NCBI GenBank assembly: GCA_028821515.1
Contig: JAPPGA010000068.1
Coordinates: forward strand, 1-64,000
Length of the DNA stretch: 64,000 nucleotides
Reading direction: 5' to 3'
Source of the DNA: Gammaproteobacteria bacterium
GTDB taxonomy: Bacteria > Pseudomonadota > Gammaproteobacteria > Pseudomonadales > Azotimanducaceae
Shown: positions 1 to 64,000 of the stretch, piece by piece
Layout: the number at the start of each line of letters is the position of its first letter
Position numbering within the stretch: position 1 is the stretch's first letter
The notes under the pieces: model-generated
The model's database searches: none
The model's input: only the letters and a program-made list of their open reading frames with translations
What the model was told of the DNA's origin: nothing
Translations under genes and position numbers: made by a program

Positions 1-675
1 GTTTCTTGTTCCCTGCGCGTCCGCGTCCCGGACCGCCGGGTTCGGTACTTGCATGAGACAACCGCCCGTGGTCGCTAACGCTCCCCCGAGGCGGTTGTCC
101 CATTCAAGGTTGTTCCCCGGCGCAGGGCGCAGATTTTCGATCTTGTCGAGAAAATACGCATTCATTTCCTCCGTCGCCTGCTGCACGGAGGCGTCCGGCT
201 GGGCAAACAGGATCTCCCCGATATTGCTGAAGATCTTGTCGGACCACCGCTTGAAGTCCTGCATGTTGCCGTCTTCCACGCCGAGCATCTGCGCGATGAC
301 GGTCACGGGCAGTGGCGCCGCCAGCGCCTCCACGAGGTCCACTTGCTCGTGCCGGCACATGGACGCCATCAGTTCCGCGCAACGGGCTTCGACCAGATCG
401 TGCTGCGCTTCTATGTGACTCGGCTTGAATGCATAGCTGACGAGCTTGCGCAGGCGGTGATGGATCGGCGGGTCGCTGAACAGCATCGACGGGGGAGCAC
501 CCGGGAGCGGTGGCGCAACCGCTGACGAGTACGTCTCGTGGTCGCGCAGGACTTGCCGAACGTCCGCGTACCGCGCCACCTGCCAGGCCCCCTGCTGTTC
601 CAGCACAGGCGCTTGTTGACGCAGGTAGCGGTAGTGTTCATAGACGCCCGGCGCCCCGTTCCCAGTGTCGCTCAT
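1..675 (-). CDS. Cytochrome P450, N-terminal part (cut by window edge)
   Basis: Open frame of 225 codons running off the left edge, starting at ATG 675. It carries the conserved P450 segment DPPIHHRLRKLVSYAFKP (about residues 62-80) and a helix-rich N-terminal region. The haem-binding Cys region would lie outside the window, so activity cannot be judged. P450s are haem monooxygenases that hydroxylate small organic substrates; no substrate is indicated. The last ~38 codons (below about position 115) do not read like a P450 and coincide with a perfect inverted repeat, so the gene may be disrupted there. No partner ferredoxin is visible. Confidence 0.7.
   Translation of the reverse strand, partial: MSDTGNGAPGVYEHYRYLRQQAPVLEQQGAWQVARYADVRQVLRDHETYSSAVAPPLPGAPPSMLFSDPPIHHRLRKLVSYAFKPSHIEAQHDLVEARCAELMASMCRHEQVDLVEALAAPLPVTVIAQMLGVEDGNMQDFKRWSDKIFSNIGEILFAQPDASVQQATEEMNAYFLDKIENLRPAPGNNLEWDNRLGGALATTGGCLMQVPNPAVRDADAQGTRN
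57..99. repeat. Perfect 10-bp inverted repeat inside the P450 frame
   Basis: Arms GACAACCGCC (57-66) and GGCGGTTGTC (90-99) are exact reverse complements around a 23-nt loop. It sits where the translated frame stops resembling P450. It may be a small inserted palindromic element or a chance hairpin; only one copy is seen in the window. Confidence 0.45.
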
Positions 676-836
676 GGTTCAGGCTCGTCGAAAAGCTCAT
701 ATTATCCCAAGCGTCAGATACCGATCTCAAACGTCCCACCAACGCCTCTCTGAGGACAGATTCGCGCTTCGAGGGCTTGCATTAGGGCAACCAATGGCCC
801 AATCATCAGGGGTCTCAATCAGCCTAGGGGAAACCG

Positions 837-1157
837 ATGAGCAAATACATGTTTCACGCCAACTACACCCAGGGCGGGCTTGGCGGTTTGCTGAAGGAAG
901 GCGGTACACAGCGGCGCGAAGCCCTGACCCAGACCATCGAGGGCGTCGGCGGTAGCGTCGAGGCGTTCTACTACGCATTCGGCGACACCGATCTCTACAT
1001 CATCGCCGATCTCCCCGACGATGCGACGGCCACCGCCGTCTCACTGAACATCGGCGCCGCCGGAGTTCTCAACGTTCGGGTGACCGCGCTCGTGACCCCT
1101 GAGACAGTGGACGCCGCCGCCGCGAAAGGCGTTCCCTACCGGGTGCCGGGGGCCTGA
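837..1157 (+). CDS. GYD-domain protein
   Basis: A 106-residue protein matching the GYD family: small alpha/beta ferredoxin-like proteins of unknown biochemical role. The start ATG is preceded by AGGGGA. Features include the opening MSKYMFHANYTQGG, an internal GGSVEAFYYAFGDTDLY segment and a C-terminal strand VRVTALVTPE, the usual layout and length for the family. It stands alone between the divergent P450 and the convergent esterase, so context gives no role. Family assignment is by motif; function is unknown. Confidence 0.8.
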   Translation: MSKYMFHANYTQGGLGGLLKEGGTQRREALTQTIEGVGGSVEAFYYAFGDTDLYIIADLPDDATATAVSLNIGAAGVLNVRVTALVTPETVDAAAAKGVPYRVPGA

Positions 1158-1172
1158 CGGCATCTCCGTCGA

Positions 1173-1204
1173 GCCCGCGTTTCCGGTTTCGGGGGAGCGC
1201 GGGC
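1173..1204. terminator. GC-rich hairpin between convergent genes
   Basis: GCCCGCG (1173-1179) pairs with CGCGGGC (1198-1204) around a loop containing CCGG. It lies in the 83-bp gap between the ends of two convergent genes, so it may act as a bidirectional terminator. There is no T tract, so confidence is limited. Confidence 0.4.
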
Positions 1205-1240
1205 CGTCTCAAAGCCCTGCGGCCAGACGCTCGTCTCGAC

Positions 1241-2794
1241 TCACCACCGCTCGGGCCCGAAGGGCAGACTCACCTCCATGCCGGTCCACAGGGCCCGTTC
1301 CTTGTCATAGGGTGCATTCACGACCTCCACCGGCGTGCCGAAAACGCCGGTAGAACGGGTCTCCTTGTCGTAACTCACCCAATCCGGCATCGCGTCGGTG
1401 CTCGGACTCCCGGTCCTGGCAAAGGTGCAGAACGCGTCCTGCAGGTGCCCCGACAGCGCATCCGTTGCTTCGCCGCTCCCAAAGTACCTGGCGCTGCCTT
1501 CGCTGAACGCGTGTGTCCCGAATACGAAGCCGATGATGATCGCGTGCGGCGCACCGAGAATGCCGCCCTCCCAGGGCGACTCCCCCGCGAAGATGTAGTG
1601 ATAGCCGTTCTGGCCGCGCTCTGACAACGCCTCCAGCAGGTTGATCGCCGGGATGCGCATCTTCCGGTCTGTCTCGATCGTCCAATAGAGCGTAACCGGA
1701 TCGGTGGGCGCGCCGCGGCGGGCGCGGACCTCTCGATAGCCATCGATGATGGCACGCGGATTCTCGACGTTCTTTGCTATCTCGGCGGTCAACCTGTTCT
1801 CATCGAGCTTCGACATCGTCGGGTTCATCACGGTGAAACCCCGCCACTCGTCCCGCTGGGTGCCGACCAGGAGCGAAACACCGTCCGCAGCGCCCTGCCT
1901 GACCGCGTCGAGCGGCATCGCCTCGATCTGGGTGCCATCGATGGTCGGCTGGTAGCACATGCCGTGGCCCCGGGCGCTGTACCGGGCGGTGGCTTCGACC
2001 AGTTCCTCCGGGTGGATCGCCATCAACTTGTCGACGTCGTTCCCCGACAGGTTCAACTCCTCCAGCACACCCTCGGAGATTTCCGCGGCGCGATCGAGCG
2101 AGTTGGCCGTGCTCGCCGCGCCGCTGATGGCGATGCCGCGATGAAACAGTCCCTTGGCGGGCCCCATCGCGAGCAGCCCCGCGACGCTCATCGCACCCGC
2201 CGACTCGCCGAAGATGGTGACATTGCCGGGATCTCCGCCGAACGCTGTGATGTTGTCCCGTATCCACTTGAGCGCCTCGACCTGGTCCAGTAGTCCTTCG
2301 TTCCCGGTCGCGGGTATGCGCCCGCCGGTCACCTCGTGCAGGTTGAGGAATCCCAGCGCGCCGAGCCGATAGTTGATGGTGACCACCACCACGTCGCAAC
2401 GCCGGGACATGATCTCGCCGTCATAGACCGGCGTACCCCCGGTTCCCCCCGAGAAACCGCCGCCGTGGATCCACACCATCACCGGCCGCTTGCCGCCATC
2501 GAGGCCCGGTGTCCAGACGTTGAGCTGCAGGCAATCCTCGTCGCGATAGGCCGCGTTGCGCGCGTTGAACACGAACGACAGGGGGCTGTCGGGGTTGTCG
2601 GCCACCCGCTGCCACGCCTGCTTGCCCCAGTCGCCGTTCGCGGCGCGCACGCCGGACCAGGGCGCCGGCGGCTCCGGGGGACGCCAACGCCGTTCGCCCG
2701 CGGGCGACGCCGCAAAGGGGATGCCCCTGAAACCGTGAATTCCGTTGTTTTCGGAACCCTCTACCTTGCCGTATCCGGTCTCGACGATGGCCAT
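1241..2794 (-). CDS. Type-B carboxylesterase (copy 1)
   Basis: A 517-residue alpha/beta-hydrolase of the carboxylesterase/para-nitrobenzyl esterase family, which cleaves carboxylic esters. The nucleophile serine lies in FGESAGAMS, the oxyanion-hole strand in MVWIHGGGFSGG, and a candidate catalytic His in GAPHAIIIGF. A longer frame begins at 2827, but GAGGGGG lies just ahead of ATG 2794 and the paralogue at 48931 starts with the same MAIVET residues, so 2794 is preferred. No signal peptide is evident. It is closely related along its whole length to the second copy about 47 kb away. The natural substrate is unknown. Confidence 0.9.
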   Translation of the reverse strand: MAIVETGYGKVEGSENNGIHGFRGIPFAASPAGERRWRPPEPPAPWSGVRAANGDWGKQAWQRVADNPDSPLSFVFNARNAAYRDEDCLQLNVWTPGLDGGKRPVMVWIHGGGFSGGTGGTPVYDGEIMSRRCDVVVVTINYRLGALGFLNLHEVTGGRIPATGNEGLLDQVEALKWIRDNITAFGGDPGNVTIFGESAGAMSVAGLLAMGPAKGLFHRGIAISGAASTANSLDRAAEISEGVLEELNLSGNDVDKLMAIHPEELVEATARYSARGHGMCYQPTIDGTQIEAMPLDAVRQGAADGVSLLVGTQRDEWRGFTVMNPTMSKLDENRLTAEIAKNVENPRAIIDGYREVRARRGAPTDPVTLYWTIETDRKMRIPAINLLEALSERGQNGYHYIFAGESPWEGGILGAPHAIIIGFVFGTHAFSEGSARYFGSGEATDALSGHLQDAFCTFARTGSPSTDAMPDWVSYDKETRSTGVFGTPVEVVNAPYDKERALWTGMEVSLPFGPERW

Positions 2795-2867
2795 GCTGTC
2801 CCCCTCATCCTTTCGTTCGCGCATCAAGTGTGGTGGGCCACACGAGCAATCGCAACACCGGTCCCGG

Positions 2868-3461
2868 TCACGGCTGGCCGTTCTCTTCCTTCCAGGCGGC
2901 GACCGCCGTCCGCAATTCGGGAAAATAACTTTCGAAATCGTCCATCAGAACAGGGAGTTGCGTGCCGACGATCGCGTTTAGTTCGGGAACGAGGTGCGCC
3001 ATCCGCAAGCGTTTCAGGATGTAGGTCATCGCACGCAGCGCCGTGCGCGATTCGCCATATCGCGAGAGCACGTCCGCGTCCCGGAAGCGCCGGAAGTATT
3101 TTCTTCCATGATCGGGCAGGAACTGTGCGAATGCGCCGATGGCGTCGTACGCCAGCGCTGAGAACATCCTCAGGTCGCCGTGTCCATGGATTTCCCACCG
3201 CAGTGCCAGGCAATGGTCCGCAACGATATCGAGCAGAACCGGCGCGGCCCGGCGCAGTCTGGGATCGAGCCGGCGCACGCTCTCGGTAATCCCCGGCAGG
3301 CGATTGCTCACCGCGTCGACGCGGCGGTGCAGGCGAATCCCCGCCCGCAGCGGTTCCGGCAGTTCGTCCGGAATCGGTCCCTTGACAAAATCGCCGATGA
3401 AGCCGCCCGCGACCAGCGCGGTTTCCGGGTGGGCCAGGGTGCAGTGGGCGAGAAAGTTCAC
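2868..3461 (-). CDS. acpH: Acyl carrier protein phosphodiesterase
   Basis: A 197-residue protein of the ACP phosphodiesterase (DUF479) family, which removes the 4-prime-phosphopantetheine group from acyl carrier protein. The N-terminal MNFLAHCTLAHP, the GDFVKG loop, HRRVDAVSN and the DIVADHCLA metal-site region match the family, and the length is typical. Its ATG overlaps the gshA stop by 4 bp, so the two are translationally coupled although their pathways differ. Start choice is clear from the overlap. Confidence 0.88.
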   Translation of the reverse strand: MNFLAHCTLAHPETALVAGGFIGDFVKGPIPDELPEPLRAGIRLHRRVDAVSNRLPGITESVRRLDPRLRRAAPVLLDIVADHCLALRWEIHGHGDLRMFSALAYDAIGAFAQFLPDHGRKYFRRFRDADVLSRYGESRTALRAMTYILKRLRMAHLVPELNAIVGTQLPVLMDDFESYFPELRTAVAAWKEENGQP

Positions 3462-5044
3462 GCCCGCCGGGCGACTGGGGCCGGGGCCTGTTCGTATCCC
3501 TTGCGCGCGCGGGCAAAGTACTCGTCGAAAGTCTCGTGCTCGCCGGCTTCCCGGTGCGCCTGTTCAGCCGTCGATTCACGGCTCAGCCGATCGAAGAACG
3601 CCATCCGCTCCTCGGGGAGGGAACTCTCACGGAAGTAAGCCTTGTGCGCTGCCGACTGGTTCAAAGCGAAACGGAAATAGGAGGTGTTCGCCTCGCGCAG
3701 GCTCTCGAGAACACGCGCCGATGGCGTCAGCTCCGGGGATGCAACCTTTTGCCGTTGTGCGTCTACCGCCGCCCCGGCTTCGTCGCTGCCGGTGACTTCA
3801 TCGATCAGGTTCGAGACGGCTGCGCATTCATCAAGCGTGCGGGACGCCCACGCGCGGCAACTTACCGAGCCCCCGCCGTCGTCGAGCAGCAGGTCCGGAT
3901 CGCGGCCGCGGCCGACCACGTCGCGCTGATTGGCCTGGATGCGCAGGGACTCCTCCGGACTGTCCGGCGGACTGTCGCGGAGCAGGCATGCCAGCAGGAA
4001 AGCGTCCAGAAAACGTGACGTGGCCGCATCTATCCCTGCCGGCAGGAACGGATCGAGGTCGAGACATCGCACTTCCACGTATTCGACGCCCCGCTCGTTC
4101 AATGCCGCCAGGGGTTGTTCTCCGGTACGCGTTCGCCGTTTCGGACGGATCGGACCGTAGAACTCGTTCTCGATCTGCAGGAGTGCCGTACCGAGCTGCC
4201 GGTAGTCGCCGTCAGGGTCGCGTAAGCCGATCGCCTCGAAGGGCGGAAACGGGGTTGTCAACGCCTGCCACATGGTTTCCGAATAGTCCGCGAGGCTGTT
4301 GTAGGAGACGTGCAGCGATGACTGGGCGCTGGACTGATAGCCCAGGGGTCCCATTCGCAGCGATGTCGCATGCGGTTGGTAGAAGGTGCTCTCGTCGAGT
4401 CTCTGAAGCCCATGTGGCCGGCCGCGCACGAAGGAGGCACAGACAGCCGGCGACGCACCGAACAGGTAGATCAGAAGCCAGGAGTCACGGCGGAAGTTCC
4501 GGATGAGGTCGAAGTAGGCCCGGGTAGGCGTGTCGTCGTCGAAAGTCTCGCCGCGCGCCCTGGCGATGACGGGCCAAAGGGAGTCCGGCACCGAAAAGTT
4601 GTAGTGGATGCCGGAAATCGTCTGCATGACCCGTCCATAGCGGTGGCCAAGCCCCCGCCTGTAGATTGTCTTCATCCGGCCAATGTGGGATTCGCCGTAC
4701 CGGCCCAGCGGGATATCTTCGTCGTCGCTGAGCGCACAGGGCATGCTGGCGGCCCACAGCGACTCGTCGCCCAGGTGGTGAAAGACGAATCGATGGATGT
4801 CTTCCAGTTCCTCGATGCACGCGGCAGCGCTTTCGTAGACACCGGTGATCAGTTCCGGCTGCGCCTCGCTGAAGTCCGTTGTGATGTGCGGGTGGGTAAG
4901 CGCGGAACCCAGTGCGGCGGGATGGGGCGTCTGCGCGAGTATCCCGCGCGGAGTCACCCGCAAGCTCTCCTTTTCGATACCGCGCTGCAGGTGCGCGAGT
5001 TCCCCTCGGCCCCGCAAACTCCTGATCGCGCCGGCGCTAATCAC
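3458..5044 (-). CDS. gshA: Glutamate-cysteine ligase
   Basis: A 528-residue enzyme catalysing the first step of glutathione synthesis, ATP-dependent joining of glutamate and cysteine. The N-terminal GIEKESLRVTPRG, the segment ISGIHYNFSVP and the C-terminal acidic/arginine regions are typical of the gammaproteobacterial class-I enzyme (E. coli about 518 residues). It starts at GTG 5044 with no obvious Shine-Dalgarno sequence; a family-A repeat ends 22 bp upstream and may carry the leader or form a processing site. It overlaps acpH downstream. gshB is not in the window. Confidence 0.93.
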   Translation of the reverse strand: MISAGAIRSLRGRGELAHLQRGIEKESLRVTPRGILAQTPHPAALGSALTHPHITTDFSEAQPELITGVYESAAACIEELEDIHRFVFHHLGDESLWAASMPCALSDDEDIPLGRYGESHIGRMKTIYRRGLGHRYGRVMQTISGIHYNFSVPDSLWPVIARARGETFDDDTPTRAYFDLIRNFRRDSWLLIYLFGASPAVCASFVRGRPHGLQRLDESTFYQPHATSLRMGPLGYQSSAQSSLHVSYNSLADYSETMWQALTTPFPPFEAIGLRDPDGDYRQLGTALLQIENEFYGPIRPKRRTRTGEQPLAALNERGVEYVEVRCLDLDPFLPAGIDAATSRFLDAFLLACLLRDSPPDSPEESLRIQANQRDVVGRGRDPDLLLDDGGGSVSCRAWASRTLDECAAVSNLIDEVTGSDEAGAAVDAQRQKVASPELTPSARVLESLREANTSYFRFALNQSAAHKAYFRESSLPEERMAFFDRLSRESTAEQAHREAGEHETFDEYFARARKGYEQAPAPVARRA

Positions 5045-5066
5045 GTTGTGACGGGTAGGGGCTTTT

Positions 5067-5152
5067 CATGGAAGCACACTGCCAGCGACGGGGACACACC
5101 AACCACTTCCTTGCGTCGCCAGCGGTCGGGAAGCTTCCCCGGCTGAAGGCTC
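5067..5152 (-). repeat. Family-A dispersed repeat, copy 1 (86 bp)
   Basis: Read on the minus strand it begins GAGCCTTCAGCCGGGGAAG and ends GCTTCCATG. It starts within the TGA stop of pckA and ends 22 bp before gshA. Two hairpins are predicted: one around the GGGGAA/TTCCCC arms and one with GGAAG/CTTCC ends. Copies 2 and 3 lie at 19852-19937 and 57001-57086 with exactly the same length. Confidence 0.8.
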
Positions 5153-6713
5153 AGGCGACCTTCGGTCCCGCGTCAACGATCGCCTTATCGACATCGAACT
5201 GCGAGAAGTTGTCGACGAATTTCCGGATCAGGCTTGCTGCGGCCAAGTCGTATGCGGCCTTGTCCGCCCAGGTATTTCTGGGATTCAGAAGCGCGGCGTC
5301 TACGCCCGGCACCATGACCGGAATGTCGAGGTTCAGACCCGGAAGGTGCGTCGTCGGCGTATCGCGCAGGACCCCTGACTGTATGGCCGCGACGATCGAC
5401 CGCGTAACTGGAATGCTGAATCGTTTGCCCACACCGTAGCCACCGCCGGTCCAACCCGTATTGACCAGGTAGACCTGCGAGCCGAACTCGCTGATGCGTC
5501 TGATAAGGAGATCCGCGTATACGCGCGCCGGGTGCGGGAAGAACGCGGCGCCGAAACAGGTCGAAAACGTCGCGGAATACGCTTCGTTCGAGCCCATGAC
5601 CGTCGATCCGACCTGCGCCGTGTAACCCGACAGGAAGTGATAGGCCGCCGCTTCCTTGGACAGCATGGCCACCGGCGGAAGCACTCCGCTCACGTCGCAG
5701 GCAAGAAAGATGATGGATTCGGGCTCCCCGGCGCGGTTTTCCGGCACCTTGGCCTCGATGTTGTCCAGGGGATAGCAGGCGCGCGTGTTCTCCGTAATGG
5801 AGTCGTCCGCGAAGTCGATCTGCCGCGAGACAGGATCCATGACCACGTTCTCGACGATGGCTCCGAACGAGATCGCGTCATAGATCACGGGTTCGTTCTC
5901 GCGCGTCAGGTTGATGCACTTGGCATAGCAGCCGCCCTCGATATTGAACACTCCGCCCCTGGCCCAGCCATGCTCGTCGTCACCCACGAGAAGGCGGGTG
6001 GGGTCCGCTGACAGGGTCGTCTTGCCAGTGCCGGAAAGGCCGAAGAAAAGCGTCACGTCGCCATCCAGGCTGGCACTTGCCGAGCAGTGCATTGGCAGTA
6101 CATCGCTGTCCGGAAGCAGGAAGTTCTGCACGCCGAACAACGCCTTTTTCATCTCTCCCGCGTACTGCATTCCGGCAAGCAGGACGCGGCGCCGGTCGAA
6201 GTCAAGCATCACCGCCCCGTCGCTGCGCGTGCCGTCGCGCGCCGGCGAGCAGACGAAGTTCGGCGCATTGACCACTTCCCAGACCTCCTTCGACCCGGGA
6301 TTGAAGGTGTCCGGCACGATGAAGAGCGAACGTCCGAACAGCGCATGCCACGCGTACTCGGTCGTGACTTCCATCGCGAGGTAGTGACGCGGGTCGGCCC
6401 CGACATGAAGATGGGAAACGAAGGTCTCTCGCTCCGCCAGGTGCGCCTGAACGCGATTCCACAGGGCATCGAAGACCGCGGGCTTGATCGGATGATTGAT
6501 GGGCCCCCAGTCGACGGTGGCAGAGGTTGCCGGTCCGTCGACGATGAAGCGGTCATCCGGCGAACGCCCGGTGCGTTTGCCGGTCTCGACAACCATTGCC
6601 CCGCTGGACGACAGCCGGCCTTCGCCTCTCAGCAGGGATATTTCCGCCAGCGCAGCCGGACTCAGGTCAAAGTAGGTTTCGTTCCTGCTGGAAATGTCGA
6701 TGTCGAGCGCCAT
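5151..6713 (-). CDS. pckA: Phosphoenolpyruvate carboxykinase (ATP)
   Basis: A 520-residue cytosolic enzyme converting oxaloacetate and ATP to phosphoenolpyruvate, the entry step of gluconeogenesis. The kinase-1a loop [11 protein letters not shown], the kinase-2 segment LVGDDEHGW and the PEPCK signature region around the MHCSASA residues are present. An upstream in-frame codon would extend it to 6791, but ATG 6713 gives the family-like [13 protein letters not shown] start. It sits next to hslR-yrfG, the neighbourhood also seen in E. coli, and is followed at its stop codon by a family-A repeat. Confidence 0.95.
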
Positions 6714-6806
6714 TGACAAGTTCTTCGGCGGGTTTAGCGAATCATACCGGGCCACGCCTGTCCGGCATAGTGGCCCCGGGGCGGTCAGCACATGGCTTCG
6801 CCCCCA

Positions 6807-7208
6807 TCAATCACGCGTGCGCCGGCCTTGCCTGGAAAGCCCTTTCCTGAACTGCTCCATCCGTCTCCGGTCCCGCTTCGACGGCCTTCCGTAGGACATC
6901 TGCCAGCTCGCAGCGCGGCGCATCTGAAGCTCCCGCTCCCGCTTCGCCACGGATGCCTCGGTTTCCCGATACAGGACGGCGGCCTCCGCCGCGCCGCGGC
7001 GCCGTTCGGACAAGCCTTCGACCTGTATCGTGAAATCCTCCCAACCGCGTCGGATGTCCAGCGCGTCGCCACACTTCACTTCCTTGGCCGCCTTGGCGCG
7101 CTTGCCGTTCAGTCGAACGTGGCCGCCGTCGATGGCCGTCTTCGCCTGCGAACGAGTCTTGAAGAAGCGCGCCGCCCATAGCCACTTGTCGAGGCGAACC
7201 GAATTCAA
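6807..7208 (-). CDS. hslR: Ribosome-associated heat shock protein Hsp15 (S4 domain)
   Basis: A 133-residue RNA-binding protein of the Hsp15 family, which rescues stalled 50S-nascent-chain complexes. The S4 domain runs from VRLDKWLWAARFFKTRSQA to about residue 60, followed by the basic C-terminal tail rich in Arg. The best start is TTG 7208, overlapping the yrfG stop (TTTTGA), which gives exactly the E. coli length; the longer reading from 7430 is inside yrfG. The yrfG-hslR pair is conserved in enterics, though hslO, usually next, is absent here. Confidence 0.9.
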   Translation of the reverse strand: MNSVRLDKWLWAARFFKTRSQAKTAIDGGHVRLNGKRAKAAKEVKCGDALDIRRGWEDFTIQVEGLSERRRGAAEAAVLYRETEASVAKRERELQMRRAASWQMSYGRPSKRDRRRMEQFRKGLSRQGRRTRD

Positions 7209-7858
7209 AACGACATGATCTCCTCGAAATCGTCCAGCGCCGGGAACGGCAGTGCCGAACGCTTCGGTGCTTGCGAGTCCGGCTGCGCCACGCACAGCAC
7301 CTGGTCGATCCCGCTCTCCAGCGCCGCCCCCAGAACATCCTCGTCGTCGTCGATGAAAAGCGTACGCGCCGGATCGTACGGATCGTGCCGATTCAGCGTC
7401 GACCAGAACTCCCCGTACTGCTTCGGACACCCGAACACGTGCGCAGAGTAGTGGGCGTCCAGTCTGCCGGTCAGGTTGAGCCGCGCGTCTTTCACCGCCA
7501 GGCTCTTGGGGTGCGCATTGGTGACGAGGACAGCGCGGCGTCCCGATCCCCGGACCGCGCGCACGAAACGCGAGGCATTCGCGCGGTAGGTAATGAGGTG
7601 CGAAAGCTCCCGGTGCAATCCGACGATGTCGAGCTGCGAGTATCGGGACCAGTAGTCGAGAGAGTAATAGTCAAGCGATCGCGGTACCCCGCGCATATGA
7701 CCGTACAGGTGCTCGCGTGCTGCCGAGACGCCGATACCACGCTGCTCCGCTACCACCTCGGGCAGGCGCTGGTTCCACAGAAAGTTGTCGAAGTAGAGGT
7801 CGATGAGCGTGCCGTCCATGTCCAACAGGACGGTATCGACCTCCGACCAATCGACCAT
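7205..7858 (-). CDS. yrfG: GMP/IMP nucleotidase, HAD family
   Basis: A 217-residue HAD-like hydrolase; E. coli YrfG dephosphorylates purine 5-prime nucleotides. Motif I is LLDMDGTLID, motif II the VTNAHP segment, motif III around CPKQYGEF and motif IV TLFIDDDEDVL. It is translationally coupled to hslR, as in other gammaproteobacteria. Its promoter must lie in the 57-bp gap shared with the divergent amidohydrolase. Confidence 0.88.
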   Translation of the reverse strand: MVDWSEVDTVLLDMDGTLIDLYFDNFLWNQRLPEVVAEQRGIGVSAAREHLYGHMRGVPRSLDYYSLDYWSRYSQLDIVGLHRELSHLITYRANASRFVRAVRGSGRRAVLVTNAHPKSLAVKDARLNLTGRLDAHYSAHVFGCPKQYGEFWSTLNRHDPYDPARTLFIDDDEDVLGAALESGIDQVLCVAQPDSQAPKRSALPFPALDDFEEIMSF

Positions 7859-7915
7859 TCACCGATGGTATAGGATTTTCCCAGCGATCGCCGCAAACCA
7901 GGAGAGACGGAATCA

Positions 7916-9337
7916 ATGCACCGGTTGTTGGTGATTCTCTTTGCGTGCTTCCCCTTCAAGGCTTCGCATGGAGAGTCCCTTTCGATCATCAACGCCAATC
8001 TGATCGACGGCACCGGAGCGGCTGCGCGGCACACTTCGATCAACATTCGCAACGGCGAGATCGTCTCGCTCGGTGCGCCTGCACCCGGCGATGCCCGCGT
8101 ATTGGATGTCCAAGGCGCTGTCGTCATACCTGGTCTCATCGACAGCCACGTTCACCTGCAAAGCGTACCGGGCGCCGTCTTCCGGAAAGACGACGCGCAA
8201 ACGCGCAGGTCGCTCATGCATCGTCACCTGCGTGCCTATGTGGCGAACGGCGTCACTACGGTACTCGACGCCGCGATCGCGTCAAGCGCAATACGCGAGA
8301 TTCGAGACCACTTGGCCAATGGCGGCGTGGGCCCGAGAGTGATGGCGCTCGGTCCGACGTTCCACAACCCCGGGGGATACATGGACGGCCATCTGCTGTC
8401 CGATTATTGGGGACCCCGGTGGCGGGCGTCCGCGACACCGGCTGACGTCGATGCGCTGTACCGAGAGTACGCCGGCATCGCCGATCTCGTCGGCGTCAAG
8501 GTCGCTGTCGCATTCGGTTTCGGTGGGCCCATAGATGTCTTCGACACCCATACTCCGGAGATGCGCAAGGTGATCAGGGAACGGGCCCATTCGCACGGCA
8601 GGCCGATCTATGTGCACGTGTCAGAGGACCGCGGCGTCGATATCGCGCTGGAACTGGATGCGCACGCGTTGACCCACCTGGTTCTGGAAATGCCGAGTCC
8701 TGAAATCCTGCAAAGAACGAGAGACCAGGGCCTTTACGTCATCACCACCCTGTCGGTTCTCGACGTATTCACCACCCGCCATCGCCCCGAGCGGCTCGAT
8801 ACGCCCCGCGTGCGCATGACCGTACCGGCGATCGAACTTGAGACCGCCCGCAACCCCGAGGCCTGGGATGCGTTCCTTACCACGTTCATCCGCGCGGTGA
8901 GTCCCTTGTCGCCGGAGTGGTTCGCGAGCTGGTTCGGTGACTGGTACCTTTCGGAGGAGTGGATCGCCAAGGAGATGGCGCGCATGCAGGACATCCTCAT
9001 GGCGCACCACGAAGCGGGGATACCGGTGGTTGTGGGTACGGACGGTGGTTCCTGGCCACATTTCCTGAACCTTTTCCATGGACCATCCACGCTCCGCGAA
9101 ATGGAACTGATGGTCGAAGCCGGCATGACGACTGCGGAGGTGCTCAGGGCCGCGACGTTGACGGCCGCGGAGATGATGGGTATCGACGACATCGTGGGAA
9201 CCGTCGAAGTCGGAAAGCAGGCCGACATGATTGTCGTGCACGGCGACCCGCTCGAAGATCTTTCGGTACTCGAAGACCTTGAATGGGTGATCAAGGGCGG
9301 CGAAATCCGCCGGCCCGAACAGTGGATGAACGAATAG
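7916..9337 (+). CDS. Secreted amidohydrolase (imidazolonepropionase-like)
   Basis: A 473-residue metal-dependent hydrolase with an N-terminal signal peptide (about residues 1-19, ending SHG). The composite beta-sandwich/TIM-barrel fold is indicated by INANLIDGTG, the metal-binding GLIDSHVHL motif, later His residues (YVHVSED, HHEAG) and the VVGTDGG Asp motif, ending GKQADMIVVHGDPL. AGGAGAG precedes the ATG. The substrate is unknown; relatives act on dipeptides, lactones or cyclic amides. Its stop lies 2 bp before the cysQ start, so the two are probably cotranscribed. Confidence 0.85.
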   Translation: MHRLLVILFACFPFKASHGESLSIINANLIDGTGAAARHTSINIRNGEIVSLGAPAPGDARVLDVQGAVVIPGLIDSHVHLQSVPGAVFRKDDAQTRRSLMHRHLRAYVANGVTTVLDAAIASSAIREIRDHLANGGVGPRVMALGPTFHNPGGYMDGHLLSDYWGPRWRASATPADVDALYREYAGIADLVGVKVAVAFGFGGPIDVFDTHTPEMRKVIRERAHSHGRPIYVHVSEDRGVDIALELDAHALTHLVLEMPSPEILQRTRDQGLYVITTLSVLDVFTTRHRPERLDTPRVRMTVPAIELETARNPEAWDAFLTTFIRAVSPLSPEWFASWFGDWYLSEEWIAKEMARMQDILMAHHEAGIPVVVGTDGGSWPHFLNLFHGPSTLREMELMVEAGMTTAEVLRAATLTAAEMMGIDDIVGTVEVGKQADMIVVHGDPLEDLSVLEDLEWVIKGGEIRRPEQWMNE

Positions 9338-9339
9338 CC

Positions 9340-10146
9340 GTGAACCTTGACGATGCATTGATCGACCTCGCGCGCCGGGCTGGCGACGCGATCATGCAGG
9401 TCTATGCGGGAGAATTCGAAGTCCGGAGGAAGGCAGACGCTTCGCCGGTCACCATCGCGGACCTGCGCGCTCACGACATCATCGTCGCCGGCCTGCGCCG
9501 CCTGACGCCCGATCTCCCCATAATCTCGGAAGAGTCCGAACCTGCGGATTTCGAGGTTCGCCGGACCTGGGATCGATACTGGCTGGTGGATCCCCTCGAC
9601 GGCACCAGGGAGTTCGTGAACCGAAACGGCGACTTCACGGTGAACATCGCGCTGATCGATGCCAACCGGCCGGTGACGGGCGTGGTCGGCGTGCCGGTGC
9701 GCGAAGAAGTGTTCTTCGGCGACGTGATCTCGGGAGTCGCCCACAAGATCACGCGGGACGGCAGGCAGGCGCTCAGGACCCGCGCCGTTTCACCAGCGCA
9801 TGGGCTGACGGTCGTCGCTAGCCGCAGCCACGGTAGTGGACGGCTCGAGCGTTATCTCGACACGCTGCGGGTTGCCTTCGGCCGCGTCGCACGACAGTCT
9901 GTCGGCAGCTCTCTCAAATTCTGCATGCTGGCCGAGGGCCTTGCGGACTTCTATCCACGGCTGGGCCCGACCTCGGAGTGGGACACTGGGGCCGCGCAGG
10001 CGGTGTTGACCGCCGCGGGCGGTGCCGTACTGCGTTTCGACGGTTCCGAACTCGCGTACAACACCAAGCCGTCGTTCCTGAACCCGGACTTTTTCTGCGT
10101 CGGCGATCCGGCCTTTCCATGGATCGAACGACTACCTCCCGCCTGA
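9340..10146 (+). CDS. cysQ: 3-prime(2-prime),5-prime-bisphosphate nucleotidase
   Basis: A 268-residue Mg-dependent, Li-sensitive phosphatase family enzyme that removes the 3-prime phosphate from PAP, the by-product of sulfate assimilation and sulfotransfer. Motifs: SPVTIADLRAHD, the ISEES loop, WLVDPLDGTREFVN and the C-terminal EWDTGAAQAVL. The GTG at 9340 just after the amidohydrolase stop is the best start; an upstream in-frame codon lies inside that gene. PAP removal would also serve the sulfotransferase at 25.7 kb. Confidence 0.92.
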   Translation: MNLDDALIDLARRAGDAIMQVYAGEFEVRRKADASPVTIADLRAHDIIVAGLRRLTPDLPIISEESEPADFEVRRTWDRYWLVDPLDGTREFVNRNGDFTVNIALIDANRPVTGVVGVPVREEVFFGDVISGVAHKITRDGRQALRTRAVSPAHGLTVVASRSHGSGRLERYLDTLRVAFGRVARQSVGSSLKFCMLAEGLADFYPRLGPTSEWDTGAAQAVLTAAGGAVLRFDGSELAYNTKPSFLNPDFFCVGDPAFPWIERLPPA

Positions 10147-10203
10147 ACCTCTGTTTCGCCCATCCCGCCCATCCCGCTGACTGACCACTGGCGAGTCGCC
10201 ACC

Positions 10204-10224
10204 CTCGCGATTATGCTGATCCCC
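10204..10224 (+). promoter_or_regulatory. Duplicated upstream element of cupin 1
   Basis: This 21-bp block recurs upstream of cupin 2 at 10940-10960 with two mismatches. Each copy contains TATGCT (10212-10217 and 10948-10953), a plausible -10 hexamer. The duplication therefore seems to have copied promoter and gene together. No good -35 is obvious. Confidence 0.4.
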
Positions 10225-10245
10225 AGGGAGAACTGGGGAGTCAAG

Positions 10246-10917
10246 ATGGCCGAACCGCAAGAGCGCGTCGAAGGACAACCGCAGAATAGGGAGCGGCGAC
10301 GGTACATCTCCGAACGCGGCCCATTCGAGATACGCGCCAACCCCGAGATCAGGCAACCTCGCCCGAAGGGCACCACGGACGAAGTCCGCGCCCTCCAGGT
10401 CTTCGAACACAGCGACCTGGCCGAAAAGTACGGGGAAGCGCCTGTGGCTGAAAAGATCATCGAGATGCACAAGGCCTTGGCGGGCGGCCTCACCTCCACC
10501 TCGCTCTTCGCCCAGCGCGACACGCCGGGCGGCATGACCCTGTCCCACGTGTGGATGGGGGCAAATTTCCTGATATATCGCCACAGCCATCCCCGTGGCG
10601 GGGACTGCCTCTACTACGTGGTCGCGGGCGAAGTCTCCCTCGGCCGGCGCAAACTGCGCGCCGGTTCCGTCGTCTTCCTGCCGAGCGGCATGCCGTACAA
10701 GTTCAGGGCCGGGCCGGCCGGCGCCGAGGTGCTCGAGTTTCGAGCGGGCGGCGGCGACCCCAACGCCCCCGGTCTGAAGCTCGAGGAGCACTCCCTGGAC
10801 TCGCTCCAGAACCTAATCGACGAAGGCAAGGCCCACCGGGATGGATGGATAGTGCCCGAGAAAATCGGGGATACGGCACTACGCCAGGCGGAGGTGGATG
10901 CGCGCGCGGGCGAATAG
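10246..10917 (+). CDS. Tandem cupin 1 (RmlC-like)
   Basis: A 223-residue single-domain cupin, first of four tandem paralogues. An N-terminal variable region leads to the shared ISERGPFEIRANPE block, a helical linker with LAEKYGEAP, then the cupin motif with YRHSHPRGGDCLYYVVAGE (metal ligands His-x-His, Asp in the usual Glu position) and motif 2 LPSGMPYKFRAG, where the usual His is Tyr. ATG 10246 is chosen over 10213 because the MAEPQE start is shared with copy 2. Enzyme, sensor or binding role is unknown. Confidence 0.8.
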   Translation: MAEPQERVEGQPQNRERRRYISERGPFEIRANPEIRQPRPKGTTDEVRALQVFEHSDLAEKYGEAPVAEKIIEMHKALAGGLTSTSLFAQRDTPGGMTLSHVWMGANFLIYRHSHPRGGDCLYYVVAGEVSLGRRKLRAGSVVFLPSGMPYKFRAGPAGAEVLEFRAGGGDPNAPGLKLEEHSLDSLQNLIDEGKAHRDGWIVPEKIGDTALRQAEVDARAGE

Positions 10918-10939
10918 CGCCGGATTGCCGGTCACGGCT

Positions 10940-10960
10940 CTCGCGACTATGCTCATCCCC
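10940..10960 (+). promoter_or_regulatory. Duplicated upstream element of cupin 2
   Basis: Second copy of the block at 10204-10224, with two mismatches and a TATGCT hexamer at 10948-10953. It lies 23 bp before the cupin 2 ATG. Cupins 3 and 4 lack it and abut the preceding gene. Confidence 0.4.
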
Positions 10961-10982
10961 ATAGGAACAATCGGGTACCTCC

Positions 10983-11648
10983 ATGGCTGAACCACAAGAA
11001 CAACCCGCAGAGCCACTCCCCAAGAAGTCGCGGGTTCGTTACGTCTCCGAACGCGGCCCGTTCGAGATACGCGCCAACCCCACCCTCAACCAGCCCCGCA
11101 AGCGTGGCACCGTCGACAGGGCCCGTGTCCACGAGAACTACGAGCAAAGCCCGCTGGCCGAGAAATACGGGAAGGCTGGCGAAGAAAAGATGATCGAGAT
11201 GGCCCACGCAACGGCAGGGGGTATCACTTCGACCCGGCTGTTCGATCAGGACGCGCCCAACGGCATGCGCCTGTCCCACGTGTGGATGGGAGCCAACTAC
11301 CAGCTATCCCGCCACAGCCATCCGAAATTCGGGGACTGCCTTTACTGCGTGGTCGCCGGCGAAATCTACCTGGGTTCGCGCAGGTTGGGGGCTGGCTCTG
11401 TCATCTTCCTGCCGGAGGGCATGCCGTACAAGTTCAAGGCGGGTCCGGCCGGCGCCGAGGTGCTCGAGTATCGATCCGACGGCGAAGGCGACAAGAACGC
11501 CCCTCTCGTCAAGCTTGCGGAGGACTCCATCGAGTCGATCCAGCAGATCATCGACGCGGGCAAGGCACACCAACACGAGTGGGAAGCGCCCGAGCAGTGC
11601 GGCGATACGGCAATACGCCAGGCCGAACTGGACGGGAGAAACAAATAG
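10983..11648 (+). CDS. Tandem cupin 2
   Basis: A 221-residue paralogue of cupin 1 with the same N-terminal VSERGPFEIRANP block and cupin motif RHSHPKFGDCLYCVVAGE; one Tyr of the other copies is Cys here. Motif 2 reads LPEGMPYKFKAG. It differs most in the linker after the N-terminal block (VDRARVHENYEQ) and near the end (SDGEGDKNAP). Its own upstream element suggests a separate promoter. The stop TAG shares its G with the GTG of cupin 3. Confidence 0.8.
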   Translation: MAEPQEQPAEPLPKKSRVRYVSERGPFEIRANPTLNQPRKRGTVDRARVHENYEQSPLAEKYGKAGEEKMIEMAHATAGGITSTRLFDQDAPNGMRLSHVWMGANYQLSRHSHPKFGDCLYCVVAGEIYLGSRRLGAGSVIFLPEGMPYKFKAGPAGAEVLEYRSDGEGDKNAPLVKLAEDSIESIQQIIDAGKAHQHEWEAPEQCGDTAIRQAELDGRNK

Positions 11649-12301
11649 TGGCCGAACCCGACGCGCACGCAGGACAAAAAAGAAGGGTTCGGTTCGTTTC
11701 CGAGCGCGGCCCATTCGAAATATCCGCCAACCCCGCCATCAATCCACCCCGCCAAGCCGAGGAGATTGACGACGAGTACGGCGCCCGTGCTTTTGAATGC
11801 AGCGAACTCGCCGAGAAGTGCGGGGAAGCGCCGGTCCGGCAGAAGATGATCGAAATGGTCAGAACGCTATGGCCCGGCATCGCCTCGACGCGGCTGTTCG
11901 GCCAGGACTCGCCCAACGGCATGGTCCTGGTCCACGTGTGGTTCGGGCCCCACTACCCGCTGTTTCGCCACAGTCATCCCAAGGCTGGGGACTGCCTCTA
12001 CTACGTGGTCGCCGGCGAGCTTGTCCTGGGTCGGCGCAAACTGCGAGCCGGCTCTGTCATGTTCCTGCCGAGCGGCATGCCCTACAAGTTCAAGGCCGGA
12101 CCCGCAGGAGTCGAAGTGCTCGAATTTCGAGCCGGCGGCGGAGATCCGAACGCCCCGGGGCTGAAGCTCGAGGAGCACTCCCTGGAATCGGTCCAGCAGC
12201 TCATTGACGAAGGCAAGGCACACCAGCACGAATGGGTTGTGCCCGAAAAGATCGGTGATACGGCATTGCGGCAGGCGGAGATCGACTCCAAGGTGGAGTA
12301 G
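11648..12301 (+). CDS. Tandem cupin 3
   Basis: A 217-residue paralogue starting at GTG 11648, which overlaps the cupin 2 stop by one base; the much longer upstream open frame is a shadow inside cupin 2. It retains VSERGPFEISANP, RHSHPKAGDCLYYVVAGE and LPSGMPYKFKAGPAG. It has a distinct VHVWFGPHYPLF segment before the ligands, where copies 1 and 2 have SHVWMGAN. Translational coupling implies coordinated levels with cupin 2. Confidence 0.8.
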   Translation: MAEPDAHAGQKRRVRFVSERGPFEISANPAINPPRQAEEIDDEYGARAFECSELAEKCGEAPVRQKMIEMVRTLWPGIASTRLFGQDSPNGMVLVHVWFGPHYPLFRHSHPKAGDCLYYVVAGELVLGRRKLRAGSVMFLPSGMPYKFKAGPAGVEVLEFRAGGGDPNAPGLKLEEHSLESVQQLIDEGKAHQHEWVVPEKIGDTALRQAEIDSKVE

Positions 12302-12303
12302 CC

Positions 12304-12972
12304 GTGGCCGAAACGCAAGAGCAGGTCGACGAACGAACGCGCGAACGAACGCGAAGGCGGTTCGTTTCCGAGCGTGGCCCCTTCGAAATTCGCGCGAATC
12401 CCGAGATCACGACGCCATCCTCCCGTGGTACTCCGGATAAGGCCCGCACCCTCCAGATCTTCGAGCACAGCGCCCTGGCGGAAAAGTACGGAGAGGGGCC
12501 CGTGCAGGAGAAGATTCTCGAGATGGCCGAAGCGCTTTCGGGGGGCATCACTTCGACGCGGTTGTTCGGCCAGGATGAATCGCCCAACGGAATGCGTTTG
12601 TCCCACGTGTGGTTCGGGGCCAATTTCCCGCTGTTTCGCCACAGTCATCCCGGTTCCGGGGACTGCCTCTACTATGTGATCGCTGGCGAGATCGTGATGG
12701 GCCGGCGCACGCTGCGGGCGGGCTCGGTCATGTTCCTACCGAACGGCATGCCATACAAATTCAAGGCCGGTCCTGCGGGTGCCGAGGTGCTCGAATTTCA
12801 TGCTGACCGCCGCGACCCGAACGCTCCTGGTCTGAGACTTGAGGAGCACTCCCTGGAGTCGATCCAGCAACTGATCGACGGCGGCAAGGCACATCGGCAC
12901 GAGTGGGAAGTGCCGGAGCGAATCGGCGATACGGCCCTGCGGCAAGCAGAGGTGGACTCAGGGACCGAATAG
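12304..12972 (+). CDS. Tandem cupin 4
   Basis: A 222-residue paralogue starting at GTG 12304, two bases after the cupin 3 stop. It carries VSERGPFEIRANPE, SHVWFGANFPLFRHSHPGSG, DCLYYVIAGE and LPNGMPYKFKAG. The Arg-rich N-terminus (DERTRERTRRR) is unlike the others. All four copies keep the His-x-His pair and a Tyr in place of the second-motif His, so purifying selection on the pocket seems likely. Confidence 0.8.
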   Translation: MAETQEQVDERTRERTRRRFVSERGPFEIRANPEITTPSSRGTPDKARTLQIFEHSALAEKYGEGPVQEKILEMAEALSGGITSTRLFGQDESPNGMRLSHVWFGANFPLFRHSHPGSGDCLYYVIAGEIVMGRRTLRAGSVMFLPNGMPYKFKAGPAGAEVLEFHADRRDPNAPGLRLEEHSLESIQQLIDGGKAHRHEWEVPERIGDTALRQAEVDSGTE

Positions 12973-13088
12973 CCTCGCGCTTGCCTCGCCCGCCTCGCGC
13001 ATAAGATACTTCCGACCTCACCACCGGGGAGCGGGACCGCCTGCAGCTGTCGGACTCGTTGCAGCCCCGGACAACCGGAGAGACTACA

Positions 13089-13508
13089 TTGGCCGATATA
13101 CAACCGCGTCCGTTGCCGACGCCCACGCCGGAAACAGCGCACTTCTGGGAAGGCACCCGCAACGGGGTACTCAGGTTGCAGCGATGTCTCGACTGCGGCC
13201 ACATCTACTTCCCCCCGCGCCCGTTTTGCCCCGCCTGCGGATCGAAGCGGGTAGAAGTCTTCACCGCCAGCGGTCGAGGCACCCTTCTCAGCTACGTGAT
13301 CAACCACAGGCGGCACCCGTCGTTCGACGGTCCCTACTGCATCGCCCTGGTCAAGCTGGAAGAAGGCCCAACCATGATGTCGAACATCGTCGAGTGCGAA
13401 CAGACGCCGGAAGCCCTGGTGCTAGACATGCCGCTCACGGTCGTTTTCGAACGCCAGAACAATGACATCTTCGTGCCCCTCTTCAGGCCGGCGGAGCAGT
13501 CAACATGA
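13089..13508 (+). CDS. DUF35 Zn-ribbon/OB-fold protein (thiolase partner)
   Basis: A 139-residue protein with an N-terminal helical region, a rubredoxin-like Zn ribbon (CLDCGHIYFPPRPFCPACGS) and a C-terminal OB-fold (GRGTLLSYVINH). Such proteins form acyl-CoA-binding complexes with thiolase-like enzymes. TTG 13089, with GGAGAG six bases ahead, is the better start than TTG 13059. Its stop overlaps the thiolase ATG by 4 bp, supporting a complex with it. Confidence 0.85.
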   Translation: MADIQPRPLPTPTPETAHFWEGTRNGVLRLQRCLDCGHIYFPPRPFCPACGSKRVEVFTASGRGTLLSYVINHRRHPSFDGPYCIALVKLEEGPTMMSNIVECEQTPEALVLDMPLTVVFERQNNDIFVPLFRPAEQST

Positions 13509-14644
13509 CCGGCGTAGCTATCGTAGGTGCGGCCGAAACCACCGAACTCGGACGCATTCCGGACGTGAGCCAACTGCAGCTGCATGCCGACGCCGCTCTC
13601 AACGCGTTCGCCGATACCGGATTGACCGCGAAGGACATAGACGGCGTGGCAACCGCCGGCTCGACGCCTGTCGAACTGGTGCATTACCTGGGCATCACGC
13701 CGCGCTGGGTCGACGCGACCAGCGTGGGAGGTTGCTCCTTCATGATTCACGTGCGACACGCGGTGGCCGCGATTCAGACTGGACAGGCCGAGACTATCCT
13801 GATCACGCATGGCGAGAGCGGTCGCTCCCAGATCGGAAGGGGCGCGCGTGGCGCCGGTACCGCCGGGCTCGCGCAGCAGTTCGAAAGTCCCTACGGCGCG
13901 ATGGGACCGACGACGATGTTCACCATCCCCGTCCTTCGCTACATGAAGGAGTACGGGCTGACCCACGAGCAACTCGCCACGGTTTGCGTCGTTCAGCGCG
14001 AATGGGCCGGACGCAACCCGCGCGCATCCTATCGCGACCCGATCACCGTGGACGACGTGTTCGCTTCGCGCATGATCGCCTACCCGTTCCACCTGCTCGA
14101 ATGTTGCCTTGTCACCGACGGCGGCGGCGCCCTGATCCTGACCCGGGCGGAACGGGCCAACGACTTTCCGCAGAAACCCGTGCATATCCTCGGCACCGGG
14201 GAAAGCGCCGAGAGTCCGATGGTCAGCCAGATGCAGGATCTGTGCTCCTCGCGCGCATTCCGCGTGGCCGGATCGGAGGCGATGCGGGACGCGGGCATCG
14301 GCCATGACGACGTCGATCACCTCATGGTCTACGACGCGTTCGCGCACCTGCCGATATACGGGCTTGAGGACCTGGGGTTCTGCGAGAAGGGCGAAGCGGC
14401 CGGATTTATCGCTGACGGCAACACGCGCCCGGGAGGAAAGCTCCCGCTCAACACCAACGGTGGCGGCCTCTCCTACATGCACTCGGGCATGTACGGCATG
14501 TATGCGCTACAGGAGAGCGTGCGCCAGATGCGCGGCACCGCGCCGGCGCAGGTTCCGGGGGCCGAGGTGTCGGTCTGTCTCGGCGTCGGCGGCATGTTCG
14601 CCGCGTCGGGCTGCATCGTGATGGGCACGGAGGCGGCCGCCTGA
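13505..14644 (+). CDS. Thiolase-family protein (SCP2-type acetyl-CoA acetyltransferase-like)
   Basis: A 379-residue thiolase-fold protein of the group usually encoded beside DUF35 proteins. It opens GVAIVGAAETTELGR and has a Cys in the nucleophile region (TSVGGCSFM); the C-terminal half carries the HSGMYG and GVGGMFAASGC segments. These enzymes act in side-chain or aromatic-acid beta-oxidation or condensation steps; the substrate is unknown. It is coupled by overlap to the upstream Zn-ribbon gene. An AT-rich gap follows. Confidence 0.85.
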   Translation: MTGVAIVGAAETTELGRIPDVSQLQLHADAALNAFADTGLTAKDIDGVATAGSTPVELVHYLGITPRWVDATSVGGCSFMIHVRHAVAAIQTGQAETILITHGESGRSQIGRGARGAGTAGLAQQFESPYGAMGPTTMFTIPVLRYMKEYGLTHEQLATVCVVQREWAGRNPRASYRDPITVDDVFASRMIAYPFHLLECCLVTDGGGALILTRAERANDFPQKPVHILGTGESAESPMVSQMQDLCSSRAFRVAGSEAMRDAGIGHDDVDHLMVYDAFAHLPIYGLEDLGFCEKGEAAGFIADGNTRPGGKLPLNTNGGGLSYMHSGMYGMYALQESVRQMRGTAPAQVPGAEVSVCLGVGGMFAASGCIVMGTEAAA

Positions 14645-15035
14645 AGGACGCACGCGACGCACGCTTTTTTGAGGTATTGGGGAGGTTTGGAATTGGCCTC
14701 ACCCGCCGGGCTGCATGAGTGCTCCGCCCTGCCGAGGAACCGTTACACGTTCGTGAAACCCGGCCGGTGAGGGCTGCAATGTTCACACCTCGATTTTGGA
14801 AAGTAAATACAGTTTCGGCCCCGTTCCGGGGCCTTGAGAAAATTATCAAGCGGCATCAAACGCTTAAGGTTTCACAATCCATTTTATTTTCATTTTTCGC
14901 CCTTTGCCGCATGCTTCCCGCTGCATCCTGACTTCCTTTTCGACACGGAAAAGGGTCCAAAAGCACCAAAATAATCGCAATGACATCAATTAGTTACAAT
15001 TTGTATCAAGCCAGAAATATCCCGGCAGTCACCTC
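14645..15035. other. 391-bp gene gap with AT-rich core
   Basis: From about 14760 to 15010 base composition falls well below the window average, with runs such as TTTTATTTTCATTTTT. A short hairpin GGCCCC-GTT-CGGGGCC region lies at 14817-14833, followed by TTGAGAAAATT. No convincing ORF or tRNA is seen. It probably holds the promoter of the next gene and perhaps the thiolase terminator; foreign origin is possible. Confidence 0.5.
14817..14833 (+). terminator. Possible terminator hairpin after thiolase gene
   Basis: Perfect short stem: GGCCCCG..CGGGGCC around a minimal TTC loop, followed by an A/T-rich but not T-run sequence. It is 173 bp after the thiolase stop. A regulatory hairpin is an alternative. 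Confidence 0.3.
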
Positions 15036-16031
15036 ATGAACGAAGCTACCCGCTACATCATCTACGGCGCCGGTGGTATCGGCGGCAGCATCGGCGCGCG
15101 CCTGTTCCAGCGCGGCTACGACGTCGTGCTCATCGCCCGTGGCGCGCACTTCCGTGCCATTGAAGAACAGGGGCTCAGATTCGTCACGCCCATCCAGGAC
15201 GTGCGGATTCGCATGCCCACCACCGACCATCCCAGGCACGTTGATTTCCGCGATGGCGACGTGGCCATCCTGTGCGTCAAGAGCCAGCACACCGAAAGCG
15301 CCCTTAACGACCTGTACGCTGCCGCCGGAGACGATATCCCGGTGGCCTGCTGCCAGAACGGCGTGGCCAACGAACGCATGGCGTTGCGGCGCTTCCGTCG
15401 CGTATACGGCATGAACGTGATGGTTGGCGGCGTGCATCTCGACCCCGGCGAAGTCTTCAACTCGGGAGAGAATCCCGCTGGCATGCTCGACATCGGCTGC
15501 TTTCCGTCAGGTGTCGACAAGCTCGCCGAGAACATCGCGGAAGCACTCACCGATGCCGGCTTCAGTTCACTGCCGGACCCTTCGATCATGGGTCAGAAGT
15601 ACGGCAAGCTGGTCGCCAACCTCGGCAATGCCGTGCAGCCCGTCTGTGGCGACGACGCCAGCGAGGTGCTGGCGTTGCTGCGCGAGGAAGCCGCCGAGTG
15701 CTATCGCGTCGCCGGTATCGAGTGGATCGACATGCGGACGTTCATGGCGGGGCGTGAGAGCAGTTCCCAACGGCTGCGGTCCATCCCCGGTCACGAACGG
15801 CCCGGAGGTTCGTCCTGGCAGAGCATTCAACGGGGTACCGGGAATATCGAGACCGACTTCCTGAACGGCGAGATCGTCCAGCTCGGCCGGCTGCATGGCA
15901 TACCGACCCCGGCGAACGTGGTGATGCAGCGTCTCGGCAATCGCGTGGCCAGTGAAGGGCTGCCGATCGGGAGCTTTCCGACGGAAGCGGTCCTGCAGAT
16001 GATCGACGCCGAAAGGGCCCAACAAGCCTGA
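15036..16031 (+). CDS. Ketopantoate reductase family oxidoreductase (ApbA/PanE)
   Basis: A 331-residue NADP-dependent reductase. The N-terminal Rossmann fold has YIIYGAGGIGGSIGARL, a middle CVKSQHTESAL segment and a Lys in GQKYGKLVANLGNAV that matches the family catalytic Lys; the all-helical C-terminal domain follows. True PanE reduces ketopantoate for pantothenate synthesis, but stand-alone paralogues are common and no pantothenate genes are nearby, so the substrate is left open. Confidence 0.82.
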   Translation: MNEATRYIIYGAGGIGGSIGARLFQRGYDVVLIARGAHFRAIEEQGLRFVTPIQDVRIRMPTTDHPRHVDFRDGDVAILCVKSQHTESALNDLYAAAGDDIPVACCQNGVANERMALRRFRRVYGMNVMVGGVHLDPGEVFNSGENPAGMLDIGCFPSGVDKLAENIAEALTDAGFSSLPDPSIMGQKYGKLVANLGNAVQPVCGDDASEVLALLREEAAECYRVAGIEWIDMRTFMAGRESSSQRLRSIPGHERPGGSSWQSIQRGTGNIETDFLNGEIVQLGRLHGIPTPANVVMQRLGNRVASEGLPIGSFPTEAVLQMIDAERAQQA

Positions 16032-16039
16032 CAACGGGG

Positions 16040-16906
16040 TCAGTCGGCTCGAGCCTTGCCTTCCGCCTTCTCGCGCACCCGCCGGGCCCTGCGCGCTTCG
16101 CCCCGCTGCGCGAGTTCGGCCAGGTCCTCTGGCCGCACTTCCATGTAGTGGTCCCGCCAGGACTCGTCGTCGCTCCACCGAAACGGTGTGCGCTCGGTGG
16201 TCCCTGGCCGCTCTGCGCGTTCGAGCAGGTCGATGCCCTGCACGACTATCGCCCTCTGCATCGATGTATCGAACGGCCTGCCGCAGGGATTGCCCAGTGG
16301 AAAGTCCGTGAACAGAAAGCGGGGCACGCCGCAGTGCTCGACCACGTCCAGCGCGGAACCGAGGATGACCGTCGCCATGCCGGCGGCTTCAAGGTGTCGG
16401 GCGGTCAGACTCACGGTCTGGTGGCAGACGGGTCACAACGGTACGAGCATCGCCGCTGCCGCGCCGTCTTCGCGGCAGCGGCGTAGTATCTCCGGGGCGT
16501 CGACCGTACGCGTGCGGCGCTGGCTGTACTCCGTCGGGGCACAGTGGAAGCGCGTCGTGATGCCCCCGATGCGACCAGCCTCAACCAACGCATTGAGATA
16601 CCGCAGCGGGAAGAACGAATTCACGTCATCCAGGTGGGTGGCGTTCTTGTCCCACTCCAGGTCATTACCGTACAGCCGTTGCGGCGGATCATCCGTCGGC
16701 CCCGATGCCACTTCGCGGACATCGGCAAAGGTGCGGTCATACAGGCTCGCCGTGGTGATGACCGCCAGTCTCGACTCGGCGAGTGGCTTCGTTAGCCGCG
16801 CGAACGGCACGTCGTCGAAGTGCGCCCAGACGTACGGATTGGTAAAGCCCTGCGCCGCGTAATATGCGCGGGTGCGTTCCATGTAGGGAACGGGTAGAGC
16901 GTCCAT
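16040..16906 (-). CDS. GrdB/PrdB-like reductase selenoprotein with in-frame TGA (probable Sec)
   Basis: Two adjacent same-frame ORFs are one gene of about 288 residues if TGA 16435-16433 is read as selenocysteine (residue 158). The junction reads LVPL-U-PVCHQTVSLTARHLE, a U-x-x-C redox motif where homologues I know have Cys-Pro-Val-Cys-His-Gln. The family is the glycine/sarcosine/betaine/D-proline reductase selenoprotein B group. Similarity is continuous on both sides: FHCAPTEYSQRRT before and GVPRFLFTDFPLGNPCG after. A hairpin with the expected bacterial SECIS spacing follows the TGA. The start is ATG 16906 (MDALPVPYMERTR), with TTG 16942 as alternative. Reaction in aerobic gammaproteobacteria is unknown. 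A plain nonsense mutation is the alternative, but the rest is intact. Confidence 0.82.
16406..16435 (-). promoter_or_regulatory. Candidate bacterial SECIS element
   Basis: On the coding (minus) strand, after TGA there are 12 nt, then CAGAC (16420-16416), loop CGTGA (16415-16411), then GTCTG (16410-16406). The loop begins 17 nt after the TGA and has a G in its first two positions, fitting the known bacterial SECIS rules for SelB binding. The stem is short (5 bp), so support is moderate. Confidence 0.6.
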
Positions 16907-17007
16907 GCAGGGATGATCATACAATCCCCCCAAACCCCTCAACGTCGCGACCGCAACGATTCATCTTGTAGAATCCGCAGGTTCGGCAAGAGACCAGGAG
17001 GAAAGTG

Positions 17008-17313
17008 ATGGGGAGCCTGACGCCTGGAACGCGGCTCAAGAGTACGGTTTGCACCACGGAAATCATGGTCATCACGGCGCCGCCGGATGACATCGAGATC
17101 AAATGCGGCGGCGAACCCATGAGTCAGGGCGAGGACGGCAACGGCGGAAGCGTGCACCAGGATCACGCCGACGGTTCCGTGATCGGCAAACGGTACACGA
17201 ACGAGGAAGGAAGCCTCGAAGTACTGTGCGTCAAGGCCGGCGAAGGGTCACTGTGGGCCGGCGGCGCGGCGATGAAGGTGAAGGACGCCACCAAACTTCC
17301 CAAGACTGACTGA
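17008..17313 (+). CDS. Small two-Cys protein of unknown function
   Basis: A 101-residue soluble protein with an ideal AGGAGG ahead of its start; GTG 17005 is directly followed by ATG 17008. Two cysteines lie about 18 residues apart in the N-terminal half (STVCTTE and IKCGGEPM), a third in EVLCVKAGEG. I do not recognise the family with confidence. It precedes an acyl-CoA synthetase by 76 bp on the same strand, so a joint role is possible. Confidence 0.65.
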   Translation: MGSLTPGTRLKSTVCTTEIMVITAPPDDIEIKCGGEPMSQGEDGNGGSVHQDHADGSVIGKRYTNEEGSLEVLCVKAGEGSLWAGGAAMKVKDATKLPKTD

Positions 17314-17389
17314 CTGGACACCAGGGGCTTGAAACCTCGCGCTGCGGCATGCTGGCGCGAGCGATAGCCTCTCCGATGGGGGTAAACCC

Positions 17390-18907
17390 TTGAACATCAT
17401 GATGCTGCTCGAGATGGCGGTCGCGGGGTACGGAGACCGCGTCGCCTTCGTCGATGCCGAAGCGCAGCAGTCGATCACCTACCAGGGCCTGTTCGATGCG
17501 GCCTCGAACGCCGCGAACGATCTGCGCACATCCGAGGCGTCCCGGTTTGCGATTCTCGACGTCTCGAACCTCGCGATCCCCATCGGCCTGTTCGCGTCGA
17601 GCTGGGCCGGCATGCCGTACGTCCCCATCAGTTACCGCCTGACCGACGACGAGATCGACGGACTGGTGGAGCGGGTCAAGCCGGCCTACCTGGTGACGGA
17701 CGAAGACCACATCGAGCACTTCCATACCGAGTCGATCGTACGCTGGCACTCCCGCAGCGAGTTCCTCGACCTTGCCCGGAACGGGTCCGCCAACGGTGCC
17801 GAACCCTGGTCGATGGACGGCGACGACACGGCGGCGCTGCTCTTCACCAGCGGCACCACCGGCGCGCCGAAGGCAGCGGTGCTGCGACAGAGACACCTTG
17901 TCTCGTACATCCTGGGTTCCGTCGATTTCATGTCCGCCGACACTTCGGAAACAGCGCTCATCTGTGTGCCTCCCTACCATGTCGCGGGTATAGCCGCGGT
18001 CCTGAGCTCCGTCTATTCTGGCCGCCGCGCCGTACAGCTCGCCAACTTCACGCCGGAAGCCTGGATCGAACTGGCACGCGCCGAAGAGGTCACCACCGCC
18101 TTTGTCGTTCCCACGATGCTGCGGCGCATCGTCGAAGAACTTGAACACGAACATCACGCGCAGATGCCCCACCTGCAGTCGCTCTCCTACGGCGGCGGCA
18201 AGATGCCGCTGCCGGTCATCGAACGGGCGATGACATTGTTCCCGGACACCGACTTCACCAACGCCTACGGCCTCACTGAAACCAGTTCGACCATCACCGT
18301 ACTGGGACCGGACGATCACCGGAAGGCAGCGGCCAGCGAGGATCGGGCAGGACGCCGCAGGCTCGCTTCCGTGGGTGTGCCGTTGCCGGGCATCCAGATA
18401 GAGATCCGTGACGACGAAGGCCACGTGCTCGGTCCACACGAGCACGGCGAGATCTACGTTCGGGGCGAACAGGTTTCCGGCGAGTACGAAGGCATCGGCA
18501 GGCTGACCGATGACGAGGGTTGGTTTCCCACCCGTGACGGCGGTTTCCTCGACGACGAGGGCTACCTGTTCCTCGAGGGCCGCGCCGACGATGTCATCGT
18601 GCGCGGCGGCGAAAACATGTCACCCGGAGAAATCGAAGACGTCATGTTGACACACGACGCGGTGGGCGATGTCGCCATCGTCGGCGTACCGGACGAAGAG
18701 TGGGGAGAGGCGGTCGTCGGCGTCGTAGTGTTGAAACACGAGGCCACCGTCGGGTCACTGCAGCAATGGGTCCGTGACCGCATGCGTTCTTCTCGAGTGC
18801 CCGAGCGGCTCGAGTTCTGGGACGAGCTGCCCTACAACGAGACGGGAAAACTGCTGCGGCGCGAAGTGCGCGCGCGCCTCACGGAGTCGATGGAGAAGAA
18901 CGCCTAG
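17390..18907 (+). CDS. AMP-forming acyl-CoA synthetase
   Basis: A 505-residue ANL-superfamily ligase that activates a carboxylic acid to its CoA thioester through an acyl-adenylate. Motifs: the P-loop-like LLFTSGTTGAPKAAV, the A5 region NAYGLTETSS, GEIYVRGEQV, the hinge VRGGENMSPGEIED and the C-terminal Lys in YNETGKLLRREV. The start is TTG 17390, with GGGGG upstream. Chain-length preference cannot be read from sequence. Its TAG stop touches the partial family-B repeat. Confidence 0.9.
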   Translation: MNIMMLLEMAVAGYGDRVAFVDAEAQQSITYQGLFDAASNAANDLRTSEASRFAILDVSNLAIPIGLFASSWAGMPYVPISYRLTDDEIDGLVERVKPAYLVTDEDHIEHFHTESIVRWHSRSEFLDLARNGSANGAEPWSMDGDDTAALLFTSGTTGAPKAAVLRQRHLVSYILGSVDFMSADTSETALICVPPYHVAGIAAVLSSVYSGRRAVQLANFTPEAWIELARAEEVTTAFVVPTMLRRIVEELEHEHHAQMPHLQSLSYGGGKMPLPVIERAMTLFPDTDFTNAYGLTETSSTITVLGPDDHRKAAASEDRAGRRRLASVGVPLPGIQIEIRDDEGHVLGPHEHGEIYVRGEQVSGEYEGIGRLTDDEGWFPTRDGGFLDDEGYLFLEGRADDVIVRGGENMSPGEIEDVMLTHDAVGDVAIVGVPDEEWGEAVVGVVVLKHEATVGSLQQWVRDRMRSSRVPERLEFWDELPYNETGKLLRREVRARLTESMEKNA

Positions 18908-19166
18908 AGCCATGAAACCCCCGGCCCTTCGGGCGCGGCGGGTCACGCATGAGCTCGCGCGGCGGTATCTGGAGTTCCACGCCGCCCAGCGACACGAATC
19001 GCGCCCGAATTGCATCGGCAAGATTCGTTGCCGGCGCGGATACTGAGACTGCGGCGCGCAGTATTGAGCGCACTTCCTCTTCCATCGAGCAGTTGTGTTC
19101 AGTTGCCCGGATCCGAAGGAGTCGCTTCACTTCGTCGTCGAGGTTGCGAATGGTGATGGTCGCCAT
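18879..19166 (-). CDS. Orphan FitA-like antitoxin, C-terminus rewritten by a repeat
   Basis: A 95-residue protein whose first ~75 residues are a ribbon-helix-helix antitoxin of the FitA type: MATITIRNLDDEVKRLLRIR, then EEEVRSIL and ARFVSLGGVELQIPPRE. Normally a PIN-domain toxin follows with slight overlap; none is present. From about residue 76 the frame reads through the right end of a family-B repeat (PPRPKGRGFHG), replacing the natural tail, and it ends inside the acyl-CoA synthetase gene. It may still bind DNA but is probably a remnant. Confidence 0.72.
   Translation of the reverse strand: MATITIRNLDDEVKRLLRIRATEHNCSMEEEVRSILRAAVSVSAPATNLADAIRARFVSLGGVELQIPPRELMRDPPRPKGRGFHGSRRSSPSTP
18904..18940 (-). 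repeat. Partial family-B repeat (right end only)
   Basis: On the minus strand it reads CGCCCGAAGGGCC then GGGTTTCATGGCTCTAG, matching the right end of the full copies at 31141, 33113 and 48481. It joins the tail of the FitA-like gene to the stop codon of the acyl-CoA synthetase gene. Confidence 0.65.
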
Positions 19167-19221
19167 CTTTCTCGTCCTGATGAAGTCAGTGCTTTCATTG
19201 TGAATATTGACTTCCAGTACC

Positions 19222-19854
19222 TCAACCCGCGCCGGATCGTCCCCTCGATACGAAAGGATCGCTGGCTACGTAGTAGCGCCACGGCGCTATCGTTGCGGCA
19301 CCTACACCTACGCGTGGACCCGTGACCACATTGCTCACATCCAACGCTTGTCCCTCTTCCAGGTGGAGACCTGCTCCATCGCACAGATCCACGCCGTAGT
19401 GGCGGATGTCGATGTCGAACGCCTGGCAGAGCTTCGCGGGTCCATTGGTCAACTGCGTATCCGCCAGACCGCGCCGGCGATCGCGCATAACGTCAATGCC
19501 GGCGACCGGTGCCACCGCCCGAATGAGCACACACCCCGGCACATCGACCTCCTCCGCGACCACATTCAGGCAACAGTGCTGGCGGGTCCGAAAGACATAC
19601 GCGTATCCGGGAGGACCGAACAGCACTTCGGTGCGCTTCGTTCGACCCCGGTACGCATGGGCGGCGGGGTCGCCCTCGGAGAGATAGGCTTCAGTCTCGA
19701 CGATGCGGCCGATGACAGGCCCGTTGACCAGCATCGCTCCGAGCAGATCACGCGCGACCTCGCGAGGATCCCGACAGAAAAACGCCCGGTCCACGCTGAA
19801 GGCGTCCGGGCACCTGCCCGCGCCGTCTCGCGCGCGATTCGATGAGTCTTCCAT
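19222..19854 (-). CDS. mpg: 3-methyladenine DNA glycosylase (AAG/MPG family)
   Basis: A 210-residue base-excision repair enzyme that removes alkylated purines. Family features: ARDLLGAMLV, the catalytic IVETEAYLSEGDPAAHAYRG, the YVYRTR-like YAYVFRTRQHCCLNVVAEE, and LTNGPAKLCQAFDI. ATG 19854 is preferred; the longer frame runs into the family-A repeat. The start codon itself lies at the end of that repeat, so the repeat supplies the leader between grxD and this gene. Confidence 0.9.
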   Translation of the reverse strand: MEDSSNRARDGAGRCPDAFSVDRAFFCRDPREVARDLLGAMLVNGPVIGRIVETEAYLSEGDPAAHAYRGRTKRTEVLFGPPGYAYVFRTRQHCCLNVVAEEVDVPGCVLIRAVAPVAGIDVMRDRRRGLADTQLTNGPAKLCQAFDIDIRHYGVDLCDGAGLHLEEGQALDVSNVVTGPRVGVGAATIAPWRYYVASDPFVSRGRSGAG

Positions 19855-19937
19855 GGAAGTACGCATCCGGCGACGGGGCAAATGCCAGCACTTCCTTACG
19901 CGTAAGCGGTCGGGGAACATCCCCCGGCTGAAGGCTC
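19852..19937 (-). repeat. Family-A dispersed repeat, copy 2 (86 bp)
   Basis: On the minus strand it begins GAGCCTTCAGCCGGGGGA immediately after the grxD TAG and ends with the CATG that contains the mpg start codon. Hairpin 1 pairs CGGGGGA with TCCCCG; hairpin 2 pairs GGAAGT with ACTTCC and, inside, GCAT with ATGC. A 12-bp palindrome CTTACGCGTAAG lies between the hairpins. Confidence 0.85.
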
Positions 19938-20282
19938 CTAGGCCGTGTCCTCCTCGTCTTCGCGCACCGCAGCTTCCTTGATCAGGGGCTGCAGCTCACC
20001 GGCCTGGAACATCTCGGTCACTATGTCGCAACCGCCCACCAATTCGCCGTTGACGTAAAGCTGCGGGAAGGTCGGCCAGTTCGCGTACTCGGGGAGGGTG
20101 GCGCGGATATCGGGGTTGCTCAGGATGTCGACGTAGGCAAAACGTTCGCCGCAGGCTATGAGACATTGCACCGTCTGCGCCGAAAACCCGCACATCGGCG
20201 CTTGCGGCGAGCCTTTCATATAGAGCAAGATCGGGTTGCCCTCGATCTGCGACTTGATCGTGTCGATGGTTTCCTGGCTCAT
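19938..20282 (-). CDS. grxD: Monothiol glutaredoxin (Grx4/GrxD family)
   Basis: A 114-residue CGFS glutaredoxin that binds or transfers 2Fe-2S clusters together with glutathione and BolA proteins. The active-site segment APMCGFSAQ, the TFPQLYVNGELVGGCDI segment and the length match the family. The ATG 20282 has GGAGG upstream, so the nine extra upstream residues are not used. An acidic tail (REDEEDTA) ends the protein. It is divergent from the ABC-F gene 44 bp away. Confidence 0.94.
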   Translation of the reverse strand: MSQETIDTIKSQIEGNPILLYMKGSPQAPMCGFSAQTVQCLIACGERFAYVDILSNPDIRATLPEYANWPTFPQLYVNGELVGGCDIVTEMFQAGELQPLIKEAAVREDEEDTA

Positions 20283-20326
20283 TCTGACCTCCTGGTCGCG
20301 TCCGCGCATTTTAGAACGAAAGACCC

Positions 20327-22189
<1,863 letters not shown>

Positions 22190-22207
22190 ACCTCCGCCTG
22201 ATTCGGG

Positions 22208-23071
22208 CTACCCTCCGGCTTTACCGGTGAATTCGATCGACTTGCGCACTTTCACGCCCTTGATCGGTTCGATGGTCAGCGTCTTGCGCTTGGCATTCCT
22301 TCGTACGACCACCTTGACCGGCTCCTCGGCTTCCGCAACGGCCATGTAGGCGGCTTCGGCGTCGGCTACGTCGTCTTCTCCTACCCGTTGCACGATATCG
22401 CCTGGCAGCAAACTGCTACCGTCCTCAGCCGTCAGCACGAGCACCCCACTATCCACACCGAAGTAAGCCCCCAGCGTTTCGCCGATATCGACGAGCCTGA
22501 AACCGAATGCCTGCTCGTGGCGACGTTCGTTCCACCCCGACCAGATGTTCGAGGGAGACGCAAAGGACGTAAAGGGAATGGGTTGCGTATTCAGGACATG
22601 AGCCCTGATCATGCCCATCTGCGGCGCCACGTCCACCGTCATCGTCTCGCCATCACGCAACAGTTCCACTTCGACCGTTTCGTCTTTCCCGACACGGTCC
22701 AGCGCCTCATGCAGCAGCACGATTGGCGTCTGCGAACCGGTGAGGCGGGCGCTGTTGACGCGGATCACAAGATCCTCTGGTCTGATCCCGGCATCTTCGG
22801 CACCACCGCCCGGCGTGACGCTGGCTACCCGAACACCCTCTTCGTCCTGGGTCGCGATCACGATGCCGAGGAACGGCCGGTCGGACCACGCCTTCACATC
22901 GAACTCGCCCACATACTCATTGACGTGCTCGGCGAACTTCCCAGCCGCCTGATCGAGCATCTCCCGAGCCTTTTCCAACCTGTCCTCAACCGACTCGTCT
23001 GCCTGGGGCGTCTTGGCAGACACCGTGACTGCGGCGAAAACGCATACCAGGGGTATCGTCCATCTCTTCAT
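22208..23071 (-). CDS. Exported protein with two PDZ domains
   Basis: A 287-residue protein with a signal peptide (MKRWTIPLVCVFAAVTVSA). A charged helix (residues 25-60) leads to a first PDZ domain (FLGIVIATQDEEGVRV, GGGAEDAGIRPEDLV) and a second one (YFGVDSGVLVLTAEDGSSLLPGD). There is no protease domain. It is the last gene of an ECF sigma/anti-sigma-like/PDZ operon and may sense or scaffold envelope stress; this role is inferred from position. The TTG at 23095 is a weaker start. Confidence 0.75.
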   Translation of the reverse strand: MKRWTIPLVCVFAAVTVSAKTPQADESVEDRLEKAREMLDQAAGKFAEHVNEYVGEFDVKAWSDRPFLGIVIATQDEEGVRVASVTPGGGAEDAGIRPEDLVIRVNSARLTGSQTPIVLLHEALDRVGKDETVEVELLRDGETMTVDVAPQMGMIRAHVLNTQPIPFTSFASPSNIWSGWNERRHEQAFGFRLVDIGETLGAYFGVDSGVLVLTAEDGSSLLPGDIVQRVGEDDVADAEAAYMAVAEAEEPVKVVVRRNAKRKTLTIEPIKGVKVRKSIEFTGKAGG

Positions 23072-23094
23072 TGTGTACCTCTCAAACTTCAACA

Positions 23095-23604
23095 TTAAAA
23101 CGCTGCCCTTAAGATTGCGGCGCCCCGATCCTGTGATTCGACCTCCACCAGGCTCTGCAGGAGCACGACCCGCTGATGTAACAGGCGTGCCCGCTCATCA
23201 CTGTCGTCCACGTCCTGCAAGTACATGGCGTTGAGCGCGCCATCGACATCCGCGATGCGGTAGGCGAGGACGCGGCCCGTATCGCCGTACGCGCCGTGGA
23301 ATGGCATCGATCGCAGACGTTCCTCAAGCATCTGCGACTCGGCGATCAGGTCCGTTATCGATGCCTGCGCCGCAAGCACTTCGTAGTCGACGTCGCCTGC
23401 GTGCTCTGAGCGCTCGCCCATGAGAACCGAAAACGCCACGGCGGCAACCAAACACGCAGCCAGTGCCAGCGGCCCTTTCGACGCCGTCCTCGGCTGTCGC
23501 TGCGCCGAGATCGCCACGACGCGATCCCCGAGGCCCGGCGGCGGATCAAGGTCCGGCAGCGCTCTGATTTCATCCCGCAGTGCTTGATCTTCCTTTTCGT
23601 TCAT
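23095..23604 (-). CDS. Membrane anti-sigma-like protein
   Basis: A 169-residue protein with a short cytoplasmic N-terminal segment, one transmembrane helix (LALAACLVAAVAFSVLMG, about residues 45-63) and a helical outer domain. It directly follows the ECF sigma gene with overlapping stop and start (TGATG), the usual position of an anti-sigma factor, but no zinc-binding HxxxCxxC motif is present. Role as anti-sigma is inferred from topology and place. Confidence 0.62.
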   Translation of the reverse strand: MNEKEDQALRDEIRALPDLDPPPGLGDRVVAISAQRQPRTASKGPLALAACLVAAVAFSVLMGERSEHAGDVDYEVLAAQASITDLIAESQMLEERLRSMPFHGAYGDTGRVLAYRIADVDGALNAMYLQDVDDSDERARLLHQRVVLLQSLVEVESQDRGAAILRAAF

Positions 23605-24146
23605 CAGTTGGTCCGCGATTCCCTCAGCCGCTGATAGCCGCGCGCGAGTTGTGACTTGGAATAACTCGCCGTACGTCCGAACAGACGGCCGATCTCCTTG
23701 TGTGTATAGCCTTCGACATCATGCAGCCAGATCACGGCCCTCGCCTTCGGCGGCAACCTGTCAAGCGCACGCTCGAGATCCGTGGCGCGTTCGACCGTTG
23801 CCTCGTCCGAGCGCACCGGATCGGCATCCGAGCGCGGGACCACCCGCCACCGGGTCCAGGGGGATCGCAACCGCATCAGGCAGTGATTGATGGCGATCCG
23901 GCGCACCCAGGCGCCGAGCGCACCTTCCTGATCGAGGGTCCCTGCCTTGGTCAGGACGTCTACGAAGGTGTCCTGCGTCGCATCTTCAGCGAGGCCCGGA
24001 TCGCCCAGCATCCGCCGCGCCGTCGTATAGACCATCCGCGAATACGACCGGTAGACCCACTCCTGGGCTGACCGATCACCGCGCTTCAGGCGCTCGAAGA
24101 TATCGGCGGATGTGGCGCCGTTGGCCTGTTGCTCGAATCGAAGCAT
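23604..24146 (-). CDS. ECF RNA polymerase sigma factor
   Basis: A 180-residue sigma-70 family factor with region 2 (MVYTTARRMLGDPGLAEDATQD, with the usual DATQDTF) and region 4 helix-turn-helix (LDRLPPKARAVIWLHD and YTHKEIGRLFG). It heads the operon with the membrane and PDZ proteins. The regulon is unknown. Autoregulation is common for such loci, but no target promoter motif could be identified. Confidence 0.88.
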   Translation of the reverse strand: MLRFEQQANGATSADIFERLKRGDRSAQEWVYRSYSRMVYTTARRMLGDPGLAEDATQDTFVDVLTKAGTLDQEGALGAWVRRIAINHCLMRLRSPWTRWRVVPRSDADPVRSDEATVERATDLERALDRLPPKARAVIWLHDVEGYTHKEIGRLFGRTASYSKSQLARGYQRLRESRTN

Positions 24147-24308
24147 ATGTCTTTAGATGCACGAGGCCGCCAAAAGGTCGCAGCCCGACGACACGCGGCG
24201 ACAGTGGCCGCAGGATCGTGTAGCGTTGATCCTCAAGCCTGCGCTGGCCTGGCCGCGGTACGCTCCGCACCGCAGGCACCAGCCGCTTCCCGACTCAACA
24301 CCAGTCGC

Positions 24309-25304
24309 ATGTTGTCTTCCGCTCGCAGTCTCCTCCCGCCGATTCGAACCTCTGCCGCTACGTCAATCTTCGGCGCCGCCCTGCTGCTGATCCCGCTACG
24401 TTCGGCGTTTACGGCGGACGCGGACACCGCGGCGGGCGCCATTCAGCGTCCAGCCGTCCCCGCCGAAAACAGCAATCTGATCCAGCGGCTGGAGCGGACC
24501 AGTCTGCTTAACGGCGACGAGGTGGTCGATCGGCTGGCTCTCCTGGGAGACGGGGACGAGGCTTTCCGGGAAACGGGCGGGTTCCTGACGCCCAACCCCT
24601 ACGAGCCGCAATACCGCGAGTCCGGCGCCAGCCTGGCAACGCTTCGATATCCCTTGCCGCGGCACCCGCAGAACCACGAACTGGACGAGCGCCGCAGCAC
24701 GTTCGTTTTCTACGGCCAGGAGCCCGTCCTCCGCTGGTATTCGTCCCTGGGATCGAACACCGAGGTCTGCGGCGTCCAGTTTGTTGACGCCGATCGGGTG
24801 GACTACCGGCTCCGCACGTTTCATGACCGGGAGGCAGCCATGCACGCCGGTTACGTCGTGACGCACAGCCATCACTGCGGCACGTGTTCCTCCCTGCGCG
24901 ACCTCGCGGTCTACCTGGCGAAACCGGATCTGACTTCGCCGGCGCGAACGTGCGCGCGGCGATGGACGGCGGCGGGCGTCAAAGCGTGCCTTATGGAGGA
25001 GGTCGGTTTCGAGGAGCGCTGCGCCGAGACCTGGGCCTACAACGTGATCCACACCCGCCGCCGATGTTCGGGGACCTGCGTCCGGCACTACGGTCTTTGG
25101 GACGTACTGACGAACAACATGGGCGACACCCACAACGACGAGCGGGGGAATCTGAACCCGTGTCTTGCCTGCGACGAGTTTGCCTCGGGTCCAGGCTTCC
25201 AGTACGCGGCGGGACGGACACGCCGGACGTCCGGCCTCAGGTCAGCAATCCGCAGGCCTATTGAGGAGATCTACAACGTCGATCACCGCCTGTACCTCGA
25301 GTAG
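24309..25304 (+). CDS. Cys-rich exported protein of unknown function
   Basis: A 331-residue protein with a likely signal sequence (IRTSAATSIFGAALLLIPL). The C-terminal two thirds hold many paired cysteines: THSHHCGTCSSLRDLAVYL, RTCARRW, KACLMEEVGF, CSGTCVRHYG and NPCLACDEF, followed by GRTRRTSGLRSAIRRP. This suggests an extracytoplasmic disulfide-bonded or metal-binding fold. I recall similar His-Cys-rich proteins in other marine proteobacteria and unicellular algae but cannot name a function. An upstream in-frame start at 24129 overlaps the sigma promoter region and is less likely. Confidence 0.65.
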   Translation: MLSSARSLLPPIRTSAATSIFGAALLLIPLRSAFTADADTAAGAIQRPAVPAENSNLIQRLERTSLLNGDEVVDRLALLGDGDEAFRETGGFLTPNPYEPQYRESGASLATLRYPLPRHPQNHELDERRSTFVFYGQEPVLRWYSSLGSNTEVCGVQFVDADRVDYRLRTFHDREAAMHAGYVVTHSHHCGTCSSLRDLAVYLAKPDLTSPARTCARRWTAAGVKACLMEEVGFEERCAETWAYNVIHTRRRCSGTCVRHYGLWDVLTNNMGDTHNDERGNLNPCLACDEFASGPGFQYAAGRTRRTSGLRSAIRRPIEEIYNVDHRLYLE

Positions 25305-25383
25305 AACACGCTACCGAAGGGCCAGCGTGCCCATCGTTCGCTTTGCTGATAGGGTTGTTCCGTTCCGTCGACTTCACAAGACC

Positions 25384-25686
25384 ATGACCATTAACGAAAT
25401 TGCAGACGACATGAGCCAGAAGGCAGGCTCGCTCGACCCGCTCGGCAAGACCTTGCTGTTTTGCCTGGACGACGAGGAGATGCTGATCGACGGAACCGGC
25501 GATGCGAACGTCGTTTCGATTGTCTCAGGGCAGGAGGTCGAAGCTGACTGTACCGTGCGCATGTCGCTAGACACCTGGGGCAAGCTCCAGCGCGCCGAGA
25601 TCAAGCCGTTCATGGCCGTGGCGTCGGGGAAGATCAAGGCGAAAGGCGACATGTCGATCGCCGCCAAGCTCAAGAAGCTGACCTGA
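25384..25686 (+). CDS. SCP2 sterol-binding domain protein
   Basis: A 100-residue stand-alone SCP2 domain, a hydrophobic-pocket fold that binds lipids, sterols or acyl-CoA. Typical parts are FCLDDEEMLIDGTG, ADCTVRMSLDTWGKL and the GKIKAKGDMSIAAKLKKL end. ATG 25384 gives the usual domain length; the frame further upstream is unsupported. The stop touches the GTG of the sulfotransferase, so the two are coupled. Confidence 0.85.
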   Translation: MTINEIADDMSQKAGSLDPLGKTLLFCLDDEEMLIDGTGDANVVSIVSGQEVEADCTVRMSLDTWGKLQRAEIKPFMAVASGKIKAKGDMSIAAKLKKLT

Positions 25687-26934
25687 GTGACCGAAGCGTC
25701 GATCCGGCTCGGCCGTCCGGCCGCGTTCCGGGCGGCCAACGCGACCGGTTCTCTGCTGCAGCAGTGCGGCCTGTCCCTGGTTTCCCTGGATCCCGGCGCG
25801 ATTCTGGACCGGGCCAGGCGGGTGAGCGAGTTTGCATTCAACGATCCTTTGGCGGAGGAAGGACTCAACCGGCTCGTCCGTTCGTTCGAGTCCGAGGCGC
25901 ACCTGAGCCTGTTCGGAAGATTCGCGATACGCCGCATGCTGCAGCGGGCTGCCGAGTCCCGCTTTCGCGTCGAGCGCGCGTTCGCGGACCACCCGGAGAT
26001 CGCGGGCGAGGAGATCCGCGACCCGGTGTTCATACTTGGCGCGCCACGGAGCGGAACGACGATCCTGCATGCCCTGCTTCATCTCGACCGAGACCACCGG
26101 GCGCCCCTGTCCTGGGAGTGTCTGCTCCCCTATCCCGCGCCCCGGCCGGCGGACTACGAAGACAACACTCGGATCGATACGGTGCGCCGGGAGTTCGAGC
26201 GGATCTTTCGGCTGGTGCCCGACTTCAGGAAGAAGCACTACATGACAGCGGACTCGCCCCAGGAGTGCCTCGCCATCACCGCCCTCAACTTCACCAGCTT
26301 CCAGTTCCTGGCCCAGGCGTACCTGCCCGCCTACCACGAGTGGTTCGCGCATGCCGACCAGGTGCGAAACCTGCAGTGGCACCGGCGCCTTCTGCAGTTC
26401 CTTCAGTCTGGTGGCGTGCGCAGACCGCGTTGGCTGCTCAAATCGCCGGTGCACATCATGCGCCTGGGCGCGCTGTTCGAGGTGTATCCGGATGCGAAGG
26501 TGATCGTTACGCACCGCGACCCGGAATACATCGTTCCGTCGACGGCGAGCATCATCTCGTCCATGCGCTCGCTGTATTCGGACCACGAGGACACCACCCG
26601 GACCGGCCACGAGCAACTGCGGATCTGGGCCGACTACTTCAATCAGTTCCTGCGTGACCGCCAGCGACTCGCCCGGGAGTCGCAGATCGTCGATGTCCTG
26701 TTCGACGACTTCGTTCGCAACCAGATGGGTGTAGTCGAGTCCGTCTACGACCGGTTCGGCTGGGAGTTGCACGCGGATGACCGTGGCAGCATGGAGCGTT
26801 TTCTTCGCAACGAGCCCCGGGGAAAGCACGGTGTCCACGAGTACTCCCTGGCACAGATCGGCCTCACGGAGGCCGATCTCGACCGCGAGTACGCCGACTA
26901 CCGGGACTTCCTCAAGTCCCTCGAACGAAACTAG
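25687..26934 (+). CDS. Sulfotransferase family protein
   Basis: A 415-residue PAPS-dependent sulfotransferase-fold protein. The 5-prime phosphosulfate loop is VFILGAPRSGTTILHALLH (about residue 116) and the 3-prime phosphate-binding segment is AKVIVTHRDPEYIVPS. The start is GTG 25687, directly after the SCP2 stop. The acceptor is unknown; the SCP2 neighbour hints at a lipid or sterol-like hydroxyl. PAP made here would be degraded by CysQ. Confidence 0.85.
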   Translation: MTEASIRLGRPAAFRAANATGSLLQQCGLSLVSLDPGAILDRARRVSEFAFNDPLAEEGLNRLVRSFESEAHLSLFGRFAIRRMLQRAAESRFRVERAFADHPEIAGEEIRDPVFILGAPRSGTTILHALLHLDRDHRAPLSWECLLPYPAPRPADYEDNTRIDTVRREFERIFRLVPDFRKKHYMTADSPQECLAITALNFTSFQFLAQAYLPAYHEWFAHADQVRNLQWHRRLLQFLQSGGVRRPRWLLKSPVHIMRLGALFEVYPDAKVIVTHRDPEYIVPSTASIISSMRSLYSDHEDTTRTGHEQLRIWADYFNQFLRDRQRLARESQIVDVLFDDFVRNQMGVVESVYDRFGWELHADDRGSMERFLRNEPRGKHGVHEYSLAQIGLTEADLDREYADYRDFLKSLERN

Positions 26935-26954
26935 ACCGCATGGACGGAGGGAAG

Positions 26955-28004
26955 ATGGAAAGCAGACAGGCGCTGGACGAGTTCCTGGACGTGATCCGCA
27001 ACGCGGACCAGACCTTCCTGGACCCGGAGAAGGAACTCGACGGGCAGGGCAAGGTGGACGGCTATCACCATTTCTTCCACCTGCTGCAGGTCGCAGTGGA
27101 CTTCTACCTGCACAACGATCCGCTGCGGCCCCAGCTCATGCCGCTGGCGGACCGCAACCGCAAGCTCTACGGCGACAACGTCGACGCCGTCTATTACTTC
27201 AGCCAGGTGCGCGGCGACCAGAAGTACGTCATCAGCGGACAGCGGTTCGACAGTTGCTACCTCAGCTTCTCCCTGTACGGCGGCGATCCGAACGGCGAAC
27301 TGGCGGACCGCGTCTCCCTCAACGTCAACCACCGCGACATGGAATTCGCGGAGGACGGGACCTTCGAGATCCGGCTGACGCCTGAGCCGAAGGGTGTCAA
27401 CGAGTTTCGAATCGACCGGGACTCCGTGAGCCTGTTCACCCGCGAGTACTTCTTCGACCGCCCGGCTTCGCGGGAAAGCACGCTCCACATCCGCAACGCC
27501 TCACCGCAGCCCGCCCGGTTGCCGCTAGACGATGCCGAGCTCGCACGGCGAATCCGCAGCATGGCGATGTTCTTCCAGTGCACGACATGGATCGCCCCGT
27601 TGCCGGTCGAGTTCCCGATCAACGAGTTCTGTACCCCGTTCGAGTTCGATGCGAACCAGGGCGGATGGGGAACGGTGGACAACATCTACTGCTTCTCCCG
27701 GTTCCGGCTTCGCGAGGACCAGTACCTGAAGATCAGCTTTCGCTCGCCGGAGGCCTGCTACTGGGGGGTGCAGACATGGAACTACCTGATGCAATCCACC
27801 AACTATGAAGACTTCCCCGTCTGCATCAACAAGGCGAACGCAGTCCCGGAACCCGACGGCCGGTACGAGATCTACCTGAGCCACCGCCCGGCGCCGCGCA
27901 ACTGGATCAGCACTGCCGGATACAACGAGGGCGTTCTATTCGCGCGCTGGCTCCTGGCCGAGGCGTTGCCGGAGACGCCGGAGACGGAAGTCGGTAGCTG
28001 GTAG
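26955..28004 (+). CDS. Sulfotransferase-associated protein, DUF1214-like C-terminus
   Basis: A 349-residue soluble protein. The C-terminal part, with CYWGVQTWNYLMQSTNY, RYEIYLSHRPAPRNW and NEGVLFARWLLAEALP, resembles DUF1214-type domains; the N-terminal half (YHHFFHLLQVAVDFYLHNDP) is not recognised. ATG 26955 has GGAGG four bases ahead; ATG 26940 is the alternative. It follows the sulfotransferase by 20 bp, so the two are probably co-expressed. Function unknown. Confidence 0.7.
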   Translation: MESRQALDEFLDVIRNADQTFLDPEKELDGQGKVDGYHHFFHLLQVAVDFYLHNDPLRPQLMPLADRNRKLYGDNVDAVYYFSQVRGDQKYVISGQRFDSCYLSFSLYGGDPNGELADRVSLNVNHRDMEFAEDGTFEIRLTPEPKGVNEFRIDRDSVSLFTREYFFDRPASRESTLHIRNASPQPARLPLDDAELARRIRSMAMFFQCTTWIAPLPVEFPINEFCTPFEFDANQGGWGTVDNIYCFSRFRLREDQYLKISFRSPEACYWGVQTWNYLMQSTNYEDFPVCINKANAVPEPDGRYEIYLSHRPAPRNWISTAGYNEGVLFARWLLAEALPETPETEVGSW

Positions 28005-28019
28005 CGGTCTCGCTTTGCG

Positions 28020-29285
28020 CTAACGCGGGTTGTCGTAGATCGAGGCTTCTGATTTCGATTCTTCGCTGATCTTCCGACCTAGTGACGGGTAGATCGGAAT
28101 GTCCTCGTCCGCGAGCGACGCCATGACCTTCTTCCGTGCCATCGCCGCTTCGATGTAGGGAGCGAGTTCCTCCATCTTGCTGCGCTCGCGTTCATCCTCG
28201 CGCTCCTTGAACTCCGGCATGACTTCCGTCCCGAACACCTCCAGCGACTCGCAGATATGGTCGTGGCGGTTCCGGCCGGCCTGCTGGATGAACGTGACCT
28301 GGTCCACGCCGCAGGCCTCGAACTTGCGCAGATGCGCGCGCAGATCGTCCGGCGTCCCGATTCCGCCCTGGCTTCCCGATAGCGCCCGGGTGATGTCGAT
28401 CTGCTCCGGCTCCGCGTCCTGCAATGCCTCGAACTGTTTCCACAGGTCGGTGCGGCCGGGCTGGTGCTCACCGAAGGCGTAGAGGCTGCCGAGTGCGAAA
28501 CCGAAAAACTTGAACCCGTCGAGGCCCCGGTCGATCGCCGTCTGGCGGTCGTGGTGGCACGAAAAGCTCGACACCATGCAAATGTTGGGGTTGACGGCAT
28601 GGCCGATGGGCACGCACTCCTCGCTCTTGATGATCCGGTAGTACTCCTCGACCCACTCCGTCGCTTCTTCCGGGTCCACGAACGCGAACGTCAGGGCGCC
28701 CATGCCGAGCCGCGCCGCGAGACGAATGGTGTCCCGCTGGGAACACGCCACCCACAGCGGCGGGTGCGGCCGCTGCACCGGCTTCGGCACGATGTTCCGG
28801 CACGGCATCTCGAAGTACTTCCCCTTGTAGCCGGGGTAGGGGTCCATCGCGAGCATGTTGCAGATCTGCTCCACCGCTTCGAGATAGATCTCACGCTTCT
28901 TCTCTACCGGGATGCGAAATCCGCCCAGTTCGAGTTCCGCCGACGATTCGCCGGTGCCGAAATCCACCCGTCCATTTGAAACGAGGTCGAGCGTCGCGAT
29001 CACTTCAGCCGTGCGCGCCGGATGGTTGTACTGCGGGATGACCTGGCGAATTCCCTGGCCCAGCCGGATGTTGCTGGTGCGCTGCGAACAGGCGGCGAGA
29101 AACACCTCCGGCGCCGACGAGTGGGAGTACTCCTCCAGGAAGTGATGCTCCACCTCCCACGCGAAGTCGATGCCGAGGCGATCCGCGAGTTCCACCTGGT
29201 CCAGCGCCTCGTTGAAGAGCTCCTGTTCGGACCCGTCGCTCCAGGGCCGCGGCAGTTGATGTTCGTAGAAGATCCCGAATTTCAT
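28020..29285 (-). CDS. Luciferase-like flavin-dependent monooxygenase
   Basis: A 421-residue LLM-class enzyme using reduced FMN or F420 supplied by a partner reductase. It begins MKFGIFYEHQLPRPW and has the barrel segments IDFAWEVEHHFLEEYSH, RIRLGQGIRQVIPQYNHP and GRVDFGTGESSAEL typical of the bacterial luciferase superfamily. It is convergent with the sulfotransferase operon (15-bp gap). The substrate is unknown and no reductase gene is adjacent. Confidence 0.87.
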   Translation of the reverse strand: MKFGIFYEHQLPRPWSDGSEQELFNEALDQVELADRLGIDFAWEVEHHFLEEYSHSSAPEVFLAACSQRTSNIRLGQGIRQVIPQYNHPARTAEVIATLDLVSNGRVDFGTGESSAELELGGFRIPVEKKREIYLEAVEQICNMLAMDPYPGYKGKYFEMPCRNIVPKPVQRPHPPLWVACSQRDTIRLAARLGMGALTFAFVDPEEATEWVEEYYRIIKSEECVPIGHAVNPNICMVSSFSCHHDRQTAIDRGLDGFKFFGFALGSLYAFGEHQPGRTDLWKQFEALQDAEPEQIDITRALSGSQGGIGTPDDLRAHLRKFEACGVDQVTFIQQAGRNRHDHICESLEVFGTEVMPEFKEREDERERSKMEELAPYIEAAMARKKVMASLADEDIPIYPSLGRKISEESKSEASIYDNPR

Positions 29286-30636
<1,351 letters not shown>

Positions 30637-30669
30637 TAGACTTCCCGCAACGTCAAGGGAGAGCCGTAA

Positions 30670-30984
30670 ATGAACCACGTCACCGACGAATCATTCGAAG
30701 CCGAAGTGCTCCAGGCGGATCGGCCAGTGCTCGTCGACTACTGGGCCGAATGGTGCGGGCCATGCAAGATGATCGCCCCGATCCTGGAGGAGATCGCTGA
30801 CGAATACGCCGACCGGGTCAAGGTCTGCAAGCTCGATATCGACGCTAACGCCCAGACGCCTCCAAAGTACGGCATCCGTGGCATACCGACGCTGATGCTG
30901 TTCCGCAACGGCACGGTTGAGGCAACCAAGGTTGGAGCCTTGTCGAAGTCGCAACTCGCCGCATTTCTGGACAGCAACATCTAG
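30670..30984 (+). CDS. trxA: Thioredoxin 1
   Basis: A 104-residue thioredoxin with the [13 protein letters not shown] active site and the cis-Pro segment [11 protein letters not shown]. It is the general cytosolic disulfide reductase, reduced by TrxB (not in the window). GGGAG lies ahead of the ATG. It sits upstream of rho, the classic arrangement, although here a family-B repeat is inserted between the two. Confidence 0.96.
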
Positions 30985-31140
30985 AGCCGGGCGGGGGACC
31001 AGCCACCCGTCGGATTCACCTTTCTCTTCCGTCTGACGGGCTGTTCAGGCGACGGTTTCCTGACGTATCGGATGACTTGCCGCGACCCGGACAGTTTTGC
31101 TATTAATGCGTTTCCCGCCGTCGGGAACTTCCCGATTTCA

Positions 31141-31257
31141 CTAGGGGCCTGGGCTGTAGAACGGCACGCCAGTGCCGTTCTAAGCGCGGGGCAGTAGGTG
31201 GGCTTGGGCGGGGGTGAAACACGGCGCACCCGAAGGGCGACGGGTTTCATGGCGCTA
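31141..31257 (+). repeat. Family-B dispersed repeat, copy 1 (117 bp)
   Basis: Begins CTAGGGGCCTGGG and ends TTTCATGGCGCTA, so CTA occurs at both edges. The first hairpin is a perfect 10-bp pair AGAACGGCAC / GTGCCGTTCT with a GCCA loop. The second is GAAAC...GTTTC near the right end. The middle carries GGTGGGCTTGGGCGGGGGTG, shared with copy 2. It lies between trxA and the rho promoter region. Confidence 0.85.
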
Positions 31258-31426
31258 AACTAATTTGGAATTGCGCTAGACGCCGCCGGTAACGGTGGTA
31301 TATTGCGCGTGTTCGGCGATCCGCCGATCCTTCCCGAAGCTTCGCCGGATTACCTCAACCCCCGCTCGCAGCGCGCGCTTTCCGACCCTGCGGCGCTTTC
31401 CGCCAAACGAATCGATACCATGAACC
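31258..31426 (+). promoter_or_regulatory. rho leader region
   Basis: A 169-bp gene-free leader between the repeat and rho. A TATATT hexamer at 31299-31304 is a plausible -10, with no good -35. Long leaders before rho are common because rho is autoregulated by attenuation; that this one does so is inference. Only a weak ribosome site precedes the rho ATG. Confidence 0.4.
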
Positions 31427-32689
31427 ATGAATCTCACTGACCTCAAAACCAAACCCGTCCCCGAACTGGTCGACATGGCCCGGGAAATCGGCCTTGAGAA
31501 CCTCGCGCGGCTGCGCAAACAGGAGGTGATTGCCGCAATCCTGCGAAGGGTCGCCAAGAACGGCGAGGACATCTACGGAGAAGGTGTGCTCGAAATCCTC
31601 CAGGACGGGTTCGGCTTCCTGCGCTCACCGGGCAGTTCGTACCTGGCCGGGCCCGACGACATCTACGTCTCTCCGAGCCAGATCCGGCGTTTCAACCTCC
31701 GCACCGGCGACAGCATCTCCGGAAAGATCCGCCCGCCGAAGGACCGCGAGCACTTCGCCCTGCTCAAGGTGGACAAGATCAACATGGGCGAGCCGAACAA
31801 CCGGACGCACAAGATCCTGTTCGAGAACCTCACCGCGCTGTTCCCGGACGAGCGGTTCATGCTCGAACGCGGCAACGGCAGTACGGCCGACCTGATCGCC
31901 CGCATCATCGACCTGATCGCGCCGCTCGGCAAAGGCCAGCGGGGTCTCATCGTGTCGCCGCCGAAGGCCGGCAAGACGATCATTCTGCAGAACGTCGCCC
32001 AGTCCATCTGCGCCAACAACCCCGAGGCCATCGTTATCGTCCTGCTGATCGACGAACGTCCGGAAGAGGTCACCGACATGGAACGCACGGTGGTCGACGC
32101 CGAGGTGGTGGCGAGCACCTTCGACGAACCGCCGTCGCGTCACGTGCAGGTGGCGGAAATGGTCATCGAGAAGGCCAAGCGCCTGGTCGAGCACAAGAAG
32201 GACGTGGTCATTCTGCTCGACTCCATCACGCGCCTGGCGCGCGCCTACAACACCATCGTCCCGTCCTCGGGCAAGGTGCTGACCGGCGGCGTCGATGCCC
32301 ACGCCCTCGAACGCCCAAAGCGCTTTTTCGGCGCTGCGCGCAACGTCGAGGAAGGCGGCAGCCTGTCCATCATCGCGACTGCGCTGATCGACACCGGCTC
32401 CAAGATGGACGAGGTGATCTACGAGGAATTCAAGGGCACAGGCAACATGGAACTGCATCTTGAGCGCAAGATCGCCGAGAAGCGCATCTACCCCGCCATC
32501 AACATCCGGCGGTCTTCCACCCGCCAGGAAGAACGGCTGCTGCCGCCCGACGAACTGCAACGCGTCTGGATCCTCCGCAAGCTGCTGCACGACATGGACG
32601 ACGTCGCCGCCATCGAGTTCCTGGTCGACAAGCTGAAGGACACGAAGACCAACGCCGAGTTCTTCATGCAGATGCGAGGCGGTCGCTAG
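31427..32689 (+). CDS. rho: Transcription termination factor Rho
   Basis: A 420-residue RNA helicase forming a hexamer that ends transcription. N-terminal helical domain ([20 protein letters not shown]), cold-shock-like RNA-binding domain ([20 protein letters not shown]), Walker [13 protein letters not shown], Walker [17 protein letters not shown], and the C-terminal R-loop region are intact. Length is typical (E. coli 419). Confidence 0.98.
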
Positions 32690-32779
32690 CAACGACGGCG
32701 AAACAGCCGGCGGCGCCGATCGGATTCAGGCGGGGGCAGGACAGGACGGACACCCGCCAGCGCCGAGGACTACCTTCCA

Positions 32780-33122
32780 CTAGAACGTGTCCGGCCAGTA
32801 GCTGCGGCGGCGTGCCGAAATCGCCTGTCGAGGCCAGCGAATTGAAATTGGTTTGCGTCGGTAACACCAACCTGCCGCCTTTCGGCGCGTCCGGATTGAC
32901 ATAGTCGAAATGCTGGAAGTCAGCGGGATACTTGAGATCGTGGTAGAAAGCGATACCGTGCCGGAATTCCAGCGAGTCGAGGAATTCATTGGCGAACACG
33001 CCATTGTGCGCGAACAAGACTGCCGCGACTACGGCAAGCTCGCTCTTCAGCGTGTCGGGAAACCAGTTCCGGGAACCAAGCAATAGCCCATCACTCTGTC
33101 GATTCCGCGCCACTAGCGCCAT
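32780..33122 (-). pseudogene. Remnant of a family-5 extracellular solute-binding protein
   Basis: The frame (start 33122) has a signal-peptide-like segment (LAVVAAVLFAHNGVFANE) and then the N-terminus of a YejA-like binding protein: FRHGIAFYHDLKYPADFQHF, DYVNPDAPKGGRLVL. The intact homologue at 50512 has nearly the same block (DYVNPDSPKGGMLVL). Homology stops after about GTPPQLLAG near 32790; over 450 residues are missing, and rho begins its 3-prime end nearby. A family-B repeat overlaps its start. Confidence 0.75.
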
Positions 33123-33249
33123 GAAACCCGTGGCCCTGACGGGCGCCGTGCTTCACCCCGCCCAAGCCCTCTGTCTCACCCTTCCCACCCGTCCCGGGTC
33201 CTGCGCCTTGATCGGCACTTCGTGCCGTTCTAACGGCGCAAGCCCCTAG
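33113..33249 (-). repeat. Family-B dispersed repeat, copy 3 (137 bp)
   Basis: Read on the minus strand it begins CTAGGGGCTTGCGCCG and ends TTTCATGGCGCTAG, with CTAG at both edges. The first hairpin is nested within GCGCC/GGCGC. It has about 20 bp more in the middle than copies 1 and 2. The TAG of its left edge is the stop codon of hemY. Confidence 0.82.
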
Positions 33250-34340
33250 TCGGGGGGTCTCGCCGTTGCGCTTAACTCGACGTAACGTTTCGCCTTGGCC
33301 CACTCCTCGTTGAGGAGGCTTAGCCGTACCAGCGTCTGGAGCAATACCGGGTCGCGCGGTGTGTGTTCCAGCCATTTTTCCGCGGTGGCAAGCTGTTCGC
33401 CGGGGTGTCCCGACCAGATTTCGCCGTACAGTTGGATCAGCCGATCATCCGGATTCCTTTCGATGGCTCGCCTGAGTATGCGTACTGCCACGTCCGCCTC
33501 TCCGACCGCGTCCAGGCACTGGGCATAACGCACGGCTACGGCACCGGTCCGTTTCAGTCGTCGCGGGATCTCACGCCACGTTTCCCGCACATTCTGCGCT
33601 GCATCGGCGCTTGTGGAACTCGCTTCGAGCCGCCCGCACCAGGCACGCTGAAGCGACTGTTCGAGGTCCGACGGATCCACCGCCTTGGCCTTGCCGATCA
33701 CCGGTGCAAGTTCCACAACCGCATCCCAGTCTCCAAGTTCCTCGTGGCATGCCAACAGCATGGACAGCACCCTGGGATGACGGGGCGACGCTTCGTTGAG
33801 TCCTTCCAGCGTTTCAAGACATTCCTGCATCTGGCCGTGTTCGGCAAGGAATCGCGCGCGGGTCAGTCCGGCCGCGAGTGACGCGCCGGACGCCGCACCG
33901 CCAGCGAGGTCGAGGAGCCGGTCCCGTTCGTCGGCATCCTTGAGTTCGTGCGCCGCGCGTGCCGCCCCGAGATAGTTGACGATAGGCGTCGGCGCGCTCG
34001 ACGCAACCTCCGTCAACGCTTTCCGGGCATCTGCCCAACGACCTTCGAGAATGTGCAGGACGCCCTGTTCAGTGCGTTGATTCGCGGTCGTCTCGCGACG
34101 CTTCTGCCTCCAGTTTGCGAAGTCCGCGCCACCGCGCAAAAGGCGCCGCGCGAGCGCGAAAAGCAGGCGCGCCAGAACCCAGAGCAGCACCAGGGCAATG
34201 AGCGCGAACCAGACGCTCGTCTCGAACGCGGCCTTGTCGTACGCGATCAGCACATAGCCCGCGTCCTTCAACATCAGGGAACCGAGCAGGCCCCCGATGA
34301 TCACGGCAGCGACCGCGTAGACGAGGGTGCGGACTTTCAT
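33246..34340 (-). CDS. hemY: HemY, inner-membrane TPR protein
   Basis: A 364-residue protein with two N-terminal membrane helices (VYAVAAVIIGGLLGSLML and TSVWFALIALVLLWVLARLL) and a periplasmic tetratricopeptide region. It is the last gene of hemCDXY; its function in haem metabolism is not firmly known. ATG overlaps the hemX stop (ATGA). The stop codon TAG is formed by the first bases of a family-B repeat, so the original C-terminus may have been changed. Confidence 0.88.
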   Translation of the reverse strand: MKVRTLVYAVAAVIIGGLLGSLMLKDAGYVLIAYDKAAFETSVWFALIALVLLWVLARLLFALARRLLRGGADFANWRQKRRETTANQRTEQGVLHILEGRWADARKALTEVASSAPTPIVNYLGAARAAHELKDADERDRLLDLAGGAASGASLAAGLTRARFLAEHGQMQECLETLEGLNEASPRHPRVLSMLLACHEELGDWDAVVELAPVIGKAKAVDPSDLEQSLQRAWCGRLEASSTSADAAQNVRETWREIPRRLKRTGAVAVRYAQCLDAVGEADVAVRILRRAIERNPDDRLIQLYGEIWSGHPGEQLATAEKWLEHTPRDPVLLQTLVRLSLLNEEWAKAKRYVELSATARPPD

Positions 34341-35515
34341 TCGGTCTGCCCTTCGCCGGGCGGCTGCGAGTCCGCCGGGCGCCTCTGAAGTTCGAGCAGG
34401 CGGCTGAGCGATCTAGAAATGTCGGGCAGGCTTTGCTCGATGTCGAGGTCTGCGAGCCTGTCCAGGTCCTGCGCGATCCGCTGCATCGCTGCGTTTTCGG
34501 GGTCGACATATTCGTCGAGCCACTGGCGGGCAGAACTCAGACTGGTCGCGAACAGCGTCTGATCGCCTCTCAGCATGGCGAGTTGCGCGCGCTCCAGGGC
34601 GAGTCTCAGGTTGAGTTCAAGATAGATCGCTTCCTCGGGACGTATCAGCGGGCGCGGCGCAATACTGTCCCGAGTCCGAAACTCGAAGAGGCCATAGAAC
34701 CGGTCCTGCAGCGCCTTGCCAAAGGACTCGGATTCCTCGCCCGGCGCTTCTGGCTCCTGGTCGGCGGCCGGCTCCGGCGTTGACCCGATCTCGCGGAATA
34801 TCCTTCCCGGGGCATCGGTGCTTCCACTCCCCGACGCGCCCGTTGCATCCGTTGCGCTGAAGTACTCCGGCTGCTTCAAAGGCAGACCCCCCAACGCGTC
34901 CTTCATGGCTTCCAGGGTAAGGAAGATGCTCTCAGCATTGGCGGTCTTGGTGTTGGCGAGCGCCATGCGTTCCTCCGCGAGGATCGCGCGGATCTCGTGC
35001 AGCGCGTAGTCGTCCAGTTCTTCGAGGATCGCATCGGCCGCGGCCAGCATCTGGTCTGCTGCGCGGGTGTCGCGCTCCATGAGCAAGCGATTGTTGGCGA
35101 TCCGGAGCAGGTACTCGACTTCCGCGAGCCTCCACGCCCCGGGATCGGGAGGCCCGTCGGCACGGCGTTCCGCGGACAACTCGGCTCGCACCTGCTCTAG
35201 CGACGCGCTGTTTTCGGCCAGCGCCCCGGTGAGATCCGCGATCTTTTCCTGCAACGCGTCCGAACCGCTCTGCGCCATCCCGCGCGCCTGGGCCACTTCG
35301 CGTTCGAGCCGCGCGATGTCGTCCGCCAGCCGGGGTGCGACGCCGCCGCTTCCTGCAATGCCTTCCACGCGCCAATAGAGGTACCCCGCTGCTGCCAGGC
35401 TCACCAGCGATAGCAATGCGACGAGGGCTGTCCCGAAACCTCGGGACTTTCCTGGTTCGGACGCCGGCGGGTCGTCGCCCGGCGGATGGTCCGTGGTTTC
35501 CTCTTGTTCGGACAT
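34337..35515 (-). CDS. hemX: HemX, uroporphyrinogen-III C-methyltransferase-like membrane protein
   Basis: A 392-residue protein with a Pro/Glu-rich cytoplasmic N-terminus, one membrane helix (ALVALLSLVSLAAAGYLYW) and a large coiled-coil periplasmic domain (DIARLEREVAQARGMAQ). The HemX family is named after methyltransferases but lacks the known catalytic fold. GGAG lies eight bases before ATG 35515; TTG 35533 is less likely. It lies between hemD and hemY. Confidence 0.87.
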   Translation of the reverse strand: MSEQEETTDHPPGDDPPASEPGKSRGFGTALVALLSLVSLAAAGYLYWRVEGIAGSGGVAPRLADDIARLEREVAQARGMAQSGSDALQEKIADLTGALAENSASLEQVRAELSAERRADGPPDPGAWRLAEVEYLLRIANNRLLMERDTRAADQMLAAADAILEELDDYALHEIRAILAEERMALANTKTANAESIFLTLEAMKDALGGLPLKQPEYFSATDATGASGSGSTDAPGRIFREIGSTPEPAADQEPEAPGEESESFGKALQDRFYGLFEFRTRDSIAPRPLIRPEEAIYLELNLRLALERAQLAMLRGDQTLFATSLSSARQWLDEYVDPENAAMQRIAQDLDRLADLDIEQSLPDISRSLSRLLELQRRPADSQPPGEGQTE

Positions 35516-35540
35516 TGCCAACTCCGAGGCCAAGACGTTC

Positions 35541-36212
35541 CTAATGCGCGATTCGACGAACCGCCGCCACTACGGCTTCGTCTCCAGCGCCCTCGGTCAC
35601 GAAGACGCGAGTAAAGCCAAGCGCTCTCGCCGACTCCGCCACGCGCTCGGACGGTACCAGCATCGCAACGTTCGCGCTGCGCGAGGAACTAAACCACATG
35701 TCCGCGACGACCCGCAACGCGGCCTCGCTGCTACCGACGATAGCGTCGATGACTTCCGACGGATTCAGCGTACCCGGTCTAGTGACCCGCCGGTACAGAC
35801 ACCACTTCACTGCCGGAATGCCGCGATCCGCCAGCCACTGTTCAAGGAGTCCGCGACCGCCTTCGCCCGCCGCGATCAGAAGGCTCTGCGGCGGATCGGC
35901 CGCGAGCGAAGCGATGATTCCTTCGGAAGACGACCGGTCCGGCGTGCGGGCATCGATGCCGTGACGTTCGAGGGCCCGCCGCGTGGTCTTCCCGATGGCC
36001 ATTGCCGGCGTCTCATTCCAGCCATTGCGGACCGCGGATTCCACCGCATGACCCGACAGAAAGACCGTGAGCGCGAACTGGCCCGCCGGCGGCGGGTCGG
36101 AGATGGGTTCGATCTCGAGCACGGGACGCACCCACGCTTCGAAACCCGCGTCGACAAGGCGCGAGCCCAGGCGGCTCGCGCCCGGCTCCGTCCGTGTCAC
36201 CCACACACGCAT
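35541..36212 (-). CDS. hemD: Uroporphyrinogen-III synthase
   Basis: A 223-residue enzyme that closes hydroxymethylbilane into uroporphyrinogen III with inversion of ring D. The family is poorly conserved; typical parts are MRVWVTRTEPGASRLGSRL, the VFLSGHAVESAV region and the C-terminal SSRSANVAMLVPSERVAE. ATG 36212 overlaps the hemC end region; the longer frame into hemC is a shadow. Identification rests on family motifs and operon position. Confidence 0.9.
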   Translation of the reverse strand: MRVWVTRTEPGASRLGSRLVDAGFEAWVRPVLEIEPISDPPPAGQFALTVFLSGHAVESAVRNGWNETPAMAIGKTTRRALERHGIDARTPDRSSSEGIIASLAADPPQSLLIAAGEGGRGLLEQWLADRGIPAVKWCLYRRVTRPGTLNPSEVIDAIVGSSEAALRVVADMWFSSSRSANVAMLVPSERVAESARALGFTRVFVTEGAGDEAVVAAVRRIAH

Positions 36213-36213
36213 G

Positions 36214-37101
36214 CTAGCCGAGCAGTGCTTCAGCACCCATTGCGTACAGTGCGGCCGCCGCGCGTTCGCCCAGCGCCACCGGATCATCACCGGTTTCCGA
36301 TACCCGCAGCACGTGCTCGCCACTCTCATCGCCCAACAGCGCCGTCAACGCTAGGGCGGATCCGCAGCTTTCCGCGTAGGCGCCGAGAGGCGTGGCACAG
36401 TCCGCGCCCAGCGCGCGCACCACGGCGCGCTCGGCCAGAACATTCTTCTCGACCAGCGGGTCCACGATGACCGTCAACTGCTCCCGGACATCGCCGCGGT
36501 CCGTCGCATACTCCACCGCGAGCGCCCCCTGTCCCGGGGCCGGCAGGCTGAGATCGACGGCGAGGCGCTGGCTGATGCGGTCGCCCAGCCCAAGACGGTC
36601 GAGTCCGGCACACGCCAGGACGAGCGCATCGACCTCCCCATCGTCCAGTTTCCTGAGACGCGTCCCGACGTTGCCGCGCATGTCCATCATGGTGAGATCG
36701 GGACGCACGAAACGGAGTTGCATTCGTCGCCGCAGGCTCGAAGAGCCGATGCGTGCGCCTTCGGGCAACGCATCGAACGTGAGACCGCCCGACACCAATG
36801 CATCCCGGACATCTGCTCGCGAGCCAACCGTGGTGACAGCCAAACCCTCCGGGAGGGCAACGGGAACGTCCTTCATGCTATGCACGGCGATGTCCGCGCG
36901 GCCGTCCAGCAGGGCGGTTTCGAGTTCCTTGACGAAGGCACCCTTGCCCGCAAATTTCGCGCCGGTCTGCCGGTCGCCCTGCGTCGTCATGGAGAGCAGT
37001 TCAAACGGCACGCCCGCCGCGTCCCGGAGCAGCGATCCCACCCGTTCCGCCTGGTATCGGGCTAGCGGGCTGTTGCGGGTCGCGATCCTGATGATGTTCA
37101 T
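36214..37101 (-). CDS. hemC: Porphobilinogen deaminase (hydroxymethylbilane synthase)
   Basis: A 295-residue enzyme that polymerises four porphobilinogens. Motifs: RIATRNSPLARYQAE, the substrate region HSMKDVP, SSSLRRRMQL, the NVGTRLRKL arginines and the dipyrromethane-cofactor Cys in LGADCATPLGAYAE. It is the first gene of hemCDXY, divergent from the Phd/PIN pair. Confidence 0.96.
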   Translation of the reverse strand: MNIIRIATRNSPLARYQAERVGSLLRDAAGVPFELLSMTTQGDRQTGAKFAGKGAFVKELETALLDGRADIAVHSMKDVPVALPEGLAVTTVGSRADVRDALVSGGLTFDALPEGARIGSSSLRRRMQLRFVRPDLTMMDMRGNVGTRLRKLDDGEVDALVLACAGLDRLGLGDRISQRLAVDLSLPAPGQGALAVEYATDRGDVREQLTVIVDPLVEKNVLAERAVVRALGADCATPLGAYAESCGSALALTALLGDESGEHVLRVSETGDDPVALGERAAAALYAMGAEALLG

Positions 37102-37248
37102 GGGCGGCGCCGGTTATACCACTACGACCATGGACGGCTCCATCGCACACGCAAACCTGTCGGCGCAGGCGATCACGGCTCACCTCAATTTGACAAGTGT
37201 TCGCTTTAGTGTAGGTTTAGCCCGACTTAGCTAGGTCGAGTGGCTGCG

Positions 37249-37500
37249 ATGAAAGTAAACATGCACCAGGCAAAATCGCAGCTTTCCAGGCTGGGCAAGC
37301 TGGCATGGGAAGGGGAAGACATCGTGATCGCAAGGGCGGGCGATCCGTGGCTTCGCCTGATGCCCTATCGCGAACGCGGAAAAGAGCGAAAACTCGGCGG
37401 GCTGGAGGGAGAGATCTGGATGGCTCCCGACTTTGACGAGGAGGACGAGGAACTCATTGAAGCGATCGAGAACTCGAAGATCTTTCCGGACGCCGATTGA
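37249..37500 (+). CDS. Phd/YefM-type antitoxin
   Basis: An 83-residue antitoxin. The N-terminal MKVNMHQAKSQLSRLGKLA is the classic Phd DNA-binding domain; the acidic tail (FDEEDEELIEAIENSK) would wrap the toxin. ATG 37249 is chosen over GTG 37240 by family alignment. It is paired with the PIN toxin just downstream and probably represses its own promoter, as usual for this type. Confidence 0.88.
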   Translation: MKVNMHQAKSQLSRLGKLAWEGEDIVIARAGDPWLRLMPYRERGKERKLGGLEGEIWMAPDFDEEDEELIEAIENSKIFPDAD

Positions 37501-37502
37501 CG

Positions 37503-37883
37503 ATGCAGCGGCTATTGCTCGACACGCATGTGTTCCTCTGGTGCCTGTCGAACGTCTCCGAGCTGGCCGAAGCCACCCGGGCGCAAATCGCCGACCCGCG
37601 CAATGACGTCTTCGTGAGCGCCATCACCGGCTGGGAGATCGCCGTCAAGCGCGCGAAGGGGCGCCTCACTGCCCCGGACAACCTCGGGGCGCTGGTTGCC
37701 GAACGGGGATTCGTCGATCTTCCACTCACCTTTCATCACGCGGAGCAGGCAGGAAATCTCCCCATGCATCACCGGGATCCGTTCGACCGGTTTCTGATTG
37801 CCCAAGCCCAGGCCGAAGGGTTGGTCCTCGTCACGCGGGACGCCCGAATTCCCCTCTACGGTGTACGAACGCTCACGGCCTGA
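37503..37883 (+). CDS. PIN-domain toxin (VapC-like)
   Basis: A 126-residue PIN-domain RNase. Acidic residues: Asp in LLLDTHVFLW, Glu in GWEIAVKRAKG, Asp in HRDPFDRFLIAQAQ and Asp in LVTRDARI. These match functional toxins, so the pair looks active. It starts 2 bp after the antitoxin stop (TTG 37497 overlaps the stop as an alternative). The pair is inserted between hemC and argH. Confidence 0.9.
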   Translation: MQRLLLDTHVFLWCLSNVSELAEATRAQIADPRNDVFVSAITGWEIAVKRAKGRLTAPDNLGALVAERGFVDLPLTFHHAEQAGNLPMHHRDPFDRFLIAQAQAEGLVLVTRDARIPLYGVRTLTA

Positions 37884-37929
37884 ACGGCACTGCGTCCTGT
37901 GAAGGCAGTACCGCCAGGTAGCACATCGG

Positions 37930-37935
37930 TATAAT
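37930..37935 (+). promoter_or_regulatory. argH: Perfect -10 hexamer upstream of argH
   Basis: TATAAT 46 bp before the argH ATG. No good -35 is seen at 17 bp spacing. Plausible sigma-70 promoter. Confidence 0.4.
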
Positions 37936-37980
37936 CCGCGCCCCGAACTTCCCGACTGCCATACCGGGATCCGGCCCCCA

Positions 37981-39375
37981 ATGACCGATAAAGACGATGA
38001 CAGCCTGTTGCGCGGACGGTTTTCCGAACCCACGGACGACTTCGTCGCCCGCTTTACCGCCTCCGTTGGATTCGACCGGCGGCTATACCACTACGACATA
38101 GCAGGCTCCATCGCCCATGCACGGATGCTCGCGAAGATCGGCGTCCTGACCGAGGAAGAACGCGACGCGATCGTTGGTGGCCTCGAAACCATCCGCGCCG
38201 AGATCGAATCGGACGTATTCGAATGGTCCGATGCGCTGGAGGACATCCACATGCACATCGAGGCCCGGCTGACGGAGCTTGTCGGCGAAGCCGGCAAGAA
38301 GCTGCACACGGCCCGCTCGCGCAACGACCAGGTCGCCACCGACATACGCCTGTACCTGCGCGACGAATCCGACGCTATCGCGGACCTTCTGACTGGGGTC
38401 ATGGCACGTATCGTCGACCTGGCAGAGAGGTACAGCGCCGATCCAATGCCAGGTTTCACGCACCTGCAGACCGCGCAACCGGTGACATTCGGCCACCACA
38501 TGCTGGCCTGGTTCGAGATGGCCTACCGCGACCGGGAACGATTTCAGGCATGCCGCGCTCGCCTGAATGTCTCGCCGCTCGGCTCAGCCGCGCTCGCGGG
38601 AACGACATTTCGCATCGACCGCGCCGATACCGCGGAAGCACTGGGTTTCGACCGTATCGCCGCGAACTCTCTCGACGCCGTGAGCGACCGCGACTTCGCG
38701 ATCGAGTTCTGCTCCTGTGCAGCCATCGCTGCCACGCACCTGTCGCGCTGGTGCGAGGAGATGGTGATCTGGACCTCGCAGCCGTTCGGCTTCGTGGCAC
38801 TGCCGGACGGGTTCTGCACCGGATCCAGCATCATGCCGCAGAAGAAGAATCCCGACGTGCCCGAACTCGTACGCGGCAAGACCGGTCGCATCGTAGGCAA
38901 CCTTACGAGCCTCCTGGTGCTGATGAAGGGCCAGCCGCTGGCCTACAACAGGGACAACCAGGAGGACAAGGAACCGCTCTTCGACACGGTCGATACGCTG
39001 AAAGACTGCCTGCGCGCCATCGGCGATATCGTCGCCGCCATGCAGCCGGATACCGCGCGCATGCGCGAGGCCGCGCGACTCGGGTTTGCCACGGCAACCG
39101 ACCTGGCAGACTACCTCGTGAAGAAAGGACTGCCGTTCCGGGACGCCCATGAGGCAGTGGGTCGCGCCGTGCAGTACGCGCAGGAAAAAGGGTCCGCGCT
39201 CTCGGACCTGCCGGTGTCGGAATTGCGCGAATTCTCGGCCGAGATTGGCGAAGACGTGACGGATGTCCTGTCGCTCGAAGGCTCGCTGGCGGCACGGGAC
39301 CACCCGGGCGGCACGGCCCCGAACCAGGTGGCGGCAGCGGTACGGGAAGCACGGGAGCGCCTCGGGAACGCCTGA
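37981..39375 (+). CDS. argH: Argininosuccinate lyase
   Basis: A 464-residue enzyme splitting argininosuccinate to arginine and fumarate. The fumarase-superfamily signature [20 protein letters not shown], the [12 protein letters not shown] segment and [13 protein letters not shown] are present. Length is typical. Position between hem genes and lptM-lysA agrees with Pseudomonas. Confidence 0.97.
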
Positions 39376-39445
39376 TCCATCCACGCCGAGGTCATCGGAC
39401 TTTTCGGCCGGTTTATACTGCCGCCGCCAACCCAAGAGGACATCC

Positions 39446-39589
39446 ATGCGCTGGGCCTTCGTTGCAGCGATGTGCATGATGGTCGCCATGTGCGGCCAGA
39501 AAGGTCCGCTGTACCTGCCCGAGGAGCAAGCACAGATCGCATGTTCAGTCGAACCGACAACGCACTGCACGTTGAAGACGTACGCCTGA
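39446..39589 (+). CDS. lptM: LptM (YifL)-type small lipoprotein
   Basis: A 47-residue lipoprotein; the signal peptide ends VAMC, then GQKGPLYLPEE. The CGQKGPLYLP block is the hallmark of LptM, which helps mature the LPS translocon LptD. The lipobox has Met at -1, where Gly or Ala is normal, so lipidation might be weaker. AAGAGGA precedes the ATG. It overlaps lysA by 49 bp in another frame; the lptM-lysA order is conserved in Pseudomonas. Confidence 0.82.
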   Translation: MRWAFVAAMCMMVAMCGQKGPLYLPEEQAQIACSVEPTTHCTLKTYA

Positions 39590-40776
39590 CCACCATCGCC
39601 GATGCGGTGGGAACGCCAGCGTACGTCTATTCCCAATCAGCCATTGAGGAACGGTATCGGCGCCTGGCCCAGGCGCTGGACGGCGCCAGCATCTGCTACT
39701 CGGTAAAGGCGAACAGCAACCTCGCCATCCTCAGGTTGATGGGAGGCCTCGGTGCCGGATTCGACATCGTCTCTGGCGGCGAGCTTGAACGCGTGCTGCT
39801 GGCCGGGGGCGATCCCGAACGCGTCATCTTTTCCGGCGTCGGCAAGTCCGTCGCCGAGATCGATTTCGCCATCAAGGCCGGCATCGGGTGTTTCAACGTC
39901 GAGAGCGTCCAGGAACTCGGCCGGCTCGAAGCGCGGGCCAGGTTGCTGTCGCGGGTCGCACCGGTTTCCGTGCGCGTGAATCCCGATGTGGACGCCCAGA
40001 CGCATCCCTACATCTCCACCGGGCTGAAACAGAACAAGTTCGGCGTGCCCGAGAGCCAGGCGCTCGAGATGTATCGCCGCGCTCACGCGTCGGACGCGCT
40101 CGATGTGCGCGGGATCGACTGCCACATCGGTTCGCAGATCGAAGACTCCGCGCCCTACGTCGACGCGCAGGAGCGCCTGTTCCGCATCGTCGATACCCTG
40201 TCGAGCGAAGGGATCGACCTTGAGCACCTCAACCTCGGCGGCGGCTTCAGCATCCGCTACCGGGACGAAACCGACTTCGACCTTGAAGGATTCAGCCGAG
40301 ACGTGGCGGCGCGGGTCGCAGCGCGCAGCATGACCCTGGTGATCGAACCGGGCCGCTATCTCGTCGCAGATGCGGGCGTATTGCTCACCCGCGTGGAGTA
40401 CCTGAAGCCGGCCCCTGACGAGGGCTACCGCAATTTCGCGGTGGTCGACGCGGCCATGAACGACCTGATACGGCCGGCGCTATACCAGGCCTGGCACCGC
40501 GTCGAACCCGTGATCGCCTCCTCGGCGGCGCCTCGACGGTGGGATGTCGTCGGACCGGTGTGCGAGACCGGAGACTTTCTCGCGCTCGATCGCGACCTTG
40601 CGCTTGAAGAAGACGCGTTGCTCGCCATTTTCGGGGCAGGTGCATACGGAATGGTCCTCGCGTCCAACTACAACAGCCGTTCCCGGCCCCCCGAGGTGCT
40701 TGTCCACGGCGATGCATTCCGCGTCGTGCGGCGGCGCGAGACAGTGAGAGACCAACTGGTGGCAGAAAGCGAATAG
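39541..40776 (+). CDS. lysA: Diaminopimelate decarboxylase
   Basis: A 411-residue PLP enzyme making lysine from meso-diaminopimelate. PLP lysine in CYSVKANSNLAILR, HIGSQIED, the LNLGGGFSIRY glycine loop, and the ligand Cys in GPVCETGDFLA. ATG 39541 lies within lptM; the earlier in-frame codon at 39472 is not family-like. dapF, which supplies its substrate, is 1.6 kb downstream. Confidence 0.96.
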   Translation: MFSRTDNALHVEDVRLTTIADAVGTPAYVYSQSAIEERYRRLAQALDGASICYSVKANSNLAILRLMGGLGAGFDIVSGGELERVLLAGGDPERVIFSGVGKSVAEIDFAIKAGIGCFNVESVQELGRLEARARLLSRVAPVSVRVNPDVDAQTHPYISTGLKQNKFGVPESQALEMYRRAHASDALDVRGIDCHIGSQIEDSAPYVDAQERLFRIVDTLSSEGIDLEHLNLGGGFSIRYRDETDFDLEGFSRDVAARVAARSMTLVIEPGRYLVADAGVLLTRVEYLKPAPDEGYRNFAVVDAAMNDLIRPALYQAWHRVEPVIASSAAPRRWDVVGPVCETGDFLALDRDLALEEDALLAIFGAGAYGMVLASNYNSRSRPPEVLVHGDAFRVVRRRETVRDQLVAESE

Positions 40777-40796
40777 CCATGAATACAGGAAGAACG

Positions 40797-41537
40797 ATGA
40801 TTGAAACCAGGCCACTCCTGTCAATCTTCCTGCCGGCGCTCCTCGTCGCGACGATGTCCGGCTGCGACACTTTCGATAACCCCTTGCATTGGGAAGAGAC
40901 CCCGATGGCCGATGGCCTCGTCGGCACGTGGAAAGAAATCGAAGGACGGAACGCGGGACTGCACGCCAGGGTGTGGCGCGCCGACGACAAGACGTTGGGA
41001 TTCGAGGTCACGTCTCCCGACAAGCCGCGCACGACCTTCCTCGCCAATGTCCTCACGTCAGACTCCGTGCATGTTCTGCAGGTGAGGATGGACTCGTACA
41101 AGGAGTTCGATGAAGACGGCGGGTCGCCAGAGGACCAGGCGACCGGGTTCTATTTCGTGCGGATCGCCCCCTCGGAACACGGTGTGAACATTCATGATCT
41201 CGACGTCGACACGATGGGGAGGGTGGCAGAAAAAGAACTCGCCGCGTCGGACGTGACTATCCCGGAAGAAGCCTATGCGCGGTGCCTTCGTGACTCCATT
41301 CGGGACCGCATCTGGAAGAGAGTCCTGCTCGCCGGGCTGCTGAGCGAGCAGGAGGCGGAGGCGATTCAACGGGAAAGCGCCAGGTTGCCTGAAGCCAGGG
41401 TCGATCCATACCCGGAAATGGCGCGCCTCAGGACCTGCGTGGCCCACCGTCTCCCAAGCGAATCACTGGAGCAACTCTTCCTCGAACACACGGACGAGGT
41501 TTTCTCGGGCGAGACCAGCGTGTTCGTCCGCGAATAG
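40797..41537 (+). CDS. Lipoprotein of unknown function
   Basis: A 246-residue protein with a lipoprotein signal ending ATMSGCDTFDN (Cys about residue 23). No known domain recognised; the mature part is acidic with a central beta-rich segment (GLHARVWRADDKTLGFEVTS) and a helical C-terminus. ATG 40797 has AGGA ahead; ATG 40779 would add six residues. It is inserted between lysA and dapF, with the S51 peptidase gene 10 bp away. Confidence 0.68.
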   Translation: MIETRPLLSIFLPALLVATMSGCDTFDNPLHWEETPMADGLVGTWKEIEGRNAGLHARVWRADDKTLGFEVTSPDKPRTTFLANVLTSDSVHVLQVRMDSYKEFDEDGGSPEDQATGFYFVRIAPSEHGVNIHDLDVDTMGRVAEKELAASDVTIPEEAYARCLRDSIRDRIWKRVLLAGLLSEQEAEAIQRESARLPEARVDPYPEMARLRTCVAHRLPSESLEQLFLEHTDEVFSGETSVFVRE

Positions 41538-41547
41538 GCAGACCGAG

Positions 41548-42306
41548 GTGGGCAGCATTGTCGCCATCGGCGGCGGCGCCATCCGTACGTTGGCGACCGA
41601 GCCGCTCGACCACGAGATCGTCCGCCTCGCGGGCAAGTCCCGGCCGCACGCACTTCTGATCCCCACCGCCAGCAGCGACGACCCCGATTACACACCTGTG
41701 TTCGAGCGGGTATACGGCAGGCGACTTGGGTGTACGACGGACGTGCTCCACCTGCTCGGACGGAGGGCCGACCGGCAAGCCGTTCGCGACAAGATCGGCC
41801 GTGCCGACATCATCTACGTGGGCGGCGGCAATACGCTCATGATGATGCGCCGGTGGCGGCACCTCGGTGTCGATGCGCTATTGCGCGCAGCGTTCGACCG
41901 CGGGGTCGTCATGTGCGGCGTCAGCGCCGGCGCGATCTGCTGGTTCGAGCGCGGCCACAGCGACTCGATGGCGTTCTACAACGCGAACGACTGGCGCTAC
42001 ATCGCGGTGACCTGCCTCGGCTTCGTCAAGGGAATCGCGTGTCCCCACTACAACAGCCACACCAATGGCGTACCCCGGCGCGAGGACTTCCACCAGATGC
42101 TGAAACGGGTGAGGCAGCCGGGCCTCGCCATCGACAACAACTGCGCCGTCGCGTTCACCGATGGTGGCTTCCGCGTGTTGAGCACCAGGTGCCGCGCCAA
42201 CGCGTATGCACTGTCGGTCGAGCGCGGGGAAATCACCCAGCGCAAGCTGCCCAAATCGACGCATTACATGCCCGTCGAGTCACTTCACATGAGGCGACAC
42301 CGCTGA
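41548..42306 (+). CDS. Peptidase E-like (family S51) protein
   Basis: A 252-residue serine peptidase-fold protein. The nucleophile elbow is MCGVSAGAICWFERG and the IIYVGGGNTLMMM strand is typical of S51 (dipeptidase E / cyanophycinase group). Catalytic His/Glu candidates lie in CPHYNSHTNGVPRRED. The start is GTG 41548. Relatives cleave Asp-X dipeptides; exact activity is unknown. Confidence 0.82.
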   Translation: MGSIVAIGGGAIRTLATEPLDHEIVRLAGKSRPHALLIPTASSDDPDYTPVFERVYGRRLGCTTDVLHLLGRRADRQAVRDKIGRADIIYVGGGNTLMMMRRWRHLGVDALLRAAFDRGVVMCGVSAGAICWFERGHSDSMAFYNANDWRYIAVTCLGFVKGIACPHYNSHTNGVPRREDFHQMLKRVRQPGLAIDNNCAVAFTDGGFRVLSTRCRANAYALSVERGEITQRKLPKSTHYMPVESLHMRRHR

Positions 42307-42345
42307 CACCGCCCAGAGCTTCCGGGTTCAGGCGCGACAAGCGAC

Positions 42346-42351
42346 TATAAT
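42346..42351 (+). promoter_or_regulatory. dapF: -10 hexamer at the expected distance for a leaderless dapF start
   Basis: TATAAT ends 6 bp before the A of the dapF ATG, so transcription would begin at or very near the start codon. No Shine-Dalgarno sequence precedes the gene and no clear -35 is seen. Confidence 0.35.
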
Positions 42352-42357
42352 TGGCGG

Positions 42358-43197
42358 ATGAACCTCCGGTTCACGAAGATGCACGGCCTCGGCAATGACT
42401 TCATGGTCGTCGACCTGGTCACGCAGAACGTCAACCTCGATCTCAAGCTGGTCAGGAACTGGAGCGATCGCAGGACGGGCATCGGTTTCGATCAACTGCT
42501 GACGGTGCTGCCGCCGACAGTTCCCGACGCCGACTTCAAACTTCGCATATTCAACAGCGACGGCTCAGAAGCCGAACAGTGCGGCAATGGCGGGCGCTGC
42601 GTGGCGCAGTTTGTCAGGGACACCGCCCTCACCAAGAAAAGGGGACTCGCGCTGGATACGGCCGGCGGACGCATGCACACGCGCCTGCTCAGGAACGGCA
42701 ACGTGCGGGTCGAGATGAATGTCCCCAGTCTCAAGGCGACCAAGGTACCGTTTCGGCCGGAACTCGCCACGAAGGAGGGTCCGGCCTTCCGGCTGGCGCT
42801 GGACGGTGCATCGGTGCAGTTCACGCCGGTCTCAATGGGCAATCCCCATGCGGTCATTATGGTGGACGATGTCGACAGGGCGCCGGTGGAATCCGTGGGC
42901 GCTGCCCTGCAGGCGTCAGACGCGTTCCCCGAAGGCGTCAACGTGGGATTCCTGCAGGCGATGAATCCGGAGAACGCGCGGCTGCGGGTGTTTGAACGCG
43001 GCGCCGGCGAGACCCGCGCTTGCGGCAGCGGAGCATGCGCGGCGATGGTCGCTGGCAACCTGCATGGATTGCTCGATCAGCGCGCCACCGTGTCGCTCCC
43101 AGGAGGCGATATCGAACTGGCCTGGCAGGGCGAGGGCAACCCGGTCGCGATGATCGGTCCAACGGCTACCGTTTACCGAGGACGTGTCCAGCTATGA
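42358..43197 (+). CDS. dapF: Diaminopimelate epimerase
   Basis: A 279-residue cofactor-free racemase making meso-diaminopimelate for lysine and peptidoglycan. The two catalytic Cys are in EAEQCGNGGRCVAQF and ETRACGSGACAAMV. It opens MNLRFTKMHGLGNDFMVVD. In most gammaproteobacteria a DUF484 gene lies between dapF and xerC; here only 25 bp separate them. Confidence 0.97.
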   Translation: MNLRFTKMHGLGNDFMVVDLVTQNVNLDLKLVRNWSDRRTGIGFDQLLTVLPPTVPDADFKLRIFNSDGSEAEQCGNGGRCVAQFVRDTALTKKRGLALDTAGGRMHTRLLRNGNVRVEMNVPSLKATKVPFRPELATKEGPAFRLALDGASVQFTPVSMGNPHAVIMVDDVDRAPVESVGAALQASDAFPEGVNVGFLQAMNPENARLRVFERGAGETRACGSGACAAMVAGNLHGLLDQRATVSLPGGDIELAWQGEGNPVAMIGPTATVYRGRVQL

Positions 43198-43222
43198 TGG
43201 TGGCGCCCGACAGGAAACACCC

Positions 43223-44127
<905 letters not shown>

Positions 44128-44131
<4 letters not shown>

Positions 44132-44820
44132 TCAGGCTCGTCACCTTCGATCTCGACAACACGCTTTGGGAAACGGACAACACGATCCGCCGGGCGGAAT
44201 CCGAAATGCGCGCCGTGTTCAGCCGGCGGGTGCCGGACTTTTCGGATCGGTTTGACTTTCATGCGACCCAGGCGCTGCGCGAGCAGGTGATCGCGGACAC
44301 GCCGGAGATCGCGCACGATGTTTCAAGATTGAGAACAGAGGTTCTGTTCCGCGCCGCGCGGGAGTGCGGCTGCAGCGAAGACGACGCCCGCGCCTACGCG
44401 GAAGAGGCCTTCGACGTATTCCTGGATGCCCGTCATCGCATCTCGTACCTGGATGGAGCGCTCGACCTGCTGAAGACCCTCAAGCCCCGCTACATCCTGG
44501 TCTCGCTCACCAATGGCAATGCCGATTTCCTGCGGCTTGGCCTCGACCGGTTCTTCTCGTTCGGCTTTACCGCCGCGGACGTGGGGGCCATGAAGCCGCA
44601 TCGCGCGATGTTCGATGCCGCGCTTGAGCAAGCCGGAATCGCTGCGAGTAACGCTGTCCACGTAGGCGACCAGCCGATCGACGACGTGCAGGGCGCAAAA
44701 GACGTCGGCATGCACACGATCTGGTTCAACCCCCAAGGCGCGAAGGACCCCGTGGGCGCCAGTGCGCAGGTCAGCCGGCTACGGGAGATCCCGCGGGCCA
44801 TCGCGCGGCTGGAAGACTGA
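44128..44820 (+). CDS. yigB: HAD-superfamily hydrolase (YigB-type)
   Basis: A 230-residue HAD phosphatase: VTFDLDNTLWETD (motif I), SLTNGNADFL (II), AMKPHRAMF (III) and VHVGDQPIDDVQGA (IV). E. coli YigB hydrolyses FMN. GTG 44128 overlaps the xerC stop, and the longer frame inside xerC is a shadow. xerC-yigB coupling is conserved. Confidence 0.9.
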
Positions 44821-44937
44821 CAAACGGGCCCCAGCTCCGCGTCCGTGAGCACCCGGGCACGCCGCAAGATCGAAAGGTCCCAACCCGGCATCGACTCTCC
44901 CAGTCACATCGCCGGCACCCGCCGGCCGCGCCCCGTC

Positions 44938-46365
44938 TCAGGCCTGCATGTCCTCGAGTTCCACGCCCCTGGTCTCGTGCACGAGGAAGTACACGAACGC
45001 GATCGAGACGAAGGCCGCCGCCGCGTAGAGGCCGTAGGTCCCGCCGAGACCGATCGTCGCCAGGAGGACGGGGAACGTGAGGGTCACCCCGAAGTTCGCC
45101 AGCCATTGCGCCAGTCCGCTCACCGCGAGTCCGGATCCCCGCAGTTGATTGGGGAACATCTCCGACAGCATCACCCACATCACCGGGCCCCACGAAAAGT
45201 TGAAGATCACGACATAGGCGTTGGCGGCTATCAGCGCGGCGAGCCCCATCTGGTCCGATAGTTCGAGCGTGCCCCCGGCCGAAACCATTGCGCTACCGAA
45301 AACGACCACCAGCGTCGACAGGGTGACGGCCATGCCAATGCTGCCGAAGAGAAGGATCGGCTTGCGGCCGATGCGATCGATGAGAACCACCGTCGCGATG
45401 CAGGCCGCTATGCTGACCCCGCCCGAGAAGACGTTGATCAGGAGCGCATCGCTCTCGGCAAAACCGGCCGACTGCCACAGGACGGCACCGTAGTAGAAGA
45501 CCACGTTGATGCCCACCAGTTGCTGGAACGTCGCGAGGGCGACCCCCACCCATACCAAGCGCTTGAGCCCGATCCGCCTGTCGACCACGTCCCGCAGGCT
45601 CGGCGCATGGTGGTCGCTGGCCAGCGAGTCGTAGATCTCCCGTTCCTTGGCCTCGGCCGCCGGTCCGAGCAGCCTGGTGAGCACCCGTAGGGCGCGGTCC
45701 CGCTGCCCGCTGGCGACGAGAAATCGGGGGCTTTCCGGGATGAAGAGCAACGTCACCAGGAAGATGGATGCGGGAACCATTTCCACCCAGAACATCCAGC
45801 GCCACGCTTCGAATCCCCAGGCGAGGTCGTTTATCGCACTGCCGGCGAATTGGGCGATCAGGTAGTTGCTGACGAAAGCGATGAAAAGGCCGGTGATGAT
45901 CGCTATCTGCTGCAGGGTCGCGAGCGAACCCCGGTAGTGAGCTGGCGCGACTTCGCTGATGTAGGCAGGCGAGAGGATGCTCGAGGCGCCGACGGCGAGG
46001 CCGCCGAGGATCCGCCAGAAGACGAATTCAGCGGACGTCTCGGCGACGCCAGAGCCCCAGGCGCTGGCGACGAAAAACACGGCGGCCACGACGAGTATGT
46101 TGCGGCGTCCGAAACGGTCAGCCAGGTTGCCGGCGATGAAGGCGCCCGCTGCGCAGCCGAGCAGCATCGACGCGACGTTGAACCCGGTACCCACGCTGTC
46201 GGAGTCGAACGCGATGCGCAGGCCGTCCACAGTGCCATTGATCACGCCGCTGTCGAAGCCGAACAGGAACCCGCCAAGGGTGGCCACGACGGAGATCAGG
46301 ACGATGAACGGGAGATTGCTGGTGTCGTTGCTCAAGGGCGGTTTCTCGGCGGGTTGCACGGTCAC
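44938..46365 (-). CDS. MFS sugar-porter-type transporter
   Basis: A 475-residue, 12-helix inner-membrane symporter of the sugar porter family. Signature elements: GFLFGFDSGVINGTVDG, NLADRFGRRNIL, the PESPRFLVASGQ loop and the LIDRIGRKPILLFG second-half motif. The start is GTG 46365. It interrupts the yigB-comM neighbourhood and has no enzyme partners beside it, so the substrate is not indicated. Confidence 0.9.
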   Translation of the reverse strand: MTVQPAEKPPLSNDTSNLPFIVLISVVATLGGFLFGFDSGVINGTVDGLRIAFDSDSVGTGFNVASMLLGCAAGAFIAGNLADRFGRRNILVVAAVFFVASAWGSGVAETSAEFVFWRILGGLAVGASSILSPAYISEVAPAHYRGSLATLQQIAIITGLFIAFVSNYLIAQFAGSAINDLAWGFEAWRWMFWVEMVPASIFLVTLLFIPESPRFLVASGQRDRALRVLTRLLGPAAEAKEREIYDSLASDHHAPSLRDVVDRRIGLKRLVWVGVALATFQQLVGINVVFYYGAVLWQSAGFAESDALLINVFSGGVSIAACIATVVLIDRIGRKPILLFGSIGMAVTLSTLVVVFGSAMVSAGGTLELSDQMGLAALIAANAYVVIFNFSWGPVMWVMLSEMFPNQLRGSGLAVSGLAQWLANFGVTLTFPVLLATIGLGGTYGLYAAAAFVSIAFVYFLVHETRGVELEDMQA

Positions 46366-46741
46366 AGTATCGATTCCAAGGCCAGGGCGATGCCCAGAAA
46401 GGAAAAGAACCCGGCCACATGCTATTGCCTTGGCTTTGAAGTCATCAAGGGAGGGAAACCCCGATCTTCGCCTCAGCTCAAATGCCTTCCAGAAGGTGAC
46501 GCAGAAAGTCGGTGTCGGCAGCCGTGAAGTGATCGCCTCGGTAAGGGTCTATAGCCAAGGGCTCGCGAACGGTACGCGCAATTGCCTACCAGGATTGCGG
46601 CTTCGCGCCATCGAACGCCGGTCAACGACTTCTTACACTGAACGCAACACCGCGCCATCCGACTGACCTGGCGACGTCGGCGGTGCATTCCCGCACGGCA
46701 CCTCGCGGGCGGGATGTCTTTTCGACCGCTTGCAGGAAGTC
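46366..46741. other. 376-bp divergent intergenic region
   Basis: No supported gene. Short frames exist on both strands but lack ribosome sites and family features. It must contain the promoters of the divergent transporter and comM genes; none is recognisable. AGGA just before 46742 serves comM. Confidence 0.4.
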
Positions 46742-48298
46742 ATGGACAACGTCGTCAAGCTGCACGATACCTACGGGGACGCGTCGAAGTCCGCCAGGTA
46801 CACCCGTATCCACACGCGCGCCCAAGACGGCATCGAAACTCCCGCCGTGACGATCGAGGCCCATCGGCCGGGAGGTGCGCCCGCATTCTCCCTCGTCGGC
46901 ATGCCCCAGACGGCGGTTCGCGAAGCCCGGGACCGCGTCAAGAGCGCGCTCAAGACGACGCGGCTCGAGTTCCCGAGGGGACAGCTCGTGGTCAACCTTG
47001 CGCCTGCGGATCTCGCCAAACTGGGTGGCCGCTACGACCTCGCCATCGCCATGAGCATCCTGGCGGAAACAAACCAGGTGCCCGGCCGCCACCTCGAACA
47101 CCTCGAATTCATCGGTGAACTGTCGCTCTACGGCGAGGTGCGGCGCGTCCGGGGTTGTTTCGGAGCGGCGCTCGCGGCTCAGAACGCCGGGCGCGGGCTC
47201 GTGTTTCCCTCGGCCAATGCAGCCGAGTTGGCCGGTCTCGTGGATACGCCGCTGTACCCGGTCGAATCCCTGGCCCACGCGGTGGCGATCACGCGAGCCG
47301 AAGACCCGGTTCCGTGGTCTCCACCTGAGCGAATCGCACCATCGCGCAGCGAGCGGATGTCGCTTGACGACGTCAAGGGTCAACTGGCCGCGAAACGCGC
47401 ACTCGTGATCGCCGCGGCGGGCGGCCATCACCTCCTCATGCGCGGGCCGCCGGGCTGCGGAAAGACCATGCTAGCGAAACGCTTGGTCAACCTCATGCCC
47501 GCCCTGACGCGGGCGGAAGCGATCGAAGTCGCCAACGTCTACTCCGTGGCGGGCAGGGACCGTCCCTCCGGCGATTTACGACCGTTTCGCGACCCCCACC
47601 ACACGGCCTCCACCGCTGCCCTCGTCGGCGGTGGCGCAACAGTGGCCCCTGGCGAGTTGACGCTGGCGCATCACGGTGTGCTGTTTCTCGACGAGTTGCC
47701 CGAGTTCCGGCGCGATGCCCTCGAAGCGCTGCGCGAGCCGCTGGAGTCGGCACAGGTCGTGATCGCACGCGTGCACCAGAAATGCCGGCTGCCAGCGAGC
47801 TTTCAGTTCGTCGCCGCCATGAATCCTTGCCCCTCTGGGTTTGTCTGCGACGAGAAAGACTGCCGCTGCACGCCGCAGCAGATTCACCGGTACCGCAGCC
47901 GTCTCTCGGGTCCCCTGCTGGACCGGATCGACCTCACGGTAGAGCTGGCGCCGGTCACGGAAGACGAACTGTGGAACGGCGGATCGCTCGGTCCCGATGA
48001 GGCCACCTCTCGCCGCGAGATCGAGGTCGCTCGCGACATCCAGCTTCGCCGAAACCGAAAGTACAACCGGGAACTCGACGCCCCCGACGTCGAGCGATAC
48101 TGTGCCCTCGACCCGGCGGGGCAAGACCTCCTGCGTCGCGCGGTCGAGAGCTACAAGCTGTCAGCCCGCGCAATCCACCGCGTGCAAAAAGTGGCCCGCA
48201 CCATCGCGGACCTGGCCGAAGAAAGGGACATCGGGGCCTCCCATGTGGCGCAGGCACTGAAATATCGGGCCGATTCGTCAGACGCGCCAGACGAATAG
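46742..48298 (+). CDS. comM: ComM/YifB Mg-chelatase-like AAA+ ATPase
   Basis: A 518-residue hexameric helicase that promotes branch migration during natural transformation. N-terminal Lon-like region (VGMPQTAVREARDRVKSAL, VNLAPADLAKLGGRYDL), Walker A RGPPGCGKTMLAKRL, Walker B VLFLDELPEF, and the Cys-rich insertion NPCPSGFVCDEKDCRC. ATG 46742 is preferred to TTG 46730. In Pseudomonas it also lies near amtB-glnK. Confidence 0.93.
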   Translation: MDNVVKLHDTYGDASKSARYTRIHTRAQDGIETPAVTIEAHRPGGAPAFSLVGMPQTAVREARDRVKSALKTTRLEFPRGQLVVNLAPADLAKLGGRYDLAIAMSILAETNQVPGRHLEHLEFIGELSLYGEVRRVRGCFGAALAAQNAGRGLVFPSANAAELAGLVDTPLYPVESLAHAVAITRAEDPVPWSPPERIAPSRSERMSLDDVKGQLAAKRALVIAAAGGHHLLMRGPPGCGKTMLAKRLVNLMPALTRAEAIEVANVYSVAGRDRPSGDLRPFRDPHHTASTAALVGGGATVAPGELTLAHHGVLFLDELPEFRRDALEALREPLESAQVVIARVHQKCRLPASFQFVAAMNPCPSGFVCDEKDCRCTPQQIHRYRSRLSGPLLDRIDLTVELAPVTEDELWNGGSLGPDEATSRREIEVARDIQLRRNRKYNRELDAPDVERYCALDPAGQDLLRRAVESYKLSARAIHRVQKVARTIADLAEERDIGASHVAQALKYRADSSDAPDE

Positions 48299-48316
48299 GA
48301 CCAGGAAGGAAGTGGC

Positions 48317-48484
48317 GTGAACCAAGAAGAGGAGCGAGCGGCCAAGGAGTTGAGGAACCTTGATGCTGCCTCCGTTAAACTGGAAGCAGAAGCGAATAAA
48401 TTCGCCGCCGAAGCGAAGAAGCTGGACGCGGAAGGGCGCAAGATCGAGCGGACTGCGTACACGGACGCAGTCAAGTTAGGCTAG
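48317..48484 (+). CDS. Small Ala/Lys/Glu-rich helical protein
   Basis: A 55-residue ORF from GTG 48317 with AGGAAGG at a good distance upstream and 18 bp after comM. Its composition (KLEAEANKFAAEAKKLDAEG) suggests one long charged amphipathic helix, as in coiled coils. The TAG stop is part of the CTAG that opens a family-B repeat, so the natural C-terminus may have been cut off. Function unknown. Confidence 0.5.
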   Translation: MNQEEERAAKELRNLDAASVKLEAEANKFAAEAKKLDAEGRKIERTAYTDAVKLG

Positions 48485-48597
48485 GGGCCCGCGCCGTAGA
48501 ACGGCACGCGAGTGCCGATCAAGGCGCGGGACCGTAGGTGGGCTTGGGCGGGGGTGAAACACGGCGTGCCCGAAGGGCCGGCGGATTTCATGGCTCG
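48481..48597 (+). repeat. Family-B dispersed repeat, copy 2 (about 117 bp)
   Basis: Begins CTAGGGGCCCGCGCCG and ends ATTTCATGGCTCG. It shares the middle GGTGGGCTTGGGCGGGGGTG and GAAACACGGCG with copy 1. The hairpin GTAGAACGGCAC is now paired less perfectly (GTGCCGATC), as in copy 3. The right-hand CTA is lost. Confidence 0.85.
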
Positions 48598-48666
48598 CGG
48601 CATTCGCCACGATTCTTGCCGCGCTGCAGGTCGCTAATGCGTTGGGTTGGCTATAAGGAGGAGAGC

Positions 48667-48798
48667 ATGTCATTCGACAGGCACGAGATTCTGCCGAGCG
48701 GGCTCAAGGTCGATCGTCACCGGTGGTATTTCGCCAAGCTGGTGATCGCTGTAGTCATAGGCGCAGTCGCGGCGATCGTGGTCCACTCGCTCCTGTAA
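48667..48798 (+). CDS. Small single-pass membrane protein
   Basis: A 43-residue ORF with a strong AAGGAGG five bases before its ATG. A polar N-terminus (MSFDRHEILPSGLKVDRHRW) is followed by one membrane helix (FAKLVIAVVIGAVAAIVV) ending at the C-terminus. This is the topology of regulatory small membrane proteins, but no family is recognised. Confidence 0.6.
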   Translation: MSFDRHEILPSGLKVDRHRWYFAKLVIAVVIGAVAAIVVHSLL

Positions 48799-48930
48799 CG
48801 CGAAGTTCTCCCCCTAAAGCAAACTCTCCGAGGACCAGTCCACCGCCTCATCCGCCGCTGCGCCCTTGCGCTGGCTGGCTGTCACTCCCAAACTTAGCCG
48901 TTTGCGAATTCAACAAACGTAGGGGAAGGC

Positions 48931-50478
48931 ATGGCCATCGTCGAGACGCGCTACGGCAAAGTAGAGGGGTACAGCAGCAACGGTATCCAGGGTTTCAGGG
49001 GCATTCCCTTTGCGGCCCCTCCCGTGGGAGAGCGGCGCTGGATGCCACCAGAGCCGCCCGAACCCTGGGCCGGCGTGCGTGACGCGAAAGACTGGGGCAA
49101 GCAGGCGTGGCAGGCGGCTTCGCCGGGCGAGGGCCCGCTGAAGTTCGTGTTCAACGCTGCCAACGCCGAGAAGCGCGACGAGGACTGCCTACAGCTCAAC
49201 GTCTGGACGCCGGGCCTCGACGACGCCAAGCGCCCCGTCCTGATGTGGATCCACGGCGGTGGTTTCTCCGGTGGCACCGGAGGCACGCCCGTCTACGACG
49301 GCGAGATCATGTCCAGGCGCGGCGACGTGGTGGTGGTCACGATCAACTACCGGATAGGCCCGCTGGGATTCCTCAACCTGAACGGGGTGACGGGCGGGCG
49401 CATTCCGTCGACCGGGAACGAGGGGTTGCTGGACCAGGTCGAAGCACTGAAATGGATCCGCGACAACATCGCGACGTTCGGCGGAGATCCCGGCAACGTC
49501 ACCATCATGGGCGAGTCGGCCGGCGCCATGAGCGTCGGTGCGCTGCTGGCGTTTGCGCCGGCGAAGGGACTCATTCACCGGGCCATGCCGATCAGTGGTG
49601 CGGCGAGCACCGCGAACACGCTCGAACGGGCGGAAGCGATCGGAGAGGGCATCGTGCAGCAACTCGGCCTGTCCGGTAACGATGTCGACAAGCTGATCGC
49701 GCTGGAGCCGGACGCGCTGTTGCAAGGCGCCATGGGGTTCAGGCTGCCGGAAGGCGGCATGAGCTTCGCGCCGGTCATCGACGGCAACCAACTTGCCGAA
49801 TTGCCGCTGGACGCGATCCGGGGCGGCGTCGCGGACGGCATTCCGGTCCTGGTGGGCACGCAGCGAGACGAGTGGCGGCTGTTCGTCTGCCGAGGCGCGC
49901 TGGCGGCGGATCTCGACGAGACCAGGTTGGTAACCGAAGTTTCGAAAGTCGTCGAAGACGCGCAGGGCGTGATTGAAGGCTACCGACAGATCCTTGGCGG
50001 TCGAGGCCACCCGACCGACGTGGTTTCAATCCTGGCGGCGATCGAGACCGGCCGAAAGATGCGCATACCGTCGATCGAACTGGCCGAGGCCATGGCGGCG
50101 CGAGGACAGCCGGCGTGGCAGTACGTGTTCACCCATGAGTCGCCCTGGGATGGCGGATACCTGATGGCGTCGCACGCGATCTTCATCGGCTTCCTTTTCG
50201 GCACGCATGACTACAGCGGCGAGAGCGCCGAGTTCTTCGGCCGGGGCGAGGCCGCCGACGCGCTCTCGGGGCACCTGCAGGACGCGGTGATCAATCTTGC
50301 CAGGAACGGCAATCCCCGCACCGATGCGCTTGCGGACTGGGTCCCCTACGACACGCAAACACGCTCAACCGCCGTCTTCGGCCATCCGGTGGAGGTCGCG
50401 AGCGCTCCGTTCGATGAAGAGCGCCTGCTCTGGGCGAACCACCCCGTCGGACTGCCGTTCGGACCCGACAGGCAGTAG
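48931..50478 (+). CDS. Type-B carboxylesterase (copy 2)
   Basis: A 515-residue paralogue of the esterase at 1241-2794, with MAIVETRYGKVEG, MWIHGGGFSGGTGGTPVYDG, the nucleophile in GESAGAMSVG and the His-region ASHAIFIGFLFGTHDY. AGGGGAAGG precedes the ATG. It is followed by an intact solute-binding protein gene 33 bp on, while the other copy stands alone. Cytosolic; substrate unknown. Confidence 0.9.
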   Translation: MAIVETRYGKVEGYSSNGIQGFRGIPFAAPPVGERRWMPPEPPEPWAGVRDAKDWGKQAWQAASPGEGPLKFVFNAANAEKRDEDCLQLNVWTPGLDDAKRPVLMWIHGGGFSGGTGGTPVYDGEIMSRRGDVVVVTINYRIGPLGFLNLNGVTGGRIPSTGNEGLLDQVEALKWIRDNIATFGGDPGNVTIMGESAGAMSVGALLAFAPAKGLIHRAMPISGAASTANTLERAEAIGEGIVQQLGLSGNDVDKLIALEPDALLQGAMGFRLPEGGMSFAPVIDGNQLAELPLDAIRGGVADGIPVLVGTQRDEWRLFVCRGALAADLDETRLVTEVSKVVEDAQGVIEGYRQILGGRGHPTDVVSILAAIETGRKMRIPSIELAEAMAARGQPAWQYVFTHESPWDGGYLMASHAIFIGFLFGTHDYSGESAEFFGRGEAADALSGHLQDAVINLARNGNPRTDALADWVPYDTQTRSTAVFGHPVEVASAPFDEERLLWANHPVGLPFGPDRQ

Positions 50479-50511
50479 TTCCGAATCGGCCCTGTTTGCG
50501 CTCGCCGCGTG

Positions 50512-52389
50512 ATGTGCCGCCAGACGCGCACATCACCGGCGCGCCTTGGCCGGTCGTTTGCCGCGGCCGTAGCACTCGGCGCGGCGTTTGCGGTGGCCGA
50601 GCCGACATTCCAGCACGGCGTTTCGTATTTCGGCGAGTTCAAGTATCCGCCCGACTTCGAGCATTTCGACTATGTGAATCCTGACTCGCCCAAGGGCGGG
50701 ATGCTGGTGCTCGAAAGCAACAGCAACTGGCGCGCGTTCAATCCTGAGGGTGTCGCCACCCCAGGCGCCGGGATCATCATGGGGTCTGCGCCGGTCCTCT
50801 ACGACACGCTCTTCATCCCGGCGGACGACGAACTCGGCACGTTCTACGGCAATCTCGCAGAAGCGGTGATGGTGGCCGACGACTTTACGTGGGTGCGCAT
50901 CCGCCTTCGACCCGAGGCCCGCTGGCACGACGGCACTCCTGTAACGGCCCGCGATGTCGTGTTCACATTCGACTATCTTCGCGACAAGCTCGAAAAGCCG
51001 CGCAAGATCCGGGACAACCTGCAGTCGGCCTACTCGGTGATCAGGTCAATGGAGGTGCACGGCGATCACGAACTCACCTTTCACCTGCAAAAACTAAGCG
51101 GAGTAAACGCCGGCGTCGTTATCAGCCTCGGCAAGATTGCCATCCTCCCGGAGCACTACTGGCGCAAGCACGACATCACGGAACCAACGCTGGCGCCGCC
51201 GATCGGCAGCGGCCCCTACCGCATCGCGGACTTCAAGGTATCGGGGTTCCTGCTGTACGAGCGGGTTCCGGACTATTGGGGCCAGCACCTCGGTGTGCAC
51301 CGCGGCCGCTACAACTTCGACCGGATCCGCTACGACTACTATCGCGACGGGACGGTGGCGCGGGAAGCGTTCCGCAAGGGCCTGATCGACTACCGGCAGG
51401 AGACCGACCCGCGTTACTGGCACGAGGGCTACAACATTCCGGCGCGGGACAAGGGCTGGATCGTCATGCGCAGGCACAACTTCGGCACGTACGTCGGATT
51501 GATTCGCGCCTTCGTCCTCAACACCCGGCGGGAGAAGCTGGACGACGTGCGGGTGAGGGAAGCCCTGACCCTCGCTTTCGACTATGACTGGTACGACCGG
51601 GTGATCACCCAGGGCTTCTACATGCGTCCCGAAAGCTACTTCTCGCAGACGAGCTCTTCCGCCGTCGGCTCGCCCGACGCAGCCGAGATCGCCCTGCTGG
51701 CACCCTTTCGCGATCAGCTACCCCAGCGCCTGTTCACGCAACCGTTCGGGTTCACGCGCTCGGGCGGCGTAGGGCGCAACCGTGGTGTCCTGCTAAGGGC
51801 GCGGGAACTGCTTCGGGAGTCGGGGTGGACAATACGCGAAGGCGTTTTGAGGAACGCTACCGGCGAGCCGTTCGAGCTTTCCTTCGTCATCCGGTCCGTC
51901 GCCGAGAAACGCCTCGTCACCCCGTACGTCGATCAGCTGCATCGGCTTGGTTTCCGAACGCAAGTGCGCATGCTGGAGCCCGCCCAATACATCAATACGA
52001 TGAGGGAGTTCCATTTCGACATCTCCCTGCACGGTGTAGGGATTGGTCAACCGCCCACGCTCGAGCTGGTTTCCTATTTTCATTCGAGGAACGCACAGAT
52101 GCCGCTGGGCTCCAACCACGCGGGGATTCAACACGATGCCGTGGATGCGATGGTGATGCAGGTGCTGAATGCACGTACGAAAGAAGAGTTGACCGCCGCG
52201 CAGAGGGCTCTCGATCGTATCCTGCTATGGAACTTCTACCTGATCCCGCTCATCTCGATCGAGGGGCCGCGCGTGCTCTACTGGGACAAGTTCGGCCGCC
52301 CCCCGTTCGACGCCGAGTTCCGCACCGGCTTTCCGGACACGTGGTGGTACGACGAAGCCAAGGCCGCCCGCATCAAGCTGTCGAACTGA
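50512..52389 (+). CDS. Family-5 extracellular solute-binding protein (YejA-like)
   Basis: A 625-residue periplasmic binding protein of an oligopeptide-type ABC importer. Signal peptide: about residues 1-30 (SFAAAVALGAAFAVAEP). The mature start GVSYFGEFKYPPDFEHF, the region DYVNPDSPKGGMLVL, PEARWHDGTPVTARDVVFTF and SGPYRIADFKVSG are family hallmarks. GTG 50509 directly precedes ATG 50512. Permease and ATPase genes are absent here. A fragment of a relative lies at 32.8 kb. Confidence 0.92.
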   Translation: MCRQTRTSPARLGRSFAAAVALGAAFAVAEPTFQHGVSYFGEFKYPPDFEHFDYVNPDSPKGGMLVLESNSNWRAFNPEGVATPGAGIIMGSAPVLYDTLFIPADDELGTFYGNLAEAVMVADDFTWVRIRLRPEARWHDGTPVTARDVVFTFDYLRDKLEKPRKIRDNLQSAYSVIRSMEVHGDHELTFHLQKLSGVNAGVVISLGKIAILPEHYWRKHDITEPTLAPPIGSGPYRIADFKVSGFLLYERVPDYWGQHLGVHRGRYNFDRIRYDYYRDGTVAREAFRKGLIDYRQETDPRYWHEGYNIPARDKGWIVMRRHNFGTYVGLIRAFVLNTRREKLDDVRVREALTLAFDYDWYDRVITQGFYMRPESYFSQTSSSAVGSPDAAEIALLAPFRDQLPQRLFTQPFGFTRSGGVGRNRGVLLRARELLRESGWTIREGVLRNATGEPFELSFVIRSVAEKRLVTPYVDQLHRLGFRTQVRMLEPAQYINTMREFHFDISLHGVGIGQPPTLELVSYFHSRNAQMPLGSNHAGIQHDAVDAMVMQVLNARTKEELTAAQRALDRILLWNFYLIPLISIEGPRVLYWDKFGRPPFDAEFRTGFPDTWWYDEAKAARIKLSN

Positions 52390-52476
52390 TCAACCCCCGA
52401 ATGTCCTCCCTGAAGCAAAGGGCCGCCAAAGTGCGCTAAGGTGCATGAGGTTCAGAACGCCAAAAGGGGATCAACA

Positions 52477-53019
52477 ATGTCCAAGTATCGACGCGTCGTC
52501 ACGGGGCATGACGACGAGGGCAAGTCCATCATCGCCATGGACGGCGGGCCCGGCATCCGGCGCGGCAACTTGTACGAGATGTGGTGCACACAGAGCATGC
52601 CCACCCACAATCGCGAACTGGTGGATGCCGTCGAGACGCGCCCCGGTTTTCTCGAACCCGATCCCGACGGCACGATATTCCGTTTTTTCGAAGTGCGGCC
52701 GGAACGCGAGCATGGGAGCCGCGAGGATCGCGAACGCGAAAACCAGAAACGCCTCGCGGCCATGAGCGAAGAAGAGAGGGCCGCAGCGATCGAGCGGAGA
52801 CCGGACACCTCCCGCCACCCGGGGATGCACAAGACCAAGACGGTGGACTACATCATCCTGCTCAGAGGCGAGGTGACGATGCTGGTCGACAAGGGCGAAG
52901 TGGACCTGAAGCCGTTCGACGTCGTCATCCAGCGCGGCACCAACCACGCATGGGTGAACAAGGGCGACGAGACGGCAGTCCTGGTAGCGATGATGGTGGT
53001 GGCCGAACCGCTACCCTGA
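52477..53019 (+). CDS. Cupin-domain protein
   Basis: A 180-residue protein with a C-terminal cupin: RHPGMHKTKTVDYIILLRGE carries the metal-site residues of motif 1 (His, and Asp), and DVVIQRGTNHAWVNKGDE those of motif 2 with a conserved His. The N-terminal half (KYRRVVTGHDDEGKSIIAMD) is typical of cupins near aromatic-catabolic genes. It is not closely related to the four tandem cupins. ATG 52477 is favoured. Substrate unknown. Confidence 0.82.
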   Translation: MSKYRRVVTGHDDEGKSIIAMDGGPGIRRGNLYEMWCTQSMPTHNRELVDAVETRPGFLEPDPDGTIFRFFEVRPEREHGSREDRERENQKRLAAMSEEERAAAIERRPDTSRHPGMHKTKTVDYIILLRGEVTMLVDKGEVDLKPFDVVIQRGTNHAWVNKGDETAVLVAMMVVAEPLP

Positions 53020-53027
53020 GCGGGGTT

Positions 53028-54389
53028 TCACGCAAAAGCGTGCGACGCGATGAACTCCTTGACCGCGTCGACATCCGGCGGCAACACCGTCTTCCGCTCG
53101 GGAAGGTCTGCCAGTCCGTCCAGGACCGGGTGATGCGCGACATCCTCGCCTGCCGAGGCATTGACGGATTCGGGGAACTTCGCGGGATGCGCGGTTGCGA
53201 GGCACACGACCGGCCCCGATGGTTGATGCCGCCGCGCGGCGGCCACGCCGACGGCGGTATGTGGATCCAGCACGTATCCGTGACGCGCGTATACGTCACC
53301 GATCGTGGCCATGGTCTCCTCTTCGCTCACGGCGGCGGGCACGATGCCCTCATCCATCGGCCGGCCGTCTTCGATTCGGGCGGAGCCGTTTGCCGCGAAA
53401 TCTGCCATGAACGTCTCAAGCGCTTCGGAACCGCCTAGCCGATAGTAGAGAAAGCGCTCGAAATTGCTCGCGACCTGGATGTCCATGGACGGGCTGATGG
53501 TGCGATGCACGGGACCCAGCGCATAGACCCCCGTGGCGAAGAACCGGGCGAGGATATCGTTGCTGTTGGTCGCGAGAATGAGCCTGTCTATCGGCGCGCC
53601 CATCGCACGCGCGAGGTAGCCCGCCAGGATGTCTCCGAAATTCCCGGTGGGGACGCTGAACGTCACCGGCCGATCGAACTTCAGGGCCGTGTGGAAGTAG
53701 TACACGGTCTGCGCCATGAGCCGTGCCCAGTTGACGGAATTGACGGCGCCGAGATCGAATCGTCCCTTGAACGTCAGGTCGCCGAAGATCGATTTCACGA
53801 CCCGCTGGCAGTCATCGAAAGTGCCCTGGATGGCGAGACAATGCACGTTCGGATCCGGCGTCGTGGTCATCTGGCGGGCCTGGAGTTCGCTTGTCCCCCC
53901 GTCCGGATAGAGCACGAAAATGCCGATGTTCGGGCGATTCCGGGCACCGGCGATTGCGGCGCTTCCCGTATCCCCGCTCGTCGCGCAAAGGATGTTGAGA
54001 CGCCCGCCCCTCGCGTTAAGGATGTGTTCGAACATCCCGCCCAGCACCTGCATGGCGATGTCCTTGAAGGCGAGCGTCGGGCCGTGGAACAGCTCCAGCA
54101 CCCGCAGGTCGCCAACCTGCTCGAGTGGCGCGACATCAGGGTGCCGAAACGATGCGAAAGCCTTCACGACAATGCGTTCCAGCTCTTCGCGAGAGAGATC
54201 GCCAACGAACAGCTCGAACAACTCTACCGCGAGCTCTGCGAAACCAAGGCCGCGCCAATCGTCCAGCCGGGAGCCGAGATCGGGAATCGACTCGGGCAAA
54301 AGCAGTCCGCCGTCCGGGGCCAGACCTGTCATGACCGCGTCCTGAAACGGCATGGGCGATGTGCGCCCTCTTGTGCTTACGTACCGCAT
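53028..54389 (-). CDS. thrC: Threonine synthase
   Basis: A 453-residue PLP enzyme converting phosphohomoserine to threonine. PLP lysine in HGPTLAFKDIAMQ; phosphate-binding ATSGDTGSAAIAG. MRYVSTRG at 54389 is the family start; the four extra upstream residues are unlikely. hom and thrB are not nearby. Confidence 0.95.
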   Translation of the reverse strand: MRYVSTRGRTSPMPFQDAVMTGLAPDGGLLLPESIPDLGSRLDDWRGLGFAELAVELFELFVGDLSREELERIVVKAFASFRHPDVAPLEQVGDLRVLELFHGPTLAFKDIAMQVLGGMFEHILNARGGRLNILCATSGDTGSAAIAGARNRPNIGIFVLYPDGGTSELQARQMTTTPDPNVHCLAIQGTFDDCQRVVKSIFGDLTFKGRFDLGAVNSVNWARLMAQTVYYFHTALKFDRPVTFSVPTGNFGDILAGYLARAMGAPIDRLILATNSNDILARFFATGVYALGPVHRTISPSMDIQVASNFERFLYYRLGGSEALETFMADFAANGSARIEDGRPMDEGIVPAAVSEEETMATIGDVYARHGYVLDPHTAVGVAAARRHQPSGPVVCLATAHPAKFPESVNASAGEDVAHHPVLDGLADLPERKTVLPPDVDAVKEFIASHAFA

Positions 54390-54441
54390 AAGGCGACGCA
54401 TCTTAGCCGAAACAGGGTCACTGACTCACGCTAGCAGCGAT

Positions 54442-54471
54442 GCAAAAGAAAAGGGGCGCGATTCGCGCCCC
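54442..54471 (-). terminator. Rho-independent terminator of the amtB operon
   Basis: On the minus strand GGGGCGCG-AAT-CGCGCCCC is followed by TTTTCTTTT. It lies 29 bp after the amtB stop, the clearest intrinsic terminator in the window. Confidence 0.88.
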
Positions 54472-54499
54472 TTCGCAGTTTTGCGAGTGGAATCGGATG

Positions 54500-55744
54500 T
54501 CAGCTCTGGGCGAACTCCGGGTAGGCCTCGATGCCCGTCTCGGAAATGTCCGCACCGACCTCTTCGTCTTCTTCGGCGAGGCGGATGCCCATCGTGAACT
54601 TCAGGATTGCCCACACCGCCAGGCTCGCGAGGAAAACCCAGCCGAAGATGCCGACGATACCGGTCAACTGGCCAGCGATGGTCGCATCGGGATTGTTGAA
54701 GACCACGGCCAGGATGCCCCATATGCCCGCCACGCCATGCACGCTGATGGCGCCCACCGGATCGTCGATCCTGAGTTTGTCGAGGAGGACGATGGAGGGG
54801 ACCACGATCAGGCCCCCGACCGCGCCGATGATCATCGACCAGAACGCCGTTCCGTTCAGCGGGTCCGCGGTGATAGAGACGAGGCCCGCGAGGGCGCCGT
54901 TCAATGCCATTGTGAGGTCGGCCTTGCCGAACCAGATATGGGCCAGGATCAGGGCCGCGACGAGGCCGCCGCAGGCGGCGATATTCGTGTTCACGAACAC
55001 CTGTGCGACCGCGTTCGCCTCGTCGATGTTGGAGAGCTTCAGCTCGGAACCACCATTGAAACCAAACCAGCCAAACCACAGTACGAACATGCCGAGCGTG
55101 GCCAGAGGCATGTTGCAGCCGGGGATCGCGTTGACGCGTCCGCCGGGGCCGTACTTGCCGGCGCGGGGTCCGAGCAGGAGCACGCCGGCCAGCGCCGCCG
55201 CCGCACCGCACATGTGCACGATGCCGGATCCCGCGAAGTCGGAGTAACCCGCTTCCGAGAGCCAACCGCCGCCCCAGGTCCACATCCCCTGCACGGGATA
55301 GATGAGCCCGGTCAGCACGACAGCAAAAATCAGGAACGCCCAGAGCTTCATGCGCTCCGCTACCGCCCCCGACACGATCGACATGGCCGTCGCGACGAAC
55401 ACAACCTGGAAGAAATAGTCGGACCGCTTCGAGTAGTAGGTGTCCCCGCCGCTCGCGAGCGTGTCCGCAACCGTATTCTCCGCGCCGATGAGCGTGCCGA
55501 AGCTCGGCAGAATCGCGCCCGCGTCCACGTTCTCGTACATGATGTAGTACCCGAACAGCAGGTACATGATGCACGCGATGGAGTAGAGCGAGACGTTCTT
55601 CGTCAGGATCTCCGCCGTGTTCTTGGCGCGGACCATGCCCGCTTCCAGCATGGAAAAGCCGCACGCCATGAACATGACGAGCACGCCCATCACCAGAAAG
55701 TAAAAGGTGTCTAGTGCGTAGTTGGTTTGGATCAAGTCTTCCAC
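54500..55744 (-). CDS. amtB: Ammonium transporter
   Basis: A 414-residue trimeric ammonium channel of the inner membrane with about eleven helices. Family features: ACGFSMLEAGMVRAKNTAEI, the GSGIVHMCGAAAALAG His region, and HGVAGIWGILAVV with the second pore His. The start is GTG 55744 with GGGAGA upstream. Its gate is controlled by the neighbouring P-II protein when nitrogen is plentiful. Confidence 0.97.
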   Translation of the reverse strand: MEDLIQTNYALDTFYFLVMGVLVMFMACGFSMLEAGMVRAKNTAEILTKNVSLYSIACIMYLLFGYYIMYENVDAGAILPSFGTLIGAENTVADTLASGGDTYYSKRSDYFFQVVFVATAMSIVSGAVAERMKLWAFLIFAVVLTGLIYPVQGMWTWGGGWLSEAGYSDFAGSGIVHMCGAAAALAGVLLLGPRAGKYGPGGRVNAIPGCNMPLATLGMFVLWFGWFGFNGGSELKLSNIDEANAVAQVFVNTNIAACGGLVAALILAHIWFGKADLTMALNGALAGLVSITADPLNGTAFWSMIIGAVGGLIVVPSIVLLDKLRIDDPVGAISVHGVAGIWGILAVVFNNPDATIAGQLTGIVGIFGWVFLASLAVWAILKFTMGIRLAEEDEEVGADISETGIEAYPEFAQS

Positions 55745-55779
55745 GTAAATCTCCCGATATTCACCGGGCGTTTCGGCGC

Positions 55780-56127
<348 letters not shown>

Positions 56128-56141
56128 TCACTCATAGTTGG

Positions 56142-56828
56142 CTACATGCTTTTTGAAATCGAAAAAACCAGGCGGAGCTCGCAATCGGCACCGCAGACTT
56201 CTTCCTCCAAATTCGTCCCAACGACGGCGAGACCGAGGTCTGCACCTCCGATGGGAATCGTCAGCGTGACACTATAGTCCATGTAGCTGTCCTCGTCCGG
56301 TCCACCAACCTCTTCCGCCATGCTCATCCCAACCTGGAAATCGAGACTCGCGGCATCGGTCGGTGCCCAGCTATAGCCGATGTAGGGGTACAGGAACGAT
56401 GGCCCGCCCGCACCGAGGTATTCAGGGGAATAGTTGACGCCCAGGGTGATGGCGCCGATTCCGATGGAACCAGCGATTTCCATGTAGTCCAGGCTGTCCC
56501 CCTCGCTCGGATACTCGAAGCGAATGACGCTGACATCGAAGGTGGTGCCATTACCGAGTTCACCCCCGTAGCCTGCGTAGAGATCGATCTCCGTGCTCGC
56601 ATCGTCACCGTATTTCAGGTTGGACGCCCAGGTGCCGATGTAGAAGCCGGATTCAAACCCGTAGTCGAATCCACCCTGGATCGCCGGGTCGCGGGTCGTC
56701 TGGGACCAACCCCGGAAGGAGTAGTCCGTGGCGACCGTGACGTTGCCTGAGATCTCTCCCGCGGCAGCTCCCGTCCCGGTCCAAATGGTCATGAACGCTG
56801 CTGAGAACGCTATCGCTATCTTTTTCAT
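56142..56828 (-). CDS. TorF-type putative outer-membrane porin
   Basis: A 228-residue beta-barrel protein with signal peptide MKKIAIAFSAAFMTIWTGTG. The family signature is near the mature N-terminus: GNVTVATDYSFRGWSQT. A C-terminal Cys pair (EEVCGADCELRLVF) precedes the last strand. Such porins precede glnK-amtB in many proteobacteria and probably let nitrogen compounds through the outer membrane. Confidence 0.85.
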   Translation of the reverse strand: MKKIAIAFSAAFMTIWTGTGAAAGEISGNVTVATDYSFRGWSQTTRDPAIQGGFDYGFESGFYIGTWASNLKYGDDASTEIDLYAGYGGELGNGTTFDVSVIRFEYPSEGDSLDYMEIAGSIGIGAITLGVNYSPEYLGAGGPSFLYPYIGYSWAPTDAASLDFQVGMSMAEEVGGPDEDSYMDYSVTLTIPIGGADLGLAVVGTNLEEEVCGADCELRLVFSISKSM

Positions 56829-56940
56829 AGGGACAATTACCTCTTTTCCCTTGTTGCCGAAATCGGCCAGCGGGGCCGGTGCCTTTGTTGTAGTTGTTCA
56901 CCGACAGCGGTCACGCCCGCAACCCCGCCTGTCTATATCC

Positions 56941-56957
56941 AAGCACTAATCGTGCCA
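56941..56957 (-). promoter_or_regulatory. Sigma-54 promoter upstream of porin-glnK-amtB
   Basis: On the minus strand TGGCACGATTAGTGCTT matches the -24/-12 consensus (TGGCACG-N4-TTGC) with one mismatch in the -12 box. It lies about 113 bp before the porin ATG. Nitrogen limitation control by NtrC is expected for this operon. Confidence 0.72.
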
Positions 56958-57000
56958 CCTGCGTCGCCAACGGACGAATCCCGGACATTATCGTGCCCAG

Positions 57001-57086
57001 GAGCCTTCAAGCCGGGGAAGACTCCCCGACCGCTGACGCGTAAGGAAGTGCCCGCGTTCCCCCGTCGGAGGAGGCGTACTTCCATG
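57001..57086 (+). repeat. Family-A dispersed repeat, copy 3 (86 bp)
   Basis: Read on the plus strand it begins GAGCCTTCAAGCCGGGGA and ends ACTTCCATG. Hairpin 1 pairs GGGGA with TCCCC; hairpin 2 pairs GGAAGT/ACTTCC plus an inner GCC/GGC that differs from the GCAT/ATGC of copy 2 while keeping pairing. Unlike copies 1 and 2 it is not flanked by codirectional genes; the next gene begins 170 bp on. Confidence 0.85.
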
Positions 57087-57256
57087 GAGCCCAATTTTCG
57101 GCCTTTCTCGCCCCATATGCACTATCGTTGTGCGGATTTCGCACCACGGAAGTGCGCCTGGATACCCGCGGTAGTACTCAATTCTCCGCCGATTGCGCAG
57201 TTTTCGAACTGCAACCGCAGTAGCATTGGGCCTGTCGGAACCTTCGCGCCGAGACG

Positions 57257-58384
57257 ATGCGTCGAGACGATTTGTCGCTTTTCTGCGAAACGATCTCCCA
57301 AGGCCTGGGCAAGGTGGCGGCGCGTTTCGTTCGGGACATGGTCAGCGGGATCCATAGCTCGCGCTCCGTGCGATTGATGGATATCGCCCGGATTCTCGAC
57401 GAGAACATCCCCCTGCACGCAACCCACAAGCGCCTCAGCCGTAACCTGGCCAACACCGAGACGGGGCGCAGGGTGGCCGAGAACCTGATGCAAGTGGCGT
57501 GTGCCCGGGTCAACGACAACACGCGATTGCTCCTGCAGTTCTTCGACCTCGAGAAACGCTACGCGGAAAAGATGGAGTTTCTCTCGCCGCTTGGCGACGA
57601 CGGCGAGGGGCCACCCAAGCGTGGCTACAGGCTGTGCGAAGTCATCGCCAGTGACGCCGGCAGCACCGCATTCCATCCCATCGCGCTTCGGCCCTGGTCG
57701 GCCCGGGCGCCGAACTCGGGGGCAGGCGAAGTTCCGGCGCTCATTCGAGAAGTGAGGCGCGCAACGGGTGGAAAGGGCCTCATCGTCAATCGCTCCCCGG
57801 TACCGGACCCGGCGCTTCTGCTGGAACTCGCGCAGGATCCCGACTGCCGGTTCGTGTTGAACCAGCACGACGACGTCGAACTCATCTACCGTCGCCACCA
57901 GTACACGGGTTCCGAACTGGCCGAGCGGTGTTCCACACCCTACGCCACAACGATGTACAAGCTCTGGGACGACACCGACTACGCGGTGTTCTGCCACTTC
58001 GGATACCTCCCCGTGCGACTGCCCGATTACCCCGACCGGCCATTGTTTCTCGTGGTGGTGCGTTTCGACCTGCAGCACGGCACGTATCAGACTCCACGCT
58101 TTCTGCTGCTGACGTCCGAACCCATGCGCCGCAACCGGCTCGTGCTGTCGCAACTCGTCGAAGCCTTCCTGTCGCTCGAACAGATCGAGAGGACGAACTC
58201 CGCGCTCAAGTCACAGTACCGGCTGTCCACCGTACAGGTGCAAAAATTCGACCGGCTGAAGACCTTGCTCGCGCTGTTCGAGTGCGCGTGCCACTGGGCC
58301 GCACTGGACTCAACCGCGCTGCGGACCGGTCCCGACTTCGCGTTCACGCCACATCCCGACAGGGAACTGCAGCCCTACTTCTAG
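57257..58384 (+). CDS. IS4-like transposase-derived protein lacking key catalytic residues
   Basis: An intact 375-residue ORF with the IS4 transposase layout: MDIARILDENIPLHATHKRL, then FFDLEKRYAEKMEFL, RGYRLCEVIAS and the C-terminal ERTNSALKSQYRLSTVQVQK. In active IS4 enzymes the first and second catalytic Asp lie in the D-L-S-D and V-M-D-R segments; here the corresponding places read LQFFDL (one Asp, 97) and LIVNRS (Asn 178). Of the Y-(2)-R-(3)-E-(6)-K signature, E311 and K318 remain, while Tyr and Arg are Phe and Leu. No inverted repeats or second insertion-sequence gene are seen. It may be a domesticated protein or a slowly decaying one. Confidence 0.68.
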   Translation: MRRDDLSLFCETISQGLGKVAARFVRDMVSGIHSSRSVRLMDIARILDENIPLHATHKRLSRNLANTETGRRVAENLMQVACARVNDNTRLLLQFFDLEKRYAEKMEFLSPLGDDGEGPPKRGYRLCEVIASDAGSTAFHPIALRPWSARAPNSGAGEVPALIREVRRATGGKGLIVNRSPVPDPALLLELAQDPDCRFVLNQHDDVELIYRRHQYTGSELAERCSTPYATTMYKLWDDTDYAVFCHFGYLPVRLPDYPDRPLFLVVVRFDLQHGTYQTPRFLLLTSEPMRRNRLVLSQLVEAFLSLEQIERTNSALKSQYRLSTVQVQKFDRLKTLLALFECACHWAALDSTALRTGPDFAFTPHPDRELQPYF

Positions 58385-58507
58385 GGGAACCCCGTTCCTT
58401 GCAACGTGGCGCCAGCGCGGCCGGCGTCGAGAGTGATTGTCCGGGCCAGGATTGGGCCCTTCAGATGTGGCGAGGTTCCCCGCTCACGACCCGTCAGGCG
58501 CGTTCCG

Positions 58508-58939
58508 CTATTCGGCGGCGCTCATGTAACGAATGGCGCTGACCATCTCCACATCGGAGCAGTCCATGCACGTTCCCTTGGGGGGCATGGCGCCCAGCCC
58601 GGCGTTGCTGGTGCGCAGAAGCTCGTCCATGCCTTTCTCGAGACGGGGCGCCCATTGTTCGGCATCCTGGAACAGTGGCGCCTGGGCCACAGCCGTGGCA
58701 TGGCAGGCGAAACAGAACCGGTCATAGACATCCTGCCCCGACCTCGGTTCCTGGGACACCGCCGCCTCGACCACGGGACTCGCGGCCGAAACTGAACCGC
58801 ACGCCTCGTCTCCTTCAAGACAGGAACTCCCGAACGGCGCAAGACGGTCGCGGATTTCCTCGAGCGTATCTTCCGGGATCGAGCCGGCCCAAACCGGCAC
58901 CGCGAGAAGTGTCGCGAGGGCGAGAAGTCGTTTCACCAT
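58508..58939 (-). CDS. Cytochrome c5-type protein
   Basis: A 143-residue exported monohaem cytochrome: signal peptide MVKRLLALATLLAVPVWAGS, haem motif CFACH in VYDRFCFACHATAVAQAP, Met ligand in LGAMPPKGTCMDCSD, whose two Cys form the structural disulfide of the c5 group. It would carry electrons in the periplasm. Confidence 0.9.
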   Translation of the reverse strand: MVKRLLALATLLAVPVWAGSIPEDTLEEIRDRLAPFGSSCLEGDEACGSVSAASPVVEAAVSQEPRSGQDVYDRFCFACHATAVAQAPLFQDAEQWAPRLEKGMDELLRTSNAGLGAMPPKGTCMDCSDVEMVSAIRYMSAAE

Positions 58940-59041
58940 GTTCCTCCAGTTTCGCGGCGGCGATTGTACTCGATCCGAACCGCAGCAATCGAACGCCGGA
59001 GGTTATTCTTGGCCCCGATCGTTCGAATCGAAGGTTTCCCC

Positions 59042-60067
59042 ATGCCGTATCCCGAAAACGCACCCCTTGAGCAGTGGCTGGCGCAGGCGCCGCCGGAAGA
59101 CGTGCTCGAGCCGGAACTACCCATCATCGACCCCCATCACCACCTGTGGGATTGCCGGAACGCCGATCGGGACCCGCATGTCCGCTGGGAACAGAAGGTA
59201 TATCTCTGCGAGGAGATATCCCGGGACATCCGGGACTCCGGCCACAACGTGGTGCAGACGGTCTTTGCCCAATGCGGCGCCTTCTACCGTGCCGACGGGC
59301 CGGAGGAGATGCGGTGCGTCGGCGAGACGGAGTTCGTTCACGGCATGGCTGCGATGAGTCGGTCCGGCAAGTACGGCGACATGCGCCTGTGCACGGGAAT
59401 CTTCACCAGCGCAGACCTCCAGCTCGGCCAGGCGGTAGAGCGGGTGCTCAAGGCGCACATCGCCGCCTCGCCCAACTTTCGCGGGATACGCTACCCGTTG
59501 CCGGCCGAAATCGACGCCCGGTTCGAGGAAGGCTACGCGATACTGGGGAAACTCGGTCTCAGCTACGACAACTACTCGCCGGACTACGAGCGTCTGCCCC
59601 GACTTGCCACGCTGGCGAAGGCGCACCCCGACGTCACCATCATCGTCAACCATCTCGGCGGGAAGATTGATCCCGATGCCGGCCCGGCCGCGATCGCGCG
59701 GTGGAAGGAGTGCATCGACGCGATCGCGGGCTGTCCCAACGCCGTCATGAAGTGTGGCGGCGCGCAGCAGCGGGTCGGGCCGTGGGAGCCGCCGTTTCAC
59801 ATGCATCAGCGACCGCAGGGACCGCTCGGCTCCGAGGAACTGTGCGAACTGCTGTTTCCGTATTACCAGTACGTCATCGAGGCGTTCGGCGTGGAGCGCT
59901 GCATGTTCGAGAGCAACTTCCCCGTCGACAAGGAGTCCATCTCGTACCGCACGCTATGGAACCTGCTCAAGCGCATCGCCGCGCGGCTGGGACTGAGCGA
60001 TTCGGAGAAGGCGACGATGTTCAGTGGAACAGCGGCTCGCGTGTATCGGCTCCCGCCAGTGGCCTAG
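59042..60067 (+). CDS. Amidohydrolase family 2 (PDC hydrolase-like)
   Basis: A 341-residue TIM-barrel metal hydrolase. Metal-binding IIDPHHHLWDCRN, the later IIVNHLGGK and the terminal CMFESNFPVDKESIS (Asp) are typical of the 2-pyrone-4,6-dicarboxylate lactonase/amidohydrolase-2 family. ATG 59042 (MPYPENAPLEQWL) is preferred to the 58964 alternative. Next to an APC permease and CoA-transferase on the other strand; substrate unknown. Confidence 0.83.
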   Translation: MPYPENAPLEQWLAQAPPEDVLEPELPIIDPHHHLWDCRNADRDPHVRWEQKVYLCEEISRDIRDSGHNVVQTVFAQCGAFYRADGPEEMRCVGETEFVHGMAAMSRSGKYGDMRLCTGIFTSADLQLGQAVERVLKAHIAASPNFRGIRYPLPAEIDARFEEGYAILGKLGLSYDNYSPDYERLPRLATLAKAHPDVTIIVNHLGGKIDPDAGPAAIARWKECIDAIAGCPNAVMKCGGAQQRVGPWEPPFHMHQRPQGPLGSEELCELLFPYYQYVIEAFGVERCMFESNFPVDKESISYRTLWNLLKRIAARLGLSDSEKATMFSGTAARVYRLPPVA

Positions 60068-60074
60068 GGTCTAC

Positions 60075-61460
60075 TCAAGTGCCCTGCGCGTCACGCCCGT
60101 TTCTCACGCGGTAGAAGGTCCAGACGGCAAGCCCGATCGCCGCCCAGCCGATGACCATCGCCCACTCGTAGGGCCACGCCAGCGACGAAGGGCTGAACGG
60201 CATGTACAGCGACAGGAACGCGACGCCCAGAACTATCGCGATGCCGCCGACGGTTCGCGGATAACGAACGCGAAACGGCCGCGGCAGGTCCGGGTCTTTC
60301 CAGCGCAGCACGAGGAACGCGATCGGTACAAAGAGATAGGCCACGACCACGGCCATGGAGCCGGCGTTGATGAGCCACACCAGGATGACCCGCCCAAAGA
60401 GCGGTGAAATGCAGGACAGGACTCCAAGCACGATGACGGCGATCCAAGGCGTGCGGTATTTCGGGTGCAACCGCGAGAACGCCTTGGGCAGGACACCGGA
60501 CTCCGACAACGCGAACATCACGCGGCTGCCGCAGATGATGAACGCGTTCCAGCTCGTCAGGATGCCGCCGACTCCGCCGGCGATCAGCGCGGCGCCCGCC
60601 CACGATCCGCCCCAGAGCGCCGTTGCCGCATCGGCGGTCGCAACGGTCGCGTCGGCGCGCGCCTTGGCATCCAGCCCCAGGGCCACGCCGAAGGATATGG
60701 CTCCGTACCAGAGGACGGCCATGACAAGCGAGGCGATCAGCAACCAGCCGATCCGGTTCGCCGGCAGGTCGATCTCTTCCGCCGACTGCGGCAGGACATC
60801 GAAGCCCACCATCAGCGCGGGCACCATGATGAGCACGGTGAGGATCCCCGTCGCGGGAATACCGATGAGCGGTTGTGCGTTGGACCATTCGCCGTTCCCC
60901 GCTGCGCCCGTGAAGAGAATGACGCCGGCCAGCAGGATGGCGCCAGTGATAGCGGTCTGCACGAAGGCCGCGGTGCGGATGCCGATAACATTGATCCAGG
61001 TCATGACCACCGTCGCGCCCACGCCTATCGCCACGAAGCCGAGGTGCACAGGAGCGTCCAGCACATGCCATAGCGTGGCGATGCGTATCTCCGGAAACAG
61101 GTATTCCACCGCCGTCGGCAGCGCGACCGATTCGAACAGGCACACGACCGCATACGCCATCAGGAGCGCCCAGGTGCAGACGAACGACCATCCGGGACCC
61201 AGCGCGGCGCGGGTATAGACGTGTTCGCCGCCGGCCTTGGGCATGGCGGCCACGAGTTCGGAATAGGTGAGTCCGATGAAGGCGATGGCGACCCCGCCCG
61301 CCGCGAACGCGATCAGCGTCCCGAGGGACCCGGCGTTCTCGACCCAGTGACCGGTGAGCAGCACCCAGCTCCAACCGATCATCGCCCCGAAGGAGAGCGT
61401 CAGCACCTCCCGGGCGCGAAGTACGCGCTTGAAACGGCCTTCAGGTGGGCTAGAAGACAA
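60075..61460 (-). CDS. APC-superfamily amino acid permease
   Basis: A 461-residue, about 12-helix inner-membrane permease. The N-terminal GAMIGWSWVLLTGHWVENAG carries the family glycine-rich substrate-binding helix; a later GGVGGILTSWNAFIICGSRV corresponds to the helix-8 region. The start is TTG 61460, with AGGAAAG upstream, overlapping the CoA-transferase end by 11 bp, so they are coupled. Confidence 0.87.
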   Translation of the reverse strand: MSSSPPEGRFKRVLRAREVLTLSFGAMIGWSWVLLTGHWVENAGSLGTLIAFAAGGVAIAFIGLTYSELVAAMPKAGGEHVYTRAALGPGWSFVCTWALLMAYAVVCLFESVALPTAVEYLFPEIRIATLWHVLDAPVHLGFVAIGVGATVVMTWINVIGIRTAAFVQTAITGAILLAGVILFTGAAGNGEWSNAQPLIGIPATGILTVLIMVPALMVGFDVLPQSAEEIDLPANRIGWLLIASLVMAVLWYGAISFGVALGLDAKARADATVATADAATALWGGSWAGAALIAGGVGGILTSWNAFIICGSRVMFALSESGVLPKAFSRLHPKYRTPWIAVIVLGVLSCISPLFGRVILVWLINAGSMAVVVAYLFVPIAFLVLRWKDPDLPRPFRVRYPRTVGGIAIVLGVAFLSLYMPFSPSSLAWPYEWAMVIGWAAIGLAVWTFYRVRNGRDAQGT

Positions 61461-62643
61461 CGCCGGCTTTCCTCAGTCCAGCGATCTCGTCCGGTGAGAA
61501 ACCGGCTTCTCCCAGCAGTTCGTCCGTATGTTCACCGAGTGCCGGCGTATGGCGAGAGATGCCGGCCGGCGTCCCGCTGAAACGTCCGGGGGGTCGAGGT
61601 TGCCGCAGCGTGCCACCCACCGGATGCTCGAACTCGACCAGTGCCCCCATTGCTCGAACCTGGGGATCGTTGGCCACCTCTTCACGCTGGTTGATCCTTG
61701 CGAAAGGCACCTGGTGCCGTTCCAGCCGCTCGCACAGGTCATCCGTGGTGAATCGCGCATAGGCATCGTCGATCGCGCGCATCACCTCCGGGCTCGGCCC
61801 CACCCCGGTGCGCACGTCGCGATCCTTCTCCGACAGCTCTTCCGTCAGTTCCAGGGCCTGGAACACACCTTTCCACTCGCGTGTCTGCACCGGCATCGTG
61901 GCGATGTATCCGTCCGCAGTCTTCTTCACCTTGCTCGGGCGCGGCCTCTGCCTCAGCCTCTGCGTCATGACATCGACGCTCTCCCCCACGAAGTGCTGGT
62001 TGACCATGGCGTCCGGCCAGAGAAAGAAGAGCGCGGAGTCGAGCATCGAGACGTCGATCCGCTGCCCCACGCCTGTCCGTTCCCTGGCGTACAGGGCCGA
62101 ACACACCGCCTGCGCCGCCGTCATGGCAGTGACCTTGTCGCAAATGAGTGTATTGACCAATGCCGGCTCCCCCGTTTCGGGGTCCGCCTGCAACGATGCA
62201 ATGCCGGAAATGGCCTGGATTACCGCGTCGTAGACACGTCGGCCAGCGTACGGCCCCGTGGCGCCAACACCGTTGATGGACGCGAATATCAGCCGTGGGT
62301 TCAGCTCAGAGAGTGACGCGTAGCCGACACCCAGACGCTCCATCACGCCTGGCCTGAAGTTCTCCATCAAGACGTCCGCGTTAGCGACGAAACGATGCAG
62401 CACGGACTTGCCCGCATCCCCGGAAAGGTCGATGCCAATGGAGCGCTTGTTCCGGTTCAGCGCGGCGAACTGCGCGTCCAGCCCGTTTCGCGAGACCCGC
62501 ATGGGACCGCGCTGCATGTCGCCGCCTGGGGGCTCCACCTTGACCACATCCGCGCCCTGGTCGCCGAGAATCGATGCCGCCATGGGTCCCGAGTAGACCG
62601 TCGTCATGTCGATGACCCGGACTCCCGACAGCGACCCGGTCAT
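61450..62643 (-). CDS. Class III CoA-transferase (CaiB/BaiF family)
   Basis: A 397-residue CoA-transferase moving CoA between carboxylic acids. Features: GVRVIDMTTVYSGPMAASIL, GADVVKVEPPGGD, NRNKRSIGIDL, ENFRPGVMERLG and the catalytic Asp in IDVSMLDSALFF. ATG 62643 is taken; an in-frame ATG at 62667 adds eight residues. Coupled to the permease, suggesting uptake and activation of a carboxylate or amino-acid-derived acid. Confidence 0.9.
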   Translation of the reverse strand: MTGSLSGVRVIDMTTVYSGPMAASILGDQGADVVKVEPPGGDMQRGPMRVSRNGLDAQFAALNRNKRSIGIDLSGDAGKSVLHRFVANADVLMENFRPGVMERLGVGYASLSELNPRLIFASINGVGATGPYAGRRVYDAVIQAISGIASLQADPETGEPALVNTLICDKVTAMTAAQAVCSALYARERTGVGQRIDVSMLDSALFFLWPDAMVNQHFVGESVDVMTQRLRQRPRPSKVKKTADGYIATMPVQTREWKGVFQALELTEELSEKDRDVRTGVGPSPEVMRAIDDAYARFTTDDLCERLERHQVPFARINQREEVANDPQVRAMGALVEFEHPVGGTLRQPRPPGRFSGTPAGISRHTPALGEHTDELLGEAGFSPDEIAGLRKAGVVF

Positions 62644-62680
62644 GCTCTGTTCGCGCGGTTGAATCACATAAGCCCTTCGT

Positions 62681-62756
62681 TGGTGGCCAGGGGTGGAATC
62701 GAACCACCGACACGCGGATTTTCAGTCCACTGCTCTACCGACTGAGCTACCTGGCC
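62681..62756 (-). tRNA. tRNA-Phe (GAA)
   Basis: A 76-nt cloverleaf on the minus strand: acceptor GGCCAGG/CCTGGCC, D-arm GCTC...GAGC, anticodon stem GTGGA/TCCGC with loop CTGAAAA (anticodon GAA), T-arm GGTGG-TTCGATT-CCACC, and an encoded CCA end. Confidence 0.97.
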
Positions 62757-62944
62757 GGATTGGACACGCGGCCGCGGAAGCGGTCGCGCGGTCGAAGGCG
62801 CGGCGTATTAAATCCCTTGGACCGAAAACGGTCAACAACCCCACCGAGCGCTTTGGGTGATCGCGTCAGTCATGTTCCCCAGTTGTTGATGAGGTCGAAA
62901 CTCGCCACCAATGACTGGGGGTATCCCCCCTCGTACGCCGCTCT
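62757..62944. other. Non-coding stretch beside tRNA-Phe
   Basis: No supported gene. It includes the upstream region of the tRNA and probably its promoter. A TATTAA run lies about 50 bp upstream of the tRNA 5-prime end. Confidence 0.3.
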
Positions 62945-63085
62945 CTATGCGGAGATCCGAAGTTGCATGCCCAGAGCTCGCGTGATTCGCATCACCGTGG
63001 CAAACGTCGGGTTGCCGTTTGCCGATAGCGCCTTGTACAGACTGGCTGGAGCCGCGCCGCCTAGATTGGACAACGCCGATTCTCC
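62945..63085 (-). pseudogene. Remnant of a HigA-like addiction-module antitoxin (HTH C-terminus)
   Basis: On the minus strand a 46-codon segment ends ASLYKALSANGNPTFATVMR, ITRALGMQLRISA, the C-terminal half of the XRE-type antidote family found with HigB/RelE-like toxins. It is preceded by an in-frame TAG at about 63088, so the N-terminal half and any toxin are lost. It lies 190 bp from tRNA-Phe, a common integration region. Confidence 0.65.
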
Positions 63086-63118
63086 CTAGTCACACGAACC
63101 ACGCATCCCTACCAATAT

Positions 63119-63787
63119 TCATCGCAACGCGCTGAATACACCTTCCGGTACCGCCGCCGAAAAAGTACCGTAACCCGGCGCGAACACGCGGCGGCAGTGC
63201 AACGCGAGGCGTGTATGTGCCTGCTCGTTTGACGCCGGCGCCCCGTAGAGATGATCGCCCACGACTGCGTGACCTATCCAGGAGAGATGGACGCGAATCT
63301 GGTGTGAGCGACCCGTAATTGGCTGCACGGCCACGAGCGTGCGCTTCTGCCCCCTCGCGATCACACGGACGCTGGTCGTGCTCGCATGGCCACCTTCGGC
63401 GTCGATCGTCCATCCTTGGCGCGTTGGTCGTATCTCCTCTCGGAGGCCCGCCACGCGGTATCGGCTCTTGCGTCCTTGCCGGAGGGGCAGGTCGATGGTC
63501 AGCGTACGCCCTGACGGCAGGTGGCCGCAGACGGCGGCTACATAGTGCTTGCGCACCGCGCGCGCATTGAAGGCGCGGCTCAGGTTCCGCTGGGTATGCC
63601 GATCGAGCGCGACCAGCAGAATGCCGCTGGTGCCCTTGTCCAGGCGGTGGACGAGGCGCGGACGGGAGTATGTGGCCTTGAGTTCCGGGAGCAGGCAGGG
63701 CGCGCCGGTGCGATCGTCCAGCACCGAGACCCCGCTTGGCTTGTTGATGACCAGCAGGCTGCCGTCTTCGAAGAGGACGTCAAGCAT
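63119..63787 (-). CDS. RluA-family 23S rRNA/tRNA pseudouridine synthase
   Basis: A 222-residue enzyme of the RluA group. Catalytic Asp in RLVHRLDKGTSGILLVAL; LYVINKPSG-like LLVINKPSGVSV; ITGRSHQIRVHLSWIGH. It lacks an S4 domain, as in RluA itself. ATG 63787 is preferred to TTG 63793. It overlaps the end of the upstream peptidase gene by 8 bp. Target uridine not determined. Confidence 0.9.
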   Translation of the reverse strand: MLDVLFEDGSLLVINKPSGVSVLDDRTGAPCLLPELKATYSRPRLVHRLDKGTSGILLVALDRHTQRNLSRAFNARAVRKHYVAAVCGHLPSGRTLTIDLPLRQGRKSRYRVAGLREEIRPTRQGWTIDAEGGHASTTSVRVIARGQKRTLVAVQPITGRSHQIRVHLSWIGHAVVGDHLYGAPASNEQAHTRLALHCRRVFAPGYGTFSAAVPEGVFSALR

Positions 63788-64000
63788 CCGCAAGGGTGCG
63801 CGCGATTTGTATTACCGCGCGGCAAATCGTCTCGGTCTTTTCGAGGTCGATGGTCTCGGGCCAACGGTCGTCCGGGTGGTGGAACCAGGGGTTCTTGCCC
63901 AGAAGCGAGAGGTAGCTCCCGCCAGCGTCGAAGACATTCTGGGCTTCTCCGCCCGGGCGGACGTCGGTCGGCACGATCATCGCGGGCGAGATGCCGAAGG
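63780..64000 (-). CDS. M28-like peptidase, C-terminal end (cut by window edge)
   Basis: The last 72 codons of a gene beginning outside the window. GGSYLSLLGKNPWFHHPDDR, then WPETIDLEKTETICR, resembles the C-terminal part of M28 aminopeptidase-type proteins, where the His is a metal ligand. The assignment rests on this short segment only. The stop overlaps the rluA-family start. Confidence 0.6.
   Translation of the reverse strand, partial: FGISPAMIVPTDVRPGGEAQNVFDAGGSYLSLLGKNPWFHHPDDRWPETIDLEKTETICRAVIQIARTLADA

Follow-up and report, generated by a model that had tools for sequence, protein, structure and literature searches.

A probable selenocysteine codon in a PrdB-like gene of a gammaproteobacterium that lacks the partner subunit family

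We analyzed a stretch of 64,000 nucleotides from a gammaproteobacterial genome (contig JAPPGA010000068.1, positions 1 to 64,000), which we will call the window. Its minus strand carries a 288-codon reading frame with one internal TGA, and two genes are transcribed divergently from it. The features that we will discuss are:

16906-16040, minus strand: predicted selenoprotein gene, with the ATG at 16906-16904, 288 residues including U158, and the stop codon at 16042-16040
16435-16433, minus strand: in-frame TGA, codon 158 of the 288-codon frame, predicted Sec158 (U-P-V-C-H-Q)
16420-16416, minus strand: 5' arm (CAGAC) of the predicted SECIS hairpin, which begins 12 nt after the TGA
16415-16411, minus strand: apical loop (CGUGA), which begins 17 nt after the TGA and has GU at loop positions 2-3
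16410-16406, minus strand: 3' arm (GUCUG) of the hairpin, pairing with 16420-16416
17005-17313, plus strand: divergent neighbor encoding a 102-residue protein with conserved C16, C34-G-G, and C75 and no Pfam match
17390-18907, plus strand: divergent neighbor encoding an AMP-dependent acyl-CoA ligase; it accompanies the gene for the 102-residue protein in all 10 places described below

A preliminary description of this DNA had proposed that two same-frame ORFs on the minus strand are separated by one TGA, that family similarity is continuous across it, and that the codon lies at the first position of a U-x-x-C motif. These proposals were correct. The TGA at 16435-16433 is the sole break in the frame from 16906 to 16040, the surrounding motif is L-V-P-L-U-P-V-C-H-Q, and the model for PrdB (TIGR04483) aligns to residues 35-244 in one stretch. 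Close relatives match the gene product from residue 1 to residue 288, with a single TGA inside. The 5-bp hairpin with a G-containing loop that had been described is also present, but it was said to start 17 nt after the TGA, and this is where the loop begins; the stem begins at 12 nt.

A split frame with a hairpin is no more than chance would give in such GC-rich DNA. The window contains 30 same-frame pairs that are split by a single TGA (with open stretches of at least 150 codons before the TGA and at least 110 after it), and in 13 of these 30, a hairpin with a stem of at least 5 bp fits the allowed geometry; both counts include this gene. The case for selenocysteine therefore rests on homology, covariation, and selection.

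Compared to its two nearest relatives, the gene is under similar constraint on both sides of the TGA. dN/dS before and after the TGA is 0.17 and 0.19 for the comparison with G003, and 0.12 and 0.13 for the comparison with G005. (The terms are 0.050/0.301 and 0.089/0.754 for the 156 codons before the TGA, and 0.060/0.316 and 0.083/0.618 for the 120 codons after it.) Before as well as after the TGA, the differences are concentrated at third codon positions. The stretch behind the TGA is thus maintained as protein. If the TGA were a plain stop, there would be two genes here, or a 157-residue protein followed by a reinitiated frame, and a GTG start is indeed available in the downstream frame (at 16414, 18 nt after the TGA). 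That both parts are under similar purifying selection argues against a plain stop, as do the homologs and the hairpin, described below, and we consider it very unlikely.

When we aligned homologs from a protein database, all 120 (the best 120 of 3115) had Cys at the TGA position, and these Cys homologs are full-length, which a plain stop does not explain. This count is biased towards Cys because databases that read TGA as a stop cannot list full-length Sec forms.

We also searched 58 whole genomes, including the window's own, with the read-through protein. There were 97 matches in 36 genomes: 35 of the 37 genomes from the same family and 1 of the 21 from the rest of the order. One of these loci (L139, from G022) was not found again by BLAST and is outside the 96 that we re-aligned. 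Including the window's own gene, 93 of the 96 carry TGA at this position; the others are two with TGC and one fragment that ends short of the site. In other words, 93 of the 95 loci that cover the site have TGA, two have TGC, and none have TAA or TAG, which is another argument against a plain stop. One of the Cys rows (L138) is only 28% identical and has a very long branch in the tree, so it is probably a false match, but we retained it in the counts. There are up to seven copies per genome, every one of them with TGA (G007).

More broadly, we found a match in 16 of 398 genomes sampled from the phylum. Fourteen of the 16 have Cys codons, and two have TGA: the window's own genome (G000) and an alphaproteobacterium (G193), whose Sec copy has an additional TAG within the matched stretch. 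In named genomes, some of which are the same as genomes counted above, all 21 loci have TGA. For instance, Reyranella aquatilis KCTC 52223 is a named, cultured strain with the TGA form.

The same TGA is found in separate assemblies of relatives that are 90% and 85% identical. This recurrence argues against a sequencing error. A sequencing error, a pseudogene, or the reading of UGA as Trp in this organism would each fit with a single TGA being the only break in the frame. However, a pseudogene would not be under purifying selection, the aligned residue in the best 120 of 3115 homologs is Cys, and the genome encodes tRNA-Sec and SelB (see below). We view these explanations as even less probable than a plain stop, and we rejected all of them, along with the plain stop. 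As relatives are not independent of each other, the counts and p values in this study overstate the evidence.

The preliminary description had also compared the spacing of the hairpin to bacterial SECIS elements. According to the legend of Fig 2 in PMC13188914, a bacterial SECIS has a loop of 3-9 nt, a stem of 4-16 bp, a spacing of 16-37 nt, G in the first two loop positions, and a minimum free energy of -7.5 or lower. With a 5-nt loop, a 5-bp stem, a spacing of 17 nt, and -9.3 kcal/mol (for a 54-nt stretch), the window's hairpin is within this published rule, and it also covaries. Its folding energy is ordinary as compared to shuffled sequences (z = +0.33).

Of 104 distinct Sec sequences, 97 can form all five pairs (positions 16-20 with 26-30, with numbering that starts at the T of the TGA), versus 6.3 expected from resampling synonymous codons. 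The other seven each miss one pair. In contrast, pairing is complete in none of 17 Cys sequences (0.1 expected). We noticed that one Cys form nested in a Sec clade (L153) has four of the five pairs remaining; perhaps this is a decaying SECIS. The amino acids encoded under the hairpin vary by subfamily (HQTVSL, HQSVGL, TRTVST, TRAVSA, or SGAVGA), and the pairs are kept by swaps.

To quantify covariation, we used 67 of the 116 Sec loci. This alignment, and the model built with it, exclude the window's gene and the majority of its closer relatives (L021-L065, L068, L070, and repeats of one sequence). In these 67 sequences, 122 cells are changed on both sides of a pair (35 +/- 4.7 in shuffles), 97.5% of cells can pair (68% in shuffles), and the score for covariation reaches 0.763 (0.188 +/- 0.019 in shuffles). 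For all three measures, none of 500 shuffles was as high, and versions of the helix that were slid along the alignment scored 0.130 or less. Two of the five measures do not set the helix apart: the number of pairs with two-sided changes (5, versus 4.0 in shuffles; 23/500 as high) and the number of further pair types (13, versus 13.5; 443/500 as high). The covariance model from the 67 sequences finds the window's site with 55.4 bits (E = 4.7e-14). The next hit in the window has E = 0.16, and the next best in the whole genome has E = 0.27 (150 of 2306 candidates were scored). This covariation is a further argument against a plain stop.

The window's genome (4.04 Mb in 86 contigs, with an estimated completeness of 100%) contains the machinery for selenocysteine. 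Both selA (548 bits) and selB (410 bits) are over their cut-offs and are on the same contig (C85), along with a tRNA-Sec with the anticodon tca (UCA). The order is selA, selB, tRNA-Sec, all on one strand, and the tRNA starts four bases past the stop codon of selB. On another contig, selD (273 bits, over the cut-off; G000:C33:7666-8574) completes the set of sel genes whose presence the preliminary description had left to be checked. This selD is inside an open frame of 763 residues. By eye, the N-terminal half of the frame looks NADH dehydrogenase-like, and the frame resembles the Ndh-SelD fusions that are described from the GOS data. A SelW-like gene (G000:C8:15273-15479) has an in-frame TGA in C-T-S-U and is a second likely selenoprotein, so the window's gene is likely not the only one that depends on this machinery.

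Across the 58 genomes, selA is over the cut-off in 31 of the 36 with the Sec PrdB-like gene but in 4 of the 22 without it (Fisher p = 5.9e-7, not corrected for relatedness). Among the five genomes with the gene but without selA over the cut-off, three show clear partial matches to selA, G001 has only a weak match, and G035 has none.

The frame, its codon, the machinery genes, the covariation of the hairpin, and the selection are all direct observations, and from these we infer that Sec is inserted at UGA 158. The preliminary description's proposal that the gene encodes a selenoprotein is supported by the sel genes, the Cys homologs, the covarying hairpin, and the recurrent TGA. We conclude that this is very probably a selenoprotein. 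For the joint prediction, that UGA 158 is decoded as Sec and that this occurs in a PrdB-like protein that lacks a partner subunit, we estimate a probability of about 0.9.

The identity of the protein is less straightforward. Its best family match is to PrdB (TIGR04483), with E = 3.9e-21 but just 75.6 bits, versus a cut-off of 300. The matches to GrdB are weaker: 19.2 bits for TIGR01918 (cut-off 65.45), and 12.4 bits for an N-terminal piece only in PF07355 (GRDB in Pfam; cut-off 22). At E up to 1, five NCBIfam families match, and all are reductase subunits of the PrdB or GrdB kind. Judging by these similarities, PrdB and GrdB are distantly related to the window protein.

The family of the partner subunit (PF09338, which includes PrdA and GrdE) has no match in the window's genome or in 56 of the 57 relatives that we searched. 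Its absence from the window's genome is a plain observation, and it implies that the protein would work without that subunit. The exception among the 58 genomes is G022, so the search does work. In G022, the PF09338 gene adjoins a gene for a GrdB-type selenoprotein (L139) with the motif U-G-T-C-T-R-C. This is likely a true glycine-reductase-type pair in an otherwise partnerless group. PrdC is over its cut-off in none of the 58 genomes, with weaker matches in 51 of them, including the window's.

Since the scores are far under the cut-offs for PrdB and GrdB and the partner subunit is absent, "glycine/D-proline reductase" is the wrong name for this protein. The label "GrdB/PrdB-like" in the preliminary description is accurate as a statement of distant similarity but not as the name of a reductase.

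We compared the window protein to PrdB from Terrisporobacter, which has U-x-x-C-H at the same place and, judged by eye only, also a hairpin after the TGA. The two proteins are 28% identical and differ in length (241 residues in Terrisporobacter versus 288). Also, prdB of Terrisporobacter clusters with prdC and prdA (in the order prdC-prdA-prdB), whereas the window's gene is not in a prd cluster: we did not recognize any gene like prdC or prdA beside it.

The window protein might nevertheless be a reductase of D-proline or a related amino acid, with a PrdA-like subunit that is too diverged or is unlinked. PrdB being the best family match, and the U-x-x-C-H that is shared with Terrisporobacter, are in line with this. 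But the score of 75.6 bits is far from 300; PF09338 is found in only one of 58 genomes, G022, which shows that the search can detect it; PrdC is not over the cut-off in any of the 58; and the clostridial prdC-prdA-prdB cluster was not recognized at this locus. We think that a D-proline reductase is unlikely, and we continue with the reading of a partnerless, PrdB-like selenoprotein.

Closer relatives are found among proteins annotated as members of the glycine/sarcosine/betaine reductase selenoprotein B family, in alphaproteobacterial plasmid records. Those from Roseomonas haemaphysalidis and Haematobacter massiliensis are 47-48% identical over 88% of the window protein and have the motif P-[VI]-C-H-Q-T in common with it. 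They differ in that Cys replaces Sec and in their gene neighbors. The Cys form from R. haemaphysalidis (L180) adjoins a SelO gene.

To examine how the Sec and Cys forms are related, we placed 123 proteins (86 Sec and 37 Cys) in a quickly built tree. The tree includes 20 of the 120 database homologs, and it omits the other 100, short-ended rows, most of L103-L137, and L051, L052, L058, and L061, which we took to be second copies from genomes already in the set. The Sec/Cys label changes four times on the tree. Three of these changes are forced by well-supported branches, and one belongs to the doubtful L138. The Cys clade with the best database homologs (many of them named Bradyrhizobium) is nested inside alphaproteobacterial Sec forms. 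A second Cys group is also among Sec forms, with an open fork in the tree. The simplest reading of this tree, whose root is not known, is that Sec was ancestral and was lost to Cys at least twice. The portion of a 2006 survey's table that concerns proline reductase lists no conversion event (PMC1794560). The Cys forms that are nested among Sec forms offer a place to study the change from Sec to Cys and the later decay of the hairpin.

The clade includes several classes of active site: U-P-V-C-H-Q; U-P-L-D-H-Q; and U-P-N/L/A-C-T-R with a C-terminal extension. U-P-L-D-H-Q, which has Asp in place of the second Cys, is found at eight loci (L097, L100, L102, L104, L105, L106, L112, and L113), and all eight of these paralogs keep the TGA and the hairpin. 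A longer C-terminal part, with about 230-275 residues past the Sec, is found at L103, L108-L111, L115-L125, L127, L128, and L130-L137. (L115 is at a contig end and shows 173 residues past the Sec.) The longer-tailed paralogs mostly have U-P-[LNA]-C-[TP]-R.

Selenoproteins of this description have been seen before. In a 2005 study of the Sargasso Sea, "PrdB" selenoproteins with UxxC were represented by 42 Sec genes versus 1 Cys gene, and PrdB with UxxC ranked third in abundance among the known families (PMC1088965). In the GOS metagenomes, "PrdB" had 235 Sec and 110 Cys forms (PMC2398784; 2008), and in 2021, "PrdB" was reported to account for 6.4% of selenoprotein genes (PMC9402790). Like our family, the "PrdB" of the Sargasso and GOS studies has UxxC, is from aquatic bacteria, and has more Sec than Cys forms (PMC1088965, PMC2398784). 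We matched them by description only, but they are probably the same family. They differ in being metagenomic and named after PrdB, and the portions of these reports that describe them make no mention of a missing PrdA, of copy number, or of covarying hairpins.

Given the abundance of PrdB with UxxC in the Sargasso Sea data (PMC1088965), we do not agree with the preliminary description that such a gene is unusual in an aerobic-looking chromosome. What is less expected is the partnerless state, the presence of up to seven Sec paralogs per genome, and the nested Cys forms. In the open-access literature that we searched, we found no report of partnerless PrdB-like selenoproteins. As far as these searches reach, the following are new: whole genomes that encode the protein without a match to the partner family, the large number of Sec paralogs in a single bacterial family, the evidence from hairpin covariation, and the nesting of Cys forms among Sec forms.

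We also considered the gene neighborhood. The genes for the 102-residue protein and the acyl-CoA ligase occur together close to the selenoprotein gene in the window and in nine other places. (These 10 places correspond to 13 of the 145 loci scanned; some loci are repeats and many are too short to show neighbors.) In all 10 places, the selenoprotein is at least 57% identical to the window's. This hints at CoA-linked metabolism, among the nearer kin only. No neighbor is common to the gamma- and alphaproteobacterial loci that we examined, so we do not draw a function from the neighborhood.

The 102-residue protein belongs to an unnamed family of about 100 residues with CGG at 34-36 and an end like LPKTD. 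We found 121 relatives, one of which is named Acidimicrobiia. A structural model of the protein (pLDDT 87.4) had no match in PDB (the best E was 0.63). It might be a redox partner, but this is a guess. Elsewhere in the window, at 10213-12972 on the plus strand, four tandem cupin-type ORFs are similar by eye; we tested two of them and found one match to Cupin_2, below the cut-off. They are apparently a local gene amplification.

We modeled the structure of the window protein with AlphaFold2, with Cys in place of Sec (pLDDT 93.7, pTM 0.92). In the model, residue 158 lies between a strand (151-155) and a helix (159-174). The residues that are invariant across 39 aligned members include U/C158, C161, H162, Q163, R170, E173, R196, and G205. 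A sequence search for a relative of solved structure returned weak, unrelated rows only, and none was recognized. No hit from Foldseek against PDB or BFVD had an E value of 0.001 or less, and the matches from VIA-align were near its stated background.

For D-proline reductase, it has been proposed that a selenolate attacks the carbon that bears the leaving group. In known relatives, Sec is thought to be the nucleophile that attacks this carbon, with glycine or sarcosine held as a Schiff base (PMC10838667). A GrdB-type protein from Cloacibacillus is proposed to split a C-F bond, and its partner lacks the cysteines that form the pyruvoyl group (PMC10838667). As in our family, several copies of GrdB/FarB (fluoroacetate reductase) can occur within a single genome, and the likeness in chemistry that we draw is to a proposal, namely that the Sec subunit attacks a polar carbon bond; FarE is described as lacking the pyruvoyl-forming cysteines (PMC10838667). 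However, FarB retains a GrdE-type partner gene and is itself thought to feed GrdA (PMC10838667), while the window's genome has no match to the GrdE family and the window protein does not reach a GrdB-level score.

By analogy to these relatives' Sec nucleophile and to the C-F proposal for Cloacibacillus, we tentatively favor, as the most probable chemistry, the reductive cleavage of a carbon-leaving-group bond in which Sec158 is the nucleophile and Cys161 acts as the resolving thiol. As with Sec insertion, we infer both the chemistry and the electron donor. The host's SelA, SelB, tRNA-Sec, and SelD would decode UGA 158 as Sec, directed by the downstream hairpin. In the model, the position of residue 158 at the start of a helix, just past a beta strand, could keep the selenolate reactive. 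By analogy, the selenolate would attack a substrate carbon that bears an amine, a halide, or sulfur as the leaving group. Cys161 would then release the product by forming an Se-S bond, which would be reduced by a cellular thiol system.

The main alternative for the chemistry is that the selenoprotein uses its U-x-x-C for thiol-type redox reactions, on peroxides, disulfides, or electrophiles, and does not cleave a carbon-leaving-group bond. Thiol oxidoreductases are described as commonly having U-x-x-C as a redox motif (PMC1794560), we found no match to the family of the partner subunit in the genome, and the alphaproteobacterial loci that we examined have no metabolic neighbors in common. Yet all five NCBIfam matches (E up to 1) are to reductase subunits of the PrdB or GrdB kind, and Asp instead of the second Cys in eight paralogs would be odd for a thiol pair. 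Also, no thioredoxin-like chain is among the matches listed from either structure search, although this is weak evidence. We see thiol-type redox as a possibility to be taken seriously, but our working proposal is the cleavage of a carbon-leaving-group bond.

A PrdB gene is generally taken to signal D-proline fermentation by anaerobes. Sec homologs of the window protein are found in 35 of 37 genomes of one family, and 34 of those 35 have no match to the PrdA/GrdE family. The window's genome has cytochrome oxidase genes, and these genes alone support the idea that the host respires oxygen. Several relatives presumably come from sponges, as suggested by the names of the isolates. Given partnerless Sec homologs alongside cytochrome oxidase genes, a match to "PrdB" in marine data should not be taken to imply D-proline reduction. 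Also, annotation that treats TGA as a stop would cut such genes in two. Because the TGA form is present in a cultured bacterium, Reyranella aquatilis, the reaction can be tested.

More speculatively, and we are doubtful of this broader view, the large clade of partnerless, PrdB-like selenoenzymes may be used by oxygen-respiring and often host-associated bacteria to cleave diverse carbon-leaving-group bonds reductively and without a pyruvoyl group. If so, the clade would be a selenium-based counterpart, outside the anaerobic world, of reductive dehalogenases or amine reductases.
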